Positions 1 to 64,000 of a stretch of 64,000 nucleotides of DNA are shown piece by piece. Source of the stretch: Qipengyuania vulgaris. GTDB taxonomy: Bacteria > Pseudomonadota > Alphaproteobacteria > Sphingomonadales > Sphingomonadaceae. Where the stretch lies: the NCBI GenBank assembly GCA_000756795.1, contig CCSI01000004.1, positions 186,001-250,000 on the forward strand, read 5' to 3'. Within the stretch, counting starts at the first letter, position 1. The number at the start of each line of letters is the position of its first letter. The notes below the pieces were generated by a model. The model made no database searches and was not told the origin of the DNA. It saw only the letters and a program-made list of their open reading frames with translations. The position numbers and the translations under genes are program-made.

Positions 1-524
1 TCGATGCGGGCGGCGCGCCGGTGAAGCGCGAGGGCGGGGGGAATATCGCCTTCACGCTGGCTGGCTGGCCCGTTGTCGGCGACATCATGAGCCAGCTCCT
101 GCCGCGCAGCCTCGTCGAGAAGAGCCTTTCGCAGAGTGTGTCCAACCAGGATGTCGTGACCAGTGAAGCGGTGGACCGCTATTGGGAACTCGCCCGCTAT
201 CCCGGCAATCGCAGTGCAACCCGCAAGCGGTTCTCGACCGCGCGGGAGGCCTTTTCCGCCGAGGATGTAGCGCAGGTGAAGGTCCCGACGCTGGTCATGT
301 GGGGCAAGGAAGACAGCCTCATCCCCTTCGAGGCGGGCGAATGGTATGCCGAGCACCTGCCGAACGCGACTTTGGTCGCCTATGACGGCATCGGCCACAT
401 CCCGATGGAAGAAGCGTCCGAGCTCAGCGCCAACGGCCTGCGCATCTGGCTCGCCGAGGCGCTGATGCCGCCCCAGGTGCCGGTGGCGGAACCGGCAGAG
501 AGCGAACCCGTTCTAACCCCTTGA
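1..524 (+). CDS. alpha/beta hydrolase, C-terminal part (5' end outside window)
   Basis: The reading frame is open from the left edge (first full codon at base 3) to a stop at 522-524, so only about 173 C-terminal residues are seen. The segment VPTLVMWGKEDSLIP followed by GIGHIPMEE is the usual acid (Asp) and His end of an alpha/beta hydrolase triad; the nucleophile must lie upstream of the window. A Pro/Glu-rich tail (PQVPVAEPAESEP) closes the protein. The substrate cannot be deduced. An ATG-free GTG at base 21 is internal and is not taken as the start. It is followed after 52 bases by a racemase homologue on the same strand. Confidence 0.8.
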   Translation, partial: DAGGAPVKREGGGNIAFTLAGWPVVGDIMSQLLPRSLVEKSLSQSVSNQDVVTSEAVDRYWELARYPGNRSATRKRFSTAREAFSAEDVAQVKVPTLVMWGKEDSLIPFEAGEWYAEHLPNATLVAYDGIGHIPMEEASELSANGLRIWLAEALMPPQVPVAEPAESEPVLTP

Positions 525-576
525 ACATGAGGGGGCCGCACAGGGGCGGCCTGAAGCACGCTTAGGAAGGCATATC

Positions 577-1266
577 TTGCGAACATTGGGTCTCATCGGC
601 GGGATGAGCTGGATTTCCACCCGCGCCTATTACGAACGCATCAACAAGATGGTGCAGAAGCGCGCCCAGCCCATGGCGAGCGCGCCGATGGTCATCGACA
701 GCGTCGATTATTCGCGCGTTGCTGCAGCGAAAAACGATGATGACTGGGATGCCGTCGCAAGCATTCTCGTCGAAAGCGCGCGCAAGCTGGAGACGGCCGG
801 GGCAGAAGGCATCGTGATTGCCGCCAATACCATGCACAAGGTCTATGACCGCGTGGCCGAGGCGATATCCATCCCCGTCCTCCACATCGCCGATTCCGTC
901 GGCGAGGCCATGGCCGAGGCAAATTGCGAGAGCGCATCGATACTCGGCACGCGGTTCGTCATGACCGAGAGCTTCTATCGCCAGCGGCTCGTCTCGCATG
1001 GCATCGACCTGCTCCCGCCCGACCCGAACGATGTCGAATTGGTCGACGGCATCATCTACAAGGAACTGATGCTGGGCCGCGTGACGCGCGATGCAGAGCG
1101 GGCCTTGAAGACAGTTATCACCATGAAAGAGAAGCAGGGGGCCGATGCCATCGTGCTTGCCTGCACCGAACTCGAACTGGTGGTCGATACAGATGCCAAT
1201 GTCCTGCCAGTTTTCGACTCGACCGACATCCATTGTCGTGCGGCTACCGACTGGATTCTGCAATAA
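577..1266 (+). CDS. aspartate/glutamate racemase family protein (YgeA-like), first catalytic Cys replaced
   Basis: A 229-residue protein that aligns by eye along its full length with E. coli YgeA, a broad-specificity amino-acid racemase: N-terminal GLIGGMSW, central GIVIAANTMHK, HIADS, and C-terminal LACTELELV. Family members use two cysteines as acid and base. Here the second (Cys196) is present, but the first position carries Ala82 (codon gcc) before NTMHK. A normal two-base racemization is therefore doubtful; a one-sided reaction or a different activity is possible. The start is TTG at 577, chosen because AGGAAGG lies at 564-570 and the protein then begins exactly where the family does. 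It stands alone between the hydrolase and the subtilisin gene. Confidence 0.85.
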   Translation: MRTLGLIGGMSWISTRAYYERINKMVQKRAQPMASAPMVIDSVDYSRVAAAKNDDDWDAVASILVESARKLETAGAEGIVIAANTMHKVYDRVAEAISIPVLHIADSVGEAMAEANCESASILGTRFVMTESFYRQRLVSHGIDLLPPDPNDVELVDGIIYKELMLGRVTRDAERALKTVITMKEKQGADAIVLACTELELVVDTDANVLPVFDSTDIHCRAATDWILQ

Positions 1267-1407
1267 AATTACAAATTTTGTAAAAATGCGACATTTCAGA
1301 GACACGCGCGAAAAATTCGGGCGAAATTAACTACGCGCGCCTTGTGGCCCCGCCGTGAAATTGCATTCTGTCCTTCTCAATCTCCTATGGGAAGGGACTG
1401 ACGAATT

Positions 1408-2541
1408 ATGAAAATCACTATGGGTCGCCTCGCGACCGTAAGCCTCGTCGCGCTTGCGGGTGCCGGCATTGCTGCGCCTGCCGCAGCTCAGAAAATCGAC
1501 AACCAGTATGTCTGCGTCTTCAACCCAGGCCTCGTCGCCAAGGGTCAGGTGAAGGCTGAAGCCAACCGTTCGGCAAACGCTGCCGGTGCCAAGGTGAAGT
1601 TCACCTATGAACGCACCATCCGCGGTTTCGCCGTGAACGCGGCCCCGCAGGCTGTCGCCAACATGCAGGCCAAGAACCCGCGCATCGCCTATTGCGAGCA
1701 AGACCAGGTCTATTCGACCAGCGCTCCGCCTCCGGGCAAGGGTCCGGGCAAGGGCGGCGATGACGGCGGCAGCGGCAGCGGCCCCGCACAGACCACGCCT
1801 TGGGGCATCACCCGCGTCGGCGGCGGCCAGACCGGTGCCACCGGCCGTGCCTTCGTGATCGACAGCGGTGTCGACCTCGACCACCCCGATCTCAATGTGA
1901 ACGTCGGCCTCTCGGCCAACTTCACCCGTGACAAGAACGCCGACGACGGCAATGGCCACGGCACGCATGTCGCCGGCACCATCGCGGCGATCGACAACGA
2001 CATTGGCGTCATCGGTGTGGCTCCGGGCGTCGAAGTCATCGGCATCAAGGTCCTCGACCGTCGCGGTTCGGGTTCGACCAGCGGTGTGATTGCAGGCATC
2101 GAATATGCTGCCTCGCTCGCCAATTCGAACGATGTCGCCAACATGTCGCTCGGCGGCGGCTTCAGCCAGGCGCTGAACGATGCCGTTATCGCAGCGGCAC
2201 AGGGCGGCCTGCGTTTCGCAGTGGCGGCCGGTAACGAAAGCACTAGCGCGACCACCAAGTCGCCTGCTTCGGCCAATCATCCGAACATCTACACCATCAG
2301 CTCGTTCGCGCAGGGTGACAACTGGTCGTCCTTCTCGAACTACGGCAACCCGCCGGTCGATTACGCCGAGCCGGGCTCGTCGATCTTCTCGACCTACAGC
2401 GGCGGCGGCTACGCCACCCTGTCGGGCACCTCGATGGCCAGCCCGCACGCTGCCGGCCTGCTGCTTCTCGGCGGCCTGCGCAGCGGTGGCACTGTGAACG
2501 GCGATCCGGACGGAAATCCGGACACCATCGGCATCCGGTAA
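1408..2541 (+). CDS. secreted subtilisin-like serine protease (S8 family)
   Basis: A 377-residue preproprotein. Residues 1-28 form a signal peptide ending AAPAAAQ. Residues about 30-95 look like an I9-type inhibitor prodomain. A short Gly/Lys/Pro-rich linker (PPPGKGPGKGGDDGGSGSG) precedes the catalytic domain. The triad is visible as Asp152 (VIDSGVD), His184 (GHGTHVAG) and Ser342 (GTSMASP), with the oxyanion Asn276 in AAGNES. The protein ends soon after the Ser motif, so there is no large C-terminal domain. It should act outside the cytoplasm on protein substrates. A clear hairpin terminator follows 23 bases after the stop. The start at 1408 is the ATG that gives the signal peptide. Confidence 0.93.
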   Translation: MKITMGRLATVSLVALAGAGIAAPAAAQKIDNQYVCVFNPGLVAKGQVKAEANRSANAAGAKVKFTYERTIRGFAVNAAPQAVANMQAKNPRIAYCEQDQVYSTSAPPPGKGPGKGGDDGGSGSGPAQTTPWGITRVGGGQTGATGRAFVIDSGVDLDHPDLNVNVGLSANFTRDKNADDGNGHGTHVAGTIAAIDNDIGVIGVAPGVEVIGIKVLDRRGSGSTSGVIAGIEYAASLANSNDVANMSLGGGFSQALNDAVIAAAQGGLRFAVAAGNESTSATTKSPASANHPNIYTISSFAQGDNWSSFSNYGNPPVDYAEPGSSIFSTYSGGGYATLSGTSMASPHAAGLLLLGGLRSGGTVNGDPDGNPDTIGIR

Positions 2542-2564
2542 CTTACCGGGGTCGCTCCTGATTG

Positions 2565-2598
2565 GGCCGCGTGTCTCCTGGCACGCGGCCTTTTCTTT
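2565..2598 (+). terminator. intrinsic terminator after the subtilisin gene
   Basis: A perfect 9-bp stem GGCCGCGTG (2565-2573) / CACGCGGCC (2582-2590) with an 8-base loop is followed by TTTTCTTT. Confidence 0.85.
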
Positions 2599-2692
2599 GC
2601 CCCTGCCATGCACCTTCCTGCCGAAAAGGTTGAAGGTTCGCTATTCGTTCACGTTGTCGCGGCGAATCGGCTGACCTAAGCCTTGCCACTCC

Positions 2693-3853
2693 ATGGAAAG
2701 AGCCCCTTACGCTGCCGACCCAGCCCGTTCGCGAGGGCGTGAATTCGCCGAAGACCGCGACGGCGCGCGCGGTCCGCGCAGCGAATTCCAGCGCGACCGC
2801 GACCGGATTATCCATTCGATCGCCTTTCGCCGCCTGCGTTCGAAGACGCAGGTCTTCGTCGCGCCCGACGGCGACCACTACCGCACCCGCCTGACACACA
2901 GCATCGAAGTCGCGCAAATCGGCCGCGTCATCGCGCGCGAACTGGGGCTGGACGAGGATCTGACCGAGGCGCTCTGCCTCGCACACGATATCGGCCATCC
3001 GCCTTTCGGCCATGCCGGCGAGAAGGCGCTCGAAGAGGCGATGGAGCATGCGGGCGGCTATGACCATAACGCGCAAGGCCTGCGCGTGCTGGCGCGGCTG
3101 GAAAGCCCCTATCCCGACCACATCGGCCTCAACCTGACGTGGGAAACGCTGGAAGGCATGGCCAAGCACAACGGCCCGGTCGGCGCCGCCAACTGGGCTC
3201 TTGCCGAAATCGACGAGGCCTTCCCGCTCGAACTGGGCCAATGGCCATCGCTCGAAGCGCAGGTTGCGGCGGTGGCGGACGACATCGCCTATGACAATCA
3301 CGACATCGACGACGGTCTGCGCGCGGGGTTCTTGGACCTCGACGACTTGATGGAACTCGATTTCCTCGCCGACCAGTTTCGGCGCGTGGAAAAGCGCTTT
3401 CCCAACGCTCCGCGGGACACACAGCTGCGAGAACTGGTCCGCAGCCAGATTGGCCTGATGGTCAACGACGTCCTCGAACACACCCGCGCGCAGGTGAAGG
3501 GCTTGGGAACCGAGGCCGATATCCGCAGCGCGGGCAAGCGGCTGGCGGGCTTTTCCGAAGGTCTCGCCGACGAAGAGCGGCGCCTCAAGAAATTCATGTA
3601 CCAGCGGCTTTATTACCACCCCGAGCAGATCGCGGCGGCGGAGAAGGCGCGCGAGGTCGTGGCGAAGCTCTTCGTGGCGTACCAGCAAGACCCGACCACC
3701 ATGCCCGATGACTGGGTGAAGCGCCTGCCCAAGGGCGAGCCGGAGCAGAGCCGCCACATCGCCGACTTCATCGCCGGAATGACGGACCGTTTCGCCATCC
3801 AGCAATGCCGCCAGATCTACGGCCGCGCGCCGGAGGGACTGTCGAATGTCTAA
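2693..3853 (+). CDS. dgt: deoxyguanosinetriphosphate triphosphohydrolase-like protein
   Basis: A 386-residue HD-domain enzyme. The opening FRRLRSKTQVF, then RTRLTHSIEV and LAHDIGHPPFGHAGE, are the signature of the dGTPase family, which removes triphosphate from dGTP or other dNTPs and so adjusts nucleotide pools. The His and His-Asp pair (LTHS, AHD) are the metal ligands. The length fits the shorter alphaproteobacterial type rather than the about 500-residue E. coli Dgt, so the exact nucleotide preference is unknown. Its last 8 bases overlap the next gene, suggesting co-transcription with the Rossmann-fold oxidoreductase downstream. Confidence 0.93.
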   Translation: MERAPYAADPARSRGREFAEDRDGARGPRSEFQRDRDRIIHSIAFRRLRSKTQVFVAPDGDHYRTRLTHSIEVAQIGRVIARELGLDEDLTEALCLAHDIGHPPFGHAGEKALEEAMEHAGGYDHNAQGLRVLARLESPYPDHIGLNLTWETLEGMAKHNGPVGAANWALAEIDEAFPLELGQWPSLEAQVAAVADDIAYDNHDIDDGLRAGFLDLDDLMELDFLADQFRRVEKRFPNAPRDTQLRELVRSQIGLMVNDVLEHTRAQVKGLGTEADIRSAGKRLAGFSEGLADEERRLKKFMYQRLYYHPEQIAAAEKAREVVAKLFVAYQQDPTTMPDDWVKRLPKGEPEQSRHIADFIAGMTDRFAIQQCRQIYGRAPEGLSNV

Positions 3854-4541
3854 CGCGCTGCGCCTCTGCCTGGTCGGTGCGACCGGCCTCATCGGCGGCC
3901 ACATCATGCAGCAATGCGTTGGTCGCGAGGACATCCGCCTTCAGGCCATCGGTCGGCGCGAGGCGAAATTGCCGCAGGGCATCCGCATGGAATATTTCGT
4001 CGCCGACCCCTCCAAATGGGGCGAGGTGTTCGAGGCGCTGCGGCCCAAGGCGGTCATCTGCGCGCTCGGCACGACCTGGAAGAAGGCGGGCGAGGACGAG
4101 GAGGCTTTCCGCGCCGTCGACCAGCACCTCGTGCTCGATACGGCCAAGGCGGCGCTGGAGAACGGTGTCGACCGCTTCGTGACCGTCAGTTCGGTCGGGG
4201 CGGATGCGGCCTCGAAAAACTTCTACCTCAAGGTGAAGGGCGAGACCGAGCGCGAGCTTACCCGCCTGCGTTTCAACCGCCTCGACATCATGCGTCCCGG
4301 CCTGCTGGTCGGCTCGCGCGAGAACGACCGGCGCACCGCCGAACGGCTCGGTATCATCGCCTCGCCGCTCGCCAATCTCTTCATGCATGGCAAGTACCGC
4401 CAATACCGCGGCATCAAGGCCGACCTTGTTGCTAAAGGCGCCATAGCTCTGGCCAAGCGCGCCGCGCGTGGGCGTTTCGTCCATGACAACGACGCTATAA
4501 TGCGCGCCGCTAATTCGCTGCCCGCACTGGTCGACAACTAG
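3846..4541 (+). CDS. NAD(P)-binding Rossmann-fold protein, HTATIP2/TIP30-like short-chain reductase
   Basis: A 231-residue protein beginning with the nucleotide-binding motif LVGATGLIGGH (GxxGxxG). VSSVGADAASKNFYLKVKGE holds the Ser and YxxxK arrangement of atypical short-chain reductases (Y-L-K-V-K), and LDIMRPGLLVG is typical of the TIP30-like group. This class binds NADP; the substrate is unknown. It overlaps dgt by 8 bases and ends 11 bases before the ABA4-like gene, so all three probably form one transcript. Confidence 0.8.
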   Translation: MSNALRLCLVGATGLIGGHIMQQCVGREDIRLQAIGRREAKLPQGIRMEYFVADPSKWGEVFEALRPKAVICALGTTWKKAGEDEEAFRAVDQHLVLDTAKAALENGVDRFVTVSSVGADAASKNFYLKVKGETERELTRLRFNRLDIMRPGLLVGSRENDRRTAERLGIIASPLANLFMHGKYRQYRGIKADLVAKGAIALAKRAARGRFVHDNDAIMRAANSLPALVDN

Positions 4542-4552
4542 GGGACCGCACC

Positions 4553-5005
4553 ATGTGGGACACCGCATTCTCGCTCGCCAACCTGCTGGCGCTGGTCATG
4601 TGGGCGGCGCTCATTCTGCTGCCACGCTGGCCCGCGCTGCTCTCTGCAATACTGTATCTCGGCGTGGGCCTGCTGTGCCTCGCCTATGCGCTTGGCCTCA
4701 TTGGCATCCTTACGGGCACGCTCGATGCGGGTGGCGGACAGGGGCCGGGGATGGACTTCGGCTCCATCGAGGGCGTGCGCAGCATTTTCGCCAGCGATGG
4801 CGGCGTGACCGTGGGGTGGATACACTACCTCGCCTTCGACCTCTTCGTGGGCCTTTGGATAGCGCGCGATGCCGATGCCAAGGGCTTCTCGCGGCTGGTG
4901 CAGGCACCGGTGCTGCTGGCGACCTTCATGGCGGGGCCGCTAGGCCTGCTTGTCTGGCTCGGTATCCGCGAGAAGCGGGCGAGGGCAGGCGGGCGCGGGC
5001 GATAG
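4553..5005 (+). CDS. ABA4-like / DUF4281 integral membrane protein
   Basis: A 150-residue protein with about four hydrophobic membrane segments (residues about 5-25, 30-52, 85-105, 120-138). The stretch GWIHYLAFDLFVGLWIARD followed by GPLGLLVWL matches the ABA4-like family. Plant ABA4 is needed for neoxanthin formation; the role of bacterial homologues is not settled. A link to carotenoids is plausible in a pigmented Erythrobacter-like host but is only inference, because no carotenoid gene is nearby. It lies 11 bases after the reductase gene on the same strand. Confidence 0.75.
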   Translation: MWDTAFSLANLLALVMWAALILLPRWPALLSAILYLGVGLLCLAYALGLIGILTGTLDAGGGQGPGMDFGSIEGVRSIFASDGGVTVGWIHYLAFDLFVGLWIARDADAKGFSRLVQAPVLLATFMAGPLGLLVWLGIREKRARAGGRGR

Positions 5006-5059
5006 ACCGCTTGCAAGCAGGTTCGTCCATGGCATGATGCGGTCAGAGGAGAGCCGCCG

Positions 5060-6610
5060 ATGTCGCAAGCCGAGAAGCTGAGTTTCGACCAGTTCATCCG
5101 TCACTGGGCACAGGAGAGGCCCGACAATATCGCGCTCGAGCAGGACGATGATGCGCTGACTTTCGGCGAACTCGACACCCGCAGCCGCAAGATTGTCGCC
5201 ATGCTGGCGGCGCGCGGGGTGGGCAAGGGTGACCGCATCGCCTGGCTCGGTAAGAATTCGCGGCATTATTTCGAACTGTTCTATTCTGCCGCCCGTGTCG
5301 GCGCGGTGATGGTCCCCATCGGCTGGCGTCTCGCCGCGCCCGAAATCGCCTATATCCTCGGCGATACCGGGGCTAAGCTGCTGTTCCTTGGCGAAGGCTT
5401 CGAGGACCTCGCAGCCAAGGCCTGCGGGCAGATGGAGCAGGCCCCTGAAGTCATCTCGACCGCCGGCGCGCTCGCGGCCATCGACGCCGCGCCCGCAGAC
5501 GATTTCACGCCCGCGGGACCGGACGATGCCGTGCTCCAGCTTTACACCTCGGGCACGACGGGCAATCCCAAGGGCGCGGTGCTGACCAATCGCAATCTCT
5601 TCGCGCTGCGCGTGCCGAGCCAGGAGGAAGGCCAGCCCTGGTCGCATTTCGACGAAGACGAGGCCATCCTCGTCTGCATGCCCTGCGCGCATATCGGCGG
5701 GACGGGGCTCGGCATCATGGCGATGAGCAGCGGCATCCGCGCCATCGTGCAGGCCGAATTCACGCCCGACGGCGTGCTCGATGCCTTCGAGCAGGGCATC
5801 ACGCGCCTCTTCATCGTGCCTGCCGCGCTGCAGATGGTGGTCCAGCACCCGCGCGCGAAAAGCACCGACATGTCGGCCATCAAATACGTGCTTTATGGCG
5901 CGGCGCCCATTCCGCTCGACCTGCTGCGCGAGGCGGTGAAGACCATTCCCGATGCAGGCTTCCTGCAATGCTACGGCATGACCGAGACGACCGGCACCAT
6001 CGCCGCGCTGCCGCCCAAGGACCATGACCTCGACGGCAACCAGCGGATGAAATCGGCGGGCAAGGCGGTGCCGGGTGTCGAATTGAAAGTCATCGGCGAG
6101 GATGGCGAGGAACTGCCGCGCGGCGAAGTGGGCGAGCTCATCTGCAAGAGCCCTTCGAACATGGCGTGCTACTGGAACCTGCCCGATGCGACCGAGAGCA
6201 GCCTGAAGGACGGCTGGATGCATACGGGCGATGCCGCCTATATGGACGAGGACGGCTATGTCTTCATCCAGGACCGGATGAAGGACATGATTATTTCCGG
6301 CGGCGAGAACGTCTATCCCGCGCAGGTTGAAAGCGCGATTTATGGCCACCCCTGCGTGGGCGAAGTCGCGGTCATCGGCGTTCCCGACGACAGATGGGGC
6401 GAGGCGGTGAAGGCCTGCATCGTCGCCAAGCCGGGCATGGAGGTGGACGAGGCTTCGGTCATCGAATGGACGAAAGAGCGGCTGGCAGGGTTCAAGGTGC
6501 CGCGCAGCATCGACGTCATCGAAGCGATGCCGCGCAATGCGAGCGGCAAGATCCTGCGTAAGGACTTGCGCGCGCCCTATTGGGCAGGGCGCGAGCGACA
6601 GGTCAATTGA
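5060..6610 (+). CDS. acyl-CoA synthetase / AMP-dependent ligase (FadD-like)
   Basis: A 516-residue adenylate-forming enzyme. The ATP-binding P-loop motif LYTSGTTGNPKGAV lies at about residues 156-169, YGMTETTG is the A5 motif, HTGDAAYMDEDGY and RMKDMIISGGENVYP are the A7/A8 hinge motifs, and the catalytic Lys is in NASGKILRKDLR near the C-terminus. It should activate a carboxylic acid (probably a fatty or aryl acid) to its CoA thioester through an acyl-AMP. The start is supported by GAGGAGAG just upstream of the ATG. The stop codon overlaps the TTG start of the methyltransferase gene. Confidence 0.9.
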   Translation: MSQAEKLSFDQFIRHWAQERPDNIALEQDDDALTFGELDTRSRKIVAMLAARGVGKGDRIAWLGKNSRHYFELFYSAARVGAVMVPIGWRLAAPEIAYILGDTGAKLLFLGEGFEDLAAKACGQMEQAPEVISTAGALAAIDAAPADDFTPAGPDDAVLQLYTSGTTGNPKGAVLTNRNLFALRVPSQEEGQPWSHFDEDEAILVCMPCAHIGGTGLGIMAMSSGIRAIVQAEFTPDGVLDAFEQGITRLFIVPAALQMVVQHPRAKSTDMSAIKYVLYGAAPIPLDLLREAVKTIPDAGFLQCYGMTETTGTIAALPPKDHDLDGNQRMKSAGKAVPGVELKVIGEDGEELPRGEVGELICKSPSNMACYWNLPDATESSLKDGWMHTGDAAYMDEDGYVFIQDRMKDMIISGGENVYPAQVESAIYGHPCVGEVAVIGVPDDRWGEAVKACIVAKPGMEVDEASVIEWTKERLAGFKVPRSIDVIEAMPRNASGKILRKDLRAPYWAGRERQVN

Positions 6611-7200
6611 AGCGCACCGCTCCCGCAGCAGCGCGTAATTCTGCGCCGATTGCCGAGGTTCTGGCGCAGGAACTGCCCTCCAGCGGGATGGTGCTCGAGG
6701 TTGCGAGCGGGACGGGCGAGCATGCCGTGTTCATGGCGCGGCGCTTTCCCGATATCGTCTGGCAGCCGACCGACCCCGACACCGATGCGCTCGGCTCGAT
6801 TGCGGGCTGGTCCGAGGAAGCGGGGCTGGCGAACCTCAAGCCGCCGCTGGAACTGGATGCACGCTCACCCGACTGGCCGATTGGAAGCGCGGATGCGGTG
6901 GTGTGCATCAACATGGTCCACATCAGCCCGTGGGAGGCGAGCGAGGGGTTGTTCGCAGGTGCGGCACGTGTGCTCGGAACTCGCGCGCCGCTCATCCTCT
7001 ACGGGCCTTATCTCGAAGAGGACGTCGAAACCGCGCCGTCGAACCTAGCCTTCGACGAGAGCCTCAAGGCGCGTAATCCCGAATGGGGCATTCGCAATAT
7101 CGCGGCGATGGACGATCTGGCAGCGCGCACCGGCTTTGCCCGCACGGCTCGCTATGAAATGCCCGCCAACAACCTCACGCTGGTGTACCGCCGCACATAG
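6607..7200 (+). CDS. DUF938 SAM-dependent methyltransferase
   Basis: A 197-residue class I methyltransferase fold: LEVASGTGEHAVFMA is motif I (SAM binding), followed by FPDIVWQPTDPD, the acidic motif II typical of DUF938. The N-terminus KRTAPAAARNSAPI matches the family start, so the TTG at 6607, overlapping the preceding TGA stop as TTGA, is preferred over an ATG at 6580 inside the ligase gene. The substrate is unknown. The overlap implies translational coupling to the acyl-CoA ligase. A strong symmetric terminator lies just after the stop. Confidence 0.85.
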   Translation: MKRTAPAAARNSAPIAEVLAQELPSSGMVLEVASGTGEHAVFMARRFPDIVWQPTDPDTDALGSIAGWSEEAGLANLKPPLELDARSPDWPIGSADAVVCINMVHISPWEASEGLFAGAARVLGTRAPLILYGPYLEEDVETAPSNLAFDESLKARNPEWGIRNIAAMDDLAARTGFARTARYEMPANNLTLVYRRT

Positions 7201-7201
7201 A

Positions 7202-7232
7202 AAAACGCCCGCCGGGTTAGGGCGGGCGTTTT
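7202..7232. terminator. bidirectional intrinsic terminator
   Basis: AAAACGCCCGCC (7202-7213) pairs perfectly with GGCGGGCGTTTT (7221-7232) around a 7-base loop. A/T tracts on both sides let it serve the methyltransferase gene on the plus strand and the entericidin genes on the minus strand. Confidence 0.9.
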
Positions 7233-7252
7233 CGTTGAAAGCAGGCAAAAAC

Positions 7253-7384
7253 TTAGCTGATGGCTTCTTCCCCGGCTTCACCGACGGACTGGACGTCCCG
7301 GCCGAAGCCCTTGACCGTGTTGCAGCCGGCCACCACCGCCGACATGGTCAGGACAGAAAGAAGAAGGGTAAGTTTCCTGGTCAT
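7253..7384 (-). CDS. entericidin A/B-like lipoprotein, downstream copy
   Basis: A 43-residue protein: a charged start (MTRK), a hydrophobic segment, then the lipobox VAGC with Cys21, giving a mature lipoprotein of only 23 residues, CNTVKGFGRDVQSVGEAG followed by EEAIS. The TVKGFGRDV..VGEA pattern is the entericidin A/B family signature. E. coli entericidins form an antidote/bacteriolytic pair, but many proteobacterial homologues have no tested function. It starts 13 bases after the stop of the upstream copy, so the two are probably one transcript ending at the shared terminator at 7202-7232. Very short, but every expected element is present. Confidence 0.88.
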   Translation of the reverse strand: MTRKLTLLLSVLTMSAVVAGCNTVKGFGRDVQSVGEAGEEAIS

Positions 7385-7397
7385 TGAAAGTCGATCC

Positions 7398-7529
7398 TTA
7401 ATCGATCGCGTCTTCACCAGCTTCGCCGACCGATTCCACGTCGCGTCCGAACCCCTTGACGGTGTTGCAGGCGGTTGCCGTGAGGGCGATCGAAGTGATG
7501 CCGAATGCGAGTAAAAGCTTCTTGATCAT
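7398..7529 (-). CDS. entericidin A/B-like lipoprotein, upstream copy
   Basis: A 43-residue protein with a signal peptide starting MIKKLLLAFG, the lipobox TATAC (Cys21) and mature part CNTVKGFGRDVESVGEAG then EDAID. Of the 23 mature residues, 19 are identical to the neighbouring copy, whereas the signal peptides differ strongly. This is what is expected of an old tandem duplication under selection on the mature peptide. GAAGGA lies upstream of the ATG. The final residues are more acidic here (EDAID against EEAIS). The protein should be anchored to the outer or inner membrane by its lipidated Cys. Confidence 0.88.
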   Translation of the reverse strand: MIKKLLLAFGITSIALTATACNTVKGFGRDVESVGEAGEDAID

Positions 7530-7665
7530 CGGTTTTTCCTTCCCGAAGAACCCTTGGTGGCCTTCTGACGCTTAACAACGGCTTACAGTCGGGCGGGTTC
7601 CGGAGAGGAATGTCGGCAATTCGGCCTTGGCGTGCGACGACATGCTCACCATATGCGCGCCCGCG

Positions 7666-7890
7666 ATGCCCAAGTTCCTCACCTTTGCCAGCGATGCCGA
7701 TATCCTCGCCCTGTGGGGCGCAGGCTTCCTGCTGTTCTCGCTGTTTACGCTCTACATGGAGCGTCGCCGTATGAGGCGCGCGCGCATCGACGGGGTGGGC
7801 TGGGTCCCGTGGACCGGCCTCTTCCTGACCTGCGCAGTGGTAGGCGGCGGCCTGTTGGCCGTCGCCATACCGGGAATTATCAGGGGCTAG
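7666..7890 (+). CDS. small hypothetical two-helix membrane protein
   Basis: A 74-residue protein starting MPKFLTFASDADILALWGAG, with a first membrane segment (residues about 10-29), a basic cytoplasmic loop (ERRRMRRAR) and a second segment (about 48-70). Function unknown. The frame also allows starts at ATG 7642 or TTG 7627; none has a strong ribosome-binding site, and the ATG at 7666 is chosen because it gives a plain two-helix protein. It diverges from the entericidin pair and converges with cpaF. Confidence 0.55.
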   Translation: MPKFLTFASDADILALWGAGFLLFSLFTLYMERRRMRRARIDGVGWVPWTGLFLTCAVVGGGLLAVAIPGIIRG

Positions 7891-7913
7891 GCCTTAAAGG
7901 CAGAAGAACACCT

Positions 7914-8027
7914 CGAAGCCACAGGCTTCGCAAGCGCGACCGCGCGCCCGAGCTTATGCGAGGAAGCCAAGCCGCACGGAGGTGCGGCGCCCGGCGTTTG
8001 AGGGCGCGTGTCTCGTTAGAGACACGC
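7914..8027. repeat. cluster of three short hairpins downstream of cpaF
   Basis: Three perfect inverted repeats lie in 114 bases: CGAAGCC/GGCTTCG (7914-7930, 3-base loop), CCGCAC/GTGCGG (7972-7987, 4-base loop) and GCGTGTCTC/GAGACACGC (8006-8027), whose loop carries the cpaF stop codon. None has a clear T tract. They may be transcript-end structures or a dispersed intergenic repeat; the window alone cannot tell. Confidence 0.5.
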
Positions 8028-9536
8028 CTCAAGATAGGCCTGGTCGAAGCCGAACTGGCGCGCCTTTTCCAGCGTGTAGGGACGCAGGCCCGACGAGCGG
8101 AACTCGCCGAGGATCTTGCCGTCCTCGCTCTCGTCGAGATACTCGAACTTGAACAGGTTCTGCGTCACGATCACGTCGCCTTCCATGCCGATCACCTCGG
8201 TGATGTCGGTGGTGCGGCGCGAACCGTCGCGAAGGCGCTTCACCTGCACGATGAGGTCGACCGATTCCGCGATCTGGCGCGAAATGGCTTCCTTGGGGAT
8301 CTTGATGTCGCCCATCAGGATCATGTTTTCCATACGGCCGAGGCACTCACGCGGGCTGTTGGCGTGAAGCGTACACATCGAACCATCGTGGCCCGTGTTC
8401 ATGGCGGCGAGAAGGTCGAAACATTCCGCGCCACGAATTTCGCCCAGGATGATGCGGTCAGGACGCATACGCAGGGCGTTCTTCACGAGGTCGCCGATGG
8501 TGATGGCGCCCTGGCCTTCAAGGTTCGGCGGACGCGTTTCGAGCGGCAGCCAGTGCGGCTGCTGCAGGCGAAGTTCGGCGGCGTCCTCGATGGTGAGAAC
8601 GCGCTCGCCCGGGTCGATCATCTTCGACAGGGCGTTGAGCATGGTTGTCTTACCCGAACCCGTACCGCCCGAGATGACGATATTCATGCGGCAGGCGCCG
8701 GCAATCTTGAGCGCGGTACACATCTTCTCGCTCATCGAGCCGAAGCCCTGAAGCATGTCGAGCGTGATGGGCTTCTCGGAGAACTTACGAATCGAGATCG
8801 CGGTGCCGCGCAGCGAAAGCGGCGGCACGATGACGTTCACACGTGAGCCGTCCTTCAAGCGGGCGTCGGCCAGCGGCGTGGTCTGGTCGACACGGCGACC
8901 GACCTGGTTCACGATGCGCTGGGCAATCTGGAACAGGTGCTGTTCGTCGCGGAACCGGATCGGCGCGATGACCAGCTTACCCTTCTTTTCGACGTAGGTC
9001 TGGTCGGGGCCGTTGACCATGATATCCGAGATGTCGGGGTCGTTCAGCAGCTCTTCCAGCGGGCCGAAGCCAAGCAGTTCGTCGACAAGGACCTTCTCCA
9101 GAGCGAACTGTTCGCGGCGGTTCAGCGTGACCTTCAGTTCGGCCAGCACTTCCATGATGATCGGACGAAATTCTTCCGACAACTCGTCCTTGGTCAGCGT
9201 GGCGGCTGCTTCAGGGTCGACGCGCTCGAGCAGGCGGGGAAGCACCTGTTCCTTGATCTTGTGGACGCTGGCTTCGAAGCCGCCGACTTCCGATTCGCCC
9301 GAGTGGACCGAGTTCATGCGTTCGTCGAGACGGGCCCTCGCATCGGCGCTGGCGGCGCTACCGGGCGCAGAAGGAGCGCTGTCCTGCGGCAGGGGCGGGA
9401 ACTGTTCGCCGCCCTTTTCGGCCTTTTCTTCAGGCGCAGCCGCGTTGCCACCGCCCATAGGCCGGGCAACCCCGAACTGCGGACGAGCACCGGCACCCAT
9501 GCCAGAAGGCCCGTTTTTCCGCCCGAATGCACTCAT
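8016..9536 (-). CDS. cpaF: CpaF/TadA-type Flp pilus assembly ATPase
   Basis: A 506-residue type II/IV secretion ATPase. A flexible Gly/Ala/Pro-rich N-terminus (about residues 1-80) precedes the N-terminal domain (FGPLEELLNDPDISDIMVNG) and the RecA-like core with Walker A GGTGSGKTT (from Gly290), Walker B-region ILGEIRGAECFDLL and the His box GHDGSMCTLHANSP. These fit the CpaF/TadA subfamily, which powers Flp/tight-adherence pili at the inner membrane. No other cpa/tad gene adjoins it: upstream is an EamA transporter reading the other way, so the pilus locus must be elsewhere or only the ATPase is here. Confidence 0.9.
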   Translation of the reverse strand: MSAFGRKNGPSGMGAGARPQFGVARPMGGGNAAAPEEKAEKGGEQFPPLPQDSAPSAPGSAASADARARLDERMNSVHSGESEVGGFEASVHKIKEQVLPRLLERVDPEAAATLTKDELSEEFRPIIMEVLAELKVTLNRREQFALEKVLVDELLGFGPLEELLNDPDISDIMVNGPDQTYVEKKGKLVIAPIRFRDEQHLFQIAQRIVNQVGRRVDQTTPLADARLKDGSRVNVIVPPLSLRGTAISIRKFSEKPITLDMLQGFGSMSEKMCTALKIAGACRMNIVISGGTGSGKTTMLNALSKMIDPGERVLTIEDAAELRLQQPHWLPLETRPPNLEGQGAITIGDLVKNALRMRPDRIILGEIRGAECFDLLAAMNTGHDGSMCTLHANSPRECLGRMENMILMGDIKIPKEAISRQIAESVDLIVQVKRLRDGSRRTTDITEVIGMEGDVIVTQNLFKFEYLDESEDGKILGEFRSSGLRPYTLEKARQFGFDQAYLEACL

Positions 9537-9770
9537 TGCCTAAACCCCCGAGGTCAAATTTTCGTGACGCAATTCTCCTGCCAAGAAGACAGCGAAAAGC
9601 GCGTTTGGATGTTTGGTGAATAAGTTGGAAACCTTGATTTTTCCTTACCTGCAAATTCGCAAAGAGGCGCCCGGGCCAAATTTTCGGGAGGGGTTCCGAA
9701 CCCTGCGCTTTCCTGTATGCGACCCGCAGCGGCGCATCGTGTCGCGCCAGTCGGGAATGCTCAGCAAGAC

Positions 9771-10673
9771 ATGCAGAAAAGCGAAAGAAGCGGCATCCTC
9801 TTTGCCTTGTGCGGTTTCGCCCTGCTCAGCGTCGGGGATGCGGTGGTGAAGACGATGGCTGGCGAGTTTTCGCCGTTGGGAGCCGCCACGGTACGCTTTA
9901 TAATAGGGGCAATCGGCGTTTCCGTGCTGCTCTATCGGAAGGAGGGCCCGCGAGCTTTCCGACCCGTCTCCTACAAGCTGCAGGCGGCGCGTGGGTTCTG
10001 CTTGGCCGCTGCCTCGCTGTTCTTCTTCTCGGCCGTCTTCGTGATGCCGCTCGCCACCGTGATGGCCATCGCCTTCGTCGCGCCTGTCATCGTGGCGCTA
10101 TTGAGCGGTCCCTTGTTGGGAGAGAAGGTCCGCCCTGCGGTGTGGCTGGCATCCTTCGCCGCGCTGGTCGGCGTGGTGCTGGTCCTCAGGCCCAACCTCG
10201 GCGAGCTTGGCCTCCTGGCGCTGCTCCCCTTGGGCTCGGCGCTGTTCTTCGCGCTGATGATAATCGCCAATCGCGCCAGTGCCGGGCAGGGCAGTGCGCT
10301 CTCGATGCAGGTCTTCATGCAGGTGGGCGCCTTGCCGCTCCTCTTCATCGCGGCGATCGGCGGGCACCTGTCGGGTGCCGAGAGCCTGCGCCTCGAAATG
10401 CCCGACTGGACCGTGCTGGCCCGCTGCGCGCTCGTCGCGCTGACGGCAAGCACTGCCCACTGGCTCGCCTATATCGGCACGCAGCGCGCAGGGGCCGCGA
10501 CGATTGCCCCGACAACCTATGTGCAGATGCTGGTAGCGACTTTCATGGGCTGGTGGTGGTTCGACAACGTGCCCGATTTGCTTACGCTGGCGGGCGCAGC
10601 CATTATTATCGGGGCAGGGCTGCTGCTGTGGTGGAGCACCCCGCGGGAACCTGCGCCCCCGCGCGGCAATTGA
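9771..10673 (+). CDS. DMT superfamily (EamA) transporter
   Basis: A 300-residue protein with about ten hydrophobic segments in two repeated halves, as in EamA/RhaT-type drug/metabolite exporters. The start GILFALCGFALLSVGDAVVK and the second-half pattern (IAPTTYVQMLVATFMGWWWF) are typical. Substrate unknown. ATG 9771 is chosen because it places the first membrane helix near the N-terminus; an in-frame ATG at 9717 would add 18 residues. Neither has a strong ribosome-binding site. It lies 57 bases upstream of glmS on the same strand. Confidence 0.82.
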   Translation: MQKSERSGILFALCGFALLSVGDAVVKTMAGEFSPLGAATVRFIIGAIGVSVLLYRKEGPRAFRPVSYKLQAARGFCLAAASLFFFSAVFVMPLATVMAIAFVAPVIVALLSGPLLGEKVRPAVWLASFAALVGVVLVLRPNLGELGLLALLPLGSALFFALMIIANRASAGQGSALSMQVFMQVGALPLLFIAAIGGHLSGAESLRLEMPDWTVLARCALVALTASTAHWLAYIGTQRAGAATIAPTTYVQMLVATFMGWWWFDNVPDLLTLAGAAIIIGAGLLLWWSTPREPAPPRGN

Positions 10674-10730
10674 TTGGCAGACGGGAGGCGCTACATCGGC
10701 GCCTGACAGACATCCAAGGGGTCACCTCAT

Positions 10731-12554
10731 ATGTGCGGAATTATCGGTATCGTCGGCAAGGAACCGGTCGCAGAGCGGCTGGTCGACGGGCTCAAACGGA
10801 TGGAGTACCGCGGCTATGACAGCGCCGGCATCTGCACCATCCATGATGGAAAGCTCATTCGCCGCCGTGCCGAGGGCAAGCTCAACAACCTCGTTGCCGA
10901 ACTGGCCGAGCATCCGGCACAAGGCGAAATCGGCATCGCGCACACCCGCTGGGCTACGCATGGCGCGCCCACGGCAAACAATGCCCATCCGCATGCCACC
11001 GACAAGGTCGCCATCGTCCACAACGGCATCATCGAGAATTACAAGGAATTGCGCGCCGAGGTGAAAGCTGCGGGCCGTACGCTCGAAAGCGATACCGACA
11101 GCGAGGTCGTCGCCCACCTGCTCACCCGCCGCATCGAGAATGGCGAGACCCCGCACGAGGCAGTCGCCAACATGCTGCCGCGCCTGCGCGGTGCCTTTGC
11201 GCTGGCGATTGCCTTCAAGGACCATCCCGACATGCTCATTGGTGCGCGCCGCGGTTCGCCGCTGGTGGTGGGCTATGGCGAGGGCGAGACCTACATCGGC
11301 TCCGACGCACTGGCGCTTGCCCCGCTGACGCAGCAGATTTCCTATCTCGAAGAAGGCGACTGGGTCGAAGTGACGCGAGAGGGTGCGAAGATTTTCGACG
11401 AGGAAAATGAGGAAGTTACCCGAGAGGTGCGCACTTCGGGCGCTTCCGCTGCGGCAACCGAGAAGGGCAATTACCGCCACTATATGCAGAAGGAGATTTT
11501 CGAGCAGCCGACCGTGGTCGCGCAAACGCTCGGTTCCTACCTGCACCGCGAGAGCGTGTCGGTGGCGCTGCCGCAGTTCGATTTCGACATTTCCAGCATC
11601 AAGCGCGTCACCATCGTCGCCTGCGGGACTTCCTATTACGCGGGCATGGTCGCGAAATACTGGTTCGAGCAATTTGCGCGCGTGCCGGTCGATATCGATG
11701 TGGCATCCGAGTTCCGCTACCGCGAGCCGGTGCTGGAAGAAGGGGGCCTCGCGCTCTTCATCTCGCAAAGCGGCGAGACGGCCGATACGCTGGCCGCGCT
11801 TCGTCACTGCAAGGAAAAAGGCCAGACGATCGCGGTCGTCGTCAACGTGCCCACCAGCACCATGGCCCGCGAGGCAGACCTGCTGCTGCCGACCCATGCC
11901 GGTCCTGAAATCGGGGTTGCATCGACCAAGGCTTTCACCTGCCAGCTGGCGGTGCTTGCTGCCTTGGCCGCCCACATGGCGGTGAAGAAAGGCCTGATGA
12001 GCCGCGAAGAGGAATATGAGGTTGTTACGCACCTCCTCGAAGCGCCTGCCTGCCTTAATTCCGCGCTCGACCACGATGACGATATCGCTGCCATGGCGCA
12101 CCTCATCGCGCCCGCACGCGATGTGCTCTACCTGGGGCGCGGGCCGGACTATCCGCTCGCGCTTGAAGGCGCTCTGAAACTGAAGGAAATCAGCTATATC
12201 CACGCCGAAGGCTATGCCAGCGGCGAGATGAAGCACGGCCCCATCGCGCTTATCGACGACGATGTGCCGGTTATCGTGCTCGCACCTTCGGGTCCGCTGT
12301 TCGAGAAGAGCATTTCCAACATGGAAGAGGTCCGCGCACGCGGCGGGCAAATCGTGCTCATCTCCGACGCCGAAGGGCTGCAGGATGCGGGCGAGGGCTG
12401 TCTTGCCACTATCGAAATGCCCAAGGTCCACCCGCTCATCGCGCCGCTGGTCTATGCCATCCCGGTGCAATTGCTCGCCTATCACGTGGCCTGCGTGAAG
12501 GGCACCGATGTCGACCAGCCGCGCAATCTCGCAAAGTCGGTCACGGTGGAATAA
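10731..12554 (+). CDS. glmS: glutamine--fructose-6-phosphate aminotransferase (isomerizing)
   Basis: A 607-residue enzyme that makes glucosamine-6-phosphate, the first committed step to UDP-GlcNAc for peptidoglycan and LPS. The N-terminal nucleophile Cys2 in MCGIIGIVG, the glutaminase motifs HTRWATHGAP and HNGIIEN, and two SIS isomerase domains (CGTSYYAG, SQSGETADT, then LGRGPDYPLALEGALKLKE) are all present. The C-terminus KSVTVE is the conserved end. AAGGGG precedes the ATG. A small hairpin at 10686-10704 lies between the EamA gene and this one, but its role is unclear. The usual partner glmU is not next to it. Confidence 0.97.
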   Translation: MCGIIGIVGKEPVAERLVDGLKRMEYRGYDSAGICTIHDGKLIRRRAEGKLNNLVAELAEHPAQGEIGIAHTRWATHGAPTANNAHPHATDKVAIVHNGIIENYKELRAEVKAAGRTLESDTDSEVVAHLLTRRIENGETPHEAVANMLPRLRGAFALAIAFKDHPDMLIGARRGSPLVVGYGEGETYIGSDALALAPLTQQISYLEEGDWVEVTREGAKIFDEENEEVTREVRTSGASAAATEKGNYRHYMQKEIFEQPTVVAQTLGSYLHRESVSVALPQFDFDISSIKRVTIVACGTSYYAGMVAKYWFEQFARVPVDIDVASEFRYREPVLEEGGLALFISQSGETADTLAALRHCKEKGQTIAVVVNVPTSTMAREADLLLPTHAGPEIGVASTKAFTCQLAVLAALAAHMAVKKGLMSREEEYEVVTHLLEAPACLNSALDHDDDIAAMAHLIAPARDVLYLGRGPDYPLALEGALKLKEISYIHAEGYASGEMKHGPIALIDDDVPVIVLAPSGPLFEKSISNMEEVRARGGQIVLISDAEGLQDAGEGCLATIEMPKVHPLIAPLVYAIPVQLLAYHVACVKGTDVDQPRNLAKSVTVE

Positions 12555-12561
12555 TCACCGG

Positions 12562-12600
12562 TTTCAGCAGCTTGGTGCAAATCCAAGCGACCTGCTGAAA
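12562..12600. other. long hairpin after glmS, possible transcript-end structure
   Basis: TTTCAGCAG (12562-12570) pairs with CTGCTGAAA (12592-12600), and the inner CTTGG pairs with CCAAG, leaving a 4-base bulge. No T tract follows on the plus strand, so it is not a canonical intrinsic terminator. Confidence 0.45.
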
Positions 12601-12649
12601 AAAGGCTCAAATTAGGCAAGCATTTACCGGCGGCTAACCTTTCCGTCCT

Positions 12650-15025
12650 ATGCCGCATGGTGTGAGCGAGACGAATTTCGTGCCGTCCCCAGCGGACGCG
12701 TCGCTGAGTGTGCGACAGATCATCGGGCTAGATACCCCCGATGGCGACCATTTCGGTCGCGTGCACGGGACGCAGTACGCGATGGTCCGCAAGCGTGCCG
12801 GCACGCGAGTGATCCTCAATATCTTCGCAGCGGCTGTCGTCTATTGGCTTTGCAAGGACACGGTGGCCTGGGAGATACTGGCTGCATTGGCGGCAGCTCT
12901 CCTTTGTGCAGTAGCCCTCGCATTCACTCTCGATTTTAAACTTCGGGATGCGCACGAGCGATTTTTTTCGCCAGAGGACATGAAGCGCCACGCGCTTGGT
13001 TCCGTCTTCAAGGGACTGGTCTGGGCTTCAAGCTTCTGCGTTCTTACCTTTACCGGTGCGGCGGAGCAGGTGGCTGCTGTATGGGCCGTTCTCGCCTTTC
13101 TCATCATGGCGAGCTCGGTCAGCCGCTACAGCGCGCCCCTGAGCGCCATCAGCTATGCGCTGATGATTTGTTCGGGCGGGCTAGTCGTTTCGCTTGCGAC
13201 CTTCAACTATGGATTGGCCGTCGTGGTAGTCGGAACGGCATTCTTCGGCTGCTTTGGGGTGGTGGAGACCGCCCGCATGGCCCTGGGGGTCCGCATCGCC
13301 GAGCTCGAAATGCAGGAGAAGAGCGAGACTGTCTCCATGCTGCTGCGCGAGTTCGAGGACGGGCAGGCTGACTGGCTGTGGCAGATCGATACCAAGCGCA
13401 AGCTACGCTCGGTAAGCCCGCGCCTCGCCTTCGCTTTGGGCCGCGAAGTTGCCGATGTCGAGGGTCAGTCGCTGCTCCAGCTCATTTCGGGCGACGGCTG
13501 GAAATCGGGCCAGTTCCCCGCGAGCCTCCACGACCTCGCCGACCGGCTGAAGGACAAGGAGAGCTTCTCCAACCTCGTCGTGAAGGCGCTCGTCAATGGC
13601 GAGGTCCGCTGGTGGGAAATGTCGGGCACGCCGATGTTCGACGAGGACGGCAAATGGCTCGGCTTCCGCGGAGTGGGTTCGGACGTCACTGCCCAGCGCG
13701 AAAGCAGCGAAAAAATTGAATTCCTCGCGCGCTACGACACGCTCACGCAGCTGCCCAATCGCCTGCAGGTCAATGAATCGCTGTCCGAAGCGCTCACCTA
13801 TGCGCAGGAGTGGCGTACGCGCTGCGCGCTCCTGATGATCGACCTCGACCGGTTCAAGGCGATCAACGACTCGCTTGGCCATCTCGTCGGTGACCGTATG
13901 CTGGCGCAGGTCGCTGCGCGCCTGAAGCCGCTCATGGACGATGGCGAGCTATGCGGCCGCCTCGGCGGTGACGAATTCGCGGTCATCATCCGCGATGCCA
14001 AGGACCGCCGCCGCGTCGACACCATGGCCAAGGCCATCATCTCGGCGCTGTCGGCACCCTATTACATCGACAACCACGTGCTCTATGTCGGCGCCAGCGT
14101 AGGCTCGGCCATCGGTCCGCGCGATGGCAGCAAGGTCGAGGAAATCCTGCGCAATGCCGACCTCGCTCTCTACCGCGCCAAGGACGAGGGCGGCGGCGAG
14201 CATTTCGAGTACGAACCTTCGCTGCACGTCAATGCCGAGGAACGCCGCGTCCTCGAAGTCTCGCTGCGCCATGCGCTCGAGCGCAACGAGTTTGTGCTGC
14301 ACTACCAGCCGGTGGTCGACGCCAATTCCGAAGAAGTCGTCAGCTTCGAGGCGCTGGTGCGCTGGAACAGCGAAGAGCATGGCTTCGTCAGCCCGGGCAA
14401 GTTCATCCCGATTGCGGAAGACACGCGCCTGATCGTGCCCATCGGCACCTGGGTCATGCAGGAAGCTTGCCGCGAGGCGGCCGCCAACTGGCCCGAGAAC
14501 GTCAAGGTCAACATCAACGTCTCGCCCGAGCAGCTGGTCGAGCCGGACTTTGCCGGGACCGTGGTGCGCGCGCTTTCGCATAGCGGGCTCGACCCCAAGC
14601 GCCTCGAAATCGAGGTCACCGAGAGCATCTTCATGCGCGATGCGGATATTGCCCGCAAGGCGCTGGAGCAGTGCATGGCGCTGGGCTGCTCGGTCGCGCT
14701 CGACGATTTCGGGACCGGCTATTCATCGCTCGGCTATTTGCGCAAATTGAAGTTCACCACCATCAAGGTCGACCGAAGCTTCGTGCAGGGCGCAGGGCAG
14801 AACAGTCCCGAAAGCCTCGCCATCATCCGCGCCGTCGTCGCCATGGCCGACAGTCTCGGAATGACCACGACAGCGGAAGGCGTGGAAAACGACGACGAAG
14901 CGGACCTCATCCGCCGCCTCGGCTGCAACAAGATACAGGGCTTCCATTTCGGACGTCCGATGCCAGCCGAAGATGCGGTCAAGATTTTCGGTCGCCAGGA
15001 CCTCTCGGGCCGCAAGCGCGCCTGA
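12650..15025 (+). CDS. membrane-bound GGDEF-EAL cyclic-di-GMP protein with PAS domain
   Basis: A 791-residue protein. Residues about 40-220 form some six membrane helices. A PAS-like sensor (about 235-355, ending GFRGVGSDVTAQRE) is followed by a GGDEF domain (about 365-525) with the intact motif RLGGDEFAV near residue 438, then an EAL domain (about 535-780). The EAL catalytic set is complete: EALVRW, INVSPEQ, EVTES, DDFGTGYSS, KVDRSF, EGVEN, QGFHFGRP. No RxxD inhibitory site is seen just before GGDEF. Both synthesis and breakdown of c-di-GMP are thus possible, and which dominates cannot be told. It is convergent with purQ, leaving a 7-base gap. Confidence 0.92.
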   Translation: MPHGVSETNFVPSPADASLSVRQIIGLDTPDGDHFGRVHGTQYAMVRKRAGTRVILNIFAAAVVYWLCKDTVAWEILAALAAALLCAVALAFTLDFKLRDAHERFFSPEDMKRHALGSVFKGLVWASSFCVLTFTGAAEQVAAVWAVLAFLIMASSVSRYSAPLSAISYALMICSGGLVVSLATFNYGLAVVVVGTAFFGCFGVVETARMALGVRIAELEMQEKSETVSMLLREFEDGQADWLWQIDTKRKLRSVSPRLAFALGREVADVEGQSLLQLISGDGWKSGQFPASLHDLADRLKDKESFSNLVVKALVNGEVRWWEMSGTPMFDEDGKWLGFRGVGSDVTAQRESSEKIEFLARYDTLTQLPNRLQVNESLSEALTYAQEWRTRCALLMIDLDRFKAINDSLGHLVGDRMLAQVAARLKPLMDDGELCGRLGGDEFAVIIRDAKDRRRVDTMAKAIISALSAPYYIDNHVLYVGASVGSAIGPRDGSKVEEILRNADLALYRAKDEGGGEHFEYEPSLHVNAEERRVLEVSLRHALERNEFVLHYQPVVDANSEEVVSFEALVRWNSEEHGFVSPGKFIPIAEDTRLIVPIGTWVMQEACREAAANWPENVKVNINVSPEQLVEPDFAGTVVRALSHSGLDPKRLEIEVTESIFMRDADIARKALEQCMALGCSVALDDFGTGYSSLGYLRKLKFTTIKVDRSFVQGAGQNSPESLAIIRAVVAMADSLGMTTTAEGVENDDEADLIRRLGCNKIQGFHFGRPMPAEDAVKIFGRQDLSGRKRA

Positions 15026-15032
15026 GGCTGCG

Positions 15033-15710
15033 TCAGGCGCTCGCGAGCGCCTTCATCGCACCTTCGAACAATGCCAGCCCGTCGGTCCCGCCATGCGCGG
15101 CATCGACCGCGCGTTCGGGATGCGGCATCATGCCCAGCACATTGCCCGCCTTGTTGAGCACACCGGCGATATCGCGGCGCGAGCCGTTGCAGTTCTCAAT
15201 GTAGCGAAAAGCCACGCGGCCTTCGCCCTCGATCCGGTCAAGCGTCTCTTCATCGGCGAAGAAATTGCCGTCGTGATGGGCGACCGGGATGCTGATTTCC
15301 TGTCCCGCCGAATAGCCCTTCGTGAAGAGCGAATCCGCATTCTCGACCTTCAGGCCGACATTGCGGCATATGAAGTGCTGGCTGGCGTTGCGCATCAGCG
15401 CGCCGGGCAGCAGGCGGGCCTCGGTCAGGACCTGGAAGCCGTTGCATACGCCGAGCACAGGCACGCCGCGGTCGGCTGCACGGATGACTTCGCGCATGAT
15501 CGGGCTGTTCGCCGCCATCGCGCCCGAGCGCAAATAGTCGCCGTAGGAAAAGCCGCCGGGAAGGGCGATGAAATCGAGGCCTTCCGGCAGCTCGGCATCG
15601 CCGTGCCACACGCGCACCGGCGCGGTGCCCGAAACCTGTTCGAGCGCCACCGCCATGTCGCGGTCGCAGTTCGAACCGGGGAAGGTGATGACTGCCGAAC
15701 GGAACGCCAT
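15033..15710 (-). CDS. purQ: phosphoribosylformylglycinamidine synthase subunit PurQ
   Basis: A 225-residue class I glutamine amidotransferase supplying ammonia for step 4 of purine synthesis. The start [18 protein letters not shown] is the family N-terminus. [15 protein letters not shown] holds the nucleophile Cys, and [10 protein letters not shown] carries the His/Glu of the triad. It works in a complex with PurL and PurS. Its ATG overlaps the TGA of purS by one base (TGATG), so the two are translationally coupled. An in-frame extension to 15770 would run inside purS and is rejected. Confidence 0.96.
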
Positions 15711-15943
15711 CAGCCCAGCTTCTCGATCTTGTAGTTCTCGATGACGGTGTTCGCGAGCAGCTTTTCGCACATCTCGTTCAGCGCTGCGTCGCTGGTGTCG
15801 TCGGCCACGTCGAGTTCGACCGTGCGACCGATGCGGACATCGTCGACGCCCTTGAAGCCGAGGCCTTCCAGCGCATGGTGGACGGCACGGCCCTGCGGGT
15901 CGAGCACGCCGGGCTTGAGGCTGACGAGAACGCGAATCTTCAT
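15710..15943 (-). CDS. purS: phosphoribosylformylglycinamidine synthase subunit PurS
   Basis: A 77-residue protein matching PurS in length and pattern: [20 protein letters not shown], then [19 protein letters not shown] and a C-terminal helix with [13 protein letters not shown]. PurS dimers bridge PurL and PurQ. The purC gene, often adjacent upstream in related bacteria, is here about 6.5 kb away on the same strand. The ATG at 15943 is chosen from the family start; the longer frame to 16081 has no support. Confidence 0.94.
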
Positions 15944-16227
15944 GAGCGGCCTTTCGGGTTTTACCGGTTGGGCAGGTTGCGCCGCGCCTATGCCGCGAGA
16001 GCGGCCCGAGGGCAAGCGTCGCGGGAAAAGCGAGCGGGGACAGTGGCTTGGCTCGCCGCGCCTGTTACCGCAGTGCAACATAAGTCAAAAACCGCAGTAT
16101 TCTGCGCCTTGGTGACTCGTATTTTGTGACATTTCGACTACAGGCGCCCGGGTCAATTCACCTCTCCCATCCCACCAACCCGCACGAGAAGGAAAAACCG
16201 TGACGGGCCAAAAGGATTACTCTTCCC

Positions 16228-18486
16228 ATGATTGACCGCTCCCTTACCTTGAAGCTCCTCTCCGCCAGCACGCTGGCGCTCGCCTTCGCGCAGCCCGCGC
16301 TGGCACAGGACACCATCGACAGCTCCGACAGCGAAGCCACCGGCGCCGAACAGGCCGACAATGGCGCGCTCGACGTCATCGTCGTGACTGCCAACCGCCG
16401 CGAGGAAAACCTGCAGGACGTCGCTGTTTCGGCCGCGACCATCTCGGCCGACAGCGCCAAGACCATCTTCGACGCCGGTGCCGACGTCACCGCGCTCGCC
16501 GCGCGCGTCCCCGGCCTCTTCGTCGAAAGCTCCAACGGCCGTGCGGCCCCGCGTTTCTACATCCGCGGTCTCGGCAACACCGATTTCGACCTGGCTGCCT
16601 CGCAGCCCGTCTCGGTCGTGCATGACGAAGTCGTCCTTGAAAACGTTACCCTCAAGAGCTTCCCCATCTTCGACGTGGAACGCATCGAAGTCCTGCGCGG
16701 CCCGCAGGGCACGCTGTTCGGCCGCAACACGCCCGCCGGCATCGTGAAGATCGACACCGTGAAGCCGGGCGACGAATTCGCCGTCACCGGCTCGGCCAGC
16801 GTCGGCAGCTTCATGTCTGTAGCGGTCGATGGCGGCGTGACGGTTCCCATCGTCCCCGGTATCGCCTCGGTCCGCCTGTCGGGCCTGTGGCAGCAGCGCG
16901 ATGACTGGGTGGACAATGGCTTCACCGGCGAGGAAGACGTCTATGGCGCCTACAGCGACATCGCCGGCCGCGCCCAGCTGCTCGTCACTCCGACCGATCG
17001 CATCTCGCTGCTCGGCAGCTATTCGGTACGCGACCTCGACGGAACCTCGACGCTGTTCCGCGCGAATATCCTCGGCCCGGGTTCGAACGACCTCAACGAG
17101 AATTACGACCGCGACACGGTTTTCTATGACGCGGGCGCAGGCAACCAGGCCCAGTACAAGGCCGAAATCGCGACCGTGAAGGCCGATTACGATGCGGACT
17201 TCGCCACCTTCACCAGCATCACCAGCTGGGCGAGCAGCGAAGGTTCGAGCCGCGGCGATATCGACGGCGGCAACGTGGTGTTCGGCCCCGGCCCGATCCC
17301 GTTCCCCTCGGATACGCGCGACAGCATCACGCTCGACCAGTTCACGCAGGAAGTGCGCCTTGCCTCCAACAGCGGCGGCACGTTCGAGTGGCAGGTCGGC
17401 GGTTTCTACTTCGACAGCGATTTCGACGTGACCACGGTCGGCTTCGACTTCCCGCCGCCTGTAACCGTCAACCACACCAACGAAAGCTGGGCGGTCTTCG
17501 GCCAGGTCACGAGCCAGGTCACCGACCTGCTCAAGCTGTCCGGCGGCCTGCGCTGGACCGATGACGAGAAGAATTTCAAGGTCACCCAGACCTCGTTCAT
17601 CTCGGGACCGGGTGAGCAGAGCCGCAATGTTAGCGACGAGCGCCTGAGCTGGGACCTCGCGGCTTTCTACGACGTAAGTGCCGATGCCAGCGTCTTCGCC
17701 CGTGTAGCGAGCGGTTTCCGTGCACCGACGATCCAGGGCCGTGACGTTGCCTTCGGCTCGGCTCCGTCGGTCGCGAGTTCGGAAAAGATCATGAGCTATG
17801 AAGCGGGCCTCAAGTCTGAACTGCTCGACCGCAAGGTGCGCTTCAACCTCACCGGTTACTACTACACGATCGATGACCCGCAGTTCTCGGCTGTCGGCGG
17901 CGGGGGCAACCTCGTGCAGCTGGTCAACGCAGACAAGGGCGAAGGCTACGGCTTCGAACTCGACAGCGCGTTCCAGATCACACCGGACTTCCTGGTCACA
18001 GCCGGTGCAAGCTGGAACAACACCGAGATCCAGGACGAAAACCTGCTCGTCGGCGTGTGCCAGCCCTTCCCGGGCGCTCCGGTCCACTGCGCGGTTACCG
18101 ACCCGACCGTCGTGGTCGATGGCGCGACCCGCGCATTTGTCGATGGCAACCCGTTCCCGAACGCTCCGGAATGGATTGCAGATGTGACCGCACGCTATGC
18201 CGTGCCGGTAAGCTCGGACGGTGAAGTCTTCGCCTACACCGACTGGACCTACCAGGGTGCGACGAACTTCTTCCTCTACGAGAGCATGGAGTTCAACGCC
18301 GACAACCAGATCGAAGGCGGCCTTCGTGTGGGCTATGCGCGCTATGACGGCAGCCTCGAGGTGGCCCTTTTCGCTCGCAACATTACCAATGAGGACAATG
18401 TGAAGGGCGGCATCGACTTCAACAACCGTACCGGTTTCGTAAACGACCCGCGCGTGATCGGCCTGTCGGTCCGCTTCCAGCACTAA
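16228..18486 (+). CDS. TonB-dependent outer-membrane receptor
   Basis: A 752-residue receptor. The signal peptide (residues 1-27) ends QPALAQ, a TonB box DVIVVTA follows near residue 50, then the plug (DVTALAARVPGLFV, RFYIRGLGNTDFD, VERIEVLRGPQGTLFGRNTPAG) and the 22-strand barrel. The last residues are VRFQH, so the usual terminal aromatic sits two residues inside. The substrate is unknown; the plug resembles the many sphingomonad receptors for plant or algal compounds and siderophores. It is convergent with the M16 peptidase gene and shares a terminator with it. Confidence 0.93.
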   Translation: MIDRSLTLKLLSASTLALAFAQPALAQDTIDSSDSEATGAEQADNGALDVIVVTANRREENLQDVAVSAATISADSAKTIFDAGADVTALAARVPGLFVESSNGRAAPRFYIRGLGNTDFDLAASQPVSVVHDEVVLENVTLKSFPIFDVERIEVLRGPQGTLFGRNTPAGIVKIDTVKPGDEFAVTGSASVGSFMSVAVDGGVTVPIVPGIASVRLSGLWQQRDDWVDNGFTGEEDVYGAYSDIAGRAQLLVTPTDRISLLGSYSVRDLDGTSTLFRANILGPGSNDLNENYDRDTVFYDAGAGNQAQYKAEIATVKADYDADFATFTSITSWASSEGSSRGDIDGGNVVFGPGPIPFPSDTRDSITLDQFTQEVRLASNSGGTFEWQVGGFYFDSDFDVTTVGFDFPPPVTVNHTNESWAVFGQVTSQVTDLLKLSGGLRWTDDEKNFKVTQTSFISGPGEQSRNVSDERLSWDLAAFYDVSADASVFARVASGFRAPTIQGRDVAFGSAPSVASSEKIMSYEAGLKSELLDRKVRFNLTGYYYTIDDPQFSAVGGGGNLVQLVNADKGEGYGFELDSAFQITPDFLVTAGASWNNTEIQDENLLVGVCQPFPGAPVHCAVTDPTVVVDGATRAFVDGNPFPNAPEWIADVTARYAVPVSSDGEVFAYTDWTYQGATNFFLYESMEFNADNQIEGGLRVGYARYDGSLEVALFARNITNEDNVKGGIDFNNRTGFVNDPRVIGLSVRFQH

Positions 18487-18508
18487 GCGGCAAGGTCTCC
18501 GGACAAAC

Positions 18509-18545
18509 AAAAGGGCCGGGAGGGGATACCCTTCCGGCCCTTTTT
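18509..18545. terminator. intrinsic terminator between TonB receptor and M16 peptidase genes
   Basis: AAGGGCCGG (18511-18519) pairs with CCGGCCCTT (18534-18542), flanked by A-rich sequence on the left and TTTTT on the right, so it can stop both convergent genes. Confidence 0.85.
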
Positions 18546-18561
18546 CCTTGCTTGGCCCCGA

Positions 18562-21441
18562 TTACTCGGCGTCAGGCGCGAGGCTCTCGTGGACGATGCT
18601 GATGCGCAGCATGTCGTCCTCGGTCAGGTAACGCGCGGCCGCTGCCTGCAGCATTTCGGGCGTCACATTCTTAATCCGCTGCTCGTAGGTGCGATAGCGG
18701 TCGAGACGGTCGGCCCCGAGCTGCGCTTCGCCGAGCATGCCCAGCCAATAGCCGTTCTGCGTGCGCTGCTGGGTGAGGTTTTCCAGCATCGGCTTGCGTG
18801 CGCGGTCGAGCAGGTCGGCATCGACCGGCGCATCGCGCAAATCCTTCGCGATTTGCGAGATGGTGGCGAAGACGCGATCGGCATCTTCGGGTGCCACAAC
18901 GACAGAGGTCGAGAAGGTGCCGTAGCCGTCATAGATATCCGACATGCCCGAGCCAGCGCCCGGCGAATAGGAAGCGCCCAGTTTCTCGCGGATTTCCTCG
19001 AGCAGTTGGAGGCGCATCACGCCGGCGAGGAGGCGCATGGTCGCCTCTTCCTGCGCGTCGTCATCGTCGGTGGTCGGCCAATAGGCCAGAGCCAGCGCCT
19101 GGTCGGGCGCGCCTGCGTGGGTCAGCGTCACCGGCTTGCGGCGCGAGGTGAAGCTCGCCTGCCGTGCAGCGGTGAAGGGCTGCAGGGAAGTCGCACGCTC
19201 GGGCAGGGCCCCGAAGGTGCTGGCGACGGCAGCGATAACCTCGTCCTCGTCGATTTCCCCGACCACGGCTATTTCGATGGGGGCAGAGGCGAACTGTTCG
19301 GCCACCAGTGCGCGGGCCTGTTCCAGCGTCACCGCTTCGAGCTGTTCCTGCGTCGGGATGCCGAAGCGCGGGTTGTTGTCCGAGATCAGCTTTGCCAGCT
19401 TGAACTGTGCAACTGCCTGCGGTGTCGCATCGGCCTGCGCCAGGAAGGGCGGGAGGATCGAGAGCCAGCGCGTCAGCGCTTCTTCGCGGAAGCCAGGATC
19501 GGTAAGGTAAGCCGATGTCAGCTGCATCTGCAGCCCGAGGTCGTCCATCGTCGTGCTGCCCGCAACGCGGAACTGGTCGGTGGAGACCGAAATACCGTTC
19601 GAGACATTGCGGCCCGCCATGATGCGGCGCAATTCGTCATAGCTGTGCTTGCCGAGCCCGCCGCTAGCGAGCGCCGAGGACACGAACGTGCCGGTCGCGA
19701 CAGCATCATCGGGCAATGACAGCATGCCGCTGCCGATACGGACCGAGTAGCGCAACTTGCCTTCTTCGAAATCGGTCGGCTTCAGGTTCAGCATAACGCC
19801 GTTGGCAAACCGGATCTGGCGGAAGCCAAGGTCCTCGACCATCGTGTCCGACACCACTTCACCCGGCGTGCCGAAATCGGTGTAACCGAAGCTGGCGACC
19901 TCGACCGCGGCGGGGGCTTCGACTGGCGTCGCCTGCGACGCTGCGAGTGCCGCCAGGATGGCCTCCTCGCCGCCCTCGATGGCTTCCTTGGTGCTGACAT
20001 GGACCAGCGCGGGCGAGAGAGCATAATCCTCGCGGAAGACCGCGTGCACCATTTCGGGTGTGACGGTTTCGGCAAAGGCCTGCCACATGTCGTAACTCGT
20101 CTGCGGCGTTGTGAAGAGGAGGCCGGTCTTGGCCGTGCCGAGGATACCGCCCGCAAGTCCCGCGCTCTGGCGCGTGTTCTGCTGCTCGGCGCTGTTACGG
20201 AAACTGCGCGTGAAATTGGCGACCTGTTCGGCCAGTTCTGCCTCGGTAAAGCCATGCTCGATGGCACGGCGCCATTCCTGTTCGCCGATGGCCAGCGCCT
20301 GCTGCCATTCGCCTTCCTTGGCTTGCACGGTGACCGACGACTGGTCGACTAGGCGGAAGAAGTCGCCGCCCGAAAGGCCACCGGAAAGGATCGGCGCATC
20401 GGGCGCGTTGCGGATTTGCTCGAACCGGCGGTTGACCATCGCGCGGCCAAGCGAGGACAGCATCGCGCGTCGGAACTCGGCCACGGTGCTGACCGGCTCG
20501 CTATAGGGCGCATACCGCTGGATGACGACGAGATAGGGGACATCTGGATCGACGAAGTTGGCGCCTGCCGGACCGCGGTCCAGGTCAACCGTGCCGCCGT
20601 CGACGTAATCGATGGCCTCGGCGGGCTTCTGCCAGTCCCCGAACACATCGCGCACCTTGGCTTCGACTTCGGCCACATCGACATCGCCGACGATGACCAG
20701 CGCCGCATTGTCGGGACGGTAGTAGCGCGCATAGAGGTCGCGCAGCCGCTCTGCCGGGGCCGCATCGATGTTCTCGACCGTGCCGTCCGCGCGGAAACGG
20801 GCGGCATAGCGCGTATCCGGCGCAGCGAACTTGAAGAAATGCTTGAAGCGGCGGATCTGGAAGTTGTTGCGGGTGCGGGTTTCGGACTGGATAACCCCGC
20901 GCTCGCGGTCGACCGCATCGGCGGCAATGGTCAGCTCGCTCGCCGTTTCGCGCATCAGCATCAGCGCGGTGTCGAACAGCGCGCCATCGTTGCGCGGCAG
21001 GTCGAGCTTGTAGATCGTATCCTCGAACCCGGTCGAGGCATTCGTATCGGCGCCGAAGGCCAGGCCTTCGCGCTCGAGCAGCTTGATCATCTCGCCTTCG
21101 GGGATGTTGGTCGAGCCGTTGAAGGCCATGTGTTCGATGAAGTGGGCGAGACCAAGTTCGTCGTCTTCCTCGTCGACCCAGCCCACATCGAAGCCGAAGC
21201 GCAGCACCACGCCGTTTTCGGGGCGCTCGTTGTGCATGATGGCGTAGCGAAGTCCATTGTCAAGCACGCCGTAGGTGACGTTCGCATCGGGCGCGATGTC
21301 ATAGATGGCATTGCCCCAGGCCGTCTCGGCCGTCTGCGGCGTTGCGGCGACTTCAGCCTCGACTTGCTGTGCGGCCAGCGGAGCGGCCATGGCGATGAGC
21401 GGCAGCGCGGCCAATACGCGCGTGAAATTGCGGATTTTCAT
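18562..21441 (-). CDS. secreted M16 family zinc metallopeptidase (two-module)
   Basis: A 959-residue pitrilysin-type peptidase. The signal peptide MKIRNFTRVLAALPLIAMAA ends near PLAAQ. The zinc motif HFIEH (inverted HxxEH, His100, Glu103, His104) lies in the first module, with the distal Glu expected about 75 residues later. The second half repeats the M16 fold without the motif, as in single-chain pitrilysins. It should be periplasmic or outer-membrane facing and degrade peptides. The ATG at 21441 is chosen because it gives the signal peptide; the frame continues to 21519 without support. It diverges from the lipid kinase gene, and a G run lies between them. Confidence 0.92.
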   Translation of the reverse strand: MKIRNFTRVLAALPLIAMAAPLAAQQVEAEVAATPQTAETAWGNAIYDIAPDANVTYGVLDNGLRYAIMHNERPENGVVLRFGFDVGWVDEEDDELGLAHFIEHMAFNGSTNIPEGEMIKLLEREGLAFGADTNASTGFEDTIYKLDLPRNDGALFDTALMLMRETASELTIAADAVDRERGVIQSETRTRNNFQIRRFKHFFKFAAPDTRYAARFRADGTVENIDAAPAERLRDLYARYYRPDNAALVIVGDVDVAEVEAKVRDVFGDWQKPAEAIDYVDGGTVDLDRGPAGANFVDPDVPYLVVIQRYAPYSEPVSTVAEFRRAMLSSLGRAMVNRRFEQIRNAPDAPILSGGLSGGDFFRLVDQSSVTVQAKEGEWQQALAIGEQEWRRAIEHGFTEAELAEQVANFTRSFRNSAEQQNTRQSAGLAGGILGTAKTGLLFTTPQTSYDMWQAFAETVTPEMVHAVFREDYALSPALVHVSTKEAIEGGEEAILAALAASQATPVEAPAAVEVASFGYTDFGTPGEVVSDTMVEDLGFRQIRFANGVMLNLKPTDFEEGKLRYSVRIGSGMLSLPDDAVATGTFVSSALASGGLGKHSYDELRRIMAGRNVSNGISVSTDQFRVAGSTTMDDLGLQMQLTSAYLTDPGFREEALTRWLSILPPFLAQADATPQAVAQFKLAKLISDNNPRFGIPTQEQLEAVTLEQARALVAEQFASAPIEIAVVGEIDEDEVIAAVASTFGALPERATSLQPFTAARQASFTSRRKPVTLTHAGAPDQALALAYWPTTDDDDAQEEATMRLLAGVMRLQLLEEIREKLGASYSPGAGSGMSDIYDGYGTFSTSVVVAPEDADRVFATISQIAKDLRDAPVDADLLDRARKPMLENLTQQRTQNGYWLGMLGEAQLGADRLDRYRTYEQRIKNVTPEMLQAAAARYLTEDDMLRISIVHESLAPDAE

Positions 21442-21608
21442 GGAAAAAGCGTCCCTCTGTCGCCGCGGGAATCGCGGCAGTCCCGGCTCGAACCCTACAA
21501 AAAGGGGGGGGTGGGGCAAGGTGAGCGGCGCTCCAATCTACCAAACGCCAGTCCGCGCCGACGAATTGCCAGTTCTTTTTTGCGGCCAGCCAGCTACAGG
21601 GAGGGGCG

Positions 21609-22490
21609 ATGACTGCGCTCGACCTCGTCTATAATCCCGTTTCAGGCAGTTTTTCTGCAGCTCATCTGGAGAAGCTCGTAGCAGCGCTGGAAGCGCAGGG
21701 CTTTGCAGTCACGCCCATGCCGACAACCGCCGATGGCGCCGAACTGTCCGGAACCGCCGACATCATCTGCGTGCATGGCGGGGATGGTACCTTGCGTGAT
21801 GTCGTGCGTGCGCTCGGCGACAAGGCAGGAGATTTCCCGCTGTGTGTCGCGCCTTCTGGCACCATCAACCTCGTTGCCCGGGAACTGGGCTATTCGCGCA
21901 AACCCCGCAGCTTCGCGCGCGAACTTTCAGAAGCTTGGCAGCGCGGGGAGAAAAGCTGGGTCTCGGCACCGCTTTACCGGCTGGGCGAGATGCCGATTGT
22001 ATCCTGCCTCTCCATCGGTCCCGACAGCCACGCAGTCGCGCGCGTATCGACCAAGCTCAAGAAGCGCATCGGGCGCTACGCCTATGTCGCGGCGATGATG
22101 CAGCAGATGCGCGAATGGCCGCGTGCGCCGATGAATGTGCGCGGCGTCACCAGCGATGGGAAGGAATTCGCCGAGGAGGCTGAGGCGGTTATCGTGTCCA
22201 ATGCCGCGCTTTACGCCGGCCCGTTCCGATTGAGCCCCGAGGCCGCGCTGCATGCGGATTCGGTCGAACTCATCTCCGTGCGCGAGGGCACGCGCCTACG
22301 CATAACATTGCTCAGCGTTGCCGCAATGCTCGGTCTGCCGGTCCAGCGATTTGCCAAGGCGCGCGTTCGCAGTTGCCGCCGCATCGAATTCGACCGCTGC
22401 GTGACACCGGTACAGGTCGATGGCGACCACATGCCCGACTGTGCCTACGCCATCGCGCCTGCGGGCCTCAGCCTGCGCTACGTGGTCTGA
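21609..22490 (+). CDS. diacylglycerol/sphingosine kinase family lipid kinase
   Basis: A 293-residue protein with the DAGK catalytic domain: NPVSGSF near the start, then the nucleotide-binding motif CVHGGDGTLRDVV at about residues 56-68 and PSGTINLVARELG. The C-terminal beta-sandwich ends with VQVDGDHMPD. In sphingolipid-containing bacteria some of these are sphingosine or ceramide kinases, but the sequence alone gives only the family. It ends at the base before the purC stop codon, so the two genes abut tail to tail with no spacer. Confidence 0.88.
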   Translation: MTALDLVYNPVSGSFSAAHLEKLVAALEAQGFAVTPMPTTADGAELSGTADIICVHGGDGTLRDVVRALGDKAGDFPLCVAPSGTINLVARELGYSRKPRSFARELSEAWQRGEKSWVSAPLYRLGEMPIVSCLSIGPDSHAVARVSTKLKKRIGRYAYVAAMMQQMREWPRAPMNVRGVTSDGKEFAEEAEAVIVSNAALYAGPFRLSPEAALHADSVELISVREGTRLRITLLSVAAMLGLPVQRFAKARVRSCRRIEFDRCVTPVQVDGDHMPDCAYAIAPAGLSLRYVV

Positions 22491-23297
22491 TTACTTCTTC
22501 GGAGGAGTAATCTTGTTGCGCAACCGGCTGCGGTGTGCGCTCATGTCGAGCACTTCACCCGGGCCATCATCACTGTTCTGCAACAGGCCGAGACGGCGCG
22601 CGACTTCCTGGTAGGCTTCGCTCTCGCCGCCGAGGTCGCGGCGGAAGCGGTCCTTGTCGAGCTTCTCGCCCGTGTTGATGTCCCACAGGCGGCAGCCGTC
22701 GGGGCTGATTTCGTCGGCGAGGATGGTGCGGCTGTAATCGCCGTCCCAGATTCGGCCGAACTCCAGCTTGAAATCGACGAGGCGGATATCGATGGCGGCG
22801 AACATCCCCGACAGGAAGTCGTTGATGCGCACGGCCATGCTCGACATGTCCTGCATCTCTTCATGGCTGCACCAGTTGAAGCAGGCGATTTCCTCTTCGG
22901 AGACCTTGGGGTCGCCCAGAGCATCATCCTTGAGGCAGTATTCGATGAGCGTGTGCGGCAGGACCTCGCCTTCCTCGATGCCGAGGCGCTTCGACAGCGA
23001 GCCCGCGGCGACGTTGCGCACGACGACTTCGAGAGGGATGATTTCGACCTGGCGAACCAGCTGTTCGCGCATGTTCAACCGGCGGATGAAATGCGTCGGG
23101 ATGCCGATGTGCGAGAGGCGCGTGAAGACATATTCGCTGATGCGGTTGTTGATCACGCCCTTGCCGTTGATCGTGCCCTTCTTCTCGGCGTTGAAGGCGG
23201 TCGCATCATCCTTGAAATACTGGATGATGGTACCCGGTTCGGGGCCTTCGTAGAGGATCTTGGCCTTGCCTTCGTAGATCTGGCGGCGACGTGCCAT
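22491..23297 (-). CDS. purC: phosphoribosylaminoimidazole-succinocarboxamide synthase
   Basis: A 268-residue SAICAR synthetase, the step joining aspartate to CAIR in purine synthesis. The N-terminus [18 protein letters not shown], the ATP-binding part and the [16 protein letters not shown] pattern (here [13 protein letters not shown]) and [14 protein letters not shown] are family signatures. ATG 23297 is chosen from the family start. It lies about 6.5 kb upstream of purS-purQ on the same strand, separated by three unrelated genes. Confidence 0.96.
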
Positions 23298-23523
23298 GCG
23301 CAGCGTTCCCTTCACGCTAAAAACTTGCGCCCCGGCAGGTGGAATCGGGTGAGGATTCGCAACGTCCGGGGCGATTGGCTGGCGCTTACCGGAAGGCAGG
23401 GGTGAAAGCAATTGTGCTGCCCTTCCGGCTGAACAGGGGCGTGTAGGACAATTTCTGCTTTCCTACCGCGATTTCGGCTCAATATTTCGCTCGCTCCGTG
23501 AAGGAATCAACAGGAGCAAGCAC

Positions 23524-25203
23524 TTGACCAGTATAGCCACACGCGCCGCCGCCATCGGGCATGATTTCAGCGGCAGCGAGATTATCGAAACCGCCGGATA
23601 TGCCGACAAGGGCGATGGCGGCGAGGGGACTTATTACCTCATCGACCCCGCCACTTATACGAGCGCGCCTGCCGATGCGGGCCCAGGCACGATCGAATGC
23701 GCCAACGGCTGGTATCGGCTTATGGGCGAGGCGCTCTTCATCGAGCAATTCGGTGCAAAGAGCAGCGGCCCGGACCAGGCCGCGCTCGACGGCAGTTCGG
23801 GCTTCGACAATGCGCAGGCCATCAACGCCGCGCTGGCCTTCGCCACCGCGAACGGGGCGCACCGGGTTGGTGCGCGCAGCGAGACGCGCTTCGGCGTGGG
23901 CTCGAAAATCACCATCGCCGACAAGCGCATCACCTTCGGCAACGGCACATCGCCGCTCAGTCTCGACCTCGTCGCGCTTGCCGCTAATGATTTCGCTACA
24001 GGAGAGGGAATTGTCGAGGTCATTGCCAACCGCGCCTCGCTCGACGGGTTCAGCCTGACCATCCCGACCTCGGTCTGCGACCCGGTCGCCGGCACCGGCA
24101 CGCAGGTCTCGGGCCTGAAGACGGTGGGCGAGGGCAAGCTCATCTACCACAACCGGATCTGGAACGTGGAAGTAGCAGGCGGGCATAAGGCCTTCGACCT
24201 CGCAGGGCTGGAAGGCGATATCCGCAAGACCCGCGCCAAGGGCCCCTACGCCTATGGTTATCACGTCACGGGCAGCGACAACGAGTTCTCGCCCAGCTGC
24301 ACGGCGGCGGATGGGGATATCGGATTCTATTCCGATGCCGGCGCGGAAGGCGCGATGCATTGCGTGCGCAACCGCATCAATTTCCATTTCGACAGCGGGC
24401 TGCCCAATCGCTTGTTCTGCTTCGACGACACGCCGCTCGAGATCGGCATCTGGTGCCAGAACGTGCGCGGGGCGCACTTCCTGACCTATCACGGCAAGGT
24501 CGGTCAGCATGCCAATGCTGCCGCCGAGGCGCATTACATCAAGCTGGAGCGCTGCCGCCACTGCACCTTCGAGAATGTCGCGACCTACCGCGCGCAGGAT
24601 GTCGCCACGCTGGCGGTTTCCGCTCCGGCCTATTTCCTCGATGTACCCGCCTCGTGGAACGGCGATCCGTGGTCGAGCGTGCGCAACCGCTTCCTCGGCT
24701 ACCAGCTTGAGGGCGTGGACCTCGCCAAGGATGCTGCGACATTCGAGCGGGTGGCGCATAATACCTTCCTCGGCTGCGAGGGTGATGCTGTGTCGCGCCT
24801 TGCCGGGGACAATCACCAGCTCACCGGCATGGGCGAGGTGCTGGCGGCTGGCGGCACGGCGAGCTTCACCCGCTATCTCACCCGGCGTCCGGGCGGCGAT
24901 TACCCCCAAGTCCTGCGCGTACTCGGCCGCGCCATCGTGTCGCGTAGCGAGGCGGAGGACGTGCTGCTCGACATTTCGCTGCGCGTGCCGATCCTCGATG
25001 CGGTATCGACCAGTTTCGCAGGCGCGGCCAAGGTCACCGAGCGCGAGAAGACCGGCAGCGGCAATTACTCGGTGAGCATTGCCAATGTCAGCTACAAGGT
25101 CGCCGACAACAGCATCAGCTTCGACCTCACTGGCCCGGCGAATTTCGCCAGCAAATGCGAAGTCGTGCTGACCGATGTCCTGTGCGACAACGGCGGGTTC
25201 TGA
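23524..25203 (+). CDS. tailspike-like right-handed beta-helix protein, orphan
   Basis: A 559-residue protein of unknown role. The N-terminal GYADKGDGGEGTYYLID and EQFGAKSSGPDQAALDGSSG are typical of the region that leads into phage tailspike or pectate-lyase-like beta-helices. The middle (residues about 130-400) has short repeating beta patterns rich in N, G and hydrophobics (NRIWNVEVAGGHKAF, ENVATYRAQDVATL). A smaller beta domain closes the protein. No signal peptide is seen. The start is TTG at 23524, preceded at good spacing by AGGAG. No capsid, tail or lysis gene flanks it. It may be a polysaccharide-binding or -degrading protein left from or borrowed from a phage. Confidence 0.6.
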   Translation: MTSIATRAAAIGHDFSGSEIIETAGYADKGDGGEGTYYLIDPATYTSAPADAGPGTIECANGWYRLMGEALFIEQFGAKSSGPDQAALDGSSGFDNAQAINAALAFATANGAHRVGARSETRFGVGSKITIADKRITFGNGTSPLSLDLVALAANDFATGEGIVEVIANRASLDGFSLTIPTSVCDPVAGTGTQVSGLKTVGEGKLIYHNRIWNVEVAGGHKAFDLAGLEGDIRKTRAKGPYAYGYHVTGSDNEFSPSCTAADGDIGFYSDAGAEGAMHCVRNRINFHFDSGLPNRLFCFDDTPLEIGIWCQNVRGAHFLTYHGKVGQHANAAAEAHYIKLERCRHCTFENVATYRAQDVATLAVSAPAYFLDVPASWNGDPWSSVRNRFLGYQLEGVDLAKDAATFERVAHNTFLGCEGDAVSRLAGDNHQLTGMGEVLAAGGTASFTRYLTRRPGGDYPQVLRVLGRAIVSRSEAEDVLLDISLRVPILDAVSTSFAGAAKVTEREKTGSGNYSVSIANVSYKVADNSISFDLTGPANFASKCEVVLTDVLCDNGGF

Positions 25204-25240
25204 ACCGGCTACGCGGGGGAGGGGGGCGCTCCTCCTCCGG

Positions 25241-26545
25241 TCAATGCACCGTTTGCGTGTCCTCCTCGACCGCAGGCGCGTGGTCCTTTTTTAGCTTCTC
25301 GATGAGGCGGCCGAGCGTGGCGCGCTGGACGAGGACGCTGAAGAGCACGGCGGCAAATGTCGCGGCGAGGATGAGGTCGCGCGTTTCGCCAGGCGGAAGC
25401 GAGAGGGCGAGCGCGATGGAGATGCCTCCGCGAAGTCCGCCCCACCACAGCACGCGGCCCGCGCCCTTGTCCTGCAGGCGCGCTGCCGGAATGGTCTTGG
25501 TCGAGACGAAGATGCCGACCGCACGCGCCATCAGCGTCAGGGGGATGGCGAGCAGGCCGAAGAGCAGCACTTCGCCGCTCACGGTCAGGACAATCATTTC
25601 GAGGCCGATGAGCAGGAACAGCACCGAATTGAGCAACTCGTCGAGCAATTCCCAGAACTTGAGCAGGTAATCGCGCGTCACGTCGCTCATCGCGTAGGTC
25701 ACGCCGTGATTGCCGATAAGTAGGCCCGCGACTGCCATCGCAAGCGGGCCGGAAATGTGGAGCTGGCTGCATAGCGCATAGCCGCCCATGACGACCGCCA
25801 GCGTTATCAGCACCTCCAGCGTGTATTCGTCCATTCCCGCAAGAGCGCGGTAGCCGAGATAGCCTGCGACAAGCCCCACGAGGATGCCGCCACCCGCCTC
25901 GATGGCGAAGAGTTCGGCGCCTTCGATGAAGGAGAACTCGTTCCCGCTCACCGCTGCGCCCAAGAGAATTATGAAGACCACGATGCCCACGCCGTCATTG
26001 AACAGGCTCTCGCCCGCAACGGCGCTTTGCAGCGACTTCGGCACGTTCTCTTCCTTGAGCACGCCGAGCACGGATACCGGGTCGGTCGGTGAAATCAGTG
26101 CACCGAAAACGAAGTACCAGATAGGCGCGAAAGTGAGGCCAATAAGCGAGCCCACACCCCACATGGCGAGCCCCACTAGCACGGTCGAAATCATCACCCC
26201 GACGGTGGATAGCAGCAGCACCGGCAACCACGCGACCTTGAGGCGGTCGAGGTCGACATGCAGCGCGCCGGCAAACAGCAGGAAGCTCAGCATCCCCTGC
26301 AGTAGCGTGTCGGTGAAGTTCATCTGTTCGAGCGTCGATGCGACCCAGTCGTCGAGCGTCACGCCGGGCAGGAAGGCGTCCGCTGCGGTCAGCGCGATGG
26401 CGGCAATCGCGCCCATGACGGTGAGGCCGATAACATGCGGCAGCTTGATGAAGTGATGGTTGAACCATCCGAGCAGGGCGGAGGCGACAACCAGCAGTGC
26501 GGCGATGTCGAAAGCGGAGAGCGCGGTCGCGGTTTCTTCGTGCAT
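25241..26545 (-). CDS. CPA1-type sodium/proton antiporter (NhaP-like)
   Basis: A 434-residue membrane protein with about twelve hydrophobic segments. The motif GALISPTDPVSVLGVLK and AGESLFNDGVGIVVF (with the paired ND and D residues of the ion path) are the signature of CPA1 exchangers, and WWGGLRGGISIALALSLP is the conserved late segment. It should exchange sodium or potassium for protons at the inner membrane. ATG 26545 (MHEETATALSAFDIA) is chosen because it sits just before the first helix. The short C-terminal tail has no TrkA domain. It diverges from the HPr-kinase-like gene. Confidence 0.9.
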   Translation of the reverse strand: MHEETATALSAFDIAALLVVASALLGWFNHHFIKLPHVIGLTVMGAIAAIALTAADAFLPGVTLDDWVASTLEQMNFTDTLLQGMLSFLLFAGALHVDLDRLKVAWLPVLLLSTVGVMISTVLVGLAMWGVGSLIGLTFAPIWYFVFGALISPTDPVSVLGVLKEENVPKSLQSAVAGESLFNDGVGIVVFIILLGAAVSGNEFSFIEGAELFAIEAGGGILVGLVAGYLGYRALAGMDEYTLEVLITLAVVMGGYALCSQLHISGPLAMAVAGLLIGNHGVTYAMSDVTRDYLLKFWELLDELLNSVLFLLIGLEMIVLTVSGEVLLFGLLAIPLTLMARAVGIFVSTKTIPAARLQDKGAGRVLWWGGLRGGISIALALSLPPGETRDLILAATFAAVLFSVLVQRATLGRLIEKLKKDHAPAVEEDTQTVH

Positions 26546-26622
26546 AACGAGCGCGATAGCGTGGAGTGCGAGCCAGAGGAAGCTTGCCTGTGGACGGGGC
26601 GCTGGGGCAGGGTCTTTGCGCC

Positions 26623-27516
26623 ATGCCGGAGCCTTTTCACTACCGCCATTCAGGCCTGCACATTGCCTCGCAGCTGGAGCTGCCCGAGTGGGAGGCATTC
26701 GGCTGCGACAAGGGCGAACCGGATGTGCGCATCGTCCTCTCCGACGAGCCGTGTCCCGACTGCCCGACCGATGGAAGCGTGGCAGTGGACGAGACCTTGC
26801 GCTTCGCGGTCGAGGGTATCGGCGGCTGGCAGGTCGAGGGCGGCCGCACCATTCACCTCCATCCCGGCCTCACGGCGGATGTGCCCGAACTGCGCCTGTT
26901 CACGCTCGGCAGCGCATGGGGTGCACTCGGTTACCAGCGCGGCTTTGCCATGTGGCACGGCAGCGCGGTTGAAATGGACGGGCGCGTGGTTTTGTTCTGC
27001 GGCGATGCAGGGGCGGGTAAGAGCACGATGGCGGCGGCGCAATGCGCCAGCGGAGCGCGGTTAGTCGCAGACGATCTCAGCCGCATCGAGCCTTCGGCGG
27101 GCGGCGCGCTCATCCATCCCTCCAGCATGCGCATCAAGCTTTGGCGCGAGGCGTTGGAGCATTTCGGCTGGCAGGACCGCATCCTCCAGCGCGATTACTA
27201 CCGCGAGGACAAGTTTCACTGCAGCGTGCCGTCGCATCATGCGGGAGGCGAGGCGCTGCCGCTCTCGGCTGTCGTCATCCTCGCCGACGCGGAGGAAACC
27301 CGCCTAGAGCGACTGTCCGGCTCGGCCGCGTTTGAGGCGGTGATGCAGGGCACGCTCTACCGGCCCGAAATGCTCGATGCGTTGGGCGGGTGGGGCGTGC
27401 AAGGCGGACTGGCTGCCCGCGTGCTGGGCGAGGTGCCCGCATGGCGCTGGGCGCGGCCCAAATCCTTCACCTCCGCCTCGCTCGATGCACCCATGGCGAC
27501 CATCCTCGAGCTTTAG
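26623..27516 (+). CDS. HPr-kinase-like P-loop protein, stand-alone
   Basis: A 297-residue protein. Residues about 1-115 form a beta-rich N-terminal domain (FHYRHSGLHIASQLELPEW) of the type seen in proteins annotated as HPr serine kinase-like. Residues 127-135 are a Walker A loop GDAGAGKST, followed by LVADDLSRI, which matches the HPr kinase core. The canonical phosphocarrier partners are not nearby, nor are PqqD, lasso-peptide or asparagine-synthase-like genes with which such proteins often occur. Its substrate is therefore open. The ATG at 26623 is taken; a GTG at 26566 would add 19 residues. Confidence 0.72.
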   Translation: MPEPFHYRHSGLHIASQLELPEWEAFGCDKGEPDVRIVLSDEPCPDCPTDGSVAVDETLRFAVEGIGGWQVEGGRTIHLHPGLTADVPELRLFTLGSAWGALGYQRGFAMWHGSAVEMDGRVVLFCGDAGAGKSTMAAAQCASGARLVADDLSRIEPSAGGALIHPSSMRIKLWREALEHFGWQDRILQRDYYREDKFHCSVPSHHAGGEALPLSAVVILADAEETRLERLSGSAAFEAVMQGTLYRPEMLDALGGWGVQGGLAARVLGEVPAWRWARPKSFTSASLDAPMATILEL

Positions 27517-27554
27517 CCGAGAACCTTGCGCCGCTCTCATGCGTTCGGTGCGGC

Positions 27555-29462
27555 ATGGAGGCCAGGTTTCGCCACATAGCCGACACAATTTCGCTCTGGG
27601 CGCGCCAGAGCGCGTGGCCGTGGCTGCGTGAAACGCTCTGGCCGTGGCTGCGCGACCGACCGCTGCGCTATACGCTTGCCGGGGCGGCGCTCCTCCTCCT
27701 GCTGGCATGGCAGGCCGTGGCCATCCCCCCGTGGAGCGCGGGCGAGCGCCGGGGCGAGCCGAGCCTCACCTTCCTCGCCAGCGACGGCAGCATTGTAGCG
27801 CGCCGCGGACCTGCACCGGTCGAGGAGATAGACGCCTCGGAGCTCCCCGATCATGTCCGCCATGCCTTCATCGCCATCGAGGACCGCCGCTTCGAGGACC
27901 ATGGCGGCATCGATCTGCGCGGCCTCGTCCGCGCCACGCTCGCCAACATGAGAGCGGGCGGGGTGGTCGAGGGCGGCTCCACCATCACCCAGCAATATGT
28001 GAAAAACGCCTACCTCACGCAGGACCGGACCTTCACGCGCAAGTTCAAGGAATTTCTGCTCGCCGACTGGATCGAGAACTGGATGGGCAAGGACGAGATC
28101 CTCTCGCGCTACCTTGAAAGCGCTTATTTCGGCGGCGGCCAGACCGGTCTGACCGCGGCTGCGCATTATTTTTTCGACACCACGCCGCAGGAACTGACGC
28201 TGGGTCAGGCCGCGATGCTGGCGGGCGTGATAAAGGCACCTTCCAATCTCGCGCCCACCGTCGACCGCGAAGCCTCGCTCGAACGGATGGAAGTGGTGCT
28301 CGACGCGATGGTCGATGCCGAATTCATCACTCGCGAAGAGGCCGACGCGGTGGAAGACCCGCAGGTCGAGAGAGGCGAAACCGGAGAGGTTGCCGCCGGA
28401 AGCTGGTTTACCGACTGGCTCTTGCGCGACATGGACGATGACGACTTTGGCGAGGTGCAGACCACGCTCGATGCCGACATGCAGGAGGCGGCAGAAAAAG
28501 CCATTGCGAATGCCCGCCTGGGCCGCGCCGAGGCCGCATTAATCGCTATCCGCCCCGATGGCCGCGTGCTGGCGATGGTCGGCGGCAAGGAATGGCAGCC
28601 CAAGGCTTTCAACCGCGCGCTCTTCGCCGAGCGCCAGCCCGGCTCCACCTTCAAGCTGTTCGACTATCTCGCTGCCCTGCGAGACGGGGCCACGCCCGAG
28701 GACGTGATGCTCGACGCCCCGCTCGATATCGATGGATGGCAGCCAAAGAATGGCTACAAGGGCTATTACGGTCCGGTAACCATCCGCGAAGCCTTCGCCT
28801 TCTCCAGCAACACAGTGGCCGTTCGTGCAGCACAGACGGCGGGCTACGACGAAGTGCGCAAGGCCGCCCGGGACCTCGGCGTGCATTCCGAACTGCCCGA
28901 GGCAGACAGCCTGCCGCTGGGCACGGCTAACGTGACGCTGGCCGAATTGGTTACTGCTTATGCGGCGTTCGCGGGCGGAAGTTATCCGGTCAAACTCTAT
29001 GGCATCGAGGATGACTTCGACGAGCCGGACAACAAGCTCGCTCGCCACGACGAATGGGCGCCGATGCTCGACCTGCTTTTTTACGCGGCGAATTACGGCA
29101 CGGGTAAACGCGCCGCGCTTCGCGTGCCAACCTTTGGCAAGACCGGCACTACGCAGGACGGGCGCGACGCCTTGTTCGTGGGCTTTGCGGGCAATGTGGT
29201 GACGGCCGTGTGGATCGGCCGCGACGACAACAAGCCCGTGTCGGGCGCGAGCGGCGGGCGGCTTCCAGCGCAGATCTGGCGCGATTTCATGTCGCAAATC
29301 GAGCTTGAGCCGATGGCCTTGCCCTACATTCCGGGCGGGCGCCTCGACCAGCTTCGCGAGCCACTGCCTCAATTCGAAGCTGCTCCCCAGCCTCGCGCCG
29401 AACCGCGCCCACCCAAGAGGAAAGACAGGAAGCGCCGGCGCGGTCCGCGCCACACCCGCTAG
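27555..29462 (+). CDS. class A penicillin-binding protein (PBP1-type)
   Basis: A 635-residue bifunctional peptidoglycan synthase. One membrane helix (residues about 37-58) is followed by the GT51 glycosyltransferase domain (IAIEDRRFEDHGGID, then EGGSTITQQYVKN), a short linker and the transpeptidase domain with SxxK Ser364 (STFK), SSN at 417-419 and KTGTT from Lys529. All catalytic motifs are intact. The C-terminus is proline- and arginine-rich. ATG 27555 puts the helix near the N-terminus; an in-frame extension to 27390 lies inside the previous gene. It is followed by tRNA-Phe on the other strand. Confidence 0.93.
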   Translation: MEARFRHIADTISLWARQSAWPWLRETLWPWLRDRPLRYTLAGAALLLLLAWQAVAIPPWSAGERRGEPSLTFLASDGSIVARRGPAPVEEIDASELPDHVRHAFIAIEDRRFEDHGGIDLRGLVRATLANMRAGGVVEGGSTITQQYVKNAYLTQDRTFTRKFKEFLLADWIENWMGKDEILSRYLESAYFGGGQTGLTAAAHYFFDTTPQELTLGQAAMLAGVIKAPSNLAPTVDREASLERMEVVLDAMVDAEFITREEADAVEDPQVERGETGEVAAGSWFTDWLLRDMDDDDFGEVQTTLDADMQEAAEKAIANARLGRAEAALIAIRPDGRVLAMVGGKEWQPKAFNRALFAERQPGSTFKLFDYLAALRDGATPEDVMLDAPLDIDGWQPKNGYKGYYGPVTIREAFAFSSNTVAVRAAQTAGYDEVRKAARDLGVHSELPEADSLPLGTANVTLAELVTAYAAFAGGSYPVKLYGIEDDFDEPDNKLARHDEWAPMLDLLFYAANYGTGKRAALRVPTFGKTGTTQDGRDALFVGFAGNVVTAVWIGRDDNKPVSGASGGRLPAQIWRDFMSQIELEPMALPYIPGGRLDQLREPLPQFEAAPQPRAEPRPPKRKDRKRRRGPRHTR

Positions 29463-29484
29463 TTCTTACAGATTGTCAGGAAAG

Positions 29485-29560
29485 TGGTGCCCGGGGACGG
29501 ATTCGAACCGCCGACACTGCGATTTTCAGTCGCATGCTCTACCAACTGAGCTACCCGGGC
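29485..29560 (-). tRNA. tRNA-Phe (anticodon GAA)
   Basis: Seventy-six bases fold as a cloverleaf on the minus strand: acceptor GCCCGGG / CCCGGGC, D-arm TAGCTCAGTTGGTAGAGCA, anticodon loop CTGAAAA with GAA, T-arm GGTTCGAATCC, and an encoded 3' CCA. It lies 90 bases downstream of yacG in the same direction, a common arrangement in alphaproteobacteria. Confidence 0.97.
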
Positions 29561-29650
29561 TTACCCTCGCTGCGGCCAGTCAAAAACGGCGCTGCAGCGG
29601 TTGGAGTGCGCGCCTATGGCGAAGGCGCGCCCGCTTGGCAAGGGCCTATT

Positions 29651-29830
29651 TCAATCGTCTTGCGGCTTGACCACTTCGGCAGCGATTTCCTCGGGCAAAG
29701 CGGGGCGTCCGGGGACGGCATAACCATCGCCGAACCACTGTGCGAGGTCGCGGTCGCGGCAGCGGGTGGAGCAGAACGGCTTGTGCTCTTCGGTGCGCGG
29801 TTTCTTGCAGATGGGGCAGGGCTTATTCAT
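29651..29830 (-). CDS. yacG: DNA gyrase inhibitor YacG
   Basis: A 59-residue zinc protein with four cysteines in CPICKK and FCSTRCRDRDLAQWF, the YacG pattern. In E. coli YacG binds GyrB and inhibits gyrase. ATG 29830 gives the expected N-terminus MNKPCPICKK. It overlaps the end of the RNase E/G gene by 8 bases and is the last protein gene of the infA-maf-RNase-yacG block. Confidence 0.93.
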   Translation of the reverse strand: MNKPCPICKKPRTEEHKPFCSTRCRDRDLAQWFGDGYAVPGRPALPEEIAAEVVKPQDD

Positions 29831-30770
29831 GGCCCACCACTTGGGCAGCGGCTGCCTCGATGGCAAGGCCGGGGTCGGTCTCTATCCGCAGAGTGCGGCC
29901 CGTGCGGCGTTCCACGAGGGCGAGCCATTCGGGCTTGAGCTTTGCTTTCAAGGCGGGGTGGACAGTGAGCAGCGTCACGCCTGCGCCTTCGACCATTTCC
30001 GCGCGGCGCAGCGCCATCCGTGCCGCCATGCCTACGCGCGAGGTGGCGAAGCGGTGGAGCAATGAGGGGCCTTCGAGCCGTGCTACCAGCTGGACGAGGC
30101 CGAAACCGTTCATCGCGGTGCGCTCGTGCGGCCAGTCCGCCAAAGCGTCCTCCAGGGCAACATCCACGGCCTTTCGGTCGGCCTTGGCCTGCAGGGTCGG
30201 GAAATCGACAGCGATGGAGCCGCCGAGGTCGAACTGGCGCAGCGCGTTCGCGAGTGGCTCGACAGCGGCCAGCGCGAGCGAGCGTAAATCGAGGTCGCCG
30301 TCGATATCTACCAGCGTCATGGCCGGCGTGACAGCGAAGAGCAGCGAGCCGCCGCTGAAGGCAATCTCGCCCGAGCTGGCGGCGTGCCAGACATCCTCCC
30401 ATGCACCCGCGGGAAAGCGATGGACGCGGCGGGCAGTGTCGAAAATGTCCTCTCCCGCCGAAACCAGAGCCGCAGGCCGCGCGGCCGGCAGTTTGTAGCG
30501 CCCGCGCTCGGTCATGGCGGCGCGGGTGATGGCGAGGTCGAGCGTGCTTCCTTCGCTGGCGTCGCGGGGAAGCTTGTCGACCAGCACTTCGCGGCCCTCG
30601 GCAGTCACTCCCGTGCCGCGTGTCCCGCGCTTGGTGGTGAGTTTGGCCGAGACCTGTTGTCCGGCGTGCAATTCACCCGGCCAGCGACTTTTCGCTGCCA
30701 GAACCTTGTCGCCATCCATCAGGAGCGCGCGGGTCTCGCCAACGCCTTCCTCGACCAGCCACTCAGGCAA
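29823..30770 (-). CDS. ribonuclease E/G family protein, short form
   Basis: A 315-residue protein of the short RNase E/G type often found between maf and yacG in alphaproteobacteria. An S1-like N-terminal part (VSAKLTTKRGTRGTGVTAEGREVLV) is followed by the catalytic core with FAVTPAMTLVDIDGDLD, where the acidic residues bind metal, and VDFPTLQAK. It lacks the long scaffold tail of RNase E. The start is taken as TTG 30770 (LPEWLVEEGVGETRALL), overlapping the maf stop by 8 bases; there is no nearby ATG that fits the family. Confidence 0.8.
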   Translation of the reverse strand: MPEWLVEEGVGETRALLMDGDKVLAAKSRWPGELHAGQQVSAKLTTKRGTRGTGVTAEGREVLVDKLPRDASEGSTLDLAITRAAMTERGRYKLPAARPAALVSAGEDIFDTARRVHRFPAGAWEDVWHAASSGEIAFSGGSLLFAVTPAMTLVDIDGDLDLRSLALAAVEPLANALRQFDLGGSIAVDFPTLQAKADRKAVDVALEDALADWPHERTAMNGFGLVQLVARLEGPSLLHRFATSRVGMAARMALRRAEMVEGAGVTLLTVHPALKAKLKPEWLALVERRTGRTLRIETDPGLAIEAAAAQVVGHE

Positions 30771-31338
30771 TGTCGAAACCTGCGGCTTTGAGCAGCGAGC
30801 GCGTTTCGTAGAGCGGCAGGCCGACGACGCCCGAATGGCTGCCCTGGATGCGGGAGATGAGGCCCTCGGCGATGCCTTGAATGGCATATCCACCCGCCTT
30901 GCCGTCCCACTCGCCGCTGGCGATGTAGGCGTCGATTTCTTCTGGGGAGAGGCGTTTGAACATTACCACTGTCTCGCTCAACCGCTCGCGCATCGAGCCG
31001 TCGGGAGCGCGCAGGGCAATGGCGGAGAGCACGCGGTGGCGGCGGCCGGACAGGAGTTCGAGGCACTTGCGCGCGGTGGCCTCGTCCTCGGCCTTGGGCA
31101 GGATGCGGCGGCCGGCAGCGACTACCGTGTCGCCCGCCAGCACGAAGCCTTCATCGCTGGCTGCAGCCTCGGCCTTCTCGCGCGCCATGCGTTTCGCATA
31201 GTCACGCGGAAGTTCACCCTTGGCGGGCGTCTCGTCGATATCGGCAGGCGCGATCGCGTCAGGCGTCAGCCCGAGGCGCGCGATAAGCTCGCGGCGGCGC
31301 GGACTGGCGGAAGCGAGGATGAGAGTGGGCTTGCCCAC
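30763..31338 (-). CDS. maf: Maf family nucleotide pyrophosphatase
   Basis: A 191-residue Maf protein: LILASASPRRRELIARLG at the N-terminus, VLAGDTVVAAGRRILPKA in the middle, SGRRHRVLSAIAL and GYAIQGIAEGLISRI later. These match house-cleaning pyrophosphatases that hydrolyse non-canonical or modified NTPs such as dTTP/UTP or m7GTP. It follows infA with a 6-base gap and overlaps the RNase gene. Confidence 0.93.
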   Translation of the reverse strand: MGKPTLILASASPRRRELIARLGLTPDAIAPADIDETPAKGELPRDYAKRMAREKAEAAASDEGFVLAGDTVVAAGRRILPKAEDEATARKCLELLSGRRHRVLSAIALRAPDGSMRERLSETVVMFKRLSPEEIDAYIASGEWDGKAGGYAIQGIAEGLISRIQGSHSGVVGLPLYETRSLLKAAGFDIA

Positions 31339-31344
31339 GCGTGT

Positions 31345-31602
31345 TTACTGCGGACCGGGGCCCTGGCCGGGACCGCCACGACCGGGCATGAAGCGGTAGG
31401 TGATGCGCGCCTTGGTCAGATCGTAAGGCGTCAGTTCGCACAGGACCTCGTCGCCGACCAGCACGCGGATGCGGTTCTTGCGCATCTTGCCGGCCGTGTG
31501 GCCGAGCACTTCGTGGCCGTTCTCGAGCTCGACGCGGAACATGGCGTTGGGCAGCAGTTCCACAACGCGCCCGCGCATTTCGAGAAGTTCTTCCTTGGCC
31601 AT
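31345..31602 (-). CDS. infA: translation initiation factor IF-1 with C-terminal extension
   Basis: An 85-residue protein whose first about 72 residues are a standard IF-1 OB fold ([19 protein letters not shown], then [32 protein letters not shown]). The usual bacterial length is about 72, and here a Gly/Pro-rich tail ([12 protein letters not shown]) follows. ATG 31602 is the family start. It heads the infA-maf-RNase-yacG block on the minus strand and diverges from the second TonB receptor. Confidence 0.95.
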
Positions 31603-31801
31603 TCGTGTCCTTAAATAATGCAGTTGGTCGAGTAATGTCGCGCGCCCATAGCGGGAGGCGGGATAAAAGGGAAGAGTTTGGCATTCAGGCAAGTGCAAGG
31701 ACTGCGCGACGATTTGTTACGCTTCAACTCCTTGTCCCCCTTCGGATTTTACCCGAAGAGCCGCGTGCGGGGGGTCACACAGGCAAAGCGAGACTGCACT
31801 C

Positions 31802-34552
31802 TTGGCCAGAAACTCCCGTAAATCCGCGCTGTTGGCGCTTACTGCCATATGGGTATGGCAGGTTCCTTCCGCAATGGCGCAGGATGCCGAGCCGAGCGAA
31901 CAGGAGGCTGGAGAGGACCAGGCGACCCGTGAAAAGCCGCGCGTCGAGGATGGCGATATACTCGTGTTTGGCACCCGGTTGAAGGGCCAGCTTAATGTCG
32001 ACCGCCCCCCGCTTGCGGAATATGACGAGGCAGACATCGCGGCGCTGGGTGCGGGCTCGATTGCCGACATCGTCGCCGCGATCACGCCGGCGACCAACAG
32101 CGGTGCGCGCGGCAGTCGCGGGGGTGGGCGGCCGGTCTTCCTCATCAATGGCATCCGCGTGTCGGGCTGGCGTGAATTCCGCAGCTATCCGCCTGAATCG
32201 GTCGCCAAGGTCGAGGTTTTCTCGGAAGAAGTCGCCCAGCGCTTCGGCTATTCGCCCGACCAGCGCGTGGTCAATATCATCCTCAAACCCAACTTCCAGA
32301 GCCTGTCGGGCGAGGTGGAGTACGAACAGCCCGAAGACGGCGGCTTCTCGCGCAACGAGCAGGAGCTGACCTGGCTCAAGATCGGCGAGAAGGGCAGGCT
32401 CAACCTGAATTTCGAAGCCGAAGACCGCAGCCTGCTAACCGAGGCCGAGCGTGGGCTGGTGACGGCAGGATCGCCCGAGGCCGCCGAATTCCGCAGCCTT
32501 GTTCCCGACACGATGAGCGCGCAGCTTGAGGCTAACTACGCCCGCGCGGTTATCGAGACGGGAACCTCCTTCAACATCAACGGCACCGTCGCCCATAGCG
32601 AGAGCCGCAGCCTTTCAGGACTGGCCACAGACGGCACGACCCCGCTCGAACGGCGCGGGGAGGTGGACAGTTATTCCGCAGCGCTTTCTGTTAACCAGCC
32701 GCTGGGCGCATGGGTTGCGACCTTTACGAGTGATGCCAACATCACGCGCGCTGAAACCGAAATAGACCGCAATGATGCGAACGGTTTCGATACGGCGCTG
32801 AGCCGCACCTACACCACGGTCAACAAGGTGACGGTGAATGGCTTCCCGCTCCAGCTTCCGGCTGGCGAACTCAGCACCACGCTCGATTTAAACCTCGACT
32901 GGACTCGCCTCGAAAGCGAAGATTCACGGGTCGAGGACGACCTAGATCTGACACGCCGCCGTTTCGGTGGCGGTCTGAATGTTACCGCCCCGATTGCCCG
33001 GCGTGGTGGAGGGCTGGGGGCGATAGGCGACATCAGCCTCACCGCCACCGGCGGGGTGGAGGATTTGTCCGACTTCGGCACGCTCGCGAACTGGACGCTG
33101 GGTGCAAGCTGGTCGCCCTTCGAAAAACTGAACCTCAGCGCTACCCGCATCTGGCGCGAGGTCGCACCGTCGCTCACCAATCTCGGCAGCCCGCGTATCG
33201 ATGAATTGAACGCGACCGTCTTCGATTACCGCAGCGGCGAAACCGTGCTGGCGACGCTGGTGACGGGCGGCAATCCGGACCTCGTCGCCGAAACGCAGGC
33301 CGACTGGAAATTCGGCGCGAACTGGGAACTGCCCTTCTGGAAAGATACGCGGGTCAGCGCGGATTACGGTATCAACCGGTCGCGCGATGTGACCTCGACG
33401 CCGGCCTTCAGCTCTGCCTTCGAGCAGGCCTTCCCTGACCGGGTTGAACGTGATGTCGACGGCACATTGCTTGCCGTCGATCGGCGTCCGTTGACCCTGT
33501 TCGAAACGCGCAGCCGTATCCTTTCCTTCGGCCTCTTCTCGCGCGGGCAAATCGGCAAGGCGCCTGCGCGCCCCGAACGCAGCGGGCGTGGCGGACCGCC
33601 GCAAGGCGCGGCAAGCAGCGGGCAGGGCCGTCCGGGCGGCGGCGGCGGTTTCGACCCTGCGCGGATGCAGGCCATGCGCGAGGCCTTCTGCAACACGCCC
33701 GAAGGCGAGACGCCCGACCTGTCGCAAATCCCCGAGATGTTCCGCGCGCGCCTGCTCGATGCGGACGGCAATCCCGACCCCGAGAAAATCGCAGCCGCCC
33801 GCGCGCGCTTCTGCGGGGCGGAAGCGGACGAGCGCAGCGAGCGCTTCGCCGCCATGCGCACCGCCATCTGCGCCGACCCGCCCAAGCTCGACGACTTGCC
33901 CGAGGAAATGCTCGCGCGGTTGAAGAACGAAGACGGCGAGATCGACCCCGAGAAGTTGAAAGCCCTGCGCGAACGCATGTGTAGCGCCGACGGGGCCCAG
34001 CAAGGCCAGTCAGGCGGCGGTCGCCGTCGCGGCGGCATGGGTGCTATGATGTTCGGCGGCAATCCGTCCGACACGCGCCCGCGCTACTTCCTCAGCCTCA
34101 ACCACAACATCTATCTCGAAAGCGAAGTACTGCTGGCAGAGGGCGGTCCGCTGTTCGACCAGCTCGACGGCTTCGTGCTCGGCGGCGGTGCGCCTGCGCG
34201 CCATTCCTCGGTGCTCGAAGGCGGCATCTTCTGGCAGGGCTATGGCCTACGCCTTTCAGCCCGATACACGGGCGAGGCGGTAGTACGCGGCGGCGATTTC
34301 CCCGGCGCGAGCGACCTCTTCTTCGACGACCTCGCCACTTTTGACATCCGCCTCTTCGCCAATCTCGGCGAGATATTCGAGAAGGAAGACGGCTGGATGG
34401 ACGGACTTCGCGTGTCCTTCCTCGTCGACAATGTCTTCGACGGCCAGCGCCGCGTGACCGACGAGAACGGCGTGGTCCCCGATGCCTACGACCCGCGCCG
34501 CATCGACCCGACGGGCCGCTATTACGGCATCGATATCAGGAAGGTTTTCTAG
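31802..34552 (+). CDS. TonB-dependent receptor with cysteine-repeat insert in the barrel
   Basis: A 916-residue receptor. A signal peptide ends near residue 26 (PSAMAQ). The plug includes RPVFLINGIRVSGWREF and YPPESVAKVEVFSEEVAQRFG, and the barrel ends IDIRKVF with a terminal Phe. Between barrel strands, at about residues 600-755, lies a Gly/Arg-rich, cysteine-containing insert (33,590-34,060) with two related modules, each starting AMR-A-C and ending ARARFC or LRERMC, with LDADGNPDPEK or NEDGEIDPEK between. The insert is unlike a barrel strand and is probably an extracellular loop or periplasmic turn. The start is TTG 31802, which fits the signal peptide, but no strong ribosome-binding site is seen. 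The substrate is unknown. Confidence 0.85.
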   Translation: MARNSRKSALLALTAIWVWQVPSAMAQDAEPSEQEAGEDQATREKPRVEDGDILVFGTRLKGQLNVDRPPLAEYDEADIAALGAGSIADIVAAITPATNSGARGSRGGGRPVFLINGIRVSGWREFRSYPPESVAKVEVFSEEVAQRFGYSPDQRVVNIILKPNFQSLSGEVEYEQPEDGGFSRNEQELTWLKIGEKGRLNLNFEAEDRSLLTEAERGLVTAGSPEAAEFRSLVPDTMSAQLEANYARAVIETGTSFNINGTVAHSESRSLSGLATDGTTPLERRGEVDSYSAALSVNQPLGAWVATFTSDANITRAETEIDRNDANGFDTALSRTYTTVNKVTVNGFPLQLPAGELSTTLDLNLDWTRLESEDSRVEDDLDLTRRRFGGGLNVTAPIARRGGGLGAIGDISLTATGGVEDLSDFGTLANWTLGASWSPFEKLNLSATRIWREVAPSLTNLGSPRIDELNATVFDYRSGETVLATLVTGGNPDLVAETQADWKFGANWELPFWKDTRVSADYGINRSRDVTSTPAFSSAFEQAFPDRVERDVDGTLLAVDRRPLTLFETRSRILSFGLFSRGQIGKAPARPERSGRGGPPQGAASSGQGRPGGGGGFDPARMQAMREAFCNTPEGETPDLSQIPEMFRARLLDADGNPDPEKIAAARARFCGAEADERSERFAAMRTAICADPPKLDDLPEEMLARLKNEDGEIDPEKLKALRERMCSADGAQQGQSGGGRRRGGMGAMMFGGNPSDTRPRYFLSLNHNIYLESEVLLAEGGPLFDQLDGFVLGGGAPARHSSVLEGGIFWQGYGLRLSARYTGEAVVRGGDFPGASDLFFDDLATFDIRLFANLGEIFEKEDGWMDGLRVSFLVDNVFDGQRRVTDENGVVPDAYDPRRIDPTGRYYGIDIRKVF

Positions 34553-34686
34553 CCTCCCCGACGCGGGGAGGAGGATCGCGCGCGCAGCGCGTGGTGGAGG
34601 GGAGTGTCGGCCCGTTCGGCGTTTTTACGCGAGTCCCCTCCGTCAGCCGCTTCGCGACTGCCACCTCCCCGACACGGGGAGGATGG
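34552..34686. repeat. intergenic inverted repeat of REP-like type
   Basis: CCTCCCCGACGCGGGGAGGA starts near 34554, and a close partner CCTCCCCGACACGGGGAGGA lies near 34665. Between them GTGGTGGAGGGGA faces TCCCCTCCGTCAG in inverted order. Each half is itself a hairpin. This pattern, with the phrase GTCAGCCGCTTCGCGACTG, is common between genes in Sphingomonadales as I recall it. It sits between the receptor gene and a convergent hydrolase gene. Confidence 0.65.
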
Positions 34687-34691
34687 ACAAA

Positions 34692-35471
34692 TCAGTGCAG
34701 CGCGCGCTTGGGGAAGAAGACCCTTGCCAACGGGCCGGGTTCGAAGCGCTTCCACGCGCCTTCTTTCTGCGCCAGCCGGTCGGCGACGGCATAGACCACC
34801 GCCGGGTTCACGCCGAGGCCGCAATGGCTGGCGACGACTTCGATGTTCTCGCAATCCTCGCGGTCGCCGCACTGGACCGAGCCGCGCCAGTGGACGACGC
34901 CGTCGGTGCGCGTGAGGATGGAGGTGGTCGGCACGGGCGGCGCATCGCCGAGCCCCTGGAAGCCACCATCGCGCAGCGGCTCGGGTTCCTTGCCGTTCAG
35001 GAGTTCGAACAGCCGCGCTGCATTGGTGTGGCCGCGGTCGTCGCTGATGGGCGAGCCGAGGCTGATGACGAGGCGCACCTTCTCGGGCGCCATCTTCGCG
35101 AGTTCGCGCGCGAAGACGCCGCCGAGGCTCCATCCGACGATGCTGATGGGGCGACCGGTGCGGCCGTAAAGTTCGTCCACGCAGCCCATCATCGCTTCGA
35201 TACGGGCGTTGTCGACCTTGACGTTGCGGCCCAGCTTCCAGCCCACTGCGTCATAGCCGAGGTCGGAGAGCAGGCGGCGCAAGGGGCGGGTCGAATAATC
35301 GCTCGCCATGAAACCGGGAAGCACGAGCACGCCGTGCCCGTCACCGCGCGGCAATCCGCCCATCAGCGGGCGCAGGGCATAGAAGCTGGCGAGTTCGCCG
35401 AAAGCGCGTCCGGGCTCTGCCAGAGTGAGCAGGCGGCTGGGCGGACGGGCGGTGATGGCAGGTGCCGTCAT
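34692..35471 (-). CDS. alpha/beta hydrolase (PGAP1/lipase-like)
   Basis: A 259-residue protein with a GVLVLPGFMASD oxyanion strand and the nucleophile elbow GWSLGG (Ser), both typical of lipase-like alpha/beta hydrolases; SHCGLGVNP may carry the catalytic His. Its ATG overlaps the TGA of the wax ester synthase gene (ATGA), so it is co-translated with it. A role in acyl-glycerol or wax ester turnover is likely from context, but no direct evidence is seen. Confidence 0.82.
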   Translation of the reverse strand: MTAPAITARPPSRLLTLAEPGRAFGELASFYALRPLMGGLPRGDGHGVLVLPGFMASDYSTRPLRRLLSDLGYDAVGWKLGRNVKVDNARIEAMMGCVDELYGRTGRPISIVGWSLGGVFARELAKMAPEKVRLVISLGSPISDDRGHTNAARLFELLNGKEPEPLRDGGFQGLGDAPPVPTTSILTRTDGVVHWRGSVQCGDREDCENIEVVASHCGLGVNPAVVYAVADRLAQKEGAWKRFEPGPLARVFFPKRALH

Positions 35472-37108
35472 GACTTGGATGTTCCTTTCCCTTTCGGGGC
35501 AGCCTTCTTACGGCTGGCGACCCCCTTTGTGCCCTGCGTCCCCGTCTTCTTCGTTGCGGCGGTTTTGGCAGGCGCTTTCTTTTTTGCAGGAGCAGCCCGC
35601 TTCTTCGCGGCAGGCTTGGTCGCAACCTTATTAGGTGCTTTTGGTTTATTTGGGGTTTCCGTCGAAGGCTTTTGGGAGGTTTTTCCCACGGTTTTCGCCG
35701 CTTCGCGCAGTTCCTCGAAGCTTTTCTCGATGCATTCCCGATAGAATTCGGGGTCCGGCATCATCTCGCGGTCGGCGGTGAAGGCGATTGTCGCCTCGTC
35801 GGTATAGCTCTGGACCACATGGCCGAGGCCCAGCCCGTCGGTTAGGCACAGCAGCCCCATCATGCTCTCCATCCGCGCGCCGGCGGAATAGATGGGAATG
35901 GGCGGGCCGGGCACATTGGTGACGACGGTGGTGAACACCGGGCCCACACCGCGATTGGCGAGGCTGAGGCGGCTGTAAAGCTGAGCGCCCAAGGCCATGA
36001 AGAGCGCCGGCGAGGCCTTGCTCATCTCGGTCATGTTGCGTGCGCCCAGCGCGTCGGTCATCGCCTTGGAGTTCATCGTGCGCTTGTGGACCCAAGCCAG
36101 CCGCTCGACCGGGTCAGCGATATGCGTACCGAGCGGGGCAATCATCGCCGCGACCTGGTTGCCCATCGAATTTTTCTCGTCCTTCGCGCGGACCGAAATG
36201 GGCGCCATGGCAGTCAGCGTCTTCTTGGGCAGCTCGCCCTTGTCATCGAGATAGCGCCGCATCGCCCCGCCGATGATGGAGAGGAACACGTCGTTGACCT
36301 TGGCCTCAGCGGCGGCGGCGCGGATGGCCTTGATGTCGGCCAGCGGCACGCTGACCCCCTCGACCACGCGGTGCGGCGAAATCTTGCGGTTGAAGCGCGT
36401 CTTGGGCGCAATCATCTCGGTCGAGACGTCGAAATCCTTGGCCGCGAGACCTTTAAGCGCCTTGGCGAGGCCCGGTGCGGCCTTGGCGGCAACCTCGAGC
36501 TGCTTCATCGGATTGGTAATTGCGCTCATGTAGCTGCGGCCGAGCAGTTCGACCGGGCTGGGCAGCTTCTCGGGCTTCCAATTATCGGGAGTGTCGGGCG
36601 GCGGCTGGTCGGGGCGCAGCGTGTGGGTTGCCTCCATCAGGTCGATGCCGCTCATCCCGTCGATGGCGGAATGGTGGACCTTGGTGATGTAGGCATAGCA
36701 GCCCTTGGGGATACCTTCGACATTGTCGAGGCCCTCGACCACGGTGATTTCCCACGGCGGACGCTCGAGGTCGAGCGGGCGGGCAAAGATACGCGCGGCC
36801 TGGATGCACAGCTGCCGCCAGTCGCCCGGCTCGGGCAGGGCGACGTGGCGCACATGGTATTCGAGGTCGAAATCGGGGTCCTCTATCCAATAAGGATAGT
36901 CGAGGTCGAAAGGCACGCGCACCAGCCGCTGGCGCATGGTGGTTGAAAGCTGGAGGCGGCTTTCGATGAAGGAGAGGATGTCCTTGAACCGCACGAAACC
37001 GCCCGGCGCAGTCTCGGGATTGTAAATCAGTATCGAGCCGATGTGCATCGGCGAATTGCGCGTTTCCAGCGCAACGAAGCTGGCATCCATACCCTGAAGC
37101 TGTTGCAT
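35468..37108 (-). CDS. wax ester synthase/diacylglycerol acyltransferase with lysine-rich tail
   Basis: A 546-residue WS/DGAT. MQQLQGMDASFVALE is the family start, and the catalytic motif HHSAIDG lies at 145-151. It transfers acyl groups from acyl-CoA to alcohols or diacylglycerol, giving storage lipids. The core ends near residue 471. The last 75 residues (35,471-35,695) are a low-complexity tail with about 21 lysines, many Ala, Pro and Thr, and only one Glu, like the tail of histone H1 or bacterial histone-like proteins. Such a tail is not part of the usual enzyme. ATG 37108 is chosen from the family start. Confidence 0.9.
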   Translation of the reverse strand: MQQLQGMDASFVALETRNSPMHIGSILIYNPETAPGGFVRFKDILSFIESRLQLSTTMRQRLVRVPFDLDYPYWIEDPDFDLEYHVRHVALPEPGDWRQLCIQAARIFARPLDLERPPWEITVVEGLDNVEGIPKGCYAYITKVHHSAIDGMSGIDLMEATHTLRPDQPPPDTPDNWKPEKLPSPVELLGRSYMSAITNPMKQLEVAAKAAPGLAKALKGLAAKDFDVSTEMIAPKTRFNRKISPHRVVEGVSVPLADIKAIRAAAAEAKVNDVFLSIIGGAMRRYLDDKGELPKKTLTAMAPISVRAKDEKNSMGNQVAAMIAPLGTHIADPVERLAWVHKRTMNSKAMTDALGARNMTEMSKASPALFMALGAQLYSRLSLANRGVGPVFTTVVTNVPGPPIPIYSAGARMESMMGLLCLTDGLGLGHVVQSYTDEATIAFTADREMMPDPEFYRECIEKSFEELREAAKTVGKTSQKPSTETPNKPKAPNKVATKPAAKKRAAPAKKKAPAKTAATKKTGTQGTKGVASRKKAAPKGKGTSKS

Positions 37109-37225
37109 CAGGTTCTCCTGCAACGGCCCGTTTTGCACGGGTCCACAAGCTTTGGAGGCTAGCAGAGCCACTAAACCCGTCAACTTGCCGCACCGGTCAA
37201 AGCCTGCCGCAGCGCTTACAAGGGC

Positions 37226-38401
37226 TTAGAGCGCTTCGCCCGCCGCAACGCCGCTCGCCCAAGCCCATTGGAAGTTGTAGCCGCCCAGCCAGCCGGTCAC
37301 ATCGACAGCCTCGCCGATGGCGTAGAGGCCGGGCACCTTCTTCGCTTCCATGGTCTTCGAGGACAGCTCGGAGGTCGCAATGCCGCCCACGGTGACTTCG
37401 GCCTTGGCGAAGCCCTCAGTGCCGTTCGGGCGGAAGGTCCAGCGTTTCAGCCGCTCCTGCGCCGCGCGCAGGGCCTTGTCGCTGGCATTGCCGAACTCGG
37501 TCTCAACCCCGAGCTTGTCTGCAAGGATATCGGCCAGCCGGTCGGGCAGCGCCTCGCGCAGGACCGAGCGCATCGTCGCGCGCGGATTTTCGCGCTTGGC
37601 GTCCAGCAGCCAATCGCCCGAGCGGTCGGGCAGGAAGTCGATGCCGACCTCTTCGCCAGGCTTCCAGTAGGAAGAAACCTGCAGGATGGAGGGGCCTGAA
37701 AGCCCGCGGTGGGTGAACAGCGCCGCTTCGGGGAAGCGCGCCTTGCCCGCGCTGGCGACGACCGGGGCGGAAACGCCCGAAATCTCGCGGAACAACACCT
37801 CCTCGCCGCCCAGCGTCAGCGGGACGAGGGCAGGGCGCGGCTCGACCACCTTGAGGCCGAACTGGCGCGCGAGGTCATAGGCAAAACCGGTCGCGCCCAT
37901 CTTGGGGATTGAGGGGCCGCCGGTGGCGATGACGAGATTGGCCGCAGTGACGACCTGCCCGCTTGCCATGACGGCAAAGCGGCCGTCCTCATGCTCGACC
38001 GCGCTCACCTCCGCATTGCAGCGCACTTCGACATCGCCTTTCGCGCATTCCTCGAGCAGCATCTCGACAATTTGCTTCGACGAGCCATCGCAGAATAGCT
38101 GGCCGAGCGTTTTCTCATGCCACGCGATGCCGTAACTCTCGACCAGTTCGAGGAAATCGCGCGAGGTATACCGCGCTAGTGCCGACTTGGCGAAATGCGG
38201 ATTGCCCGACAGGTAATTCGCCGGACCTGCGCCGATATTGGTGAAATTGCACCGCCCGCCGCCGGAGATGAGGATTTTCTTGCCCGGCTTTTCGGCCTTC
38301 TCGATCACCAGCACGCGCTTGTCCCGCTGGCCCGCGCGCGCCGCGCACATCAGCCCGGCCGCGCCCGCGCCGAGGATTATGGCATCGTAGCTTGTTGGCA
38401 T
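37226..38401 (-). CDS. YhiN/HI0933-type FAD-dependent oxidoreductase
   Basis: A 391-residue flavoprotein. The dinucleotide motif DAIILGAGAAGLMCAARAG opens it, followed by GRCNFTN, typical of the BaiN/HI0933 family, and a C-terminal GGYNFQWAWASGVAAG. The family is often annotated as aminoacetone oxidase or BaiN, but the substrate is not fixed. It begins 3 bases after the amino-acid permease stop, so the two are one operon. Confidence 0.9.
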   Translation of the reverse strand: MPTSYDAIILGAGAAGLMCAARAGQRDKRVLVIEKAEKPGKKILISGGGRCNFTNIGAGPANYLSGNPHFAKSALARYTSRDFLELVESYGIAWHEKTLGQLFCDGSSKQIVEMLLEECAKGDVEVRCNAEVSAVEHEDGRFAVMASGQVVTAANLVIATGGPSIPKMGATGFAYDLARQFGLKVVEPRPALVPLTLGGEEVLFREISGVSAPVVASAGKARFPEAALFTHRGLSGPSILQVSSYWKPGEEVGIDFLPDRSGDWLLDAKRENPRATMRSVLREALPDRLADILADKLGVETEFGNASDKALRAAQERLKRWTFRPNGTEGFAKAEVTVGGIATSELSSKTMEAKKVPGLYAIGEAVDVTGWLGGYNFQWAWASGVAAGEAL

Positions 38402-38404
38402 GGC

Positions 38405-39691
38405 TCAGCTGGTTTCGACGACCGGCTCGTCCACCGAACCGCGCCGCGCGACGAAGTAGAGCAAAGTGCCGACCACCAGCAGGATGCCGAAGATGGTCCA
38501 GGCTTCCTGCGTCGCATGGCTGGAAATCCAGATCGAGGAAGCCAGCGCAAGCAGCGCGACGAGGGCGCGAAACGGGCTGAAAACGCCCTCGCGCCGCTCG
38601 ATGACCGGCAGCGCTGCGGCGGTGATGATGTAGGTCAGCAGGCGTGACAGGGTGCTGGCCGCCGCGAGCACGAGGAACCCGCCCCACAGGGCAAACAGGC
38701 ACGAGGCCGCGCCATAGAAGAGGATGGCATTAAAGGGCGTGAGGAAGCGCGGGTGGATGCGCTCAAACCATGCAGGAAGCATACCCTGCTGCGCCATGCC
38801 GTATGCCATGCGCGGCACCACAACGACGCCCGAGAAACTGTTGGCGAGGATCGAGAAGCCTGCTCCCAGCACGATCATCAGCGTACCCCAGTCGCCGAGC
38901 GCAGCCTGCGCCGAGGCGGCCAGCGCGCTCTCGTCGGCATCGGGCGAGGCGCCGATGGCAAGATAGGCCCAGATGATGATGGCGTAGAGCACGGTAACCC
39001 CCGCCAGCACGGTGATCAGCACCCGCGGCAGGTCGCGTTTCGGGTCGCGCAGTTCGCCGGCCGGGACCGTCACGCCCTCGAAGCCGATGAAGGCATAGAA
39101 CAGCAAGAGGACGACGGTTTCGACCTCGCTGAACTCGGGCAGGACGATGCCCGGCGCGCCGTAGTTTCCGATCAGCGCTGCGCCGATGAGGATGGCGAGC
39201 GGGACCAGCTTGAGCGCGGTCAGCCCTCCCAGTGCATTCACCGAGCCGCGCATCGAGAACAGGTTGATGATTGTCAGCCCGGCAATCACCGCCACCGCGG
39301 TAATCGTGGCGAGGGTGGGGTCCTGCAGGGGCGGGAAAATCGCCGCGAAATAGGAGACCATGACATGCGTATTGGCGGCCATCGCAACCGAGCCGGAAAC
39401 ATAGCGTCCCCAACCGGCCTGGAAGCCCGCGAAGCTGCCGAACGCGGCCTTGCCGTAGACGACCGGCCCGCCGCTCATGTCGAAACGCGCCGCGAGCCAT
39501 GCGAAGACCAGCGCCAGCGGCAGGAACAGCACGCCGCCCAGCAGCATGAGCACGGGCGCGAAGCTGCCCACGCCCGCCGCAAGGACTGCGGGCAGGGCGA
39601 AGATACCCGAGCCAATCATGCCGTTTATCTGGAGCAGCGACATGCCGGCAAAGCCGACCGTGCGCGGCGGTGCGATTTTATTCCCGTCCAT
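38405..39691 (-). CDS. APC family amino-acid permease
   Basis: A 428-residue transporter with about twelve membrane helices. The start FAGMSLLQINGMIGSGIFALP has the GSGIF motif of helix 1 in APC permeases, and FIGFEGVTVPAGELRDPKRDLPR is the conserved helix 6 to loop region. It should move amino acids into or out of the cell. ATG 39691 (MDGNKIAPPRT) is chosen; upstream in-frame sequence has no support. It lies 55 bases after the CPBP protease gene. Confidence 0.9.
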   Translation of the reverse strand: MDGNKIAPPRTVGFAGMSLLQINGMIGSGIFALPAVLAAGVGSFAPVLMLLGGVLFLPLALVFAWLAARFDMSGGPVVYGKAAFGSFAGFQAGWGRYVSGSVAMAANTHVMVSYFAAIFPPLQDPTLATITAVAVIAGLTIINLFSMRGSVNALGGLTALKLVPLAILIGAALIGNYGAPGIVLPEFSEVETVVLLLFYAFIGFEGVTVPAGELRDPKRDLPRVLITVLAGVTVLYAIIIWAYLAIGASPDADESALAASAQAALGDWGTLMIVLGAGFSILANSFSGVVVVPRMAYGMAQQGMLPAWFERIHPRFLTPFNAILFYGAASCLFALWGGFLVLAAASTLSRLLTYIITAAALPVIERREGVFSPFRALVALLALASSIWISSHATQEAWTIFGILLVVGTLLYFVARRGSVDEPVVETS

Positions 39692-39746
39692 CACGTCGGA
39701 ATGGCGCGATTGGCGCGGCGGTGCAAGCGCGGCTTGTCCGCCTTCA

Positions 39747-40469
39747 TCACTCGCCAAGATAGAGCGCGACGAAATTGATCGTGTCGACGAGCCCGTGGAC
39801 CAGCACGAGCGGCCAGAGATTGCGCTTCAGGAGCAGGAAGCTGATGCCGAATGCGAGGCCGATCATCCCGGTCATGATCAGACCGAACATGCCTTGGTAG
39901 TAATAATGACCATAGCCGAAAATCAGCGCAGGCAGCAGGACAGCGATCGCGAGGCGGCCGGGAACGCCGTTCAGTCCATCGGCGAGGCGGGTAACCATAT
40001 AGCCGCGGAAAAACATCTCCTCTCCGAATGCCGCGCTGGTCCATACGATGCCCAGCCACAGCAGCAACATTGCGAGATTGCCCTCGACCGCGCCCCAGCG
40101 CTCCTCAACTCCTGCCGTGTCGGTGCGCTCCAGCCCCATGGGCTCACCGATGAAGATGATTGAAGCCACCGCCGCGCAGAACAGCGCAAAGGGTAACAGT
40201 GCCTTGGGAATGACCAGCGCCTTTGCCTTCCAGCCGGGCAGCTTGATGAGGCCCATGTCGCGCCACCCGGTACCTCTTGCGCGCATGTAGAGCGTCAGCA
40301 CGACGAGCGTCAGCAGCAGCGACATCGGCCCGGAATAGGCCCAGGCAATTTCTGCGAACACGAGCCGCGAACCGAAGGCGAGCGCGGCGAAAGCAAGCAC
40401 CTCGAACACTACCCACCAGTTTGCGGAGGAAGCTTCTTCCATAGGCTGGATGGCGGCGCTGGTCTGCAT
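39747..40469 (-). CDS. CPBP family intramembrane glutamic endopeptidase
   Basis: A 240-residue membrane protein with about eight segments. Motif 1 EEMFFRGY (EExxxR) and motif 2 HGLVDTINF are the active-site signatures of CPBP (Abi) prenyl-protease-like enzymes. Substrate unknown. The ATG at 40469 is supported by GGGAGA seven bases upstream on the minus strand. It diverges from uvrC, whose start lies 99 bases away. Confidence 0.88.
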   Translation of the reverse strand: MQTSAAIQPMEEASSANWWVVFEVLAFAALAFGSRLVFAEIAWAYSGPMSLLLTLVVLTLYMRARGTGWRDMGLIKLPGWKAKALVIPKALLPFALFCAAVASIIFIGEPMGLERTDTAGVEERWGAVEGNLAMLLLWLGIVWTSAAFGEEMFFRGYMVTRLADGLNGVPGRLAIAVLLPALIFGYGHYYYQGMFGLIMTGMIGLAFGISFLLLKRNLWPLVLVHGLVDTINFVALYLGE

Positions 40470-40568
40470 GTGATCTCCCAATGTGTATTGGTGAAGTACT
40501 ACAGCATTGCGCCAACCTCGCAAGCGCCGCGATTGTGCTTTTTGCCCGCTGTGACTATCTCGCCTGCC

Positions 40569-42533
40569 ATGTCGCGCACTAAGGCAGGTTCCCCCAACGA
40601 CCCGAGAGGCAAGGAGCGTTTCCACGAGGAGCGCGCCACCAAGACCGTGGCCAGCGCGCAGCCGGACCTCGAGACGGGTATCACCGCCATTCGCGAAACG
40701 GTGAAGACGCTCAAACCGCGCCCCGGCGTCTACCGCATGCTCGATACGCGCGGCGACGTGCTCTATGTCGGCAAGGCGCGCAGCCTGAAGGCGCGGGTGG
40801 CGAATTACACACAGGTGAAGGGCCTTTCGAACCGGCTCCAGCGCATGGTCAGCCAGTGCCGCGCGATGGAAATCGTGGTGACGAATTCGGAGGCCGAGGC
40901 GCTGCTGCTCGAGGCGCAGCTGATCAAGCGCTATCGCCCGCCATTCAACGTGCTGCTGCGTGATGACAAGAGCTTCCCGTTCATCCTCCTGCGCGCCGAC
41001 CATGCCTTCCCGCGCATCCAGAAGCATCGTGGTGCGCGGCGGGCCAAGGGCAATTACTACGGCCCCTTCGCTAGCGCAGGTTCGGTCAACAAGACGTTGA
41101 ACGCGCTGCAGAAACTGTTCCTGCTGCGAAGCTGCACCGACAGTTTCTTCAACAATCGCGACCGTCCCTGCCTGCTTTACCAAATCAAGCGGTGCAGCGC
41201 GCCGTGTGTGGGCCGCATCGACGAGGCGGGCTACGAAAGCCTCGTGCAGGAGGCGAAGGACTTCCTTTCGGGCAAGTCCAGCGCCGTGCAGGCCAATATC
41301 GAAAAGCAGATGGCAAAAGCTGCCGAAGAGCTCGACTTCGAAACCGCCGCCATCCTGCGCGACCGACTGCGCGCGGCGACCTTCATCCAGGGTAGCCAGG
41401 CCATCAACGCCAGCGGCGTGGGCGATGCCGACGTCTTCGCTCTCGCTGCGAAAGGCGGGCAAATCGGGGTGCAGGCCTTCTTCATCCGCGGCGGTCAGAA
41501 CTGGGGGCACAAGGCGTTCTTCCCAAAGAACACGGGCGACCTCGAACTCGCCGAAGTGCTGTCCGACGTCCTGCTGCAATTCTACGAGGAAGTGCCGCCG
41601 CCGCGCACCATCCTCGTCGACCGCGAACTTGCCGAGCAGGAACTGATTGCCGAGGCGCTGGCGGAAAAGGCGGGCCATGCCGTCGCCATCTCCATTCCGC
41701 AGCGCGGCGACCGGCGCAAGCTGATGCAGCAGGCGCAGCGCAACGCGGTGGAATCGCTCGAACGGCGGCTGGCGGAAAGCGGCACCAAGGCCCAGCGCCT
41801 GCGCGAACTGGCCGACTTCCTCGAACTCGACGACGTGCCTCAGCGGATCGAAATCTACGACAACAGCCATATCCAGGGCGACAAGGCGCTGGGCGCCATG
41901 GTCGTTGCAAGCCCCGAAGGCTTCGAGAAAGGCCAGTACCGCAAGTTCAACATCAAGCAGGCGCAGACAAACGACGATTTCGGGATGATGCGCGAAGTCA
42001 TGGCGCGCCGTTTCCGCAAGCTCGCCGAAACCGAGCGCGAGGAAGAAGGCGGTCAGGGCAAGGGGCACGAGACCATCTGGCCCGACCTGCTGCTCATCGA
42101 CGGCGGCAAGGGACAGGTCTCATCCGTGATGGCGGTTCTCGAAGACCTCGGCATCGCCGAACAGGTCCCCGTCATCGGCATAGCCAAGGGCCCGCATCAC
42201 GGGCGTGAGGGGCGCGAGGTGTTCCACTTCCCCGACGGGCGCGAGAAGACACTGCCGGTCAATTCGCAGCTCCTCTTCTACCTCCAGACCCTGCGCGACG
42301 AAGTCCACCGCTTCGCCATCGGCGCCCACCGCGCCAAGCGCAGCCGCGCCATCACCGCCTCGCCGCTCGACGAAATCCCCGGCATCGGACCTGCGCGAAA
42401 GCGCGCGCTGCTGCTCCATTTCGGCACTGCCGGAAAGGTCCGCGCCGCCGCGCTCGACGACCTTAAACGCGCGCCCGGCATCAGCGAAGGCGTGGCGCAG
42501 CAGATCTATGACTTTTACCACGCGGGCGGGTGA
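40569..42533 (+). CDS. uvrC: excinuclease ABC subunit UvrC
   Basis: A 654-residue UvrC. The GIY-YIG domain (GVYRMLDTRGDVLYVGKA), the UVR coiled coil (EKQMAKAAEELDFETAA), the RNase H-like endonuclease domain (EIYDNSHIQGDKALGAMVV, LLIDGGKGQ) and the C-terminal helix-hairpin-helix (IPGIGPARKRALL) are all present. It makes both incisions in nucleotide excision repair. ATG 40569 (MSRTKAGSPND) is chosen; the longer frame to 40470 begins with an unlikely sequence. It is convergent with the NTF2-like gene. Confidence 0.96.
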   Translation: MSRTKAGSPNDPRGKERFHEERATKTVASAQPDLETGITAIRETVKTLKPRPGVYRMLDTRGDVLYVGKARSLKARVANYTQVKGLSNRLQRMVSQCRAMEIVVTNSEAEALLLEAQLIKRYRPPFNVLLRDDKSFPFILLRADHAFPRIQKHRGARRAKGNYYGPFASAGSVNKTLNALQKLFLLRSCTDSFFNNRDRPCLLYQIKRCSAPCVGRIDEAGYESLVQEAKDFLSGKSSAVQANIEKQMAKAAEELDFETAAILRDRLRAATFIQGSQAINASGVGDADVFALAAKGGQIGVQAFFIRGGQNWGHKAFFPKNTGDLELAEVLSDVLLQFYEEVPPPRTILVDRELAEQELIAEALAEKAGHAVAISIPQRGDRRKLMQQAQRNAVESLERRLAESGTKAQRLRELADFLELDDVPQRIEIYDNSHIQGDKALGAMVVASPEGFEKGQYRKFNIKQAQTNDDFGMMREVMARRFRKLAETEREEEGGQGKGHETIWPDLLLIDGGKGQVSSVMAVLEDLGIAEQVPVIGIAKGPHHGREGREVFHFPDGREKTLPVNSQLLFYLQTLRDEVHRFAIGAHRAKRSRAITASPLDEIPGIGPARKRALLLHFGTAGKVRAAALDDLKRAPGISEGVAQQIYDFYHAGG

Positions 42534-42537
42534 CACG

Positions 42538-42562
42538 GGGAGCGACCGACAAGGCCGCTCCC
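42538..42562. other. hairpin between convergent uvrC and NTF2-like genes
   Basis: GGGAGCG (42538-42544) pairs with CGCTCCC (42556-42562) around an 11-base loop, right after the uvrC stop. No T tract follows; it may end transcripts from both sides. Confidence 0.4.
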
Positions 42563-42573
42563 GCGCCAAGGCA

Positions 42574-43026
42574 TCAGTCGCCGTCGCTTTTGGAGAAGCA
42601 GTTCCAGCCGAGGAAGCGCCATGCGCCGCCGCGCTTCACCAGCGTATCGGCGCACATCTCGCGATTGTTCTCGCGCTCGTCCTTGTGGTCCAGTTCGGTG
42701 ATGCCCGCATAGTAATAGGCAATGGCCGTATCGCCGCTCACCGTGATGCGAACGGGGTCGAGCCGGTAATAAAGGATTTTGCCCTCGTCACCGAACACGC
42801 GCGAACGGCGCTGCATCTCGGCCTTGGAAGTGGGGACCGGCCACTGGTTGCCCCAGCCGAAGCCATCATCGTCCAGAACCTCGTACCAGGTGTCGTTTTC
42901 GGCATGGGAGGCCCAGGCATCCGACACGAATTTCCAGACTTCGGTCTGCTCGTCGGACCAGCTTTGCGCCGCAGCGGGTGCAGCCACCAGGGCAAAGCCG
43001 GCAGCGAGCGAATATGCGAGTTTCAT
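42574..43026 (-). CDS. secreted NTF2/SnoaL-like protein
   Basis: A 150-residue protein with a signal peptide MKLAYSLAAGFALVAAPAAA and an NTF2-like core: WKFVSDAWASHAENDTWYE, then the strand pattern DPVRITVSGDTAIAYYYA and GGAWRFLGWNCF. This is the SnoaL/DUF4440 type of nuclear transport factor 2 fold, often found in small secreted or periplasmic enzymes and binders. Function unknown. ATG 43026 is chosen because it gives the signal peptide. Confidence 0.78.
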   Translation of the reverse strand: MKLAYSLAAGFALVAAPAAAQSWSDEQTEVWKFVSDAWASHAENDTWYEVLDDDGFGWGNQWPVPTSKAEMQRRSRVFGDEGKILYYRLDPVRITVSGDTAIAYYYAGITELDHKDERENNREMCADTLVKRGGAWRFLGWNCFSKSDGD

Positions 43027-43200
43027 AGGTTTCTCCCCTTGCAGGGAGACATGCCCCGAGGCGCCAGCGAGAATGCCTCCCGGTAACGTGTCGAAGCCCA
43101 ACAGCCACGTGCCCGACCCGGCAAACACGGCGATCCCGGCGGCGAGTCGAAGCCCAGCGCCTGCGCGCTCCCTAGCACAGCGCGGCGATCGGCGCAGCGC

Positions 43201-44754
43201 TTAGATCAAGTGCACATCGAGCGGGTCGACGGGGTCCCATGACTTGGCCGGCAGTGCGGCCAACGCGAGATCCGATGGATAGGCTCCGGACGGCTCGAAT
43301 GCGACGCCCAAGTCGATCGGAGTTTCCATGGCTAATTGCGCGGAAAGATTACTGTTAGTCTCGGCCCGCGCCACCTGCACCACATAGCTGCCGGTCAGCG
43401 TGCCCTCCGCCCCAACAGTTATCGTGAAACGCCCGGAGGCACTGGCCGTGAAGGTGAAGCTGGCGTCGAAGCCCAGCCCGCTGTCATTGCCGGACGTGTG
43501 GGTGAAGCCATCGGTGATAATATTGCCCGACTTGTCGGTCAGCGTCAGCCACGGGTCGGCAAGGCTGCCGTCGGCACCGAGCGTGCTCATGCCCAGCACC
43601 TCGATCGTATAGGATTTGCCCTTCTGTAGTCGGATACCGAAGCTGTCGGTCTCGCCGGCAAAGTCGATGACGCCGCTGAAGCTGCGCAGCAGCGCGCTTT
43701 CGTCCATCGGCATCAGTTCGACCCATTCCGCCCCCTCCATTTGCGCATGGATATAGGAGCCGACGAGCGCGTGCACCTGAGCTGTCGGGTGGACCTGGTC
43801 GAAGAAGACAAGGCCCGCGTAGTCCAGCCAGTCGGCCTGCATCTGCTCCAGCGTGATGCCGTTCAGCGCGGCAATGGTCGGCAGGACCGCGTCGAGAGCG
43901 CCTTCGAAGGCGAGCGAGCCGTCGCTGCCTGCGACATCGGTGAGCGCGGCGTAGTGGACCGTCGCCCCCATGGCTTCGAGCTGGGGAATGACCTCGTCGC
44001 GGATCAGCGTATCGAGCTGCGCGGAAAATTCGCTGGCGCGCCCGGCGCGGTGGAACTCCTCGAAATAGCCTTTCCAGCCGCCGCCTTCGCCGGGCGAGCC
44101 ATCGAGCACGCCATCACCATCCACGTCGTATGCCGGGATGAGACCGACATCGGGAATGCCGGTAATGAGGATGTTCTGCAGCCCGCGCGACACGAGCTGC
44201 GATAATTCCTGCAGCATTTCATCTGCCGCTTTCTGAATTGCGACGGCCCCGTGATAGCGGGTAAGCATCTCGCCTTCAGCCGGAGCCATTGCGCGAATAT
44301 CGTTGCCTCCCATGGTGATGATGACGAGGTCGCTCGAATAGAGCCTTCCGTCCACAGTATCGCGCAGCGCGTCGGTCTGCTCATCGAGGCCCGATACGAA
44401 TTCGGAGCCGCGGATGATTTGCGCGCCGCCATAGGCGAAATTGAGGCTGTTTCCGCTCGGGTCGCCGCGAAACGATGCGATGGGAATACCAATCCACGGA
44501 TCGTCATAGCCAAACGGGAACACTGCCTCGGTAGGGCTGCCGACATAGCGGTTCGCGATGAGGTCGGCATAGGTATAGCCATTGGTGAAGCGGCCCTCGA
44601 AATAGCCGTCCTCCGCCGTCGGCGCGCCTTCGGGCAGCGCAGTGAAGGGCAGGCTGTCGTACCACTCGGCCAGCCCCAGCGCATTGCCGCTGTCGACCAG
44701 GCTATCACCCAGCACGAAGACACGGTTGAAGACCAGCGCATCGGCGGACAGCAA
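43201..44754 (-). CDS. GDSL/SGNH esterase with PPC-like C-terminal domain
   Basis: A 517-residue hydrolase. FVLGDSLVDSGN (block I with Ser18), TMGGNDIRA (block III) and DQVHPTAQVH (block V) are the SGNH catalytic blocks. The C-terminal part (about residues 365-470, SFGIRLQKGKSYTIEVLG) resembles a bacterial pre-peptidase (PPC) or beta-sandwich domain. No signal peptide precedes GDSL, and the protein ends with a short hydrophobic tail (DVHLI), which fits type I secretion; no RTX repeats are seen. The start is TTG at 44754, with AGGCGGA upstream. Confidence 0.82.
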   Translation of the reverse strand: MLSADALVFNRVFVLGDSLVDSGNALGLAEWYDSLPFTALPEGAPTAEDGYFEGRFTNGYTYADLIANRYVGSPTEAVFPFGYDDPWIGIPIASFRGDPSGNSLNFAYGGAQIIRGSEFVSGLDEQTDALRDTVDGRLYSSDLVIITMGGNDIRAMAPAEGEMLTRYHGAVAIQKAADEMLQELSQLVSRGLQNILITGIPDVGLIPAYDVDGDGVLDGSPGEGGGWKGYFEEFHRAGRASEFSAQLDTLIRDEVIPQLEAMGATVHYAALTDVAGSDGSLAFEGALDAVLPTIAALNGITLEQMQADWLDYAGLVFFDQVHPTAQVHALVGSYIHAQMEGAEWVELMPMDESALLRSFSGVIDFAGETDSFGIRLQKGKSYTIEVLGMSTLGADGSLADPWLTLTDKSGNIITDGFTHTSGNDSGLGFDASFTFTASASGRFTITVGAEGTLTGSYVVQVARAETNSNLSAQLAMETPIDLGVAFEPSGAYPSDLALAALPAKSWDPVDPLDVHLI

Positions 44755-44911
44755 AAAATCCGCCTGATGCCTCTTCCCAGAATTTTCTATGACGACCTCC
44801 CAAGCGGGCCAGTAAAACCCGCGCGGAAGATGCGCTCAAACTAGCCCTCAGGTGAATTCACGCCTCGGGCCAGAAAAAGTCAAATGGCTTAATACTTGCG
44901 GCGAAATTGGG

Positions 44912-46717
44912 TCAGCCGTGTTTCTTCGGTCCCGGTTTGCGCTTGCCGGCGAATTTTTTGCCGCTGGGCTTGGGGCCTTTCTTGAAGTGTGCACCGGGCT
45001 TCTTGCCGCCGAAGTCTTTGCCCTTGGGTCCCTTGCCAAAGGGCTTGGGACGCACGCGCGGACCATCGTGACCGCCCTCGCGGCGGTTCTGGCGGGCCTG
45101 TACGCGCGGGCCTTCGGGTGCTTCCTCGATTAAAATGGCGTCCTGTTCGTCCTCGGATGAAGCGGTGCGGACGACGGCCTCGGCGAATTTCGGCGCGACG
45201 GCGGTGGGCACTTGGAACCAGCTTTCGAACTGACCGATGCGGATAGCGCCGATTTCGTTGCGCGTGATGTGGCCGCGGCGGCAGAGCAGCGGGAGTATCC
45301 AGCGCGGCTCGGCGTTCTGGCGGCGACCGACGCCGATCTTGAACCAGACCACGTCTTCAAAGCCCGGACGATGGCGGTCGGCCTTGGCCTTGTCGCGTGC
45401 CTCGGGCGTGTTGGGGATGAGCTCTTCGGGCGTCGGCATCTTGGCGCGGTGCGCGCGTACCAGCGAGGCGGCGATGTCTTCTGCCGAGAGCTTGTCCATC
45501 AGCTCCTTCGCCAGCTCGCGGTCATGCTGCTCGAACTCGGTTTCGGCGGTGAGCATCTCAAGCAGGCGCGAACGGTCCTGCTTGTGGATCATCTCAGGGG
45601 TAGGCGCGTCCATCCACTGCGCCTCGATCTTCGCGCCGCGCAGCATGCCTTCGACCCGGCGGCGGCGGTTGTACGGCACGATGATGGCCGCCGTGCCCTT
45701 CTTGCCCGCGCGGCCGGTGCGGCCCGAACGGTGCTGGAGCGTCTCGGCATCGCGCGGGATTTCCACGTGGATGACGAGGCTGAGCGTCGGCAAGTCGATA
45801 CCGCGCGCCGCCACGTCGGTCGCCACGCAGACACGCGCGCGCCGGTCGCGCAGCGCCTGCAGCGCCTGGTTGCGCTCGGACTGCGAATGCTCGCCCGACA
45901 GCGCCACGACGCCGAAGCCGCGCTCCTGCAGGGTGGCATGGAAACGCCGCACATTGTCGCGCGTGGCGCAGAACAGGATCGCCGTTTCCGCCTCGTGATA
46001 GCGCAGCAGGTTCACTACCGCATTCTCGATTTCGGCAGGCGACACGGTAATCGCTTGGTAACTGATATCGCCATGCCCGCGGTCCTGCCCGACGAGGCTG
46101 AGGCGCAGCGAATTGGTCTGGTACCGCTCGGCCAGCCGCTCGATCGGGCGCGGCATGGTGGCGGAGAACAGCAGCGTGCGACGGCCCTCGGGCGTCGCGT
46201 CGAGGATTTCTTCCAGATCCTCGCGAAAGCCCATGTCGAGCATTTCGTCCGCTTCATCGAGCACCACGCCAACAAGGCCGGAGAGGTCCACCGCGCCGCG
46301 TTCGAGATGGTCGCGCAGGCGCCCCGGCGTGCCGACCACGATGGCCGGTCCTGCGCGCAGCGCACGGCGTTCCTTGCTCGCATCCATCCCGCCCACGCAG
46401 GTCGCAATGCGCAGGCCCGCGCCCGCATAAAGCCAGCCGAGCTCGCGGCTGACCTGCAGCGCCAGCTCGCGCGTCGGCGCGATGACCAGCGCCAGCGGCT
46501 TGTCGATAAGCGCGACATTGCCTGTCTCGGCCAGCAGCGCCTCTGCCAGCGCGAGGCCGAAGGCGACCGTCTTGCCCGAGCCGGTCTGCGCCGACACCAC
46601 GAGGTCGCGCCCGCGCGCCTCGTCTTCGATAACGGCGGACTGGACGGGGGTGAGGTCGGTATAGCCGCGTTTGGTCAGCGCTGCGCCAATGACCGGCGGG
46701 AGGGTTTCGAAAGACAT
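44912..46717 (-). CDS. DEAD-box RNA helicase (DbpA/CsdA-like)
   Basis: A 601-residue helicase. Q motif (GYTDLTPVQSAVI), AQTGSGKT (motif I), VLDEADEMLD (II), FSATMP (III) and HRSGRTGRAGKKG (VI) are complete. After the core, a DbpA-type RNA-binding domain (about residues 430-520, VWFKIGVGRRQNAEPRWILPLL) and a Lys/Gly-rich tail follow. It probably acts in ribosome assembly or RNA turnover. ATG 46717 (MSFETLPPVIG) is chosen. It diverges from the restriction-modification gene with a 253-base spacer in which I see no other gene. Confidence 0.93.
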   Translation of the reverse strand: MSFETLPPVIGAALTKRGYTDLTPVQSAVIEDEARGRDLVVSAQTGSGKTVAFGLALAEALLAETGNVALIDKPLALVIAPTRELALQVSRELGWLYAGAGLRIATCVGGMDASKERRALRAGPAIVVGTPGRLRDHLERGAVDLSGLVGVVLDEADEMLDMGFREDLEEILDATPEGRRTLLFSATMPRPIERLAERYQTNSLRLSLVGQDRGHGDISYQAITVSPAEIENAVVNLLRYHEAETAILFCATRDNVRRFHATLQERGFGVVALSGEHSQSERNQALQALRDRRARVCVATDVAARGIDLPTLSLVIHVEIPRDAETLQHRSGRTGRAGKKGTAAIIVPYNRRRRVEGMLRGAKIEAQWMDAPTPEMIHKQDRSRLLEMLTAETEFEQHDRELAKELMDKLSAEDIAASLVRAHRAKMPTPEELIPNTPEARDKAKADRHRPGFEDVVWFKIGVGRRQNAEPRWILPLLCRRGHITRNEIGAIRIGQFESWFQVPTAVAPKFAEAVVRTASSEDEQDAILIEEAPEGPRVQARQNRREGGHDGPRVRPKPFGKGPKGKDFGGKKPGAHFKKGPKPSGKKFAGKRKPGPKKHG

Positions 46718-46970
46718 CTGTGCTCGCAATACATGAGGCGCCGCGGCGATGTGCCGCGAGAGCCGGGAAACAGGGTGCATGTGTGAAGCCGCATGGTGGC
46801 GGCGAGAGGGTCACGCGCGCCCTTGAAGGCTCCCGCGCGACCATGCTTGGGGCGCCCCCTACACGAGTTGGAGCGGTTTGGCTCGTGTTATTTTGCAGGT
46901 GCGAAATATCGACATTTGCGTGCAGCCTAGCCACTTGAAAAGAACAGGCTTCCGACGCATCACCGCATCC

Positions 46971-49541
46971 ATGGGGGAAACGAACCAAGCCGCGCTGGAA
47001 AAGCTGATTGCCGAATTCGAAGGTTCGGGCGGCTCCGAAATGGCCAATGCCCAGCTCTTTCTCGAACGCCTGACCGGCGCGCTGGGTGTGGAGCAGCCAT
47101 CGCCGGCGCAGGAAGACACACGCCATAACGACTATGTGTTCGAGCGCAGCGTCCTGTTCCGACATCCCAACGGTTCGACCACCACCGGCCGCATCGATTG
47201 CTACAAGCGCGACTGCTTCATCTGGGAAGCCAAGCAATCGGCAAAGCGCGCCAAGTCCCGAGAGACCGAACAGCTGGAACTGGTCGGAGTCGAGACCCCG
47301 CAAAAGCTCGGCCATGCCAAGCGCGGCACGAAGACCTGGGACAAGGTCATGATCGCGGCCAAGCAACAGGCAGAAGGCTATGCCCGCGCGCTGCCCGACG
47401 ATCATTCCTATCCGCCCTTCATCATGGTGGCCGATGTCGGCAATGTGATCGAAGTTTATGCCGACTTCAGCGGGCAGGGGCGCAACTACGCCCACTTCCC
47501 CGACCGCCAGAACTACCGCCTGTCGATGGCGGATTTGCTCGACTCCGAAGTGCAGGATCGCTTGCGGGCCATCTGGACCGATCCGCACAGCCTCGATCCC
47601 GCGCGCATCAGCGCCGAAGTCACCGAGGATATTGCGCAGCGTCTCGCGAAGATCGCCAAGAGCCTCGAGCGGCGATACGATCCCAAGGATATCGCCGAAT
47701 TCCTGATGCGCTGCCTCTTCACCATGTTCGCCGAGGACGTGGGGTTGATCGAGGAAACCGAGGAGGAAAAGCGTAACGGTGTCGGCCCGTTCGAGGCGAT
47801 GCTGGAACGGATGGTCGACACGCCCGACTATTTCCCCTCCGCCCTGGAAAGCCTGTGGCGCACCATGGACAAGGGCGGTTACGCGGGAGAATTCGGCAGG
47901 CCGCTGAAACGCTTCAACGGCTCGCTGTTCAAGACCCGCACCGCGCTGAAGCTGGAAGCCGACGACATTCGCGAACTTTGGCTGGCCGCGAAGAAGGACT
48001 GGCACGAGGTTGAACCCGCCATCTTCGGCACGCTTCTCGAACGCGCGCTGGCAGCGAAGGAGCGCGGCAAGCTGGGCGCGCACTTCACTCCGCGCGTCTA
48101 TGTGGAGCGGCTGGTCGTGCCCACCATCATCGAGCCGCTGCGCGAGGATTGGGCCGAGGTCCAGCAATTGGCCGAAGACCTGACCCGGGCAGGCAAGCAG
48201 GAGGCCGCGCTGGAAGCAGTGCGCGCTTTCCATCACCAGCTCTGCACCACCCGCGTGCTCGACCCGGCCTGCGGCACGGGGAACTTCCTCTATGTCAGCC
48301 TCGAACTTATGAAGCGGCTCGAAGGCGAAGTGCTCGATGCGCTGGAAGCGCTGGGGGACGACGAGGCGCGGCTGCTGCTCGACGGCGAAACGGTCAATCC
48401 GCGCCAGTTTTACGGGCTGGAAATCAACCCGCGCGCCGTGCCGATTGCCGACCTCGTGTTGTGGATCGGCTTCCTCAAATGGCAGCTGCGCACGACCGAG
48501 GCGAAGCATCTGCCCGAACCGATCCTGCACGCCTATGGCAACATCCGCCATCAGGATGCGCTGCTCGCTTATGACAGCATGGAGATGCTGCGCGACGAGG
48601 CGGGCAAACCGCTTAGCCGCTGGGACGGCGAGACGATGAAGCTGCATCCCATCACGGGCGAGGAAATTCCCGATCCCGATGCGAAAATGGAGCTCTACGA
48701 ATACGTGAACCCGCGCCGGGCCGACTGGCCGGAGGTGGAATTCATCGTCGGCAATCCGCCCTTCATCGGCGGCAAGGACATGCGCGCCGAACTGGGCGAT
48801 GGCTATGCCGAGGCCGCGTGGAAGGTGCGCAAGGATGTGCCCGGCGGCGCGGATTTCGTGATGCATTTCTGGGACGAGGCGGCGACGCGGCTCCTCGCCA
48901 AGCCGCCCAAGGGTGCCAAGGGCGAGAACCCGCTGGGCCGATTCGGTTTCATCACCACCAATTCGATTACCCAGACCTTCAGCCGCCGCGTGGTGGAGCG
49001 GCACATGAACGCCAAGCTGCCTCTAAGCCTCGTCTACGCCATTCCCGACCACCCCTGGCTCAAGGCAAGCGACAAGGCAGCCGTGCGCATCGCGATGACC
49101 GTCGCGGTGCGCGGCGAGCGGCAGGGCAAGCTAGCGGAAGTGGTGCATGAGAGCGGGTTGAACACCGACACGCCCGAGGTGCGGCTGGAAGTGGATGAGG
49201 GGAAGATTACGAGCAAGCTGACGATTGGGGCTGACGTCGCAAAGGCACGCGAACTTATTGCAAACGAATTGCTTTCAAGTCCCGGCGTTAAGTTGCACGG
49301 AGCTGGATTTATCGTAAGTCCTAGCGTCGCCGCGAACCTCGGTCTTGGACGGAAAGAGGAAGCAGACCGCACCATTTTCAAGTATGCTCACGGCCGGGAT
49401 CTTGCTCAGCGGCCTCGAGGCGTGTTGGTGATAGACGCAGAGCACTACACGAAGGATCGGCTACAATCGGAACTTCCGGAGCTCTATCAGCACCTAGTGG
49501 ACGCCGTTAAGCCAGAGCGCGACCAAAATCGTGAGGAATAA
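46971..49541 (+). CDS. N-terminal fragment of the type IIG enzyme (nuclease and methyltransferase)
   Basis: This 856-residue open segment could be translated up to the first stop. It holds the endonuclease site, the helical connector (IAEFLMRCLFTMFAEDVGL), the whole methyltransferase domain and the first part of the target-recognition domain. ATG 46971 (MGETNQAALEKLIAEFE) is chosen since it gives the family-like start; the frame is open back to an ATG at 46878. Without the rest of the recognition domain, specific DNA binding is doubtful. Confidence 0.6.
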   Translation: MGETNQAALEKLIAEFEGSGGSEMANAQLFLERLTGALGVEQPSPAQEDTRHNDYVFERSVLFRHPNGSTTTGRIDCYKRDCFIWEAKQSAKRAKSRETEQLELVGVETPQKLGHAKRGTKTWDKVMIAAKQQAEGYARALPDDHSYPPFIMVADVGNVIEVYADFSGQGRNYAHFPDRQNYRLSMADLLDSEVQDRLRAIWTDPHSLDPARISAEVTEDIAQRLAKIAKSLERRYDPKDIAEFLMRCLFTMFAEDVGLIEETEEEKRNGVGPFEAMLERMVDTPDYFPSALESLWRTMDKGGYAGEFGRPLKRFNGSLFKTRTALKLEADDIRELWLAAKKDWHEVEPAIFGTLLERALAAKERGKLGAHFTPRVYVERLVVPTIIEPLREDWAEVQQLAEDLTRAGKQEAALEAVRAFHHQLCTTRVLDPACGTGNFLYVSLELMKRLEGEVLDALEALGDDEARLLLDGETVNPRQFYGLEINPRAVPIADLVLWIGFLKWQLRTTEAKHLPEPILHAYGNIRHQDALLAYDSMEMLRDEAGKPLSRWDGETMKLHPITGEEIPDPDAKMELYEYVNPRRADWPEVEFIVGNPPFIGGKDMRAELGDGYAEAAWKVRKDVPGGADFVMHFWDEAATRLLAKPPKGAKGENPLGRFGFITTNSITQTFSRRVVERHMNAKLPLSLVYAIPDHPWLKASDKAAVRIAMTVAVRGERQGKLAEVVHESGLNTDTPEVRLEVDEGKITSKLTIGADVAKARELIANELLSSPGVKLHGAGFIVSPSVAANLGLGRKEEADRTIFKYAHGRDLAQRPRGVLVIDAEHYTKDRLQSELPELYQHLVDAVKPERDQNREE

Positions 49542-49685
49542 AGGCGAGTAAACTGGTGGAAGTTTGGCAGAAGTAACAAGGTTTATCGCGGTTTTATCGC
49601 TGACATACCCCGTTATATCTCAACGCCCGAAACTGCGAAGCATCGCTTTTTTCAGTTTCTGTCGAACGACACCCGTGCGGACAAT

Positions 49686-50483
49686 ATGCTCGTCAATGTA
49701 GGTCTCGCGAATGGAAGTAGTCTTGGTGTCCTCGCGTCTCGCATTCATTATGAGTGGGTGAAGGCAACGGCTTCCTCATTGGGAATGTATATAGGCCCAG
49801 TTCGCTGGAACAAGACGCGGTGCTTCGACCCCTTCCCCTTCCCCGTCCTAACCGACGCGCAATCCGCCAAGCTCGACCAGCTCGGCGAGCGGCTCGATGC
49901 CTTCCGCAAGGAGCGGCTGGCCGAGCACGACTTCCTCACCATGACCGACATGTACAATGTGCTCGAACGCCTGCGCGAACTCGAGCAGGGTGTCGGCGCG
50001 CCGTTCAGCCAGAAGGAGCGCGATATCCACGAGGCGGGGCTGATCTCCGTGCTCAAGGATATCCATGACGATATCGATCGCGAAGTCTTCGCCGCCTATG
50101 GCTGGGAAGACCTTGGCGAGCGGTTGGTCGGTCGCCCCGGCGCGACCACGCCCAACCCGCACAAGTCCGAGGACCAGGAAGCGGCCGAAGAGGAATTGCT
50201 GACGCGGCTGGTGGCGCTCAATCAGGAGCGCGCGGCGGAGGAAAAGCACGGCCTCGTGCGCTGGCTGCGCCCCGAATACCAGAAGCCGCGTCTCGCCCAC
50301 AAGGTGAAGGGGCAGGACGATCTCGACATCGAACTGGTCGATGCGGGCGTGGTCGAAGAACGCAGCTGGCCTGCCCAAGAGCGCGAACAATTCGCCACCA
50401 TGCGCGATGTGCTGGCCGAAGCCGAAGCTCCGCTCCCTGCGGAAGCGATCGCCGCGCTGTTCAAGGGCCGCAACACGCCTTAG
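49686..50483 (+). CDS. C-terminal fragment of the type IIG enzyme (target recognition)
   Basis: A 265-residue open segment in the same frame, from an internal ATG to the second stop. RWNKTRCFDPFPFPVLTD is the highly conserved segment at the end of the target-recognition domain, and the following coiled helices (EERLRELEQG type) are the specificity-helical region. No clear ribosome-binding site precedes the ATG, so independent translation is uncertain. It probably reflects decay rather than a true two-gene system. Confidence 0.45.
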   Translation: MLVNVGLANGSSLGVLASRIHYEWVKATASSLGMYIGPVRWNKTRCFDPFPFPVLTDAQSAKLDQLGERLDAFRKERLAEHDFLTMTDMYNVLERLRELEQGVGAPFSQKERDIHEAGLISVLKDIHDDIDREVFAAYGWEDLGERLVGRPGATTPNPHKSEDQEAAEEELLTRLVALNQERAAEEKHGLVRWLRPEYQKPRLAHKVKGQDDLDIELVDAGVVEERSWPAQEREQFATMRDVLAEAEAPLPAEAIAALFKGRNTP

Positions 50484-50760
50484 CGAAAGGCCCGTGTCGC
50501 CCGCGTGCTCGAAATCATGACCGATATGGGCGGGGCGAGGGCGGGCGAGGACGGCTACTTCCTCCCGCGCTGATGGAGTTTTCCTACTCCGCCTCCCCGC
50601 GCTAGCTTCTCACCGGCTCTTTCATACCGTCGATAAGCCCGCTGCCCGCGCGTGTCCTATGGCCCGCCCTCTGTGAGGGGGAGGGCGCATGTGTTTCGTC
50701 AACTAACCTCGCGTGTTGTTTATCTGCGCGGGGGGCGGGGTGAACGAATCGCCCGGGGCC

Positions 50761-51675
50761 TCAGCCTGCGCCGCGCTTCGCCTTTCGCACCACGCCTTCC
50801 TGCGCCACGCTGGCGACGAGCTGGCCTGCGCGGTTGTAGATGCGGCCGCGGTTGAAGCCGCGGCCTCCGCCCGACCAGGGGCTGTCGGTGGCGTAGAGGA
50901 GCCATTCGTCGGCGCGGTAGGCTTCGAGCGCGGGGCGGTGAAACCAGATGGCGTGGTCGAGGCTGGCGCCTTTCAGCTCGCCGCGGGCCCAGCTGAGGCC
51001 GTGGGGCAGGGCGCTGGTACCGAGCAGCGTGTAGTCGCTCGCATAAGCGAGCACGGCGCGGTGGAGTGCGGCGTCGTCCGGCAGCGCGGCGGCGGTGCGG
51101 AACCAGCTGTGCGCATGCGGCGGCTTTTTGTCGGCGTTCATCCAGTGGAGCTTGCCGCTGGTGCGCATCTCGATGGGGCGCGGGCGGAGCATAAGGGCGC
51201 GCTGGATGTCGGAGACCTCGCCCATCTCCGCGATGAACTTCTCCCGCATCTCCATGTCGGAGGGGAGGTCTTCGGGCGGGGGCACGTCGGGCATGGGGCT
51301 GTCGTCATGCTCCAGCCCCTGTTCGGGCCGCTGGAAGCTGGCGGTGAGGTTGAGGATGGGCTCGCCCTGCTGGCTCGCCACCACGCGGCGGTTGGCGAAG
51401 CTGCGGCCGGTGAAGTCGGCGGCGACGGCATAGTCCAAGTCCACGCCCTCGCGCCCGCCCCGCAGGAAATAGGCGTGGAGCGAGTGGGCCTCCATGCCTT
51501 CGGGCGCGCTGGCCTGTGCGGACTGGAGCGCCTGCGCGATGACCTGCCCGCCGAACACGCGGCCGATGCCGTCGGGTTGCTGGTTGCCGGAGTAGGCGTC
51601 TTCGCCAGCGGGCGTGACGGTCAGCAGGCGGACGAGGCCTTGGACGAGCTGTTCGGGGGTAGGGGTATCACTCAC
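50761..51675 (-). CDS. tesB: acyl-CoA thioesterase II
   Basis: A 304-residue double-hotdog thioesterase. RVFGGQVIAQALQSA and EAHSLHAYFLRGG in the first half, and LGTSALPHGLSW with DHAIWFHRP in the second, are TesB signatures, and the Asp/Gln/Thr active-site set is likely present. It hydrolyses medium and long acyl-CoA. The gene lies 95 bases downstream of hppA in the same direction, but a terminator separates them. Confidence 0.92.
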   Translation of the reverse strand: MSDTPTPEQLVQGLVRLLTVTPAGEDAYSGNQQPDGIGRVFGGQVIAQALQSAQASAPEGMEAHSLHAYFLRGGREGVDLDYAVAADFTGRSFANRRVVASQQGEPILNLTASFQRPEQGLEHDDSPMPDVPPPEDLPSDMEMREKFIAEMGEVSDIQRALMLRPRPIEMRTSGKLHWMNADKKPPHAHSWFRTAAALPDDAALHRAVLAYASDYTLLGTSALPHGLSWARGELKGASLDHAIWFHRPALEAYRADEWLLYATDSPWSGGGRGFNRGRIYNRAGQLVASVAQEGVVRKAKRGAG

Positions 51676-51712
51676 GGTCCCGCATGTGCGACTGCTTTAC
51701 GTGAGCGTCAAG

Positions 51713-51744
51713 AAAAAGGCGGCGACACGCGAGGTGCCGCCGCC
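51713..51744 (-). terminator. intrinsic terminator downstream of hppA
   Basis: On the minus strand GGCGGCGGCA (51744-51735) pairs with TGTCGCCGCC (51727-51718) with one mismatch, followed by TTTTTC. Confidence 0.75.
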
Positions 51745-51770
51745 CTTGTCCGGGTCAAGGACCGCTATCG

Positions 51771-53921
51771 TTACGCGAGGGCTGCGAGTAGCAGGAGCGC
51801 GACGATGTTGGTGATCTTGATCATCGGGTTCACGGCGGGGCCTGCGGTGTCCTTGTAAGGATCGCCAACGGTGTCGCCGGTCACGGCAGCCTTGTGGGCT
51901 TCGGAGCCCTTGCCGCCGTGATTGCCGTCCTCGATGTACTTCTTGGCGTTATCCCATGCGCCGCCACCGGCGGTCATGGAAAGCGCGACGAAGATACCGC
52001 CGATGATGACGCCGAGAAGCAGCGCTCCGACAGCGGCAAAGGCGTTCTCCTGGCCTGCGAGCAGGTCGATCGCGAAGTAGACCACGATCGGTGCCAGCAG
52101 CGGGAGCATCGAGGGCAGGATCATTTCCTTGATCGCTGCCTTGGTCACGAGGTCCACCGTCTTGGCGTAGTTCGGCTTGCTCGTGCCGGCCATGATGCCA
52201 GCGTCGGCAGCGAACTGCTCGCGCACGTCGACCACCACGTCGCCCGCAGCGCGGCCCACAGCGGTCATGCCCATCGCACCGAAGAGGTACGGGAGCAGTG
52301 CGCCGAGGAGCAGGCCGACGATGACGTAGGGGTTCTCGAGGCTGAAATCGACGTCAGCATTCGGGAACAGCTTGGCCAGGTCGGTGGTGTAGGCAGCAAA
52401 CAGCACCAGCGCGCCGAGGCCCGCCGAACCGATGGCATAGCCCTTGGTCACGGCCTTGGTGGTGTTGCCCACGGCGTCGAGCATATCGGTCTTCTCGCGA
52501 ACGCTGTCGTCGAGACCGGCCATTTCGGCGATGCCGCCTGCGTTATCCGTTACCGGGCCGTAGGCATCGAGCGCCACGACCATGCCAGCCAAAGCCAGCA
52601 TGGCAGTCGCCGCATAGGCGATGCCCATGAGGCCGGCGAGCTGGAAGGTCGCGATGATGCCGGCCACGATGACGATCGTCGGAAGTGCGGTCGATTCAAG
52701 GCTGATGGCGAGACCCTGGATCACGTTGGTGCCATGGCCCGTCTCCGAGCTCTTGGCGATCGAGCGCACCGGACGATAGTTCGTGCCGGTGTAATACTCG
52801 GTGATCCAGATGATCAGGCCGGTGATGGCAAGGCCGATGACCGAGCACAGGAACAGGTCCATGCCGGTGAAGCTGACGACCTGCTCTGCCGTGCCTTCTT
52901 CGGCCAGCGGAGCGCCCGGGTCGACGCCGCCCACGGCCGCGCTGATTTCGGTGCCGATGCCGCCGAGGGCGTAATCGATGACGAAATAGATCAGCGGGAT
53001 GGCGAGGACTGCCGAAATCAGGAAGCCTTTGTACATGGCGGCCATGACATTCGTGCTGCCCTTGCCGAGCTTCACGAAATAGGTCCCGATGATGCTGGTG
53101 ACGATGCACGCGCCGCCAATCAGCAGCGGAAGCGACATCAGCGGCATGAAGAGGTCGCCCAGCGCGGTGCCGAACAGGATCGCGGTGAGGACCATGGTGA
53201 CACCAACGGTGACGACATAGGTCTCGAACAGGTCGGCGGCCATGCCGGCGCAGTCGCCGACGTTGTCACCCACGTTGTCGGCAATCACGGCCGGGTTGCG
53301 CGGATCGTCTTCGGGGATGCCAGCCTCGACCTTGCCGACGAGGTCGGCGCCGACGTCAGCAGCCTTGGTGAAGATACCGCCGCCCAGACGCGCGAAGATG
53401 GAGATGAGCGAGGCACCGAAGGCAAGGCCGACGAGGCCGTAGACCACTTCGTCGCTGTCAGCAGCGAACCCTGCGGGGCCGATAAGCCATGCGAAGAAAC
53501 CGGCGATCGAAAGTAGGGCGAGACCTGCCACGAGCATACCGGTGATGGCACCGGCGCGAAAGGCGAGGGTAAGACCCTGCTGCAGCCCGCTCTGCGCGGC
53601 AGCCGCCGTTCGTACGTTCGAGCGCACCGAGATATTCATCCCGATGAAGCCCGCCACGCCCGACAGGATCGCGCCGATCACGAAGCCGATTGCAGGCCAC
53701 GTTCCGAGGAATACCAACACGAGGATGGCGACGACGACGCCAACCATGCCGATGGTGGTGTACTGACGCTTCAGATAGGCCTGCGCGCCTTCCTGGATGG
53801 CGCCGGCGATTTCCAGCATTTTCTCATTGCCGGCGCCTGAATTGAGCACCTGGCGGCTGGTGACGAAGCCGTAGATAACGGCCAGCAGTCCCAACCCTAT
53901 GGATAGGATTACAAGGTCCAC
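51771..53921 (-). CDS. hppA: membrane-bound proton-pumping pyrophosphatase, K+-insensitive type
   Basis: A 716-residue membrane protein with about sixteen helices. It uses pyrophosphate hydrolysis to pump protons. The substrate motif [18 protein letters not shown] and [21 protein letters not shown] are the family signature. [16 protein letters not shown] carries Lys at the position that in K+-dependent enzymes is Ala, which assigns it to the K+-insensitive group by known family rules. The pump can recover energy from biosynthetic pyrophosphate. It is transcribed from a 150-base gap after thiL, so it probably has its own promoter. Confidence 0.95.
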
Positions 53922-54071
53922 GAAAAACTCCCCTCCCGATTATATGTTTGATGCGACCCGGCATGGGAGACGCCGACGCATTGGAGGCGGGAAGGTGTAT
54001 CAGCAGTGCATACGCTTGCAAGGGGTCAAAAGCGCAAGATTCCGCGCTTTTCCCCGGAGTTGCGCGCAAGT

Positions 54072-54941
54072 TTAGTGCTGGTACCCGAGTCCATGCTCAG
54101 GCGTGAGCACGTCGCCGTCGAGCCACAGCGGCGCGAAATCGGCGCTGGTCACCGTGCCGATGCGCGTGGCGACGACGGGAATTTCGCTGTTTTCGGGGAT
54201 AGTGAAGAGTAACTGATAGTCGTCGCCCCAGCGGATACATTCGTCGCGGCGGGCCTCGTCTGCGACAGGCATTGCAGCGCTTTCCAATTCGAAGGCGACG
54301 AATTCGGAAGCGGTCGCCATGCGCCAGCAATCGAGGAGCAGGCCGTCCGATATGTCCATCATCGCAGATACATGGGGAGCGAGAAGGCGACCCTCTTCGA
54401 GCAAGGGAGCGGGGCGGCGGTAGGCGGTGTTGTCGGCTTCGTCGCCATCGCGCAGCGCTTCGAAGCCGAGCATGGCTGCCCCGAGCGTGCCAGTGACGTA
54501 AATCGCATCGCCGACCCTTGCGCCTCCACGCGAGGGCACAGGTACATGCGTGGCGCGGCCGATGGCGGTGCAGCCCCATACGCGCGGACCTTCGCCGCGG
54601 ACGGTATCGCCGCCCAGCAGCGGGACATTGTAGGCCTCCAGCACCCCGCCAAGGCCTGTTACAAAGCGGTGGTCGTCGGTTCCGAGCATGTGCGAGAGCA
54701 TGACGCCGACCGGCTCCGCGCCTTTCGCAGCGAGGTCGGACAGGTTCACCGCCACAAGTTTCCACGCGATATCGGCCGGGTCCTGTCCTTCGAGGACATG
54801 GACGCCATCGACCATGGTGTCGTGTGTCAGGACGAGAGTTTCGCCGCCGAGTTCGATGACGGCGGCATCATCCTCCAGCCCGCGTGCACCCGCCGTCTTG
54901 GCGAGGCCGCGCAGCGCGGAGATGAAATCGGCCTCGTTCAG
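54072..54941 (-). CDS. thiL: thiamine-monophosphate kinase, CTG start
   Basis: A 289-residue ThiL making thiamine diphosphate from thiamine monophosphate and ATP. Seen are LEDDAAVIELGG, DTMVDGVHVL, NLSDLAAKGAEP, GGDTVRG and MMDISDGLLLD, all family motifs. The start is the odd part: the family N-terminus (LNEADFISALRGL) begins at CTG 54939-54941, whose last two bases are shared with the nusB TGA (CTGA). No ATG, GTG or TTG lies at a fitting place; the first internal ATG would remove the N-terminal motif. It is the last gene of hisG-hisD-nusB-thiL. Confidence 0.9.
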   Translation of the reverse strand: MNEADFISALRGLAKTAGARGLEDDAAVIELGGETLVLTHDTMVDGVHVLEGQDPADIAWKLVAVNLSDLAAKGAEPVGVMLSHMLGTDDHRFVTGLGGVLEAYNVPLLGGDTVRGEGPRVWGCTAIGRATHVPVPSRGGARVGDAIYVTGTLGAAMLGFEALRDGDEADNTAYRRPAPLLEEGRLLAPHVSAMMDISDGLLLDCWRMATASEFVAFELESAAMPVADEARRDECIRWGDDYQLLFTIPENSEIPVVATRIGTVTSADFAPLWLDGDVLTPEHGLGYQH

Positions 54942-55390
54942 CGCCCGATTTCCTTGGCCACCGCGTCGAGAATGCCGTTGACGAATTTCGCCTCGCGGTC
55001 GTCGAAGAAGGCCTTGGCGACATCGACATATTCGCTGATGGCCGCAGCCTTGGGCACGTCGCTGCGGGCGAGCAGTTCGTAGGTCCCGCCGCGCAGGATT
55101 TGCAGCATGGTCTTGTCGAGGCGTGCGAGCGTCCAGCCCGAGGCGAGACGTGCGGTGAGAAGCTCGTCGATTTCCTCGCGGCGCGCGTCGACGCCCTTCA
55201 CGACATCGTCGAAGAAGTCGACGTCGGCGTCGGCATATTCCTCTTCCTCGATGACCTGGCCAAGGCGGTGCTGGTGAAACTCGTTCAGCAGCTTGGCGGT
55301 CGCAGTGCCTTCCATCTGCTGCTGGTAGAGTGCCTGCACAGCGCCGAGGCGAGCGGCGCTGCGAGACTGGCTGCGGGGGGTGTGGCTCAC
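54938..55390 (-). CDS. nusB: transcription antitermination protein NusB
   Basis: A 150-residue NusB: ARLGAVQALYQQQMEG at the start, VDFFDDVVKGV, RLDKTMLQILRGGTYELL and PKAAAISEYVDVAKAFFDDREAKFVNGILD, all family features. It joins NusE on boxA RNA for rRNA antitermination. It starts with GTG at 55390, overlapping the hisD TGA as GTGA. Confidence 0.95.
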   Translation of the reverse strand: MSHTPRSQSRSAARLGAVQALYQQQMEGTATAKLLNEFHQHRLGQVIEEEEYADADVDFFDDVVKGVDARREEIDELLTARLASGWTLARLDKTMLQILRGGTYELLARSDVPKAAAISEYVDVAKAFFDDREAKFVNGILDAVAKEIGR

Positions 55391-56676
55391 GAAAGCCTCC
55401 TTGAAATGGACAGGGCGTGCGCAGGAAGGCCCTCGGCCTCGGCCAAACGCATGGCGGCAGGCCCGATGGCCTTGAGCGCACCTTCGGATGCACCGATGAA
55501 GCTGGTGCGCTTCATAAAATCAAGCACCGACAAGCCGCTCGCAAAACGCGCGCGGCGGCCGGTGGGAAGGACGTGGTTCGGCCCGGCGATATAGTCGCCC
55601 ACCGCCTCGGGCGTCATCTTGCCAAGGAATACGCTGCCGGCGTGGCGCAGCTTGGCGAACAGCGCTTCGGGGTCGGCGGTGGCGATTTCGACATGCTCCG
55701 CGGCAAGGCGGTCCGACAGGGCGGGTGCTTCATCGAGGCTGTCGACCAGCACTACGAGGCCGTGATCATCCCAGCTGGCCTTGGCGGTCTTGGCCGTAGG
55801 CAGCTTGAGGAATTCGAGGTCGATCTGGTCCATCACCTGGCTTGCAAGGCCGCGATCGTCGGTGATGAGGATGGACTGGCTGGTCGGGTCATGCTCGGCC
55901 TGGCTCAAGAGGTCGGCAGCGAGCCATTCGGGATTGTTGTCCTTGTCGGCGATGACAAGGATTTCGCTGGGTCCGGCGACCATGTCGATGCCGACCACGC
56001 CGTAAAGCTGGCGCTTGGCTTCCGCGACCCATGCATTACCCGGGCCGACCACGACATCGACGCGGGCGATACGCTCGGTGCCGAAGGCCAGCGCGGCTAC
56101 GGCCTGCGCCCCTCCGACGCGGTAGATTTCATCGACGCCCGCGATATGCGCGGCGGCGAGGACGAGGTCGTTCATCTCGCCCTTGGGCGTGGGCGTTGTT
56201 ACAACAAGACGCTCGACGCCTGCGACCTTGGCGGGAATCGCATTCATCAGCAGCGAGGAGGGATAGGCTGCGCGGCCACCCGGAACATAAAGCCCGGCCG
56301 CTTCCACCGCACCCCAGCGCGCACCGAGGCGCATGCCGATGTCGTCGGTGTAGTCGCGGTCTTCGGGCAGCTGGCCCTCGTGATAGGCGCGGATGCGGGT
56401 GGCGGCGGTTTCGAGCGCCTCGCGCAATTCCGCGTCGAGACCGTCATAGGCAGCCTTGCAGACCTCCTTCGAAATCGACCAATCCGCGTCGCTCGACAAA
56501 TTGTGCTGGTCGTACCGCGCCGTATATTCGACAAGCGCGCTATCGCCACGCTCGCGCACTTCATTGAGGATTGTCGAAACGTCGCGGCCGACCTGCGCAT
56601 CGCTTTCGCGGCGGTCGCGGACGATTTTGGCAAACTTCGCTTCGAAGTCGGCATCGCTGGTGCGGAGCAGCTGCAT
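55387..56676 (-). CDS. hisD: histidinol dehydrogenase
   Basis: A 429-residue enzyme making histidine from histidinol with two NAD. YVPGGRAAYPSSLLMNAIPA, VGGAQAVAALAFGTERI, AGPSEILVIAD and QAEHDPTSQSILIT, with the zinc ligands Gln/His in SQAEHD, are present, as is GPNHVLPTGRRARF near the end. It overlaps hisG by one base and nusB by four, showing tight coupling in this operon. Confidence 0.96.
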   Translation of the reverse strand: MQLLRTSDADFEAKFAKIVRDRRESDAQVGRDVSTILNEVRERGDSALVEYTARYDQHNLSSDADWSISKEVCKAAYDGLDAELREALETAATRIRAYHEGQLPEDRDYTDDIGMRLGARWGAVEAAGLYVPGGRAAYPSSLLMNAIPAKVAGVERLVVTTPTPKGEMNDLVLAAAHIAGVDEIYRVGGAQAVAALAFGTERIARVDVVVGPGNAWVAEAKRQLYGVVGIDMVAGPSEILVIADKDNNPEWLAADLLSQAEHDPTSQSILITDDRGLASQVMDQIDLEFLKLPTAKTAKASWDDHGLVVLVDSLDEAPALSDRLAAEHVEIATADPEALFAKLRHAGSVFLGKMTPEAVGDYIAGPNHVLPTGRRARFASGLSVLDFMKRTSFIGASEGALKAIGPAAMRLAEAEGLPAHALSISRRLS

Positions 56677-57329
56677 CAGGCTGCGCTCCGCTCTTCGCTG
56701 TCGGCGCGGAAGGCCTCTACCAGAGCAGCCACACGCGGGTCGGTCTTCAGGGCGGCGCGGTTGACGATCAGGCGCGCGGTGATGTCCATGATGTGACCGG
56801 TCTCGACCAACCCGTTGTCTTTTAGCGTCTGTCCGCTTGATACGAGGTCGACGATGCGGCCTGCAAGGCCCAGTTCGGGTGCGATTTCCATCGCACCATT
56901 GAGCTTGACGCACTCGGCCTGGATACCCTGAGCTTCGAAATGGCGGCGGGTGAGGTTGGGGTACTTGGTCGCAACGCGCAGGTGGCTCGCGCCATTGGTT
57001 GCGCTTGCGCCCTTCGGCTCGGCCACGGCGAGGTGACAGTGGCCGATGTCGAGGTCGACCGGGGCATAAAGCTCGGCGTAGTCGAATTCCTCGATCACGT
57101 CGGAACCAACGATGCCCAGCTGCGCTGCACCATGCGCGACGAACGTCGCCACATCGAAGGCGCGCACGCGGATGAGGCGCATGTCGGGCCGCGTGGTGGC
57201 GAAGGTCAGCGAGCGGTTCGCCTTGTCGTGGAAGGCATCTTCCGGCACGACGCCCGCACGCGCCATGACAGGCAGCGCCTCGTCGAGGATGCGGCCCTTG
57301 GGGATTGCGAAGGTAAGACAGTCGGTCAT
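56676..57329 (-). CDS. hisG: ATP phosphoribosyltransferase catalytic subunit, short form
   Basis: A 217-residue enzyme, first step of histidine synthesis. [45 protein letters not shown] and [17 protein letters not shown] are HisG marks. It lacks the C-terminal regulatory domain of the long form (about 300 residues), so by family knowledge it needs the HisZ subunit; no hisZ is in this window. ATG 57329 ([12 protein letters not shown]) is chosen. Confidence 0.95.
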
Positions 57330-57373
57330 TGCGTGGCGGCAGATAGGCATAGAGAGGCGAAAGGGCAACGGAT

Positions 57374-58441
57374 ATGGCAGGCGGCGCAGTGATGGATATC
57401 GTTTCGGTGCCGGAAGCTATCGAATGGCAGGCGAAACACGCGGAAAATGCGGGCGCGCCCGGCACGGCGCAGGTCATCCGCGCGCTGCTGGCGCTGGAGG
57501 GCAGCGAGGCGGCGACCGCCCGGCGGATATTCGCGTGGCAGGGTCTTTCCTTGCGCGATGCTATGCCGCTGAGGATCGCGGGCGGGCTACACAATCTCCT
57601 GCTGACCGGCGAGGAGCCGCGGCTGGAAGATGTCTACGCCGGACGCATGCCCGACCAGGGACAGGTCGATACGCTGGTCCGCGAAATCGTCGAAACGCAA
57701 GACTTCCAGCTTATGCCATGGCTCGACGGGCCGCCGCAGACGAACGAGGCGGGGCGCTCGGCCAGCTTTGCTGCCGGATTGCTGTGGCTGGCCGAGGGCC
57801 GCACCACCGCGCAGTTCGAGTGGCTCGAAATCGGCGCGAGCGCCGGCATAAACACCATGCTGGGCCGCTATCATTACGACCTCGGAGGAGTGACGACCGG
57901 TCCCGGCGGCAGCCGCATGCGTATCGCGCCCGAATGGCGCGGCGGGCCTCCGCCTGCGAGCGACATCGGCTTCGTCGATGCGCGGGGCAGCGACATTGCG
58001 CCGGTCGACCTCACCGACGAGGCGCAGGCTTTGCGGCTCAAGAGCTATGTCTGGCCTGAGGCGACCGGGCGGATGGCGCGTATCGATGCCGCGATTGCGC
58101 TTGCGACACGGATGCCGCCCGAAATCGAGCGGATGGACGCCGGCGACTGGGTGGAACAGGAATTGGCGAAGCCGCAAGGTGAGGGCGTCACGCGCGTGCT
58201 CGCGCATTCCATCATGTGGCAGTATCTGCCCGATTTCACGCAGGCACGCATCGAAGAGGCGCTAGCGGCGGCTGGCGAAGCGGCCACGCCCGAACGCCCG
58301 CTCGCGCATCTATCGCTCGAAACCAACCGTGAGACCTTCGCGCATGAACTCAAGGTCCGGTACTGGCCGGGCGGCGGGGACGCAGTGCACCTCGCCAACG
58401 CTCACCCGCATGGCGCATGGGTGGAGTGGCTGGAAGGCTAA
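57374..58441 (+). CDS. DUF2332 family protein
   Basis: A 355-residue protein of a widespread family of unknown function. [19 protein letters not shown] is its most conserved segment and resembles a methyltransferase-like motif; HSIMWQYLP and [20 protein letters not shown] are others. The start at ATG 57374 is taken; ATG 57392 is possible. It diverges from hisG and ends 3 bases before a convergent small secreted protein gene. Confidence 0.85.
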
Positions 58442-58444
58442 CGC

Positions 58445-58927
58445 CTATTTGTAAAGGTGGATCATCTCGCGGCAGTTGGCCCGCGTAATGCTCGGGCTGA
58501 CAAGCTGACAGACCCCGTAGGACTTCTGGCTGGCCTGACGGTGACGCACATGAAGCGCCGTCGCCTGATTGGTCTTCTGCGGGTCGAGGATATAGCCGCG
58601 GCTTTCCTTCGCCGCTTCAATCAGGAATGGCATCGCTGCCTGGTCGAGCCCCGCATACTGGCTGGAATCGATGACCACCGTGTAGCGGATATTTTCCTGA
58701 TAATCCGCACAAGCAAAAGCCACGCCGCGCAGGGTCACGAATACCTGCACTGCCTTGCAGGTGGTCCGTTCATGTCCTTGCGGTAACTGGCCCTGTTCGA
58801 GGTTCATGCCCGGATTGGGCGGGGGAAGCGTACGCTGACGCATCTGGGCCTGCTGCGCATGGGCGACTCCAATCCCGCACATGGCCATGGTCGCAGCGCT
58901 GAGCGCGCCGATGGTGAGTTTTTTCAT
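58445..58927 (-). CDS. small secreted protein of unknown function
   Basis: A 160-residue protein with signal peptide MKKLTIGALSAATMAMCGIG ending AHAQ. The mature part has four cysteines (TTCKAV, FACADY, GVCQLV, ANCREM), which could form two disulfides, and a proline-rich N-terminal stretch. No family was recognized. It lies between two convergent or separate genes and has no operon partner. Confidence 0.7.
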   Translation of the reverse strand: MKKLTIGALSAATMAMCGIGVAHAQQAQMRQRTLPPPNPGMNLEQGQLPQGHERTTCKAVQVFVTLRGVAFACADYQENIRYTVVIDSSQYAGLDQAAMPFLIEAAKESRGYILDPQKTNQATALHVRHRQASQKSYGVCQLVSPSITRANCREMIHLYK

Positions 58928-58995
58928 GTTCCTACCCCTCGATAATTGCGCGACCCCTTGCGCATCGCCATGGCGGTGAACCTTTGCAACCTAAC

Positions 58996-59898
58996 CTAAA
59001 GCGGGTGTGCTTCAAGGAAGTTGCACATCGCCGCATTGACCGCCTCGGCTGCCTCCCACGGGACGAAGTGACCACAATCGGGTACCTCGACCAATGTCAG
59101 GTCCTTCACATGCTCGCCCAGTGCGGCGGTGTTTTCCGGCGGCAGCGCCAAGTCGTCCTGCGCCCAGATGACCAGCGTGGGAATGGTCAGCGGCGGGAAG
59201 GGCGGGGGCGACCAGCCTTCGGGAACCTCGAAGGGCGCGTCCATGGTCGGGATGTAGATGGGGCTGGCGCGGTACCAGTTAAGCATGGCGAAGGCGGCTT
59301 CGCGGTCCTGCCAGTCATCGAGCAGGCGAGCGCGTTCCTCGGGCTCCATCTTGTCGGGTGCGTCCCAGCGGATTTCTTGTTCGAGGATTCCGAATAGGCC
59401 CTTCTCGCGCACCAGTTCATCGTTCGCCGGGTCGCGGAAGCCGCGCATGTACTGGCTCGCCTCGCGCTGGACGGGGGAGGTGTAGAGCAGCTTCTGAAAG
59501 ACCGCGTGATGCGGCGCGTTGGCGATGATGGCGCGCTTGACACGGCCTATCTGCTCGCCAGCCATGGCCACGCCCCATGCGATCGCCCCGCCCCAGTCGT
59601 GCCCGACAATCGTGAACTCCTTCACACCAAGCGCGTCGGCCAGCAGGAAGATATCGCCGACGAGTTTGTCGGGCGTGTAATTTTCCACGCCTTCGGGCTT
59701 GGACGAGCCGCGATAGCCGCGCTGGTCGGGTGCTATGCAGCGAAAGCGGTCCGAAAAATGCGCAATCTGATGGCGCCATGTCCGGTGGCTTTCGGGAAAG
59801 CCGTGGAGGAAGATGAGTACCGGCGCATCGCGCGGGCCGACATCGACCGTGTCGAGTTCGATACCATTGGCGAGGCGGATGCGCGTCTGCTCCGTCAT
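58996..59898 (-). CDS. alpha/beta hydrolase, epoxide hydrolase-like
   Basis: A 300-residue enzyme. HGFPESHRTWRHQI is the oxyanion region, GHDWGGAIAW places the nucleophile Asp, WAQDDLALPPE the acid, and DCGHFVPWEAAE the catalytic His. The Asp nucleophile and cap region fit epoxide hydrolases or haloalkane dehalogenases; the former is more likely. Its ATG overlaps the TGA of the SDR gene (ATGA), so they are co-translated, followed by no further gene in the cluster. Confidence 0.88.
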   Translation of the reverse strand: MTEQTRIRLANGIELDTVDVGPRDAPVLIFLHGFPESHRTWRHQIAHFSDRFRCIAPDQRGYRGSSKPEGVENYTPDKLVGDIFLLADALGVKEFTIVGHDWGGAIAWGVAMAGEQIGRVKRAIIANAPHHAVFQKLLYTSPVQREASQYMRGFRDPANDELVREKGLFGILEQEIRWDAPDKMEPEERARLLDDWQDREAAFAMLNWYRASPIYIPTMDAPFEVPEGWSPPPFPPLTIPTLVIWAQDDLALPPENTAALGEHVKDLTLVEVPDCGHFVPWEAAEAVNAAMCNFLEAHPL

Positions 59899-60707
59899 TC
59901 GGCCTGCATCTTCTCCATGTAGCCCTTGGCGACCATGCCCGCGATCTGGTCGAAGAGCTGGTCGGGCGTGCGGCGGAGTTCGCCCATGGCTTCTTCCATC
60001 CCGTCGGCAACGATGATTTCTCGCTGGTTGAGTTCGATGGCGTCGACGATGCGCTTGGCCGCGTCATCGGGAGCGATGCCGTTGTCGATGGCCTTGTCGC
60101 TCTTGCCGCGCACGCTGCCGTCGCCGTTCAGCGCATTGCGGCTGACATCGGTGGCGACCGAGCCGGGGCAGATGACATGCACGTCCACGCCGCTCTGCGA
60201 CAATTCGCCGCGCAAGGCGTCGGCATAGCCGATGAGACCGTGCTTGGCGGCGCAATAGGCAGTGCGCATCGGCACGCCGACCTTGCCGGCGATGGAGGAA
60301 ATGAAAGCGAGCTTGCCGCTTCCGCGCCCTGTCATGTGCGGCAGGAGCGCCTGGCTGGCAGCAATCTGCGAGGTCAAGTCGATGTCGATAATGTCACGAT
60401 AGACCTGCATGTCGGTATCGACCGCAGGACTGCGCTGCGAAATGCCGGCATTGGCGACGAAAATAACGACGTCTCCCTTCCAGCCGATGGCTTTCTCGGT
60501 AGCCTGCCGCATCGCATGCTCGTCGCGCACGTCGAAGGGCAGGGTGAGCTTCTCGACATCGAGACCGCCTGCGACCTCGCCCAGTCGCGCTTCATCGCGT
60601 CCCGAGAGGATGATATTCGCGCCGCGCCCGGCCCATTCACGCGCCAATGCGGCGCCGATGCCCGAGGATGCGCCGGTGATCCAAACGGTCTGGCCTTCGA
60701 AACTCAT
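59895..60707 (-). CDS. short-chain dehydrogenase/reductase
   Basis: A 270-residue SDR: VWITGASSGIGAALAREW (NAD(P) binding), NAGIS, FISSIAGKVGVPMRTAYCAAKH with Ser and YxxxK (Tyr-Cys-Ala-Ala-Lys), and CPGSVATDVS. It oxidizes or reduces an unknown alcohol or ketone. AAGGAGA precedes the ATG at 60707. It lies 13 bases after the pirin gene, forming a pirin-SDR-hydrolase operon. Confidence 0.92.
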   Translation of the reverse strand: MSFEGQTVWITGASSGIGAALAREWAGRGANIILSGRDEARLGEVAGGLDVEKLTLPFDVRDEHAMRQATEKAIGWKGDVVIFVANAGISQRSPAVDTDMQVYRDIIDIDLTSQIAASQALLPHMTGRGSGKLAFISSIAGKVGVPMRTAYCAAKHGLIGYADALRGELSQSGVDVHVICPGSVATDVSRNALNGDGSVRGKSDKAIDNGIAPDDAAKRIVDAIELNQREIIVADGMEEAMGELRRTPDQLFDQIAGMVAKGYMEKMQAE

Positions 60708-60720
60708 GGGGTCTCCTTTT

Positions 60721-61611
60721 TCAGGGGTAGGTGACGGTCTTGGGCTGGCCGTCGGGCAGCGGGATGCGCTCTTCGCTGTCGCCGGGCACTTCGGGGAAGC
60801 GGCGATTACGCCAGTCTTCCTTTGCTTGGTTGATGCGCTCGCGGCTGGAACTAACGAAGTTCCACCAGGCATGGCGTTCGGTCTGGAACGCCTCGCCGCC
60901 CAGCAGCATGACCCGCGCGCCGGTCTTGCTCTCCAGCGTCATGTCGCGCCCCGGCTGGAGCACGGCGAGTTCGTAAAGCTTGAGCGCATGCCCATCGACA
61001 TGCGCCTCTCCGCCCACGAGCATGACCGCGCGCTCGTCCGCGTCCTCTTCCAAGGGAATGGCGCCGCCAGCGCCCAACGCGATTTCGGCGTAGATGGTGT
61101 CGGCATAGGTGGTGACGGGCGCGCGCTCGCCCCACAATTCGCCCATGATGACGATGGCCTTGGCGCGTCCGTCCTCGACCACGGGGAGGTCGGACACCGC
61201 TTCGAAGGCCGGGTCGATCTCCTCCTTGCCGTCGGGCAGCGCGAGCCATGTCTGCATGCCGTAAAGCTTCGGTCCGGCCTTGCGCTCGGCCTCGGGCGAG
61301 CGTTCGGAATGCACGATGCCCTTGCCCGCCGTCATCAAATTCACCTGCCCGGGCCGGATGGTCGAGAAGCTGCCGAGGCTGTCGCGGTGGTCGATGGCGC
61401 CTTCGAACAGCCATGTGACAGTGGCGAGATTGATATGGGGGTGCGGGCGCACATCCATGCCGGTGCCGAGGTCGAGCTGCGCCGGGCCGAACTGGTCGAC
61501 GAAGATGAAGGGCCCCACCATCGTTCGCTTTTTGCTGGGCAACACCCGTCGGACCTCGAACTGGCCGAGGTCATGCGTCGTCGGCGTCAGCGTGAGGTCT
61601 ATCTGGCTCAT
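60721..61611 (-). CDS. pirin family protein
   Basis: A 296-residue bicupin. RPHPHINLATVTWLFEGAIDHRDS has the metal-binding His set of pirins, followed by GKGIVHSERSPEA and LPDGKEEIDPAFE. Some bacterial pirins are quercetinases or redox regulators; the function here is unknown. It heads a run with the SDR and hydrolase genes. Confidence 0.9.
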   Translation of the reverse strand: MSQIDLTLTPTTHDLGQFEVRRVLPSKKRTMVGPFIFVDQFGPAQLDLGTGMDVRPHPHINLATVTWLFEGAIDHRDSLGSFSTIRPGQVNLMTAGKGIVHSERSPEAERKAGPKLYGMQTWLALPDGKEEIDPAFEAVSDLPVVEDGRAKAIVIMGELWGERAPVTTYADTIYAEIALGAGGAIPLEEDADERAVMLVGGEAHVDGHALKLYELAVLQPGRDMTLESKTGARVMLLGGEAFQTERHAWWNFVSSSRERINQAKEDWRNRRFPEVPGDSEERIPLPDGQPKTVTYP

Positions 61612-61638
61612 ATTAGCCCTTCCTTTTGCGGAGTGCAG

Positions 61639-61911
61639 TTATGGTGTCGGTGCGGAAGCCTGGATGGCGAGGGCGTGGACACGCTCTCCGGGAATATCGC
61701 CCAGCGCCTTGTTGACCATGCGTTGCCGGTCGAGCCGCGACTTGTCGGCGAAGGCGGGCGCTTCGATGACTACGGTGAAGTGCGATTCCCCGCTACCGTC
61801 GTCGCCCGAATGGCCTGCGTGACTGGCGCTGTCGTTGATGACTTCGAGGCGGGTGGGGGAGAACGCGTCCGTGAGCAGACGCTCCATCTCCTGCTGGACC
61901 GGTCCTGCCAT
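61639..61911 (-). CDS. BolA family protein
   Basis: A 90-residue protein: EMERLLTDAFSPTRLEVINDS, SHAGHSGDDGSGESHFTVVI and SRLDRQRMVNKAL are BolA features. BolA proteins work with monothiol glutaredoxins in iron-sulfur trafficking. AAGGAG is upstream of the ATG at 61911. It diverges from a J-domain gene with a 60-base gap, a pairing often seen in alphaproteobacteria. Confidence 0.92.
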   Translation of the reverse strand: MAGPVQQEMERLLTDAFSPTRLEVINDSASHAGHSGDDGSGESHFTVVIEAPAFADKSRLDRQRMVNKALGDIPGERVHALAIQASAPTP

Positions 61912-61971
61912 GCGCTCGAATTCTCCTTTCTGCTCTTCCCATACAGGGTTTTGCTCCCCATCCTAGAACGA

Positions 61972-62565
61972 ATGCGCCAGTCAAAGTTTCACGGAAGATA
62001 TGAAGACACCGGCAGGGTGTGCGACCACCCCGCTTGTAACGAGCCGGGCGAGTTCCGCGCACCGGGCAGTGCTGGGCACGGTTTCGACGGGCCGGGAAGC
62101 TGGCGCTGGATGTGCCTCGAGCACGTGCGCGAATTCAACGCAGGCTACGACTGGTTCGAGGGCATGAGCGCGGAGGAAATATTCGACGCGCAAAGCCCCG
62201 CGAGCGGCTGGCGCACCGAAAGCCCGACCTTCCGGCCCACCGCGGGCGTCGACGGCATGCCGCGCTGGGCGGACTACGACGACCCGCTCGATGCGATTTC
62301 CGCGCGGGCCAGCGGCATCAAGAGCCGCGCCCGGCGCGAGGCCGAAATGGCAATGGACGGCCGCTTCAGCCGCGAAGAGGCCGAGGCGCTGGAGGTCATG
62401 GGGCTCGGCAGCGACATCGATCGCCGCAGGCTGAGGAGGCGTTACTCCGAACTCGTCCGCCGCTACCACCCCGACCGCAACGGCGGCGACCGGCAATACG
62501 AAAGCCGATTGAACCGCGTGGTCGAAGCCTACAATACGCTGCGAGGCTGCCGCGCGATTGCCTGA
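61972..62565 (+). CDS. C-terminal J-domain protein
   Basis: A 197-residue protein. Its N-terminal half carries CDHPACNEPGEFRAP and WRWMCLEHVREFNAGYDWF, with Cys/His residues that may bind zinc. Its last about 55 residues are a J domain with YSELVRRYHPDRNGGDR (HPD motif), so it is a DnaJ-type co-chaperone with a reversed domain order. ATG 61972 is chosen; the frame runs further upstream across the opposite-strand pirin and BolA genes without support. Its stop abuts the SRPBCC gene stop. Confidence 0.88.
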   Translation: MRQSKFHGRYEDTGRVCDHPACNEPGEFRAPGSAGHGFDGPGSWRWMCLEHVREFNAGYDWFEGMSAEEIFDAQSPASGWRTESPTFRPTAGVDGMPRWADYDDPLDAISARASGIKSRARREAEMAMDGRFSREEAEALEVMGLGSDIDRRRLRRRYSELVRRYHPDRNGGDRQYESRLNRVVEAYNTLRGCRAIA

Positions 62566-63006
62566 CTAATCAGCCTCGGCCAGCGCGGCGAGTTGTTCGG
62601 CGCATTTGCCCCAGCCTTCCTCGAAGCCCATTTCGGCATGCTGTTTCATGGTCTCCTCGCTCCAGTGGCGGGCGCGGGCGGTGTAGCGCGTGCCTTCGCC
62701 TTCGGGCTCGATTTCCCAGAAGCCGATCATGAAGGGGCCCGTGGGTTCGAAGTCGGAGTTGACCGCATCGGTCGTCACAAAGCGCTTGCCCTCGGTCCAT
62801 TCGAGGAAGATGCCTTCTTGCGGCATTTCCTCGCCATCGGGGCCGCGCATGATCATCGCGCTGCGACCGCCGGCATGGCGTTCCTGCGCGAGCATTTCGA
62901 TCCGCCAGGGGGCGGGGCACCACCATTCTTCCTGACGATTGGCCATGATGTCCCAGACCTTTTCGGGCGGGGCGTCGATGAAGCGGGTCACGGTAAGTTC
63001 GTTCAT
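62566..63006 (-). CDS. SRPBCC/AHSA1 domain protein
   Basis: A 146-residue protein of the Bet v1-like START fold: VTRFIDAPPEKVWDIMANRQEEWW, then GTRYTARARHWSEETMKQHAEMGFEEGWGKC, the AHSA1/SRPBCC pattern. It is a ligand-binding or stress-related protein with unknown ligand. Last gene of the GST-VOC-SRPBCC run, starting 1 base after the VOC stop. Confidence 0.88.
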   Translation of the reverse strand: MNELTVTRFIDAPPEKVWDIMANRQEEWWCPAPWRIEMLAQERHAGGRSAMIMRGPDGEEMPQEGIFLEWTEGKRFVTTDAVNSDFEPTGPFMIGFWEIEPEGEGTRYTARARHWSEETMKQHAEMGFEEGWGKCAEQLAALAEAD

Positions 63007-63007
63007 T

Positions 63008-63508
63008 TCAGGCTCCGGAAATCGCGGCTTCGATACCCGCGTGATCGATTTTCTGCATCGCGCCCATCGCTTCGAAAACGCGTTTGCGGGTGGCAGCGTC
63101 GGGGTGGCGCAGGCCCTCCATCAGCACGCGCGGGACGATTTGCCAGCGTACGCCGAAGCGGTCCTTGAGCCAGCTGCACATCATCGGCTCTCCGCAGTCG
63201 GCGAGAAGCGCGTCCCAATAGCGGTCAGTCTCCTCCTGCGTATCGGTGAAAACCTGGAAGCTCACCGCCTCGGTGAATTCGGTTTCCGCACCACCATTGA
63301 GCGCAAGGAAGGGGCGGCCGAGCACGGTGAAATCGACAGTAATGACATCACCCTTCTGCCCGCCGGGATAGTCGCCGGGCGCGGTCTGGATGTCTCTGAT
63401 TTCGCTGTCCGGGAAGAGGTCGCAATAGAATCGTGCGGCCTCCTCTGACTGCTCGTCGAACCACAGGCAGGTCGCCATGCGGCTGTCGGAAATGGGAGCC
63501 TCAGCCAT
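63008..63508 (-). CDS. VOC family protein (PhnB-like)
   Basis: A 166-residue vicinal-oxygen-chelate protein of the PhnB/3-demethylubiquinone methyltransferase-like type: CLWFDEQSEEAARFYCDLFPDSEI, FLALNGGAETEFTEAVSFQVF and CSWLKDRFGVRWQIVPRVL. It overlaps the GST gene by 8 bases. The ATG at 63508 (MAEAPISDSR) is used; a start at 63526 is less likely. Confidence 0.87.
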   Translation of the reverse strand: MAEAPISDSRMATCLWFDEQSEEAARFYCDLFPDSEIRDIQTAPGDYPGGQKGDVITVDFTVLGRPFLALNGGAETEFTEAVSFQVFTDTQEETDRYWDALLADCGEPMMCSWLKDRFGVRWQIVPRVLMEGLRHPDAATRKRVFEAMGAMQKIDHAGIEAAISGA

Positions 63509-64000
63509 TACCCTGCGCTTCCGCAATGAGCTTCATGTCGATGGCCTTCGCTTCCTTATAAGCGGCCCGCTCGCGAAGGCGCCCCGCATAGTCCTCAAAT
63601 ACCTGCCGCTTGGGAATGGACCCGAAATTGAGGCCCCAGTCGACCTGGCTGCCGACATAGACATCGGCCATCGTGAAGCGGTCGCCGCAGACATAGTCGC
63701 TGTCGGCGATGAGCGTCTCAAAAGCCTCCATCGCCCGCTCGCAACTGCCGAAGCCGAGCATGCCCTGCTTCTGCGGATCGTCCACGCTCCAGCCCATCGC
63801 GCGGCTGGTGGTGGCCTGTTCTACAGGGCCGGCTGCGAAGAACAGCAGGCGGAAATAATCGGCCTTTTCGTGCGCGCCCGGCAGCAGCCCCGCATCGGGA
63901 TGCATCTCGGCAAGGTAGTGGCAAATGGCCGCGCATTCGGTGACGACATGGATGTGGTCGCCGTCGTGATGGACGAGGGTGGGGACCTTGCCGAGCGGAT
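63501..64000 (-). CDS. glutathione S-transferase family protein, partial (5' end outside window)
   Basis: The minus-strand frame is open to the right edge. It begins inside the thioredoxin-like domain (PLGKVPTLVHHDGDHIHVVTE, then CAAICHYLAEM) and continues through the helical domain to a stop at 63501. These are typical GST features: the cis-Pro in KVPTL and the TEC.AI segment that binds glutathione. An ATG at 63905 is internal and is not the start. It is upstream in an operon with the VOC and SRPBCC genes. Confidence 0.85.
   Translation of the reverse strand, partial: PLGKVPTLVHHDGDHIHVVTECAAICHYLAEMHPDAGLLPGAHEKADYFRLLFFAAGPVEQATTSRAMGWSVDDPQKQGMLGFGSCERAMEAFETLIADSDYVCGDRFTMADVYVGSQVDWGLNFGSIPKRQVFEDYAGRLRERAAYKEAKAIDMKLIAEAQGNG

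Follow-up and report, generated by a model that had tools for sequence, protein, structure and literature searches.

The closest described relative of the gene reported here is MmeI, a Type IIL enzyme of known structure (PDB 5HR4), which was the sole sequence match among solved structures at E <= 0.001 (E = 6.3e-26, with an intact Qipengyuania vesicularis homologue, L018, as query); the domain limits used for comparison were those given in the accessible part of PMC4833311. The two share the order of nuclease, helical spacer, gamma-class methyltransferase, target-recognition domain (TRD) and C-terminal domain, whereas MmeI has 919 residues against about 1200 codons in the gene studied here, which, unlike MmeI, carries two in-frame stop codons. 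The Campylobacter jejuni gene cj0031 likewise encodes a single-chain Type IIG enzyme and can occur split into two frames, but, as far as described in the accessible part of PMC4889913, it switches by means of a polyG tract. Nearer relatives are known from genome sequences. The homologue in Q. vesicularis 1NDH10 (L018, identical with L003; genome G056) is 91% identical over codons 1-853 and 90% over the tail and follows an identical reading frame to an identical end, but it is unbroken, has another TRD and lies outside the gap between dbpA and tesB in which our gene is found. A stub in Erythrobacter sp. SS_bin_117 (L078, genome G037) adjoins dbpA and is 97% identical over its first 148 codons, whereas the remainder is missing and the stub is joined to other genes.

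The window, that is, the whole stretch of Qipengyuania vulgaris DNA that was analyzed (64,000 nucleotides), contains the following features at this locus:

46971-50573, + strand: MmeI-type gene, whole frame, from the ATG at 46971 to the TGA at 50571-50573 (codon 1201)
46971..49541, + strand: 5′ part up to stop 1, 856 codons and the TAA
49539..49541, + strand: stop 1, in-frame TAA at codon 857, inside the apparently exchanged TRD
49212..49808, + strand: apparently exchanged target-recognition segment, codons ~748-946, delimited by codon alignment, dN/dS by segment and DNA similarity
49542..50483, + strand: second half of the TRD and C-terminal domain up to stop 2, gapless against homologue L004
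50481..50483, + strand: stop 2, TAG at codon 1171, in conserved scaffold 29 codons before the usual family end
50484..50573, + strand: C-terminal tail of 29 codons, ~90% identical to L003, with the real terminal stop TGA
44912..46780, - strand: left neighbor, DbpA-like DEAD-box RNA helicase (Pfam DEAD, Helicase_C and DbpA)
50761..51675, - strand: right neighbor, TesB-like acyl-CoA thioesterase (Pfam Acyl_CoA_thio; TIGR00189 under its cut-off)
46908..50571, + strand: segment absent at the equivalent site of the nearest relative, G022 (blastn against L080)

The start codon, both internal stops and the terminal TGA all lie in a single common reading frame. Homologue L004 has exactly the same length (3603 bases including the stop) and aligns without gaps, and the sole difference in length from L003 is an in-frame 3-codon gap in the TRD. 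A first-pass annotation of the sequence had described an MmeI-like gene with two same-frame stops and no insertion or deletion across 3.6 kb, and both points were confirmed. Pfam matches on the piece up to stop 1, which comprises the nuclease, the helical spacer, the methyltransferase and the first half of the TRD, were MmeI_N, MmeI_hel and MmeI_Mtase; the second piece matched the end of MmeI_TRD under the curated cut-off (21.3 vs 27 bits), which the same domain exceeds in the intact L018 (30.1 bits), and the domain order is thus that of the Type IIL MmeI family. The annotation had also regarded the nuclease and methyltransferase sites as intact, in agreement with the presence of D...ExK at codons 73-88, DPACGxGNF at codons 431-439 and NPPF at codons 594-598, which we take to be the catalytic motifs of the two activities. 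The single uninterrupted frame of a bifunctional enzyme is broken at codons 857 and 1171, and the window gene is therefore, as judged from its sequence, a broken and presumably non-working member of this family.

The flanking scaffold (codons below ~748 and above ~946) is strongly conserved with L003, while the segment between is nearly saturated with changes. At the DNA level, similarity to L018 spans 46971 to 50571 and is interrupted in the TRD only, stopping at 49315 and restarting at 49802 save for one 50-nt match between. The TRD thus appears to have been exchanged inside a kept scaffold. Stop 1 sits mid-way through this segment, so that loss of recognition, methylation and cutting would be expected, whereas stop 2 takes off just the final 29 residues. 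A weak third stretch of alignment (17 bits) pairs L018 residues 894-968 with MmeI residues 762-836, and extrapolation from it would place stop 1 near MmeI residue 725. According to the accessible part of PMC4833311, the MmeI TRD covers residues 621-825 and the target bases are read by Glu751, Asn773, Glu806, Arg808 and Arg810; by the extrapolated placement, stop 1 precedes the equivalents of all five. Since the base-reading residues would come after stop 1, a protein ended there should not recognise its target.

We compared the two stop positions across homologues. From 77 homologous loci, 65 were retained after leaving out duplicates (L018, L019 and L078), distant relatives (L012-L017) and loci in which the junction was missing (L009, L011 and L058). 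The stop-1 column held a sense residue in every one of the 65: Ser in 21, Thr in 8, Phe in 6, Glu and Tyr in 5 each, Val and Ala in 4 each, Asp and His in 3 each, Gln and Gly in 2 each, and Trp and Met in 1 each. The expectation that the family has a Tyr near this position holds to the extent that Tyr does occur; a conserved Tyr was rejected, since the column is variable. Where the next residues are also R-R, Phe, Tyr or Val is usual at this column, and Ser or Thr is common elsewhere. Beyond the stop-2 column, 59 of the 65 homologues extend for at least 28 residues (L072 does so out of frame, for 134 residues); of the remaining six, L006, L049 and L057 run into contig ends and L008, L040 and L079 are interrupted upstream. 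Natural ends at either site, which the annotation had named as evidence that would speak against its reading, were seen in none of the 65 homologues.

The constraint on the sequence beyond stop 1 bears on the age of the loss. Against L003, dN/dS was 0.053 for codons 1-745 and 0.129 for codons 966-1200. With changes polarised by L004 and L005 and codons outside the TRD considered, the window branch had 24 non-synonymous changes among 91, and the sister branch 30 among 110. Beyond codon 946 the corresponding values were 13 of 30 and, for the intact sister gene, 11 of 27 (Fisher p = 1.0), so that after stop 1 the window gene is constrained as much as its intact sister; the neutral expectation is 74% non-synonymous (P = 0.0004 for the observed 13 of 30). 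The share of the branch that could have been neutral at the 5% level is at most ~17%, or ~18 substitutions, and the chance of at least two stops is 0.08 with 15 neutral substitutions and 0.13 with 20. Two stops without a surplus of other changes are therefore slightly above expectation for so young a pseudogene, a mildly unlucky outcome. On the window branch there was relatively more non-synonymous change after the TRD than before it (p = 0.021), and we read this weaker constraint as a property of the region because the sister branch shows a similar trend (p = 0.085). The suggestion of recent loss is thus upheld by stops that are specific to this lineage and by former constraint that is still visible.

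Taken with the intact homologues, these findings indicate that the gene is very probably a young pseudogene, an MmeI-type restriction-modification (R-M) gene recently inactivated by two point stops. A single-chain gene of this type would have been gained at the dbpA-tesB site and would have functioned for the greater part of its time in this lineage. It would then have been disabled, not long ago, by two separate point mutations, each creating a stop codon. Stop 1 would leave an 856-residue protein with half a TRD, lacking the counterparts of the MmeI residues responsible for reading target bases 3, 4 and 6. Methylation and cleavage would then be lost together, and the loss would therefore be safe for the host. 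R-M systems turn over, and relaxed or negative selection on defence may be the reason for such losses. Most likely this is ordinary defence-gene turnover, and signs of switching or of unusual decoding were not found. Recent loss shows itself here as stops within a fully kept frame. The locus gives a clear picture of a one-gene restriction system caught shortly after its loss, at a site that in relatives carries other restriction genes, stubs or next to nothing. Rapid R-M turnover is described in the accessible part of PMC4176335, with which this case agrees.

The main rival explanation is a sequencing or assembly error, in which case the organism itself would lack one or both stops. Two base errors would look just like this, giving two stops in a single gene with no further damage, but we consider this unlikely, as the genome (2.86 Mb in 11 contigs, estimated 99.99% complete) showed no other clear break among the gene models shared with the nearest relative. 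This control for stray stops used 41 non-overlapping G022 gene models, each 120 aa or longer (17,588 aa in total), because overlapping antisense ORFs, typical of GC-rich DNA, swamp stop counts. Four of the 41 showed a stop in the window copy and were sorted by inspection: in g75 and g45 the window ORF has an in-frame start downstream of the stops; g153 runs antisense to a gene with a DnaJ domain, and one of its two stops was located, at codon 2; g52 covers two window ORFs (252 aa and 366 aa), its first part being antisense to an ORF whose RNase E/G match falls narrowly short of the cut-off (25.0 vs 25.5 bits). Three further models had 78-85% coverage and were stop-free, one of them at the window edge. 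A split system, in which two separately made pieces cooperate in the manner of a separate specificity subunit, would draw on the 265-aa ORF with an ATG start that covers 49686-50483; it is scarcely credible given that the break lies inside the TRD rather than between domains, that by eye no ribosome-binding site lies ahead of the ATG at 49686, and that none of the 65 homologues breaks at the stop-1 column.

The kept frame had also prompted the ideas of an on/off change at the population level and of stop readthrough, neither of which was borne out. With the frame entirely kept, point reversal from an off state is conceivable, and Campylobacter offers an example of a phase-variable Type IIG gene (accessible part of PMC4889913); that gene, however, switches by its polyG tract, and here both separate stops would need to change. 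The window gene contains no repeat tract (the longest homopolymer is 6 nt, and 4 nt near the stops), no strong tandem or inverted repeats were found, and the genome holds a single copy of the gene with no second one to recombine with. Switching by slippage or recombination was thus rejected, and a reverting off state of any kind is very improbable. Readthrough or recoding, yielding a low level of full-length enzyme, would accord with a frame that is open and a sequence that is conserved beyond both stops, but such constraint is expected equally from recent loss; two different stop codons are involved, stop 1 is shared by none of the 65 homologues, and stop 2 is absent from all homologues with an intact 3′ end. 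All 46 places (45 loci) with Rfam tRNA matches in the genome were run through ARAGORN, which gave no CTA, TTA or TCA anticodon; a suppressor tRNA was rejected on these grounds, and readthrough is more improbable still than an on/off change. A related possibility is that infrequent reversion or readthrough supplies a small number of cells with active enzyme that has a newly exchanged TRD. The kept frame and the lack of excess change past the stops are compatible with it, but it too is very improbable; if true, the population would hedge between defence and openness to foreign DNA. The findings speak against switching and readthrough without being exhaustive, and a young pseudogene is the reading that we prefer. 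Within the window, ARAGORN also reported a tRNA-Gln (ttg) of 95 nt at 27298-27392, outside the list of 46 Rfam matches, which is possibly a false call.

We also investigated how the dbpA-tesB site varies among genomes. The window genome groups with 59 genomes of its genus. The flanks of G022, the nearest relative as judged by both neighbor genes, match the window as far as position 46907 on the left and from position 50572 onward on the right. Of 60 genomes, 46 could be measured, having dbpA-like and tesB-like matches on one contig and no more than 40 kb apart; the other 14 comprised 4 without one of the matches, 6 with matches on different contigs and 4 with matches far apart. The distance between the matches was 115-291 bp in 16 of the 46 and 2.1 to 33.8 kb in the remaining 30, the window genome included; these sizes come from match coordinates, and 3 of the 16 short-gap sites were retrieved as sequence. 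Among 12 retrieved dbpA-tesB sites, no pieces of the window gene were found except in G037, where the 148-codon stub is followed by a glutathionylspermidine-synthase gene and then a DUF1190 gene; this is a metagenome assembly, and a wrong join may be the origin of the stub. Similar synthase reading frames were seen by eye at the site in G058, G013 and G059. In the G022 gap (L080:798-3517) lie Vsr, a C5 cytosine methylase and an ORF of 285 aa that matches no Pfam family; this ORF may be the matching nuclease. In G056, which has the closest intact homologue, the gene lies elsewhere in the genome and the dbpA-tesB gap is 165 bp. The varying content thus marks the gap as a probable turnover hotspot. 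A phage or plasmid origin for the window gene was rejected, since no DNA match to it was found among phages, and the relatives encoded on 56 plasmid records are all < 60% identical.

Broken copies recur elsewhere in the family. After 10 loci cut by contig ends (L019, L049, L057, L058, L059, L065, L067, L069, L076 and L077) had been set aside from the 62 homologous loci in this count, 8 of the 52 left were broken, each at a different place. A single stop is the sole damage in L021 (TAG) and L047 (TGA), L040 has both a TGA and an insertion, L050, L072, L074 and L079 carry frame changes, and L078 is truncated; L008 (G057), from the genus search, is also frame-changed. The two stop-only cases are both isolates, and each is otherwise open: Pontixanthobacter sp. 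CEM42 (L021) has its single in-frame TAG at codon ~112 and Rhodovibrio sodomensis (L047) its single in-frame TGA at codon ~364. Stop-only breaks thus recur without a common site, as decay predicts.

The insertion in the Ahrensia homologue (L040:7788-10273) measures 2.7 kb, lies in the TRD and contains, by eye, a transposase-like ORF (9014-9907) and a DUF4065/SocA-like ORF; the TGA of this homologue falls five codons beyond the window stop-1 column. Finally, the linker between the TRD and the C-terminal domain of some homologues contains an extra in-frame, GC-rich and strongly self-complementary stretch (L045:8016-8243; L040 ~10709-10834; L067 ~2381-2533; L070 ~8108-8158), with a predicted -153 kcal/mol over 228 nt in L045. 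It resembles a palindromic repeat element that has inserted in frame at roughly the same position, and the linkers of L074 and L049 also appear longer by eye.
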